From positions 1 to 22,721 of IMG/VR virus record IMGVR_UViG_3300030099_003975: a DNA stretch of 22,721 bases; one strand, written 5' to 3'. Below, piece after piece: positions 1 through 22,721 of this stretch. Within the stretch, counting starts at the first letter, position 1. The number at the start of each line of letters is the position of its first letter. Source of the stretch: a virus. The notes below the pieces were generated by a model. That model did not search any database, had not been told where the DNA came from, and was given only the letters and a program-made list of their open reading frames with translations. The translations under genes were made by a program, and so were the position numbers.

Positions 1-186
1 GTGCGGTTTCTTCAGCGTTGCGTAACCTTGGACAGCAGGTGTTTTGCCCTTGTATCCTGCTGCTTTACTCGCCTCGTCAACAGAACAGCCAGTAGTAAGT
101 AGTATGTCCACCAGCTTACGCTGTCTCTCATTCAGCGAAGGACGTGCCTTCGGCAGCAGGGCATTTACGTTCTGTAATTTCGGCAT
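1..186 (-). CDS. Terminase small subunit, N-terminal part (cut by window edge)
   Basis: The 62 visible residues begin MPKLQNVNALLPKARPSLNE, continue with a RQRKLVDILLTTGCSVDEAS segment, and then AAGYKG and a final LKKP. This is the usual layout of a phage small terminase DNA-binding domain: a basic 'RQ(R/K)xLVxxL' helix, a helix-turn-helix with 'EAxxxAGY', and a 'LxKPxV' ending. The family recognises packaging DNA and recruits the large ATPase subunit. The start is ATG 186; an in-frame TAA lies about eleven codons upstream, so no long extension is possible. No clear Shine-Dalgarno sequence is visible. The gene points off the left edge, where a large terminase would be expected next. Assignment rests on motif resemblance only. 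Confidence 0.72.
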   Translation of the reverse strand, partial: MPKLQNVNALLPKARPSLNERQRKLVDILLTTGCSVDEASKAAGYKGKTPAVQGYATLKKPH

Positions 187-213
187 AGCAATTGTCGGTT
201 GTTGTGATTACTC

Positions 214-243
214 GATAGAAACACATGGCGTTCTATGTGTCAA
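214..243 (-). promoter_or_regulatory. Candidate promoter for the terminase gene
   Basis: Reading the minus strand, TTGACA (243-238) is followed after 18 nt by TCTATC (219-214). The -35 is a perfect consensus; the -10 is poor. A 6-bp inverted repeat (ACACAT/ATGTGT) lies in the spacer and could be an operator. The rest of the 187-345 gap shows no ORF with a ribosome binding site. TTGACA in a related CTTGACA context also occurs in both palindromic cores further right. Confidence 0.3.
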
Positions 244-331
244 GCCACCAGCCATAACGTGTTGATTTCATTACAACCGAATTGCTACCAGTCGAAATTA
301 CACGACAGTAAATTCATATTAGATTAGTAGG

Positions 332-352
332 AAGCTAAGACGAGCTTAGCTT
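332..352. repeat. Perfect 8-bp stem hairpin at the end of gene A
   Basis: AAGCTAAG (332-339) pairs with CTTAGCTT (345-352) around the 5-nt loop 340-344. The right arm contains the TAA stop codon of the 79-aa minus-strand gene. No U-run follows on either strand, so this is a weak candidate for an intrinsic terminator. It may instead be a processing or mRNA-stability hairpin between gene A and the terminase gene. Confidence 0.45.
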
Positions 353-585
353 TCTAGATAATCAAGCAGTTTTTGTCTCAAGGAGACATCTGTAAATCGA
401 CCAGTCTCACCTTCAAATCGAATACTGTCGTATTCGTTTTCGGTTACGCCTGATTCGATGTAAAACTGCTTGAGTGAATGACCTCGTTCTAATCGAATGT
501 ACTCAAACAGCCTCACATGTAGTTTATAGTAACCGACTTTCTTTGCTCTATCGTATCTAACTTCTATTACATTTATACCTGCCAT
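346..585 (-). CDS. Gene A: 79-aa protein of unknown function, first gene of the leftward side
   Basis: Translation from ATG 585 begins MAGINVIEVRYDRAKKVGYY and ends QKLLDYLES. I do not recognise the family. The protein is charged, with no signal peptide or membrane segment. The longer frame running from 663 is not used as the start because GGAGG sits 6 nt before ATG 585, an excellent ribosome binding site, whereas the upstream ATG has none and would read through the palindrome. The gene precedes the terminase gene in the same orientation, with a 160-nt gap, and is the first leftward gene from the divergent control region, so a regulatory role is possible but unproven. It faces a decayed inverted copy of itself (756-957) across a 32-bp palindromic core, which is its most notable property. 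Confidence 0.65.
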   Translation of the reverse strand: MAGINVIEVRYDRAKKVGYYKLHVRLFEYIRLERGHSLKQFYIESGVTENEYDSIRFEGETGRFTDVSLRQKLLDYLES

Positions 586-755
586 TGTAGCCTCCATTAT
601 TTGTATTAAAATTAAACTGCGAATACCGCATAGCGACAATCCGATTATGTTGTCAAGGAGCAAAGCAAAGCGTACCTTGACAACAAATAATCGAGATTGT
701 GCAGTATTCGGCAGAAGTTTAATTTTACCAATACAAATTAAATGGAAGGTTACCT
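586..755. repeat. Palindromic leader of gene A with 32-bp core (core 651-682)
   Basis: The core is TGTCAAGG - 16 nt - CCTTGACA, so it presents a TTGACA hexamer outward on each strand. On either side the leaders are mirror images with small gaps: TAAAATTAAAC (607-617) against its exact complement (717-727), then TTTGTATT-like sequence, then a mirrored ribosome-binding region, ATGGAGG before ATG 585 on the minus strand and ATGGAAGG before ATG 756 on the plus strand. On the gene A side a weak -10 (TATGCG) lies 18 nt from TTGACA. The core could be a divergent -35 pair, an operator or a recombination site. Confidence 0.75.
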
Positions 756-957
756 ATGCAGGAATATAAATAGTAGAAGTTACGATACATGGCAAAGAAA
801 ACTCGGTTGCATTACATGTGGCTGTACCTGAGTACATTCTAGATAGAACGAATGAACGATTAGCTAGTTTTACTTGAATCAAAACCGAATAGGATACGCT
901 ATGCGTATTCATTTGACGATGAGGCGACAGCGAAAAAGATTGACTCCCAATCATAAT
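756..957 (+). pseudogene. Copy A': decayed inverted copy of gene A
   Basis: The plus strand from ATG 756 aligns with gene A read on the minus strand. Shared stretches include GCAAAGAAA.TCGGTT, TACATGTG.GGCTGT, TGAGTACATTC and AGTTTTAC..GAATCA, separated by small insertions and deletions. In frame the copy stops after five codons (TAG at 771-773), and the aligned frame is broken several times more, so it cannot encode the 79-aa protein. Homology fades near 925-957, where the decayed copy of gene B begins from the other side. The 101-aa frame at 874-1179 spans this junction and is not considered a gene. Confidence 0.72.
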
Positions 958-1492
958 GCTTTTTGTCTATTGAGAAGTCTACTCGTAATGGATTACTCTG
1001 CTAACATCGTCAATGAGATTCTTATCCAAACACCTGAGAAGTTAGCTTTGGAGCTGTCTGCCTCATCGACATGCCCTTATCTGTATTGCTCTTTCAACTC
1101 TCTGAATATATCTAAGATTTGCATTCACTTTCCAAAACCCAGCTATTCTGTCGAGGGCAGAACTAGCCATCTTGTTTAGTCTGCTTTAGATAAAGACAGT
1201 TTCTGGTCCGAATGGTGAATACATCCTAAGAGCCAGTAGCGGCTCTCTTTTGCTCCTCTATAATTGAGCTTTGTCTAAAGCTGATATTGTGATAGCGAAC
1301 AGCTTAAAGCCCACTTAGACATCATTCCTAACTTCGTATGCCACAGCCTCGTTCGGTCGTTTCAGCGAAGCTGTAACGAAAATAAGGATTTGTTGAGCCA
1401 GACTATCTCGAATGCCATAACTAACCTATTTGACCTCGATAAACCAGAGCATATTTATCTTTTATACCAATAATTTTCGTGGTGGCAGACAT
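958..1492 (-). pseudogene. Copy B': decayed inverted copy of gene B
   Basis: Read on the minus strand from ATG 1492, this aligns with gene B over its entire length. Long shared runs include GCATACGAAGTT, TCGCTATCACAAT, TTAGACAAAGC-like and GAGCAATAC. The match continues past the stop codon of gene B into ACGAGT..(A/C)TTCTC..GACAAAAAG(G)CA. The start keeps an adjacent AGGAGG, but the frame stops after 23 codons (TAG) and carries many indels, some of them 6-nt deletions. So it is a pseudogene or a non-coding transcript, not a protein gene. A consensus-like promoter (1534-1563) still points into it. Confidence 0.78.
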
Positions 1493-1651
1493 CCTCCTCT
1501 CGCATAAATGTCTTTATATTAACTTTTTTGCGGAGTATAGGTCAGTCGAATTTTCGGTGTCAAGGAGCACAGCGAACCATCCCTTGACACGAAAATGTCG
1601 CTGACCGCCTTCGGCCTCCGCAAGTTAATATAAACATTTATGGAGATTATT
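1493..1651. repeat. Palindromic leader of gene B with 32-bp core (core 1558-1589)
   Basis: The core is again TGTCAAGG - 16 nt - CCTTGACA, matching core A at 27 of 32 positions by direct count. The mirror arms hold ATATTAACTT (1516-1525) against AAGTTAATAT (1622-1631), both centred exactly on the core, then CATAAATG (1503-1510) against CATTTATG (1635-1642). The gene A and gene B leaders also resemble each other (TGTCGCT, then GCA..GTT.AAT, then ATGGAG). All four leader arms therefore look like relatives of one promoter/leader module. Confidence 0.78.
1534..1563 (-). promoter_or_regulatory. Consensus-like sigma-70 promoter pointing into copy B'
   Basis: On the minus strand TTGACA (1563-1558) and TATACT (1539-1534) are separated by 18 nt. 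This is the best -35/-10 pair I see in the control region. It reads toward the broken copy B', not toward an intact gene. The mirror position on the gene B side has TTGACA (1584-1589) but GCCTTC or CCTTCG where the -10 should be, so the intact gene lacks an obvious matching -10. Confidence 0.5.
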
Positions 1652-2149
1652 ATGTCTACACCAGAAAATTATATAAAAGATAAAATATCCTCAATCGAGG
1701 ATCAAATAGGAAGTTATGGCAATACTCGTTTGTCTGGCTCAAATCCTTATTTGACTGAGGCTGATGAGACAGCATACGAAGTTGGAATGATTGTCAAAGA
1801 TGAACTTCAAGCTGTAATCACTCGCTATCACAATGCACAACATCAGCTAGACAAAGCAAATCAAATTCTAGAGGAGGCGAGGGCAAAGAGAGACCGCACA
1901 GGTTCTAACTCTGTATTCACTCAATCGGAACTAGAAACTATATCTAAAGCTAGACAAACTAAAGATGGAGTTCCTGCATTCCTCGAAAGAATATCTTGGA
2001 AAGTAAAAGCAAACCTTGATATCTTCGAGAGTTTCAATGAGCAATACAAAACAGATAAGGTGTCGATTGAGGCATACATTCCTAAAGCTAAGATATCTTC
2101 TCAAGCATTTGGTAAGAATCTAAACATTGACGCAATGTTAGCTGAGTAA
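1652..2149 (+). CDS. Gene B: 165-aa hydrophilic, helical protein of unknown function
   Basis: Translation from ATG 1652 begins MSTPENYIKDKISSIEDQIG and ends NIDAMLAE. An in-frame ATG at 1640 lies within the ribosome binding region (GGAG at 1642-1645), so 1652 is the better start. The protein is soluble and charged, with predicted helices and coiled-coil-like heptads around residues 55-75 (QLDKANQILEEARAKRD). I recognise no family. It is the first rightward gene after the control region, so early expression is inferred. A hairpin with a U-rich tail follows the stop. It is the intact partner of the inverted copy B'. Homology to B' crosses the stop codon, and the intact frame against a broken copy suggests selection on this protein. 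Confidence 0.7.
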   Translation: MSTPENYIKDKISSIEDQIGSYGNTRLSGSNPYLTEADETAYEVGMIVKDELQAVITRYHNAQHQLDKANQILEEARAKRDRTGSNSVFTQSELETISKARQTKDGVPAFLERISWKVKANLDIFESFNEQYKTDKVSIEAYIPKAKISSQAFGKNLNIDAMLAE

Positions 2150-2162
2150 TCTTTACGAGTTA

Positions 2163-2191
2163 GCCTTCTCGACAAAAAGGCATTTATTTTT
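2163..2191 (+). terminator. Possible weak intrinsic terminator after gene B
   Basis: GCCTT (2163-2167) pairs with AAGGC (2177-2181) around a 9-nt loop and is followed by ATTTATTTTT. The stem is short. Copy B' keeps a related but weaker version at 958-985, with AAAAAGCA following a CTTCTC stretch. It may attenuate rather than stop transcription into the rest of the early operon. Confidence 0.35.
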
Positions 2192-2219
2192 GTTCATCAA
2201 TTTTTTCGTATCACCTTTG

Positions 2220-2246
2220 AAGGCCAAAAGGCAAAGGCCAAAGGCA
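2220..2246 (+). repeat. Short tandem repeat, two units of 13-14 bp
   Basis: AAGGCCAAAAGGCA (2220-2233) is followed at once by AAGGCCAAAGGCA (2234-2246), identical except for one A. The unit contains inner GGC/GCC pairs. It lies in the 197-nt gap between gene B and the 44-aa gene. The frame that crosses it (2190-2384) has no ribosome binding site and is not called. Confidence 0.6.
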
Positions 2247-2267
2247 AGGGGTCAGACAGGGGATAGC

Positions 2268-2325
2268 AAGTTCTTTCTTTTTTTTCTCTCCTTTTGGGCG
2301 AGAGAGAAAAAAAAACCAAGAACTT
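2268..2325. repeat. Long imperfect hairpin upstream of the 44-aa gene
   Basis: AAGTTCTT (2268-2275) pairs with AAGAACTT (2318-2325). Inside it a run of eight T (2278-2285) faces nine A (2307-2315), and CTCTC (2286-2290) faces GAGAG (2302-2306), leaving a loop of 11 nt. The stem is about 21 bp with small bulges. In RNA it would be a stable leader structure ending about 20 nt before the start codon at 2347, a candidate RNase III site or attenuator. There is no external U-run like that of a standard terminator. Confidence 0.55.
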
Positions 2326-2346
2326 TTAATAATAGGAGTAATCAAT

Positions 2347-2481
2347 ATGAAGTATTATCAAGTAGTGTTAGACAACAATCGTAAAAAGTTTTTGTGGGCA
2401 AAGAGCAAAAAAGATGTGTTAGCTAAATGCCTCAAAGAATATCCAGAGGCAACAGTAACAGGAATATGGGTACAACAATAA
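2347..2481 (+). CDS. 44-aa hypothetical early protein
   Basis: Translation begins MKYYQVVLDNNRKKFLWAKS and ends VTGIWVQQ. AGGAG lies 7 nt before ATG 2347. The sequence has alternating hydrophobic and charged residues, a lysine-rich middle and two tryptophans, consistent with a small beta-alpha fold that could bind nucleic acid. I do not recognise a family. It stands alone between a long hairpin and the 580-nt non-coding stretch. Confidence 0.6.
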   Translation: MKYYQVVLDNNRKKFLWAKSKKDVLAKCLKEYPEATVTGIWVQQ

Positions 2482-2576
2482 ATAAGATATGGATATTATA
2501 GAACAGATATGTTATAGTTTATAGAACAGAAGCGATGGTTAATTAACTTATGGGTTTTTCATTCCCTACTCCTATT

Positions 2577-2622
2577 GCTTCTGAAGGAGTTAGCTTTCTC
2601 CTTTAGACTTATGGTCAGAAGC
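2577..2622. repeat. Two-tier inverted repeat
   Basis: GCTTCTGA (2577-2584) pairs with TCAGAAGC (2615-2622). Nested inside, AAGGAG (2584-2589) pairs with CTCCTT (2598-2603) around an 8-nt loop. In RNA this forms a stem with an asymmetric internal loop. It is part of the non-coding stretch and has no U-run, so it is not a standard terminator. Confidence 0.5.
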
Positions 2623-2701
2623 CTTAAAGAGCAACGGAATCTTGAGTTGTGGAATAGGCAATGGATATTAAGCTATAAACAAAAAGCATGAATTGCCGAG
2701 C

Positions 2702-2718
2702 GTGGGTTTGAATCCCAC
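2702..2718 (+). other. tRNA T-arm-like sequence, possible attP core
   Basis: GTGGG-TTTGAAT-CCCAC has the 5-bp stem and 7-nt loop of a tRNA (or tmRNA) T-arm. No acceptor strand that could pair with the seven bases after it (TAGGTAT) is found at tRNA distance upstream, so a complete tRNA is not supported. Temperate phages often carry the 3' end of a host tRNA or tmRNA as attP, which is one explanation. No integrase lies in this window, so the attP reading is speculative. Confidence 0.3.
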
Positions 2719-2726
2719 TAGGTATA

Positions 2727-2783
2727 GATACAGGCTTGGTCATAGCATTGTTGATATCACAATCACTAGCGATAGTCTGTATC
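2727..2783. repeat. 57-nt imperfect palindrome centred on GATATC
   Basis: GATACAG (2727-2733) mirrors CTGTATC (2777-2783). The arms stay partly complementary (CT.T.G.C.TAG..ATTGT) up to the central GATATC at 2753-2758. It lies 9 nt after the T-arm-like motif, a position where integrase or repressor arm-type sites could occur if this is an attachment site. Confidence 0.4.
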
Positions 2784-2877
2784 GCCCTCATAAATCTGGG
2801 GTGTACGATGTCCGAATGTAATGCCTACTTTGTAGCTCTATGCATGTCGGTTATGTCTGCCAGAGTGAGGTCTTGGT

Positions 2878-2926
2878 CTTGGTGTGGGAACTTGAAAGTA
2901 CAGGAAATGAGAGCACCAGGCTTTTT
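2878..2926 (+). terminator. Low-confidence terminator-like hairpin
   Basis: CTTGGTGT (2878-2885) can pair with GCACCAGG (2913-2920), including two G-U pairs, and is followed by CTTTTT (2921-2926). The 27-nt loop is long for an intrinsic terminator. If real, it would end a short RNA from the non-coding stretch before the next gene. Confidence 0.25.
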
Positions 2927-3063
2927 AATTGTAACATGGTACTAACCAAACAAAACCCCGTCTAGGGTTCTCCTATTGTAAGTCCAATGAGCATACAGGT
3001 TATGGTGGAAGGTTAGCTAAGTCTATTCCAGTTCAAAGCCATGTTATTTTTTTGGAGATATTT

Positions 3064-3126
3064 ATGGATCAACTATTTTTATTAACTGCTCTGCTAATAC
3101 TATTGTCAGTATTACTCAGAGCCTAA
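3064..3126 (+). CDS. 20-aa hydrophobic membrane peptide
   Basis: The peptide MDQLFLLTALLILLSVLLRA is almost entirely hydrophobic between Asp2 and Arg19, enough for one short transmembrane helix. GGAG lies 6 nt before ATG 3064. The next gene starts 16 nt downstream with its own GAGGTG site. Such small peptides are easily missed. It could be a leader peptide or a membrane effector; no function can be assigned. Confidence 0.5.
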   Translation: MDQLFLLTALLILLSVLLRA

Positions 3127-3142
3127 CCAATGAGGTGTAGTC

Positions 3143-3346
3143 ATGGGAGCAAAAAATGATGTACGAATGGAATGGGGCGACAGATATGTTGAAGTCGCTG
3201 ACACGATAGATACTATGCTTGAGATGGGTATTACCATTCCAACTGCAGCAATGTGGAAAAGCATGGATAGTGATAGTAAAAGTCTTTTTGTCCATGCACT
3301 TGCAACTAAGATAACTGATTTTGAAATCGAAAGGAGTAGTCAATGA
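3143..3346 (+). CDS. 67-aa hypothetical early protein
   Basis: Translation begins MGAKNDVRMEWGDRYVEVAD and ends ITDFEIERSSQ. A GAGGTG site precedes ATG 3143. The sequence looks like two or three short helices (YVEVADTIDTMLEMG, TAAMWKSM, KSLFVHALATKI). The stop overlaps the next start as ATGA, so the two are translationally coupled. I recognise no family. Confidence 0.65.
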   Translation: MGAKNDVRMEWGDRYVEVADTIDTMLEMGITIPTAAMWKSMDSDSKSLFVHALATKITDFEIERSSQ

Positions 3347-3537
3347 CAAGAAAAGATTATATAGCAATAGCAGATACTATTGTAAGAACAAGAATATATA
3401 ACTCAGATAGTTATCCTCAATTTAAATCAGAATTATTACGTTTGTTTTATAGTGATAATTCAAACTTTGATGGTGATAGATTTGAGGAATATATAGATAA
3501 AAAAATATTACAACAACAGGAGCATATCAATGAGTAG
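3343..3537 (+). CDS. 64-aa hypothetical early protein
   Basis: Translation begins MTRKDYIAIADTIVRTRIYN. The 'DYIAIADTIVRTR' start and the later 'F..ELLRLFYSDNSNFDGDRFEEYI' resemble small phage proteins in which a short helix is followed by a compact aromatic-rich helix. AGGAG lies 7 nt before the start. The gene overlaps the preceding gene by 4 nt and the next by 8 nt. Function unknown. Confidence 0.65.
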   Translation: MTRKDYIAIADTIVRTRIYNSDSYPQFKSELLRLFYSDNSNFDGDRFEEYIDKKILQQQEHINE

Positions 3538-3817
3538 TGAAAATGAAATAGTAACAAATGATGACCAGCAACTAGAATTAACTTCTGAAGAAGAACAACT
3601 ACGTGAGTTTATCTTTCGTGTTGTCTGCTGTATAAATCAAATGAAAAATTTCCCTGAGAGTGACAGAAAACATATGACTCTTCGTGTCGACCATGTTGAG
3701 AAAGAAGTTGCTATGGTATGGGATATGTCAGAACTAGAACTTGAAACGCTAGATTGTTATCTTACAGACCAAAGTGATATTGAAAGGCATGTAACTGTCA
3801 GCCATAGGATAGAGTAA
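3530..3817 (+). CDS. 95-aa acidic hypothetical early protein
   Basis: Translation begins MSSENEIVTNDDQQLELTSE. The first 25 residues are strongly acidic; a hydrophobic helix follows (LREFIFRVVCCINQM), then a mixed acidic C-terminal half. AGGAG precedes the start by 7 nt, inside the end of the previous gene. The stop shares a base with the next start (TAATG). An acidic small early protein could be a DNA mimic or host-factor binder, but nothing in the sequence proves this. Confidence 0.62.
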   Translation: MSSENEIVTNDDQQLELTSEEEQLREFIFRVVCCINQMKNFPESDRKHMTLRVDHVEKEVAMVWDMSELELETLDCYLTDQSDIERHVTVSHRIE

Positions 3818-4005
3818 TGCAGGGGTGGCAAAGGCGATATGCCAATACAAAAGAGAGGGCGTTTCAGCGTATTAAGAAACGCCTGGACTCTGTTGAATGT
3901 CCTCCACATATCAGGCAAGAGGTATGGCTAGATGTGGTAGACAGTACAGCTAAGAGATTAGCACACAAATACATGACGAGTATTCGTCAGGGAGAAAGAT
4001 TATGA
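3817..4005 (+). CDS. 62-aa basic hypothetical early protein
   Basis: Translation begins MQGWQRRYANTKERAFQRIK. Many Arg and Lys residues give it a strongly basic character, in contrast to the acidic protein just upstream. A helix-rich fold is likely. AGGA sits about 7 nt before the start and the start overlaps the preceding stop (TAATG). Acidic-basic neighbours translated in tandem may interact, which is inference only. Family unknown. Confidence 0.6.
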   Translation: MQGWQRRYANTKERAFQRIKKRLDSVECPPHIRQEVWLDVVDSTAKRLAHKYMTSIRQGERL

Positions 4006-4229
4006 ATGAAGTATGTTTGACTTTGGAAGAACAACTAATGCTGGTAAAACTTATTACTAGCAACACAGAATCTGCTGCAAAGTTTATGGAAAAAATAAAC
4101 GCAGATAACGTAACAGAGCATGACCAGGAGGTTATTGCTCTTATGACTCAGTGCTATGAAGCATCTAAAAAATTAGGTGGATTGATAGATAAGATAAAAC
4201 ACAACGTAGAGAGGTATGAAAATGGGTGA
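4002..4229 (+). CDS. 75-aa helical hypothetical early protein
   Basis: Translation begins MNEVCLTLEEQLMLVKLITS and ends HNVERYENG. The pattern of Leu, Ile and Lys suggests two or three amphipathic helices, with no membrane segment. GGGAG lies before the start, and the start overlaps the preceding stop as ATGA. Function unknown. Confidence 0.62.
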   Translation: MNEVCLTLEEQLMLVKLITSNTESAAKFMEKINADNVTEHDQEVIALMTQCYEASKKLGGLIDKIKHNVERYENG

Positions 4230-4431
4230 AGTAACAATACATATAGATGTCTGTACAGACAATGCTGCGTTTGATGATGATACTAATATTGAATTGACAA
4301 GAATAGTTCAAGAAACAATTCAGTATATCAATGCAGAGAAAAGTGTTAGTCGTAAATTATTTGATATCAATGGAAATCGTGTGGGACAAATCAAAACATA
4401 CGTTGACCTTGAGCAGTTTGATAATGACTAA
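4222..4431 (+). CDS. 69-aa hypothetical early protein
   Basis: Translation from ATG 4222 begins MGEVTIHIDVCTDNAAFDDD. An ATG two codons upstream (4216) is possible, but GAGAGG ends only one nucleotide before it and about seven before 4222, so 4222 is preferred. The first eleven residues look like a beta strand, then an acidic loop, a helix (ELTRIVQETIQYIN) and a final strand region (KLFDINGNRVGQIKTYV). It overlaps the previous gene by 8 nt. No family recognised. Confidence 0.6.
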   Translation: MGEVTIHIDVCTDNAAFDDDTNIELTRIVQETIQYINAEKSVSRKLFDINGNRVGQIKTYVDLEQFDND

Positions 4432-4528
4432 GTGGGTAAAACTTTTCCTGATTACGCTAGTACTTCTAATACTAGCGTTAGCAGGAATTGAGTTTTTGTT
4501 AACAATACTAACCGAAGGAGGTTACTAA
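4424..4528 (+). CDS. 34-aa single-pass membrane peptide
   Basis: The start (ATG 4424) lies inside the end of the previous gene. The peptide begins MTKWVKLFLITLVLLILALA; residues 5-29 form one long hydrophobic segment with two Lys near the N-terminus. The stop shares a base with the next start (TAATG). The longer frame beginning at 4331 is out of frame over the upstream gene and has no ribosome binding site, so it is not used. Function unknown. Confidence 0.55.
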   Translation: MTKWVKLFLITLVLLILALAGIEFLLTILTEGGY

Positions 4529-4920
4529 TGGCAACATACAGTCCAGAAGAAGTAAAAGAATTATTTGAAGAAATTGCTAAGTTAAAAGAAGAAGTCAAAC
4601 ACTACAAGCGTATATGGAAAAAAGCTGAATCAAACTATGAATATATGTTTGATAGACATAAAGAGAAAGAAAAAATTATAAAGCAATGTAAAATGTTTGA
4701 GGACTTGATGATTGATTATTGTTTAGAGCAAAAGAGATTGCATGTACATAATCATAATCATTGTGTAAAACAGGTAGTTAATAAAGTACCTGATGAAGAC
4801 TTACAAACTGTTTCAGCAGCATTTGAAGCAAGACTCAAAGATAGATGTAATGAAAAAGAACCTGGCTTATTTGAATTAGTGATGCAATCTTTAAACATAG
4901 AATCATCTGTAAAAGGATAG
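4528..4920 (+). CDS. 130-aa coiled-coil hypothetical early protein
   Basis: Translation begins MATYSPEEVKELFEEIAKLK. Residues 7-60 have clear heptad-like spacing with many Glu and Lys, so a coiled coil is likely. A His-rich stretch follows (LHVHNHNHCVKQV, about residues 72-84) with a nearby Cys that could bind metal. An excellent GGAGG lies 5-6 nt before the start. I recognise no family; the His cluster is the only unusual feature. Confidence 0.65.
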   Translation: MATYSPEEVKELFEEIAKLKEEVKHYKRIWKKAESNYEYMFDRHKEKEKIIKQCKMFEDLMIDYCLEQKRLHVHNHNHCVKQVVNKVPDEDLQTVSAAFEARLKDRCNEKEPGLFELVMQSLNIESSVKG

Positions 4921-4928
4921 GAGATAAA

Positions 4929-5108
4929 ATGGCAAAACAATTTCAAGTGGTAAAAGTAGCAATAGAAATTCATGAAGACAATTGGAATGATGACCTGCAA
5001 GTGCTTGTATATAATGGTGATAAGCTTGTAGACGAGTACGATTATTACGAAGATATGGAAGTAATAGAAGTATCAACAAATTTAATAACCGACATAAAGG
5101 AGGCGTAA
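4929..5108 (+). CDS. 59-aa acidic hypothetical early protein
   Basis: Translation begins MAKQFQVVKVAIEIHEDNWN and ends NLITDIKEA. GGAG lies 5 nt before ATG 4929. The pattern of alternating strands (FQVVKVAIEI, LQVLVYNGDKLV) and an acidic tyrosine-rich turn (DEYDYYEDMEV) suggests a small beta-sheet protein. The stop shares a base with the next start (TAATG). Function unknown. It fills a gap that would otherwise appear empty. Confidence 0.6.
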   Translation: MAKQFQVVKVAIEIHEDNWNDDLQVLVYNGDKLVDEYDYYEDMEVIEVSTNLITDIKEA

Positions 5109-5311
5109 TGAAGGACAACAAGACAGAACTAGTTAGAAAACATCTAGTAAAAAAAGGACAGATAACAACTTGGGAAGCAATCACAAAATACAGAGCAACT
5201 AGATTGTCGGATATTATCTATCGATTACGTAATGATGGTTGGAGTATTATGAGTGAGATGCATAAAGATAAAGATGGTATGCGATATGCCATCTATCATT
5301 TACAGGAGTAA
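5108..5311 (+). CDS. Small winged-helix DNA-binding protein
   Basis: The 67-residue protein has the layout of phage winged helix-turn-helix proteins: 'VRKHLVKKGQITTWEAITKY' (about residues 9-28), a recognition region 'RATRLSDIIYRLRNDGWSI', and a wing with 'DKDGMRYAIYHL'. In this family 'L..G.IT.wEAi..Y...RLsd.I..LR..G..I' is characteristic. GGAGG lies 5 nt before ATG 5108, overlapping the upstream stop. A role in regulating phage genes or replication is inferred; the target is unknown. Confidence 0.7.
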   Translation: MKDNKTELVRKHLVKKGQITTWEAITKYRATRLSDIIYRLRNDGWSIMSEMHKDKDGMRYAIYHLQE

Positions 5312-5314
5312 TAC

Positions 5315-5389
5315 ATGAAAGAAAATATAGGTTGGATAGTAACCTTTGTATTTCTTGCTGTCGTATGGGTAGTGGTGATAGCACAATGA
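5315..5389 (+). CDS. 24-aa single-pass membrane peptide
   Basis: The peptide begins MKENIGWIVTFVFLAVVWVV and has one hydrophobic segment from Ile5 to Ala23. AGGAG is 6 nt before ATG 5315. Its stop overlaps the start of the Xre-type gene as ATGA at 5386-5389, which argues that it is translated and coupled to that gene. Function unknown; a regulatory leader peptide is one option. Confidence 0.5.
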   Translation: MKENIGWIVTFVFLAVVWVVVIAQ

Positions 5390-5898
5390 TGTACAGAGAA
5401 TTGGTGAAAGCTCTAATCGCCAAGAGAAAAAAGTTTAGAGTAGATACGATGACATTATCTCAAATGGTTGGTGTAGCTGATAGTTTGGTAGGAGACTGGG
5501 AACGTGGTAAAAAGTTCCCATCTGCTGCCAATCTATTTGCCTGGTGCAACGCACTTGAGGTAGACCTTGTGATTCGTAATTATGAAACAGAATGTCCACC
5601 AGACTTTGAAGCAACATCTGCCTCCATTGAATGGTGTCAACAACAGGATATAAACTATGACGAAGAAAGACAAAAATTTACAAACTACTACATCTCAAGA
5701 GGGAGAACCAGCCACAACTGGGAATCAATGTTCAAACTCTGGGTCCAAAGAACCATCGAGTTTAGACGAGAGAGGCAAGGAAATAATAGCAACATGGATA
5801 AGACATCGCCATCCTATGTTCGAGACAGACGTAGACGATTCCTTGATATGTCAAATGTATCGAGTAAGTTTCTTGAAAGAAAAAGTAAAGACGAGTGA
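5386..5898 (+). CDS. Xre-type helix-turn-helix protein with a DnaT/O-like C-terminal segment
   Basis: From ATG 5386 the 170-aa protein has an Xre-type domain at about residues 22-63 ('MTLSQMVGVADSLVGDWERG' then 'P.AANLFAWCNAL'). Residues 91-130 ('YDEERQKFTNYYISRGRTSH' then 'NWESMFKLWVQR') match the 'F..Y........W...F..W' pattern seen at the end of DnaT-like and lambda O-like replication proteins that load helicase. The C-terminal 40 residues are Arg/Lys/Ser-rich. The ATG at 5332 would overprint the 24-aa peptide, so 5386 (ATGA overlap) is preferred. The combination suggests an origin-binding initiator or a repressor-initiator hybrid; this is inferred from motifs. Its last 242 nt also encode the start of the next gene in another frame. 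Confidence 0.6.
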   Translation: MMYRELVKALIAKRKKFRVDTMTLSQMVGVADSLVGDWERGKKFPSAANLFAWCNALEVDLVIRNYETECPPDFEATSASIEWCQQQDINYDEERQKFTNYYISRGRTSHNWESMFKLWVQRTIEFRRERQGNNSNMDKTSPSYVRDRRRRFLDMSNVSSKFLERKSKDE

Positions 5899-6229
5899 GT
5901 TGATTACTGCTCTTGCTAACTGCAAAGAATTGATGAAGCCATGTAAAATAGCTGATGTCCAGATTATGCTTGAAACTGTATGTTCCACATTTAGTTGTGC
6001 CGCACCAGTTGAGTTAGGTCTACAAACCTATTGGGAATTACTAAAGAAATATCCTGCTGGGTTATTTCCTTATGCAACATTACATATTTGTGGCACATAT
6101 AAATACAGACATTTGCCAATGCCAACTGAGTTTATACAGTATCTAGAGAATGATATGCAAAGGTGTCAACACTTTCTTGGAATCCTTGATAATGCAGCAG
6201 AATGGGCTTTACATTTCGAACAAACATAA
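5657..6229 (+). CDS. 190-aa protein of the replication region, overlapping the Xre gene by 242 nt
   Basis: From ATG 5657 the first 35 residues are hydrophilic and Ser/Thr/Gln-rich, as expected of a segment overprinted on another frame. A compact helical part follows from residue 36 ('LDERGKEIIATWIRH', 'LITALANCKELMKPCKIADV', 'LKKYPAGLFPYATLHICGTY'). AGGA lies about 8 nt before 5657. Internal ATGs at 5816, 5855 and 5933 have no ribosome binding site, so the long overlap is favoured but not proven. Its place after an O-like protein suggests a lambda P or DnaC-like loader role, but I see no Walker motif and recognise no family. Confidence 0.55.
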   Translation: MTKKDKNLQTTTSQEGEPATTGNQCSNSGSKEPSSLDERGKEIIATWIRHRHPMFETDVDDSLICQMYRVSFLKEKVKTSELITALANCKELMKPCKIADVQIMLETVCSTFSCAAPVELGLQTYWELLKKYPAGLFPYATLHICGTYKYRHLPMPTEFIQYLENDMQRCQHFLGILDNAAEWALHFEQT

Positions 6230-6248
6230 TATAAAGTAGGAGTTACAT

Positions 6249-6818
6249 ATGAGTAGTGTAGTCAACATAGATAGACATAAAGGTATTGGTGGATCAGATT
6301 CTGGGATTCTTATGCAAGAATCATTGAGTGGTATACACAACCTTTGGCTATTGAAAACACAACGTAAAGAACCAGATGACTTATCAGATGTCTTGCCAGT
6401 ACAAATGGGTGTACTGACAGAAGATTTTAATAGGTCATGGTTTACAAAACAAACTGGTATTAAGACTGAACCTTATCCAAATGTTATAGTAGATGGATTT
6501 AGATATGCACACTTTGATGGTGTAACTCTTCCCCATCAAAAAGAAATTATTGAGTGTAAACATACCAATGCTTTCAATACTATGCGTAAGGTAAAGGCTA
6601 AATACTATGCACAAATCCAACATTATATACTGTTATCCAAGTTAGATACTTGTTTCTTATCAGTATTTTTTGGAAATATGAAATGGGAATACATAACCAT
6701 TGAAAAAAATCTACAGTATCAAATAGAACTGTTGAAAAGACAGGAACTATTTTGGGAACTAGTAGAAAAAGACGAAGAACCAACAGAGGATAATACCTCA
6801 TGGAGACTATATGAGTAA
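6249..6818 (+). CDS. YqaJ-type 5'-3' exonuclease (phage recombination nuclease)
   Basis: The 189-aa protein carries the PD-(D/E)XK exonuclease motifs of the YqaJ/lambda-Exo family: GIGGSD at residues 12-17, Glu58 in a helix (VLTEDF), Asp90 in 'HFDG', the E-x-K pair Glu102/Lys104 in 'IIECKH', and Gln122/Gln124-His125-Tyr126 in 'YAQIQHY'. Such enzymes resect double-stranded DNA for annealing recombination. A GGAG site lies 7 nt before the start. The following two genes, a candidate annealing protein and SSB, complete a lambda Red-like set. Length is typical of the shorter members. Confidence 0.82.
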   Translation: MSSVVNIDRHKGIGGSDSGILMQESLSGIHNLWLLKTQRKEPDDLSDVLPVQMGVLTEDFNRSWFTKQTGIKTEPYPNVIVDGFRYAHFDGVTLPHQKEIIECKHTNAFNTMRKVKAKYYAQIQHYILLSKLDTCFLSVFFGNMKWEYITIEKNLQYQIELLKRQELFWELVEKDEEPTEDNTSWRLYE

Positions 6819-7245
6819 GACAACTAACTATACAAAAGAACTTATTGATAATTTTAAAACCAAATATAAATTATCTGGTAGTGATTTTTGGGAACTTAAC
6901 AGAGGTGGTAGAGAGTTAATAATTATCAAACATAATGCAGTCGAAAGAATTGCTATGCAGGAGAATATGTCCTGGACTTTGACTATTGAAAACTTTGCAC
7001 CTGATGTTGTAGTCAAATGTCGTGCTACATGGAAAGATAATCAAATTGAATCATTTGGTGAATGTACACCACAAAACAATAAGAACTCTTTTCCATATGC
7101 TATGGCAGAGAAACGTGCAGTAGATAGATGTGTGTTAAAATTATTAAATGCACATGCATATATCTATTCAAGTAGTGAGTCAGATGATTTTAAAGAACCA
7201 AAAGAATCTAAGGAAGAACAATTAATAAGTAGAGGTGAAAAATAA
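6811..7245 (+). CDS. Candidate single-strand annealing protein
   Basis: The 144-aa protein has 'KYKLSGSDFWELNRGGRELI' near residues 18-37, a beta-rich middle ('MSWTLTIENFAPDVVVKCRA') and 'FPYAMAEKRAVDRCVLKLL' at residues 94-112. An A(E/T)KRA(x)DR-helix near the end is typical of Rad52/Erf-like phage annealing proteins and of related helper proteins. It lies between an exonuclease and SSB, which is the usual place for one. The C-terminus is charged and disordered. The start overlaps the nuclease gene by 8 nt. Function is inferred from motif and context; the fold is unconfirmed. Confidence 0.55.
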   Translation: MSKTTNYTKELIDNFKTKYKLSGSDFWELNRGGRELIIIKHNAVERIAMQENMSWTLTIENFAPDVVVKCRATWKDNQIESFGECTPQNNKNSFPYAMAEKRAVDRCVLKLLNAHAYIYSSSESDDFKEPKESKEEQLISRGEK

Positions 7246-7640
7246 TGTATAACAAAATAACATTGATAGGAAGATTAGGTAGAGATGTAGAGTCTAAAAC
7301 TTCTAGTGGTGGTACTAAATACTGGAGATTTAGTATTGCTACTAATGAATGGATTAAATCAAAAGATATGGAAGAGACAACTTGGCATAACATCACATGC
7401 TTTAATGATTTTATTGGTAGACAATTAGATGATAAAGGTAAAGCTGGTACGTTGCTTTATATAGAAGGTAAACAGCAATACAGTACTTACACTAATAAAG
7501 ATAATCAAGAAGTAACTGTTGGTCAGGTAGTATTAGATAAGTTTAATTCTGTTTGTCATATCATGGAAAGGTCAACACCTAAAACTACAGGTAATGTAAA
7601 AAAAGATGATGATGAATTTAATGATGATATGCCATTTTAG
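7245..7640 (+). CDS. ssb: Single-stranded DNA-binding protein
   Basis: The 131-aa protein begins MYNKITLIGRLGRDVE, the classic SSB OB-fold start, followed by 'WRFSIATNEWI', 'TTWHNITCFN', 'TLLYIEGKQQYSTY' and 'GQVVLDKF'. The C-terminus ends DDDEFNDDMPF, the acidic tip with terminal hydrophobics that binds partner proteins. SSB coats single-stranded DNA in replication and recombination. The start shares a base with the preceding stop (TAATG), with GAGGTG upstream. Confidence 0.92.
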   Translation: MYNKITLIGRLGRDVESKTSSGGTKYWRFSIATNEWIKSKDMEETTWHNITCFNDFIGRQLDDKGKAGTLLYIEGKQQYSTYTNKDNQEVTVGQVVLDKFNSVCHIMERSTPKTTGNVKKDDDEFNDDMPF

Positions 7641-7648
7641 GAGGTGAT

Positions 7649-7699
7649 ATGTTAGTAGGAATATTAGTAATATTGTGGACAGTAGGAATGACTGTATGA
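7649..7699 (+). CDS. 16-aa hydrophobic peptide
   Basis: The peptide MLVGILVILWTVGMTV is entirely hydrophobic. A strong GGAGGTG lies 5 nt before ATG 7649, and the stop overlaps the next start as ATGA. It is at the lower limit for a membrane helix, so it may simply couple translation of the next gene. It repeats the arrangement seen at 5315-5389. Confidence 0.4.
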   Translation: MLVGILVILWTVGMTV

Positions 7700-7932
7700 A
7701 AGTAAAAGCTAGACAAAGAGATGTATATTATTTTATTAAACACTATATTGCGGCATATAAAACATCTCCAACATATAAAGAAATATGTGCTGGTTGTAGA
7801 ATAAAAAGTAAAAGTCATGCTTATAATTTAGTATCACATCTTGTAGATGAGGGTTACATTGAAAAAATAAAAGGTGTACATATGGTTAGGCAGTTGAAGC
7901 TAACCAAGAAAAGGTATAGGATTATGATGTAA
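7696..7932 (+). CDS. LexA-like winged-helix DNA-binding protein
   Basis: From ATG 7696 the 78-aa protein begins MKVKARQRDVYYFIKHYIAA and has 'TSPTYKEICAGCRIKSKSHA' and 'LVSHLVDEGYIEKIKG'. This is the layout of the LexA N-terminal DNA-binding domain: 'rQ.e.l.fI..y....g.sPt..Ei....g..s.s.v...l..L...GyI'. There is no protease domain, so it is a stand-alone DNA-binding module, as in many phage regulators. It is the last gene before the operon terminator. The ATG at 7675 lies inside the 16-aa peptide and lacks a binding site. Target unknown. Confidence 0.75.
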   Translation: MKVKARQRDVYYFIKHYIAAYKTSPTYKEICAGCRIKSKSHAYNLVSHLVDEGYIEKIKGVHMVRQLKLTKKRYRIMM

Positions 7933-7971
7933 TTCTCGAGTTGAGGGTGTAAATCGCCCTTAATCCATGTT

Positions 7972-7999
7972 AGGCCTCCATATGCGAGGCCTTTTTTTT
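7972..7999 (+). terminator. Strong intrinsic terminator of the early operon
   Basis: AGGCCTC (7972-7978) pairs with GAGGCCT (7986-7992) around a 7-nt loop, followed by an unbroken run of T to 7999. No U-run flanks it on the minus strand, so it mainly stops rightward transcription before the convergent late operon. A second small hairpin (AGGG/CCCT) lies just upstream near 7944-7960. Confidence 0.88.
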
Positions 8000-8063
8000 A
8001 ATGATATATTGGTATAAGAAAGGGTATAAAAAGCTGTATATGAGGCTGTAAGGGGGCAAGTTT

Positions 8064-8210
8064 TTATCGAAATGGTTGCCAATTATCTAGTTCTTGCTGA
8101 AATGTATCTTTTTTTATTATATCTGCAGATTCTTTCAAAGGGTTTACGATTTGCTTTCCAAAAAAGATTATCAATGTAAATAAAAGAATTATTATTAATA
8201 CATCTTTCAC
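8064..8210 (-). CDS. 48-aa single-pass membrane protein, end of late operon
   Basis: GTG 8210 overlaps the stop of the nuclease gene (GTGA), with CAGGAG 8 nt upstream, so this start is preferred over ATG 8258, which would overlap by 52 nt. The protein has one hydrophobic segment at residues 4-17 (VLIIILLFTLIIFF), then a charged amphipathic tail ending WQPFR. Function unknown; its place near holin-like genes could mean a lysis accessory. Confidence 0.55.
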   Translation of the reverse strand: MKDVLIIILLFTLIIFFGKQIVNPLKESADIIKKDTFQQELDNWQPFR

Positions 8211-8482
8211 TTCAATAACTCCTGGACTTCTTCCAATAGCTCTTGTTGTGTACCCCATTGCTCTGTAAATTTTTTTGGACTGAAATGATAACTGTATTCA
8301 GATGTTCTATGGTGAGGCGGACATAGTGGTATAGTGCAAGTGTAGTCAGATTTCTTACCTAACATAAACTTCTCTTGGATATGATGTATCTCTGCTGGAC
8401 TATCGTAATAACCCATCTTTCTACAAATAATACAACCTAAGTCGACTACCTTTTGATAATGCTCTTTGACTACTTTTTTCAT
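8207..8482 (-). CDS. Ref-like HNH nuclease
   Basis: The 91-aa protein has two Cys (C17, C20 in 'GCIICRK'), His33-His34 in 'EIHHI', Cys54 and His57-His58 in 'PLCPPHHRT', and later 'HFSPKKFTEQWGTQQELLEE'. This is the signature of the Ref-like HNH family, whose known member, phage P1 Ref, is a RecA-dependent nuclease. Whether RecA dependence applies here cannot be seen. It sits in the late operon, after the holin-like gene and away from the recombination genes. The ribosome binding site is weak. Confidence 0.75.
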   Translation of the reverse strand: MKKVVKEHYQKVVDLGCIICRKMGYYDSPAEIHHIQEKFMLGKKSDYTCTIPLCPPHHRTSEYSYHFSPKKFTEQWGTQQELLEEVQELLK

Positions 8483-8917
8483 TTATCTTCTAACTAGACT
8501 ACCACCAAAATATAATCCTATTATACTTGATACTACATGAGTATCCAATGGTGTAATTACCAAACCATCTAAAGGTTTCCATAAAGTCATATCAGTACTG
8601 CTGCTGAATATCCAAAACCCTGATGATACTGCTTCGGTATAGCCAACATAAATATTTAAACTTGGATCTATGAAAGGTGCTAGTTTGGGTAAAACTATTA
8701 TTGCCATCACACACATCAATGCGATATATCTTCTTGTGTTCTTGGTAAATTGGTCGGTAACATTCCTGGCTTTATCAAACTGTTTACTTTGAAATCCTGC
8801 TCTATGCATTAGAGCTTTCTGTTCATCAGCTTTGTCCTTAGCTTTCTGGGCCATGATAGATAGCACTCCACCTATAACTGTAGATGCTCCCATACTAATT
8901 AATTCCATTGGTATCAT
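8483..8917 (-). CDS. Holin-like membrane protein common in marine phages
   Basis: The 144-aa protein begins MIPMELISMGASTVIGGVLS, has a charged helix at about residues 24-50, a membrane segment at about 61-82 (RYIALMCVMAIIVLPKLAPF), and a conserved C-terminal part 'LVITPLDTHVVSSIIGLYFG', also hydrophobic. The 'GLVITPLDTH..S.IIGLYFGGSL' ending is one I recognise from putative holins of marine phages. The holin role is inferred from topology and context, not proven. No endolysin adjoins it. Confidence 0.6.
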   Translation of the reverse strand: MIPMELISMGASTVIGGVLSIMAQKAKDKADEQKALMHRAGFQSKQFDKARNVTDQFTKNTRRYIALMCVMAIIVLPKLAPFIDPSLNIYVGYTEAVSSGFWIFSSSTDMTLWKPLDGLVITPLDTHVVSSIIGLYFGGSLVRR

Positions 8918-8918
8918 G

Positions 8919-9296
8919 CTATCGACCTAGTGGGTTATCATTGACTATCTCATACAGTTTCTCAAATTCCTTTTCTGACCATTCAGATACTCTATCCTCT
9001 GCTTTCTCAATCTCATCGTAGATTTCAGATATTTCATCTTTCATCTCTGTAAGCTGTATGGTTTGTGTCTCTATGATACCTTCGAGCTTGGCTATCCTAT
9101 CCAATAACCCTGACGTATCTGCCTTCTTAATCTTACCCAGTCTTGTATTTATCTTCTTGATATCATCTACTGTACTTTGGAGCTTTGAATCGTTTTGACT
9201 CATTTTGTAGATTACTCCACCTGCTGCTGGAATTATTGTCAAGAGCAATGATAGTAATACTGCTGGTGTTAAGGTTATCGACTTGCTGCCCTCCAT
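8919..9296 (-). CDS. Membrane-anchored coiled-coil protein (holin/spanin-like topology)
   Basis: From ATG 9296 (AGGAG 8 nt upstream) the 125-aa protein has an N-terminal membrane segment, residues 8-30 ('TPAVLLSLLLTIIPAAGGVI'), and then a long coiled coil to about residue 115 rich in Glu, Lys and Asp. One N-terminal helix plus a periplasmic-type coiled coil is the topology of inner-membrane spanins and of some holin partners. Its first 44 codons overlap the end of the upstream 514-aa gene by 134 nt in a different frame; the good binding site supports the start. Function inferred only. Confidence 0.6.
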   Translation of the reverse strand: MEGSKSITLTPAVLLSLLLTIIPAAGGVIYKMSQNDSKLQSTVDDIKKINTRLGKIKKADTSGLLDRIAKLEGIIETQTIQLTEMKDEISEIYDEIEKAEDRVSEWSEKEFEKLYEIVNDNPLGR

Positions 9297-10707
9297 ATAT
9301 CATCTCCTGTTGTAGGCTTATAGTTTCCACCAATGTAATTGATTCTGTTATGTTTTGCAAATAAGCAATCGGTAATGGAAGTTGTGCTATGGTTTTAGGC
9401 CTCGAAGTATTGACAGGCAAAGTAGCTTTAGGTTTGCTAATCTTCTTCTTAGCTGTGCTTGTAGGTCTATCAGTTTTAGCATTACCTTTTGCTTTAGACT
9501 TAGGTTTAGACTTGCTGTCTCTACTGTCTCCTCTATCTTCTTTGCTATCGGTTGCTGCAACTTCTGTTGTGTCGCTTGGCTCTCCTCCTTTGTCGGCATT
9601 GGCTTTGCTTTCACCACTACTTTCTTTGCTCCCTTCTTCGGTGTCGGTACTTGTGTCTGGTTCAGGTTCTGATAATTCGCCTCCTGTTTCTGCTTTTGCC
9701 TCAGCGACTTCAATTTGTCCTTCTGTTTCTGGCTCAATTTTCCGTCCTTCATTCTCTGCTCCTGCCATTTCTGGCTGTTGTGGTTCAATTTCTGCAATCT
9801 CCTGGATTGGTTGAATCTCAGCAATCTCAGGTATATCAATAGGCATCTCCACCTGTATCTCTGGTATAGGTGTAGGCATATCAATTTCTAATGGCACATC
9901 TATTAACTCTGGCATATCTACTTCAATCGGTTCAATGTCTGGGATATCAGGTATTTCAGATATTGTGCCGCCAATACTTGGCAATGTTGGTACGTCTTGA
10001 ATCAAATCAAGAGTTACTTCTGTAGATAAATCAAGACCACCAATCATAGTTTCTTCTTCTACTACTTCTGTAATCTGTTGAATAATAGGTTCAACTATAG
10101 GTTCTACATATTCTTCAATAGTAAATGAAAGATTAATGTTATCTATTATAGGCCCAAACCAGCTACTACTATTGCCAGTATCATTACCTACAATATTTAA
10201 GTTCACATCTAAATCATTGGTATTGAAAGTGCCTATAACTTCTTCACTAAATGAGTAATCAGCCCACCCATCTTCATAGGGTATAGCCGAAATATTTTGA
10301 ATTATCTCAATAGAATCTGTTGCTGAAAGAGTAATCGTGCTTACGATTGTGTCATCTGCACCTGCTGTACACCATTGATTACCTGTGTTACCACAACCAA
10401 TACCTTGATAATCCATGTGTATTTCTTTGACTACATGATTCTCTGGTATACCTGATACATCTACATCTTGGCTAATACTGCCACCTTGATATCTAAATCG
10501 CATACTCTTTGATGCAGAGTTAGAATAGGTATTGGGGTCTCGTTTGACTTTATCTTGATTGTTATCTGATAACTCCCAACCAGAAGTATCAGTAGTAAAA
10601 CTATTGTTATTTAGTAGGTTGTCCGTAGTCTCCTGTGCGTTTAGGTTTGTCAACATTAAACTTGACACGCCTAGCCATAGGATTACGAATGATGTTATTT
10701 TCTTCAT
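9163..10707 (-). CDS. 514-aa secreted protein with beta-rich N-terminal domain and Pro/acidic tail
   Basis: Residues 1-24 form a signal peptide (MKKITSFVILWLGVSSLMLT...NAQ). Residues 25-200 resemble a carbohydrate-binding-type beta domain: 'NLLNNNSFTTDTSGWELS', 'MRFRYQGGSISQDVDVS' and a Cys pair. Residues 200-310 are Pro/Glu/Ile-rich repeats ('EIDMPTPIPEIQVEMPIDIP'), and 310-430 are low-complexity acidic, then Lys-rich. A GAGGAA site lies 7 nt before the start. Its start lies within the preceding gene (101-nt overlap) and its end within the next (134-nt overlap). A surface or virion-release role is conceivable; similar proteins occur beside lysis genes of marine phages. I cannot assign a function. 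Confidence 0.65.
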   Translation of the reverse strand: MKKITSFVILWLGVSSLMLTNLNAQETTDNLLNNNSFTTDTSGWELSDNNQDKVKRDPNTYSNSASKSMRFRYQGGSISQDVDVSGIPENHVVKEIHMDYQGIGCGNTGNQWCTAGADDTIVSTITLSATDSIEIIQNISAIPYEDGWADYSFSEEVIGTFNTNDLDVNLNIVGNDTGNSSSWFGPIIDNINLSFTIEEYVEPIVEPIIQQITEVVEEETMIGGLDLSTEVTLDLIQDVPTLPSIGGTISEIPDIPDIEPIEVDMPELIDVPLEIDMPTPIPEIQVEMPIDIPEIAEIQPIQEIAEIEPQQPEMAGAENEGRKIEPETEGQIEVAEAKAETGGELSEPEPDTSTDTEEGSKESSGESKANADKGGEPSDTTEVAATDSKEDRGDSRDSKSKPKSKAKGNAKTDRPTSTAKKKISKPKATLPVNTSRPKTIAQLPLPIAYLQNITESITLVETISLQQEMIYGGQQVDNLNTSSITIIALDNNSSSRWSNLQNESKRFKAPKYSR

Positions 10708-11119
10708 CTAATATTCCTCGTTTTCTATATTCTATAATAGCTTCCTTGCCAATCAAACCATTAACAGGACAGGGCGACCCTGCTGCTATCATAGCTTCAA
10801 ATACTCTAGCATCTTGACAGAGCAATGCTGTAGCAGATATCTTCAAGCCCATCTGAGCAAGAGACCTAGATAGTTTTATTCTTTGACAGAACTCGTCAAC
10901 AATATGTGAGCCACCTGAGATACCAAGAAATCCTGCTGATATACCACCTGATGCGCCAACCACACATATATCACTATATGCTCCTGATGGTGCTACTGAG
11001 GGTACTGAGGGTGGTGATACAGGCATATCCTTGTATCGGATATTACTGTCGGCTGCTTCACATTGAGATATATATGCTAGGGTTATGGCAAGTATTACTA
11101 TGAGGGCTACACTGCGCAT
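10607..11119 (-). CDS. 170-aa secreted protein of unknown function
   Basis: From ATG 11119 the protein has a signal peptide (MRSVALIVILAITLAYISQC, probable cleavage after EA), then 'SNIRYKDMPVSPPSVPSVAP', a hydrophobic Gly-rich stretch ('VGASGGISAGFLGISGG'), and a conserved-looking part with 'LCQDARVFEAMIAAGSPCPV' and 'GLIGKEAI'. The four Cys of the mature part could form disulfides. I recall related proteins in marine podoviruses but know no function. No clear binding site is seen. Its last 101 nt encode the signal peptide of the next gene in another frame. Confidence 0.62.
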   Translation of the reverse strand: MRSVALIVILAITLAYISQCEAADSNIRYKDMPVSPPSVPSVAPSGAYSDICVVGASGGISAGFLGISGGSHIVDEFCQRIKLSRSLAQMGLKISATALLCQDARVFEAMIAAGSPCPVNGLIGKEAIIEYRKRGILDEENNIIRNPMARRVKFNVDKPKRTGDYGQPTK

Positions 11120-11122
11120 ACA

Positions 11123-11425
11123 TTATGGTTTTGGATATTTGTCTTTGATAGCTTTAATATCAGCTTTCCAAGCATCAATACCATCATTGTAAATTTTATC
11201 TAACTGTTCTTCCATAGCTGGATATTCAGCTTTTCTTTTTCTAGCATAATCCAGATTATCATAAGCAGTAGATAACTCTGCTTGTTTTGCTTGGATATCA
11301 GCTTTAGCTATAGGAGTAGTATTCCACTCAATATTATCTATATCTTCGTTTTTAACAGTACATGATGCGTTAGCATCTATAGCTAGTATAGCTGATAATA
11401 TATCTTTGCCTGGTTCTGTATTCAT
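11123..11425 (-). CDS. 100-aa protein after the tail fibre, possible fibre accessory or chaperone
   Basis: Translation begins MNTEPGKDILSAILAIDANA. The second half has 'EYPAMEEQLDKIYNDGIDAW' and ends 'IKAIKDKYPKP'. A 'YPxxEEQLDxxYxxGxxxWxxxIxxVKxKYPK' ending is common in small phage proteins encoded right after tail-fibre genes. The start shares a base with the fibre stop (TAATG), so the two are translated together. A fibre-folding or tip role is inferred from position. Confidence 0.6.
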   Translation of the reverse strand: MNTEPGKDILSAILAIDANASCTVKNEDIDNIEWNTTPIAKADIQAKQAELSTAYDNLDYARKRKAEYPAMEEQLDKIYNDGIDAWKADIKAIKDKYPKP

Positions 11426-13557
11426 TATTCAAACTCCACTAAAGTTACATGCGTTCTTGTTCTATGTGTATAGCTAAAGTTAGCATCATTTTTTGTGCGG
11501 TTTACATAAATTGGCCCAGCTGACGAGCCATCACCTGTACCAAAATAAAATTTATAACTGACTGCTGATGTTGTATTTGGATCATCTACTACTGTTCCAG
11601 TTATAGTTGTTGCTGACCTGTTGCCATCTCCATTAGTATCATAGTTACCAAATAATGCTCCTTGTTTAGGACTTGCGGCTGTGCCATCTAAATCTGACAC
11701 ATGGGCATAACCACCGCCACCTATATCTCTATACAATCTTACTCGTAATCCAGCGTGTTGTGTTTGTTTAACTTGTGGAATAGTAAAATGTATCATAATT
11801 TTATGTGATGAAGATGATGGGGTAATACTATAAGCAATACTTCCAGCATGGTCTGATGTTGCATTTGTTACACTAATTGCATATAAAGTTGCATCTGTAG
11901 CATGTGTAATTTGTTTTATTTTACCACCACCTAATAACTCACCTGCATCTACTTTCTTTAACGCATTGTCTGTAGCATCGTGAAACATAACGTGGTCTGC
12001 TGCTGCAATCGTAGTATCTGCTAATCCACTAATAACTGTTGGGTCTAGGTGTTCTTCTGATATAGCATCGTCTGCAATTTTATCTGCTGTAACTGCATCT
12101 GCTCCTAACTTATCTGTCGTAACTGCACCATCATTTATTTTTGCAGTTTCTACTGCACTTGCTGCAATTTCTGCTGTATCAATAGCATTGTCTGCCATCA
12201 AAGCATTTGTTATAGCATTATCTGCAATTTTTGCCGAAGTAATTGCATCATCTGCTATGGTTAAAGCTCCAGTATCAGCCAGAGTTGCATCGCCTGATAT
12301 TACATTGTCAATATATTTGCTCGTGCCTGTGTCGTATAGCAAGATAGAACCATCAGCAGGTGAAGTAATATTGGTATCACTTAATCCAGCAAGGGTAGAA
12401 CCAGTTACATCTTCAAACGAACTGCCATTAAAAACTTTTAAAATATTTGAGCTGGTATTAAATACCAAATCACCAGCATCATTATCAGAGCTTGGATCAG
12501 ATGAGGCTACTCGATATCTTGCAGCAAAACTATTTACACCTGCTATGTTCGAAGCGGTTGTATTCACGTTTGCTATAGAACCAGCAACAGATGCAATATT
12601 GCTGACCACGCCTGATGCTCCAAGCGTTGCCATATTGGTTACATTGTCTGACGTTGCTAGTATGTTAAGGTCGGTAACAATATCTGAAGTTGCCAATGTG
12701 TTTAAATCAGAAACTATGTCCGATGTTGCCAACGTATTGATATCAGAAACTATATCCGATGTTGCCAAAGTGTTTAGGTCAGATACTATATCTGATGTAG
12801 CCAACGTATTTAAATCATTTACCACATCTGTAGTCGCTAATGTATTTAAATCTGATACAAAATCAGATGTAATAAAACTAGCTTTTGCTGCCACACTTGT
12901 AATCTCAGATGCTTTACCAGCAACAGTTGTAACATTCGCAGATATTCCTGCAACAGTTGTTACATTAGATGATATACCAGCTACAGTTGTTATGTCGCTT
13001 GTTATTGTTCCAAGCGTAGATAAATTTGTTGCAGTAATTGCACATTGTGGGTCTCCATCTGCATCAAACTCTAGTATTTTATTTGCTCTACTTGCTTTGA
13101 CTGGTAGTTGCATATCAAAACCTGTAGTTGTTTCTGCCAATGGTAGACGTATTGACCTAGATGCACTTTCCTCTCTTTCTGCCATCATGGCCATTAGTGT
13201 ATCTAACTGGGTATTCAATGCTGTTACATCAAATGAAGCGGCAGGTGTAAAATCTGTTAGTCTTTCTACTGTAATATCACGCACAATAACAATACTGTCA
13301 TCTGCTGTAGCACCACCACCTAGTGTTATTGTACCTCCAGCTCCAAACTCATAAGCACTATCACTAGCATTGGTTGTACCTTGTACGCTGAACTGGGCTA
13401 CACTACTTGGAGCAGCATTAAAAGTTAACGCTGTACCATTTCTAAATACTTTTATGTCTGATGCATTAAAAAATTCAAATCCTATAGTAAATACTGTTTG
13501 TCCACCTGTAGCAGTATATGTATTTCTTGGCGTATTTTTTGCACTTGCTATTGTCAT
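11425..13557 (-). CDS. Tail fibre protein with T7 gp17-type N-terminus
   Basis: The 710-aa protein starts MTIASAKNTPRNTYTATGGQ and through about residue 140 follows the T7 gp17 N-terminal tail-attachment domain (TVFTIGFEF.., IKVFRNG, AYEFG, ITL, IVIVRDITVERLTDF, DVTALNTQLD, RSIRLP). Residues 190-330 are repeats ('TTVAGIS.NV', then seven 'LATSDIVSDLNT'-type units), and 436-505 are 'DAITSAKIADNAI'-type repeats, both typical of trimeric fibre shafts. The C-terminal domain (about 540-710) is beta-rich and would bind the host. The start overlaps the preceding stop (ATGA). Recombination in the repeats could change fibre length. Confidence 0.85.
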   Translation of the reverse strand: MTIASAKNTPRNTYTATGGQTVFTIGFEFFNASDIKVFRNGTALTFNAAPSSVAQFSVQGTTNASDSAYEFGAGGTITLGGGATADDSIVIVRDITVERLTDFTPAASFDVTALNTQLDTLMAMMAEREESASRSIRLPLAETTTGFDMQLPVKASRANKILEFDADGDPQCAITATNLSTLGTITSDITTVAGISSNVTTVAGISANVTTVAGKASEITSVAAKASFITSDFVSDLNTLATTDVVNDLNTLATSDIVSDLNTLATSDIVSDINTLATSDIVSDLNTLATSDIVTDLNILATSDNVTNMATLGASGVVSNIASVAGSIANVNTTASNIAGVNSFAARYRVASSDPSSDNDAGDLVFNTSSNILKVFNGSSFEDVTGSTLAGLSDTNITSPADGSILLYDTGTSKYIDNVISGDATLADTGALTIADDAITSAKIADNAITNALMADNAIDTAEIAASAVETAKINDGAVTTDKLGADAVTADKIADDAISEEHLDPTVISGLADTTIAAADHVMFHDATDNALKKVDAGELLGGGKIKQITHATDATLYAISVTNATSDHAGSIAYSITPSSSSHKIMIHFTIPQVKQTQHAGLRVRLYRDIGGGGYAHVSDLDGTAASPKQGALFGNYDTNGDGNRSATTITGTVVDDPNTTSAVSYKFYFGTGDGSSAGPIYVNRTKNDANFSYTHRTRTHVTLVEFE
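12042..12252 (-). repeat. Coding repeat: 'DAITSAKIADNAI' type
   Basis: Residues 436-505 of the tail fibre are about seven imperfect units of 9-11 residues with the pattern (D/S)A(I/V)-x-(T/S)xK(I/L)-x-D. At DNA level the units are similar but not identical. Such units are common in phage fibre shafts. Confidence 0.7.
12627..12852 (-). repeat. Coding tandem repeat: 'LATSDIVSDLNT' type, about seven units
   Basis: Residues 236-310 of the tail fibre repeat a 12-residue unit (36 bp) about seven times with small variation (TDVVNDLNTLA, SDIVSDLNTLA, SDIVSDINTLA, SDIVTDLNILA, SDNVTNMATLG). Codons differ between units, so the repeat is old or under purifying selection. It looks like a long rod-forming segment. 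Confidence 0.85.
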
Positions 13558-16500
13558 CTTATTATCTCTACCCCCTGATTGTATATTCGTTTAAATATAC
13601 CATCAAACCATAACAAATTATTAAATGGAAATAAACGCCTATATGTTTGAGCTTTTTCATCAAAAGGAGCATCTGTTCCTAATGCATGAATAATATCAGC
13701 AAACATACCTGGAGCTGGGCCTAAAAACTCACCAGTTGCATCAGCAATATTTGCTTCACCAAATCTGCCTCGAATGCCAAGCATAGGTCTTACGCCCATA
13801 GGACTATCAAACATGCCTTCTGATACAACTTCCAACGCAAAATTAATATCGCCTATTAACCCTGTAACTCCTGACATTTCTATTGCTCTATAGATTCTTT
13901 CTTCGGCTGATTTATGTTGGTAATACATTGGGTTTTTCATATAATCTCCCATTGCAGCAAATCCTATCATAGCAATTATACCACCCATAATTTCTTTTTC
14001 TCTACCAGATAAACCTGACAACATAAGCCTTCTATTTGCAGCAAATGACCATGCATAGAATTGAAATGGTAATGCTAACCAACCATTATTAAATTTACCA
14101 CCATATTTAGTTTTTTCAAATCCACCTAAAAATCTAAATACATCATTATCAAATGCTTCTGCTAATCCTTCATCATTTATTCTTATAACACCAAACATCA
14201 TATTAGGTTTATCTCCTAGACTAGGTGTTATAATTGTTCTCTGTACATCCATAAATGTTGCAAATCTTAATTTATCACCATACTCTAAACCATTTTTAGT
14301 TGCAGCCCATTCTTTTTGTTTGGTATATAACATACCATTAGGACTTGAGTGCATTGGTAATTTACCAATAGCTCTTGCTTCTTGTTTTGATATTCCATAA
14401 CTAGCTAATCTTTGTATATCAAACTCAGATGCTGTGCCATTAGCAACTTTTTTTGCATCTTCTAAAAATCTATGTGTAGAAATATGTTGACTCATTTCTT
14501 TCATTTTATGTGTCCACATAGATAATAAATTTACATGATAAAAGGGTGCTTGTACTGCTTCCATTGGTTTCATTATTCTTTTATCAAAAAATCTATCAAT
14601 TATAGAAGTACCTCGACCAACTCTTTGTTCATTTCCTGCTATATGTCTAAATGAAGTATTATTCATTACAACATCGTAAACATCACCTAGCCATGATGCT
14701 TCTGCTAATTGTTCATTAAATTGTTGTTTATCTGCTGAAAATAAATGTTTACTGTTAAGATACTTAAATGTATTTGCAAAACCATGTACCATTGGTATTC
14801 GAGCAAAATCAACAACTGATGCAAAAAAAACTTTACCCATCATTGCTGTACTTGCAAAATTTCTAATTGTTGCTGGTAATCTTGATTTGAAAAAACTTTC
14901 TGGATCAGAAGTGTTAAATAAATTATATACTTTATCCCTACTATCTATTAAATGATTTGTTAGTTTAGTAATCTCCTTTAAATTACCATCACCTTTATAT
15001 TCAAACTCCAGCATATCCATTTCTATATTCCAAAGTTTATTTTCTGCTCCTGCATCTCCAAATTTTCTAGCCATTTCTATTCTTTTATACATTCTTTCTG
15101 AATACATTCTTAATAAATAATTAATATCATTTATTAAAAATGGCATAAGTTCTTTATCTGTTGCTGTTATGACTCTGTGTTGTAATGCATTTTCTGCTGT
15201 AATTGTTTTTTGTGAGCTAACATCGTAGTGATGCATTATATCTCCTTCCATATCTAAATTTTGTGCATCTCTTGTAATGTTTTTTATTGTTTCATCAACT
15301 CTTGCATTAACAGAATATATATCTAAAGGTTCTGTAATATTTTTATTTCTTACAAAAGAATTATATAAAATACCTCTAAATGTATTTTCTTTTGGTATAG
15401 AAAAAAAACGATTATCTAGTTTCTTATTATTAGCTAAAATTGATAATGCTGCTCTATCATTAATAAAATTTTCATATGCAGCTTTATCTAATTTTTCATC
15501 AGGAAACATTTTTTGAACTTTTGTTTTTGGAAAATGAGTATGATGTACTTCATGTGAAATAATAAAATTAACTAAATCATTTTCATCTTGTATTATGTCA
15601 TCTGATATTGCTTTGACTCCAGGCACTTTAGGATTTTGATGTGCTCTTTCTGGCCACATTACTGTTTTAATATAATCTTCATCTATTATTATTTCTTTTG
15701 TTTGATGATTTGTATATGCTCCAACTATTTTTCCATCTCTTTTTTTTGTAGATTTTTGTTTTTTTATTTTATATCCTTTTGCAGGTTTTACATTTAACAA
15801 TGGTTTGATATTTGGAATAATAGATGGAGGTATAAAATCTTCATTAGCTATATCATCTAGTATAGCATCAATATCATAAACACGATTAACGTAATCTTCT
15901 ACAAGTGGATTAAATTCATCTATTGTTCCTGCCTCAAGTTTTTTTAAACGTGCTGTAAATTGAGCTACTTGAGCTTGTGCATATTTTAAATTTAATTCTA
16001 TTCTATCTAAACCATCTTTGTCTTTAGGATATTTTTTCTTATGATTTTTTCTCATCCTTAAAGCTCTGTTTACATTATTTTTATGAATATCTAATTGTCT
16101 TCCAACACTTTTTATATTTTGAAACATACCTAGTTTATCAGCTTCTTCTCCAATTAAACGATAAACTGTTCTTACTTTATCTGCTACTTCCTGTATCTCT
16201 TTTGGTGCAGTTGCATAGTAATCTTTATCTCGTATTGCTTTTGTTATAAGTTCATTAAATTCTCTAAATTTTATTGGTTCTTCTACATTTTTTCTGCCAC
16301 CTAGTTTTCTTATACCACTATCTATAACATCTGCTCCTCGTATTCCTATTGCACCAAAGTTGTAACCAGCAATTTGTTCTGATGTTGTATCAACATTTTT
16401 TCTATATTTTTGAAATGCATCTTGCAATACTTTGTTAAATCCACCAATAGTTCTAAAATGATTTGCAGTTGCTTTTACTAATGCAGATTGAGATATTGCA

Positions 16501-17798
16501 TATCCAGCTTTAGATGCTCTTGTTACTGTTGCTGCATCTCCAATCATATCCAATGCCATATCTGACACTTTATTACTTATATCGTTATTTCTTAATTTAT
16601 TATTTAATAAATCACCAATAGGAGTAATAAACCTATCAACATTTTCAGCAAACCAACTTCTTTCTTTATTTCTACCAGCAGTTTGTCTGCCTATTTTAGC
16701 TGCTCTTATTGATTCTAATACTTCTTGATTTAATAAATTTTCTGTATCAATTAAATCAACACCATCTGGAGCTTGTCCTTTAAATTTTATGTGTTCTTTT
16801 TTAATTAAAAATTTAAGATAATCTTCTGACGATGCAAATTGTCCAGGCAAATTTATTGCTCCTTTTATATCTGGATTTACATATGTGCCATCTCTAAATT
16901 TTCTTTCTACTTGAGCATGGTCAATAACAATAGTGTCTATTTCTAATCTTCTGCCATTGTATAACTGACCTTTTTCTAAAATTTTTACTGGTCTATCAAT
17001 ACCTTCAAGTTGTCCACCATTTTCTAATTTATAACTAGAGCCTTCTACCAATTTGTCTGTTTCTACATCATACGTTATAGGTGTATCTGCATCATACATA
17101 TCAGATGTAAAAGTATCATTCTCCATATTCCATGTTTCTTTAAAAACTTTTTCTGCTTTTTTATCTGGGGTTTGTAAATTTATCTCTGGGTCATCAAATC
17201 CTTTAACACCACGTCTACCAAAAGCTGCAATCAAAGTACCACCTAGTAAAGAACCAGCCCCAACATACATTGTAGATTCTGTAAATGTAGCTGTTGGGTC
17301 ATATGCGTGTCTGACTGGTTCTCCTGCTGATATAGCAGCAGCAGAATACCCTGCACCTTTTACAAATCTTGTTCCAAAAGTCATTCCTTTTACAAATGGT
17401 ATAGGCAGATATGTAATTGGATCACCAAAAGCAGCAATAATTTCTGGCATTAATCCACCATTATCTCTTATAGACCTAAGATGATTGTTATAATTAATTT
17501 TTTCTTTTAAGTAATCAAAATGTTCTTGATTTCGTATATCAGTAAAATATTCTTTATAATAATCTAAACCTGCATCTTGTATCTGTTGGTCTATATTAAT
17601 TACAGGTTCTACTGGTAAATCTAAAAAAGTACTTTCATTACTTAAAACAACTTGTCCTATAGGTTCTAATTGCCAAGCTGCACTTACTGTATCCCAATAT
17701 GAAGGGTCTGGTATAAACTCTTGTCTACGACTTGGTAAAGGTTCTAATGCAGGTAATGGCCCACTTTCAATATATTTATCTCTTTCAATTACTGCCAT
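13554..17798 (-). CDS. Large internal virion (DNA-ejection) protein with HExxH motif
   Basis: At 1414 aa and placed just before the tail fibre, this is the counterpart of T7 gp16-type ejection proteins. Around residues 110-200 lies a hydrophobic part ('GDPITYLPIPFVKGMTFGTR' and 'VGAGSLLGGTLIAAFGRR'). At residues 749-753 'HEVHH' in 'VNFIISHEVHHTHF' is a zinc-peptidase motif, with a candidate third ligand Glu776 in 'AAYENFINDRA'. T7 gp16 instead carries an N-terminal transglycosylase, which I do not see here. The rest is long and helical. The start shares a base with the upstream stop. The ejection role is inferred from size and position; peptidase activity rests on the motif alone. Confidence 0.72.
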   Translation of the reverse strand: MAVIERDKYIESGPLPALEPLPSRRQEFIPDPSYWDTVSAAWQLEPIGQVVLSNESTFLDLPVEPVINIDQQIQDAGLDYYKEYFTDIRNQEHFDYLKEKINYNNHLRSIRDNGGLMPEIIAAFGDPITYLPIPFVKGMTFGTRFVKGAGYSAAAISAGEPVRHAYDPTATFTESTMYVGAGSLLGGTLIAAFGRRGVKGFDDPEINLQTPDKKAEKVFKETWNMENDTFTSDMYDADTPITYDVETDKLVEGSSYKLENGGQLEGIDRPVKILEKGQLYNGRRLEIDTIVIDHAQVERKFRDGTYVNPDIKGAINLPGQFASSEDYLKFLIKKEHIKFKGQAPDGVDLIDTENLLNQEVLESIRAAKIGRQTAGRNKERSWFAENVDRFITPIGDLLNNKLRNNDISNKVSDMALDMIGDAATVTRASKAGYAISQSALVKATANHFRTIGGFNKVLQDAFQKYRKNVDTTSEQIAGYNFGAIGIRGADVIDSGIRKLGGRKNVEEPIKFREFNELITKAIRDKDYYATAPKEIQEVADKVRTVYRLIGEEADKLGMFQNIKSVGRQLDIHKNNVNRALRMRKNHKKKYPKDKDGLDRIELNLKYAQAQVAQFTARLKKLEAGTIDEFNPLVEDYVNRVYDIDAILDDIANEDFIPPSIIPNIKPLLNVKPAKGYKIKKQKSTKKRDGKIVGAYTNHQTKEIIIDEDYIKTVMWPERAHQNPKVPGVKAISDDIIQDENDLVNFIISHEVHHTHFPKTKVQKMFPDEKLDKAAYENFINDRAALSILANNKKLDNRFFSIPKENTFRGILYNSFVRNKNITEPLDIYSVNARVDETIKNITRDAQNLDMEGDIMHHYDVSSQKTITAENALQHRVITATDKELMPFLINDINYLLRMYSERMYKRIEMARKFGDAGAENKLWNIEMDMLEFEYKGDGNLKEITKLTNHLIDSRDKVYNLFNTSDPESFFKSRLPATIRNFASTAMMGKVFFASVVDFARIPMVHGFANTFKYLNSKHLFSADKQQFNEQLAEASWLGDVYDVVMNNTSFRHIAGNEQRVGRGTSIIDRFFDKRIMKPMEAVQAPFYHVNLLSMWTHKMKEMSQHISTHRFLEDAKKVANGTASEFDIQRLASYGISKQEARAIGKLPMHSSPNGMLYTKQKEWAATKNGLEYGDKLRFATFMDVQRTIITPSLGDKPNMMFGVIRINDEGLAEAFDNDVFRFLGGFEKTKYGGKFNNGWLALPFQFYAWSFAANRRLMLSGLSGREKEIMGGIIAMIGFAAMGDYMKNPMYYQHKSAEERIYRAIEMSGVTGLIGDINFALEVVSEGMFDSPMGVRPMLGIRGRFGEANIADATGEFLGPAPGMFADIIHALGTDAPFDEKAQTYRRLFPFNNLLWFDGIFKRIYNQGVEIIR

Positions 17799-20407
17799 TA
17801 TTCATCCTCATCAGGCGTAACAATAGGTTGTAGCTGAGGTTTTACAGATGAGCCTTTATATGGAACTCCAGCTAATTTTCTTGCCATTTCAAAACTTCTC
17901 TCAAAAATTTCACCTATACCTATATTACCTTTAACATGTTTATCAATATTTGTATTAGAATCATTACTTCGTTGCATAAGTTCTAATCTACTTATTTGTA
18001 CATTATTTTGTAGTTCATCTACCAAAGCAATCGGTGATACACCTTCTTTATTTGGTAAATATACAAATTGATACATTACTCCTGCTTCTACTGGAGAATC
18101 ACCTATTTCAACCAGTTTAAGATTTTCTCCTAATACTAATTCTTCTTCTATTTGAAATTGCTTGTTCGAAACTTTATTATGTGATTCTACTTTGCTTCTT
18201 ATTTCATTCTGTATTTCATAATACAATGGTGTTTTTTCTAATGACTTTCTTTTTGTTGAACCAGTTTGTCCAAATTCTTCAAGATGTAATAAATAATTTT
18301 CATCATATATAGCTGAAGCTAATAATGGGTCATATACTATATCATAATCTTTTGGCAATCTTGATGGGTGTGTAGTAAAAAATCTATCAGTAGTCCATTT
18401 TGTAAAAACTTTTCCTTTATCAAAATCTATTTCATCTGGGTCATCTGTTGCACCTGTAAAAGCATATGCATATTCACTAAAACCATAGTCTAAATCTTGT
18501 ACCATATTATTTACTTCATCAATAGTAACATCTGTTACATTTTGTTTTAATTGAGTTAATCTGTCTAACACTCGATTTGTTATATGCCTTCTAAAATTAT
18601 GTGCAATTATATTGTCTGCTGCAAAATTTACATCGCTATATTCTGACAATATTACTTCGTCAATTTTATTTTGTATAGCACCAATAGATTCACCATAAGT
18701 TTCTCTAAAATATTTATCATTGACTAATGGTTCAGCAATAAAACCTTCTATATATAAATCTGCTGCTGCTTCTACTGATGTTGAATTTCTACTTGCCATT
18801 ACTAAATTGCGTAATACATTTTTTTCAGCTTCATTCAAAAGGCTTTCAGGTATAGTATTTAATATACCAGTTGGTATTGTAGTTCCTTGTTCAGTTTTTG
18901 CTCGTGCAGCCATTAAATTTAAAAAACCTTGCGACTGAAGCATATCTATTATTTTGCTTTTTTCTGCTAAGACATTTTTTCTGTCTTTATCTTTACCTTT
19001 AAGATTTGCTAGTCTATTAACATCACTTTGTATAGCACTTAAACTTTTAGAACCTATTATATTATAATTAGCAATTACGTATTGCCTATACTCATTTGCA
19101 ATAGCTGAGCTTAAAATATTATCTTTATTATAGTTTTGATTTTCTAACTTGTTTTCTACAATAAATTTAGGTAATAACATATCGTGAATTTTATGTCCTG
19201 GCGTATCAATAGCTTTGGTGGCATGTATAAAATTTTTTCTAGAATGAAGAATGTTTGGGTCAGTGTACATTGGGTCGCCTTTGTATGCTTTACCATAATC
19301 TGATTCTTTTATATATTGAAATAATACATCGTCATTTTTCGATGTTGTAAACAAATCATTTATTAATGTTCTATGTTTGCTTAATGTTGTTAATATTTTA
19401 CTCCTAGCAATTTGATTATCTTGTCCATCTATACCAAAATCTTTTAAAGTTATATTTTCTACTTCTCCATTTGCATTAATTAAAGGTACTTTTTGTGATT
19501 GCAAATTAAATAATATTTCAATACCTTTCATATTAGAATGAGCAGTTGCTAAAGAATCAGTATCTTCATAATCTATATTTAAAAATTTGTTTATTTCTTT
19601 TCCAGCTTCTAACATATTTTTATATTGAGGATATAAAGAGTTTACCCATATATGTGCTGATGGAACATTTTTCATTTGTTTATATTCAGCTTCTTCTTTC
19701 AATTCGTCTAATTTTTGCAATCCTTCATCTGGGTCTCCTGCAAAATATGAACCAAACATTGCTTCATAGTTATTAAATTTATTATTCATATAAGCAATAT
19801 TGTAATTTTTTACTTTTGTTAGTTGTTCATTTGCAATTTTTGTTCTTACACTTTCTACATTTTTTTTAACACCTAGTTCAAATATTGCTTTCATTTCATC
19901 TGGAATGGTATCTCTTAACTTGTCTAGCGGCTCTTGTATATTTGCATCAAACATTGTTGTTACTTCTACAGGAGTCATTGTAAATGTAGATTGTTCTTTT
20001 GATATCAATTTTTCTTCATTTAATATTGTATTAGCTGTTGCTATTGCTTGTTCTGTATATACTTTTGCTGCTTCTTCATCAAAAGTAACAGCCGCCCAAG
20101 ATGTGCCAATTAAGTTTTCTGGCGTTTTATAACCTTTTGCTATTTGTCTTGTTCTTTCAATACCATCTGCACCAGTATATGTAACATCGTCAAATAAAAT
20201 TTCTACTCCTGCTGCTAATTTTTTTGCTCTTTTTTCTTCATATGCTTTAGTTAAAGTAGTTTGATCTTCTGCGTATTTTCTTATTGTATCTGATAATTGA
20301 AAACCACTAGCAGAAATTTGTCTTGCTCCTTGTCTTGCTACATCTCCTCTATTTACTCTTATATCTGCTGGTACAAAAGATTTTCTATTTGTAAACTCAA
20401 ATGCCAT
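17798..20407 (-). CDS. Internal virion (ejection) protein, gp15-like position
   Basis: The 869-aa protein begins MAFEFTNRKSFVPADIRVNR and is helical and soluble, with many coiled-coil-like stretches (for example 'AGDPDEGLQKLDELKEEAEY'). Size and position between the short and very large internal proteins match T7 gp15, which forms part of the trans-envelope ejection tube. I see no enzyme motif. AGGGG lies upstream of the start. Assignment is by gene order, not by sequence identity. Confidence 0.65.
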   Translation of the reverse strand: MAFEFTNRKSFVPADIRVNRGDVARQGARQISASGFQLSDTIRKYAEDQTTLTKAYEEKRAKKLAAGVEILFDDVTYTGADGIERTRQIAKGYKTPENLIGTSWAAVTFDEEAAKVYTEQAIATANTILNEEKLISKEQSTFTMTPVEVTTMFDANIQEPLDKLRDTIPDEMKAIFELGVKKNVESVRTKIANEQLTKVKNYNIAYMNNKFNNYEAMFGSYFAGDPDEGLQKLDELKEEAEYKQMKNVPSAHIWVNSLYPQYKNMLEAGKEINKFLNIDYEDTDSLATAHSNMKGIEILFNLQSQKVPLINANGEVENITLKDFGIDGQDNQIARSKILTTLSKHRTLINDLFTTSKNDDVLFQYIKESDYGKAYKGDPMYTDPNILHSRKNFIHATKAIDTPGHKIHDMLLPKFIVENKLENQNYNKDNILSSAIANEYRQYVIANYNIIGSKSLSAIQSDVNRLANLKGKDKDRKNVLAEKSKIIDMLQSQGFLNLMAARAKTEQGTTIPTGILNTIPESLLNEAEKNVLRNLVMASRNSTSVEAAADLYIEGFIAEPLVNDKYFRETYGESIGAIQNKIDEVILSEYSDVNFAADNIIAHNFRRHITNRVLDRLTQLKQNVTDVTIDEVNNMVQDLDYGFSEYAYAFTGATDDPDEIDFDKGKVFTKWTTDRFFTTHPSRLPKDYDIVYDPLLASAIYDENYLLHLEEFGQTGSTKRKSLEKTPLYYEIQNEIRSKVESHNKVSNKQFQIEEELVLGENLKLVEIGDSPVEAGVMYQFVYLPNKEGVSPIALVDELQNNVQISRLELMQRSNDSNTNIDKHVKGNIGIGEIFERSFEMARKLAGVPYKGSSVKPQLQPIVTPDEDE

Positions 20408-20409
20408 TA

Positions 20410-21039
20410 TTAATATCCCCTTACTGGATAGTTTCTAATTCCCATATCAAGCTGCCCTGCACTCATAGTAGCTGTAGTATTTGGATTTAACATTGATGGT
20501 GATGATGATGGTGATGGTAGACCAGCACCTGATGCTGCTAATGTAGAAATACTTTTTATCATCTGTTGATTAAATGCATTTTTATTTGCAATTTTTGTTG
20601 ACGTTAATTGTTGTCTTGCATCAATACCAGCAAATGTTAATTCTCTTTGCTTTCTTGCAGCTTGTATTGCAATAATATTTAACTCTTGATGAAATGCTGA
20701 TTTATTAAAACCTACTGCTGCTTCAAATGAATTACTTTGTGCAATACCACTTGGAGATAATAATGCTCTATTTGTTGCTGCTTTTCTTGCAAAATTTTCT
20801 GCTATAACATTTCCCTTTTGTGAAGTTTCTAGTAATACTGCTACCCTATTATCTTTAATTTGTTCCATATCATCTCTATATGCTTGTTCAGCTAATCTAT
20901 TTGATGCTTTTTCTGTTTGTTTTGCTGAATATATAGAAAATCCTGCAAGTCCTATACCAGATGCTACAGCTAATGTTCCTGCTGTTGCTCCTGTTATAGC
21001 TCCGCCACTTAATGCTGTAAATATTGCTGGATGACACAT
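20410..21039 (-). CDS. Small internal virion (ejection) protein, gp14-like
   Basis: The 209-aa protein begins MCHPAIFTALSGGAITGATA, a hydrophobic Gly/Ala-rich stretch to about residue 38 as in T7 gp14-type proteins, which insert into the outer membrane during ejection. Then come long Gln/Asn-rich amphipathic helices ('FHQELNIIAIQAARKQRELT'). The start overlaps the preceding stop by one base. Two bases separate its stop from the next gene. Position between the tail protein and the 869-aa protein supports the call. Confidence 0.7.
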   Translation of the reverse strand: MCHPAIFTALSGGAITGATAGTLAVASGIGLAGFSIYSAKQTEKASNRLAEQAYRDDMEQIKDNRVAVLLETSQKGNVIAENFARKAATNRALLSPSGIAQSNSFEAAVGFNKSAFHQELNIIAIQAARKQRELTFAGIDARQQLTSTKIANKNAFNQQMIKSISTLAASGAGLPSPSSSPSMLNPNTTATMSAGQLDMGIRNYPVRGY

Positions 21040-22721
21040 TAGTAATATACCTCCGATGTTATACCTAATACTCGCATAGGCAATGGTGCTGTTTGCGATA
21101 CTGTTAATGTTGGGTCTTTTTCATAGCCAAGTGTATGAACTTCTCTTTTGCCTGTCAAAGATTGTAATCCAGATGACGAATCATTTGGATTAGAACCTAT
21201 TAATACTTGATTAGTATTGATAGTAACATTGTATGTAGTTGATAGTTCTAATATAGCTTTACCTATTTTTCTTGGTTTACCAGTTAATACGCCACCTTGT
21301 AATCTTGCATCTTGTGGTAATGTTTCTACAGTTATTGTGTAATCTAATCCTATATCTACTGCTGATGCTGGTGATGGAAAGACTGCTGTGCCACCAGAAG
21401 CTACTGTTGCACTACCATAGTAAAAGAAATCACCATCTTCTGTTGAGCCACTAGTTGCATGTACTGTTTTACCTACTTGAGTAATTCCTGTAAATACACG
21501 ACTGGTTAAAAATACTAGGTCAGTATTATCACTTACCGATGCTGTAGCTGGGCTTACTGATATAACATATTCGTTAGATGTGCCTGTTGCTACTACACTT
21601 GTAACTGTGTGTGTTGTACCTGTACCAGCAAATTGAAATGTCTCACCTTGATTAGGGCTGTTAGTTGCACCATCTATAATAAACTGACTAACACCAGATG
21701 ATACTGCTCCTTTGTTTTTTACTGTACCATGTGGCTGATAACTTGCTGACATAGTTTTGGTAAAAGACATATCGGTTGGTATGTCAAACTGTGTCGTTGC
21801 AAACTGCTCTAAACTAAATACATCAGAGCCATCTATAGTTCTTGATGTTAATACATAGATACTTGACGATAAACAACAAATAGAAAGATATGTGCCATCT
21901 GTATTCCATTGTGTCCAGCCAAATATCTTTTGCTCTTTTTGACTGCTATACACGCACATTGTTCCATCAGTATTTACAAGAAAATATAACTGTTCAGTTC
22001 TATCTGGTAATGTTGCCGCAGTTGCTGTATCTACAGGATTATCAATTAAATGTGCAGACTCCAGGCTAGTATTGTTACTATCAAACAACTCTGTTGTTGA
22101 AGCAAAAACATAATCCCTTATGTTCTTGCCATTCTTCTGAATATACAATGTGCCTCCATCAAATGGTCTTGGCATACCTTTTTGTTGACACCCAAAAGAT
22201 GTTTGTCTAACAATCATAGAATCAGTAGGTGTTATGTTTTTACCTGTCTGCGGTCTTAGAAAAAACTCTGCACCGCTTGTAAATATTTCTAGTACACGAC
22301 CACTAACTATATGTCTTATCTCATTAATTTGATCCGATGCTATTTGCATTTGTAAACTTTCATCATCCTTTGCTGTGCCTACATCAAAGTTAAAAAATGA
22401 ACCGACTTTACTTGATGTAAGATAATCTGGAGCATCTGTATTCCCACCAAAGTAAAGTCTTTGTTCGTGAAAAGCACAAGTTCTTGGATAGCCATGTACA
22501 TCACTATATAGCTGTTCATCCCATTTTCTTGTTGCTGGATGTCCAACAATCTTTACACTTGCTCCTCCACCATCTATAGATTCAGTTGCTGTATCACTTG
22601 AACCTGCTGTAAAACTAAATCTATTATCATCAATATTGGTAATTGTAAATGTGCCATTAAGATTTCCACTTGCTAATCCATTTCCATCTGCATCAAAAAT
22701 ATCTTGTGCACCACTAATAGT
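21039..22721 (-). CDS. Tail (propeller/tail tube) protein, cut by window edge
   Basis: The frame is open through the right edge, so ATG 22349 is an internal Met, not the start. Upstream of it the same frame encodes 'KWDEQLYSDVHGYPRT', then 'FHEQRLYFGGNTDAPDYLTS', 'KVGSFFNFD' and 'KDDESLQMQIASDQINEI', followed by 'HIVSGRVLEIFTSGAEFFL', 'NITPTDSMIVRQTSFGCQQK' and 'GGTLYIQKNGKNIRDYVF'. This GYP / RLYFGG / SGR.L.IFTSGAE / RQTSFG / NIRDYVF set is characteristic of a tail protein family of podophages at the T7 gp12 position. At least 560 residues are visible. It forms part of the tail nozzle or hub in related phages. Confidence 0.8.
   Translation of the reverse strand, partial: TISGAQDIFDADGNGLASGNLNGTFTITNIDDNRFSFTAGSSDTATESIDGGGASVKIVGHPATRKWDEQLYSDVHGYPRTCAFHEQRLYFGGNTDAPDYLTSSKVGSFFNFDVGTAKDDESLQMQIASDQINEIRHIVSGRVLEIFTSGAEFFLRPQTGKNITPTDSMIVRQTSFGCQQKGMPRPFDGGTLYIQKNGKNIRDYVFASTTELFDSNNTSLESAHLIDNPVDTATAATLPDRTEQLYFLVNTDGTMCVYSSQKEQKIFGWTQWNTDGTYLSICCLSSSIYVLTSRTIDGSDVFSLEQFATTQFDIPTDMSFTKTMSASYQPHGTVKNKGAVSSGVSQFIIDGATNSPNQGETFQFAGTGTTHTVTSVVATGTSNEYVISVSPATASVSDNTDLVFLTSRVFTGITQVGKTVHATSGSTEDGDFFYYGSATVASGGTAVFPSPASAVDIGLDYTITVETLPQDARLQGGVLTGKPRKIGKAILELSTTYNVTINTNQVLIGSNPNDSSSGLQSLTGKREVHTLGYEKDPTLTVSQTAPLPMRVLGITSEVYY

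Follow-up and report, generated by a model that had tools for sequence, protein, structure and literature searches.

Hairpins that govern transcription or that persist in coding DNA have been described in several systems. The Frpo/ssi promoters of conjugative plasmids (PMC11541004) resemble the locus reported here in that one strand folds into an imperfect hairpin, which here would place the -35 in duplex, and in that the first gene follows the element; a switch by DNA state is proposed in both cases, and the phage studied here encodes its own SSB (7245-7640). In contrast, the present locus belongs to a dsDNA phage, and its putative promoter has arms that extend over a whole gene. The early promoters of phage N4, which are read by a virion RNA polymerase and require a C(GNA)G loop on the template strand (PMC4496689), are also phage hairpin promoters with a possible link to supercoiling and SSB, and template-strand C(GNA)G loops occur in some of the cores described below. 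However, the N4 hairpins are short-stemmed and are served by a giant polymerase of their own, whereas sigma70-like boxes and gene-length arms are found here. Template switching creates and maintains hairpins (PMC8794818), and the hairpins reported here could likewise have been made and kept paired via arm-to-arm copying; those described are short, whereas here there are hundreds of pairs and the gaps are conserved between lineages. Finally, the coding palindromes of Nematomorpha mitochondria (PMC6649704) are, as here, long inverted repeats in protein-coding DNA that have been kept in evolution, but both of their arms code and match perfectly, whereas here one arm is non-coding and the match is imperfect.

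Our search of open-licence papers recovered promoters in hairpin form, template-switch hairpins and palindromes in coding DNA, and no gene-length mirror arm like those reported here. The control-region hairpins of phages known to us are short. Here the pairing spans whole protein-coding genes, the arms carry matched changes across lineages, and a homologous core stands before unrelated genes. The conserved locus appears to be undescribed, whatever its mechanism. If the arms are functional, they would constitute a new kind of gene control through DNA state; if they are not, the locus would show that template switching shapes hairpins on the kilobase scale in nature.

The window analyzed here is the whole stretch of 22,721 nucleotides of record IMGVR_UViG_3300030099_003975. 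The original prediction, that genes A and B each face a non-coding inverted copy (A' and B') in the order A - core - A' - B' - core - B, was borne out. Each gene pairs with its copy across a palindromic core, and the two units form giant imperfect hairpins, or rods. Reverse-complement alignment of the halves scored 252 for rod A and 601 for rod B, compared to 107.5 and 160.5 for the best of 300 dinucleotide shuffles; when only the coding parts were aligned, scores were 153 vs 83 for A and 473 vs 142 for B. With stricter scoring, rod A spanned 311-1020 (208, best shuffle 32) and rod B 922-2216 (518, best shuffle 35), and the arms were about 91% identical outside gaps. Single-strand folds were 15-36 SD below shuffles on both strands, and these alignment and fold scores ruled out a chance origin of the mirroring. 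Small indels were about as frequent as substitutions, and neither A' nor B' can encode the protein of its gene because of stops and frame-breaking indels. As had been noted, the match of gene B continues beyond its stop codon, through the terminator-like hairpin at 2163-2190. The layout held, but the border between A' and B', first placed at 957/958, lies nearer 917/918, because the B unit of a relative, L001, starts from 918; the outer A' pairs are weaker.

At the left end of the window, the terminase small subunit gene (TerS; 1-186, minus strand, cut at the window start; PF03592 / phrog_51) is 94% identical to the TerS of L001 over the shared 62 aa. It is preceded by the terminase promoter hairpin (163-313), which holds a sigma70-type promoter in its loop (TTGACA at 238-243 and TTCTAT at 215-220, minus strand). 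In its stem, the 5' leader and the first TerS codons are paired with upstream DNA, a weak mirroring of 163-229 with 251-313 to the left of A. Gene A (346-585, minus strand) is an open ORF of 79 aa without a known family, with no match in Pfam, PHROGs, NCBIfam, PADLOC or phages. Core A (599-736, plus strand) is a structured DNA module on the gene A template strand with a base helix, a 3-bp mini-hairpin (CGC-ATA-GCG, 627-635), a central helix and an unpaired linker (DNA fold z -7.6). The gene A mirror arm, A' (737-917), is non-coding and is missing from L001.

The gene B mirror arm, B' (918-1507), is also non-coding, includes the mirrored terminator (~957-992), and carries an inserted hairpin, CGTTTCAGCGAAGCTGTAACG (1358-1378, plus strand), which is found at the same position in the relative L016 with a different stem sequence. 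Core B (1508-1639, minus strand) is a structured DNA module on the gene B template strand; it has a mini-hairpin, GCC-GAA-GGC, at 1607-1615, and in its DNA fold (z -8.4) the TATA of the -10 is unpaired. This -10 belongs to a mirror-arm promoter, TTGACA-18-TATACT (1534-1563, minus strand; 11/12). Both cores share TGTCAAGGAGC..CCTTGACA (651-687 and 1558-1594). Gene B (1652-2149, plus strand) is an open ORF of 165 aa without a known family, found in two lineages only. Its predicted structure is all-helical (pLDDT 75), and a fold search with that structure gave no match. The terminator-like hairpin that follows it, GCCTTCTCGACAAAAAGGCATTTATTTTT (2163-2190, plus strand), is mirrored too and has a similar sequence 3' of gene C in L026 and L028 (blastn of 2157-2190 vs L026, 91%). 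Family and fold searches gave nothing useful on the function of either gene; one PADLOC match to LmuB (E 0.0015) was weak and was judged a helical-coil match. Neither A, B nor the first 8 kb matched anything in the phage GenBank collection, and the host genomes contained no relative of gene B.

A recent dead duplication or an assembly artifact would agree with mirror arms that are non-coding and carry many small indels resembling sequencing errors, and the original prediction had spoken of decayed copies and perhaps a recent remnant. However, the phage from which L015, L016 and L017 come has a gene B with about 81% DNA identity, and L016 and L017 contain gene B with its full mirror arm around a different apex. 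The same arm was recovered in contigs from several metagenomes as well as in this lineage, about 20% diverged. Nor are A' and B' unrelated intact genes: they hold no matching ORFs, and B' of L016 is non-coding too. L016/L017 and L001 contradict recent decay or artifact, as do 26 shared indels, lineage-specific matched substitutions and cores that belong to one structured family around other genes, and we find this explanation barely credible. Simple decay after a recent duplication does not explain the divergence between each gene and its mirror copy.

Across the B unit (918-2182), L001 differed from the window at 1 of 1265 nt. Divergence was higher outside it, with 11 of the following 155 nt changed and about 20% in the TerS region; element A, present in the window, is missing in L001. 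A mobile hairpin unit spreading as one block would leave such a pattern. However, ordinary homologous exchange accounts for it, and neither a transposase nor a target duplication nor a second location was seen. The locus always adjoined TerS wherever TerS was present, and we regard a mobile unit as very unlikely. In L001, the place of element A, flanked by the terminase promoter hairpin on one side and the B unit on the other, is taken by another imperfect palindrome (5215-5320).

Gene B and B' from the window and L016 lineages were compared in a four-way alignment, which represents only two independent B lineages. Gap events common to both B' arms numbered 26, and most others were lineage-specific. 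At 36 columns B and B' were identical inside each genome and different between genomes; the swapped pattern was found at 0 columns. The consensus fold of the whole B rod (RNAalifold) contained 354 pairs, 49 of which had changed on both sides. Matched changes were also seen between the close relatives L023 and L024, as in AAAGCCCGCAGGGCTTT to AAAGTCCGCAGGACTTT. Conserved differences between the arms limited copied tracts around the covarying columns to 3-29 nt. These comparisons favor single compensatory changes over tract copying as the likelier source of the covariation in the B arms.

Template switching is the main rival to the structure-dependent promoter proposed below. It holds that the replicating strand can fold back at a short palindromic core with the promoter and so copy the gene into the upstream side, that the copy drifts and is refreshed in short patches by later switches, and that only the core is selected. 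Besides being a known maker and keeper of hairpins (PMC8794818), this process would agree with a mirror whose extent differs between loci, being a few codons in some and a whole gene in others, and with TerS starts that are mirrored separately in the window, L001 and L016. It also agrees with the normal synonymous rate of gene B: divergence at fourfold sites was 0.39 compared to about 0.44 in other genes and was not slowed, and therefore pairing seems to constrain B little, with B' following B. However, copying should erase gaps, yet 26 indels are common to two lineages; the copied tracts are restricted as above; and the B rod stops just past the terminator in both lineages. We consider template switching a possible but somewhat doubtful explanation. 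Because relatives show that the structure is of old standing and has stayed paired, it is more likely to be a functional element than dead DNA; the first suspicion of a functional role was, in our judgment, right.

The terminase promoter stem co-varied among 8 phages beyond shuffles and slid controls, with 91% of cells paired and 10 of 13 pairs changed on both sides, and its inner pairs changed without G.U intermediates. One-sided changes in the arms were mostly not of the G.U type, which argues against an RNA, and G.U-type mismatches showed no consistent enrichment on either strand (window 26/44, L016 29/26). Rods that act as RNA, whether by a read-through rod that hides or exposes the gene leader, by RNase III cleavage or by antisense control, would account for extreme RNA folds (z -15 to -36), for co-varying stems, and for the slight folding advantage of the template-strand RNA at B and C. 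Against this stand the G.U results, the absence of Rfam matches at the curated cut-off in the window, L016 and L026, and the position of the TerS promoter within its loop, from which a transcript would be without the upstream arm. An RNA role is thus improbable, though not negligibly so. Together with the strand bias of the triloops described below, the sequence changes give moderate support to pairing that acts at the DNA level, and RNA-level pairing is less likely.

Other versions of the locus hold other genes. In L023, L024, L026 and L028 gene C is present, with mirroring limited to the leader and first codons; no homology between genes B and C was detected by hhalign. Further versions were found in L065/L069 (C2), L039/L066 (D) and L019 (E; by eye). 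A covariance model trained on gene-C loci only, from other phages, was used to search 171 kb. It matched core A (599-736, plus strand) with 75.8 bits (E 5.5e-12), core B (1508-1639, minus strand) with 39.4 bits (E 6e-5) and the L016 core with 51.3 bits; the 171 kb held no further matches except weak reverse-strand echoes of two training loci. All main matches lay on the template strand of the adjacent gene. Thirteen core pairs had changed on both sides, a number reached in 1 of 500 shuffles and also beyond that of slid controls. Two core-motif matches in genome contigs look like chance.

Folded as DNA, five core types have a base helix, a 3-bp mini-hairpin on the gene arm, a central helix and an apex, with a 3-4 nt unpaired mirror-arm linker beside TATACT, CAGTAT, TAGTAT, TATTAT or TATTCT. 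In the L016 core, both the -10 and the 3-bp mini-hairpin are missing from these positions. The 3-nt loops are GAA in core B (3-bp stem), ATA in core A and AAA in L016. Among 19 triloop hairpins in the cores, 11 were C(GNA)G on the template strand and 0 on the sense strand, these 11 all coming from gene-C loci and not all being independent; elsewhere, on either strand, C(GNA)G made up 11 of 114 triloop hairpins. C(GNA)G loops with stems of at least 4 bp were found in gene-C loci only. PF00940, the single-subunit virion RNA polymerase family, had no match in five records, a weak test in which the control was silent and the records may be partial.

The core with its mini-hairpin junction stands before the first gene (A, B or C), and the stem extends outward over the leader, part of the gene or all of it. 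Only in A and B are the whole gene and terminator paired with a non-coding mirror arm; the mirror is partial for genes C, D and TerS, and therefore a whole-gene arm is not required. Taken together, these data identify a structured promoter element that is old and conserved in an uncultured phage group, where it marks the boundary between late and early genes; its arms cover anything between a few codons and an entire transcription unit.

All cores that were folded as DNA formed imperfect hairpins, and a good -35/-10 pair was present in window B only, being weak or absent elsewhere. The best promoter of core B was that of the mirror arm (12.8 vs 7.9; shuffle 95%, 9.2), and its unpaired TATA lies opposite the mini-hairpin in the fold. 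Mirror-arm promoters were weak outside window B, with weaker hexamers at the corresponding place in gene-C loci. The placement of this promoter and the Frpo precedent (PMC11541004) suggest a structure-dependent promoter that would be switched by DNA state, like Frpo or N4, with the mirror arm as the missing second strand. We put this forward tentatively, as plausible but short of probable; it is weakened because a dsDNA phage has no obvious need of an ssDNA stage.

As ordinary linear duplex, the locus has no good sigma70 promoter on the gene side, and the B mirror-arm promoter points away from gene B. Once single-stranded, or extruded from supercoiled DNA, the template strand of the gene would fold back, and the same promoter would then be templated by gene B. 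The mirror arm would replace the missing non-template strand, with a duplex -35 and a -10-like hexamer beside the unpaired linker opposite the mini-hairpin. The gene arm would be the template for RNA polymerase, which could reach the terminator on duplex DNA. The gene would in this way be switched on via DNA state with a whole-gene second strand built in, and small gaps and mismatches may protect the palindrome against cutting or deletion. These steps, from folding to transcription, we infer. Alternatively, the mirror-arm promoter in dsDNA could simply drive leftward transcription towards TerS. The structure-dependent promoter may also be taken further, to a self-complementary transcription unit in which a single strand folds into an expressible gene, read only if its template strand is single-stranded or extruded, with early expression acting as a sensor of DNA state; we regard this extension as unlikely.

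Several other sequences were noted during the search. The TGTCAAGG motif alone did not serve as a definition of the element, since the unrelated viral contigs L006-L013 have the motif without a large rod. In two of these contigs, both from unrelated phages, L010 (7338-7367) and L013 (7300-7336), the motif overlaps a -35 box: a TGTCAAGGAGC..CCTTGACA palindrome covers part of the -35 in a sigma70 promoter close to consensus and is perhaps a common operator. Rod-like peaks in L045, L052, L060, L067 and L071 were repeats in structural genes rather than control regions. The control region before the unrelated gene E in L019 (4070-4295) contains two repeats of a GCGAGAACG..CGTTCGTGGC hairpin. A T/A-rich hairpin, AAGTTCTTTCTTTTTTTTCTCTC..GAGAGAGAAAAAAAAACCAAGAACTT, lies 3' of gene B in the window (2268-2325), with similar ones in L001 and L016. 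A non-coding stretch of the window at ~2690-2880 had no tRNA, tmRNA or Rfam match; it is strongly conserved in L016, L019, L023 and L026, contains a T-arm-like GTGGGTTTGAATCCCAC and a co-varying stem, and is a candidate for a new structured RNA.
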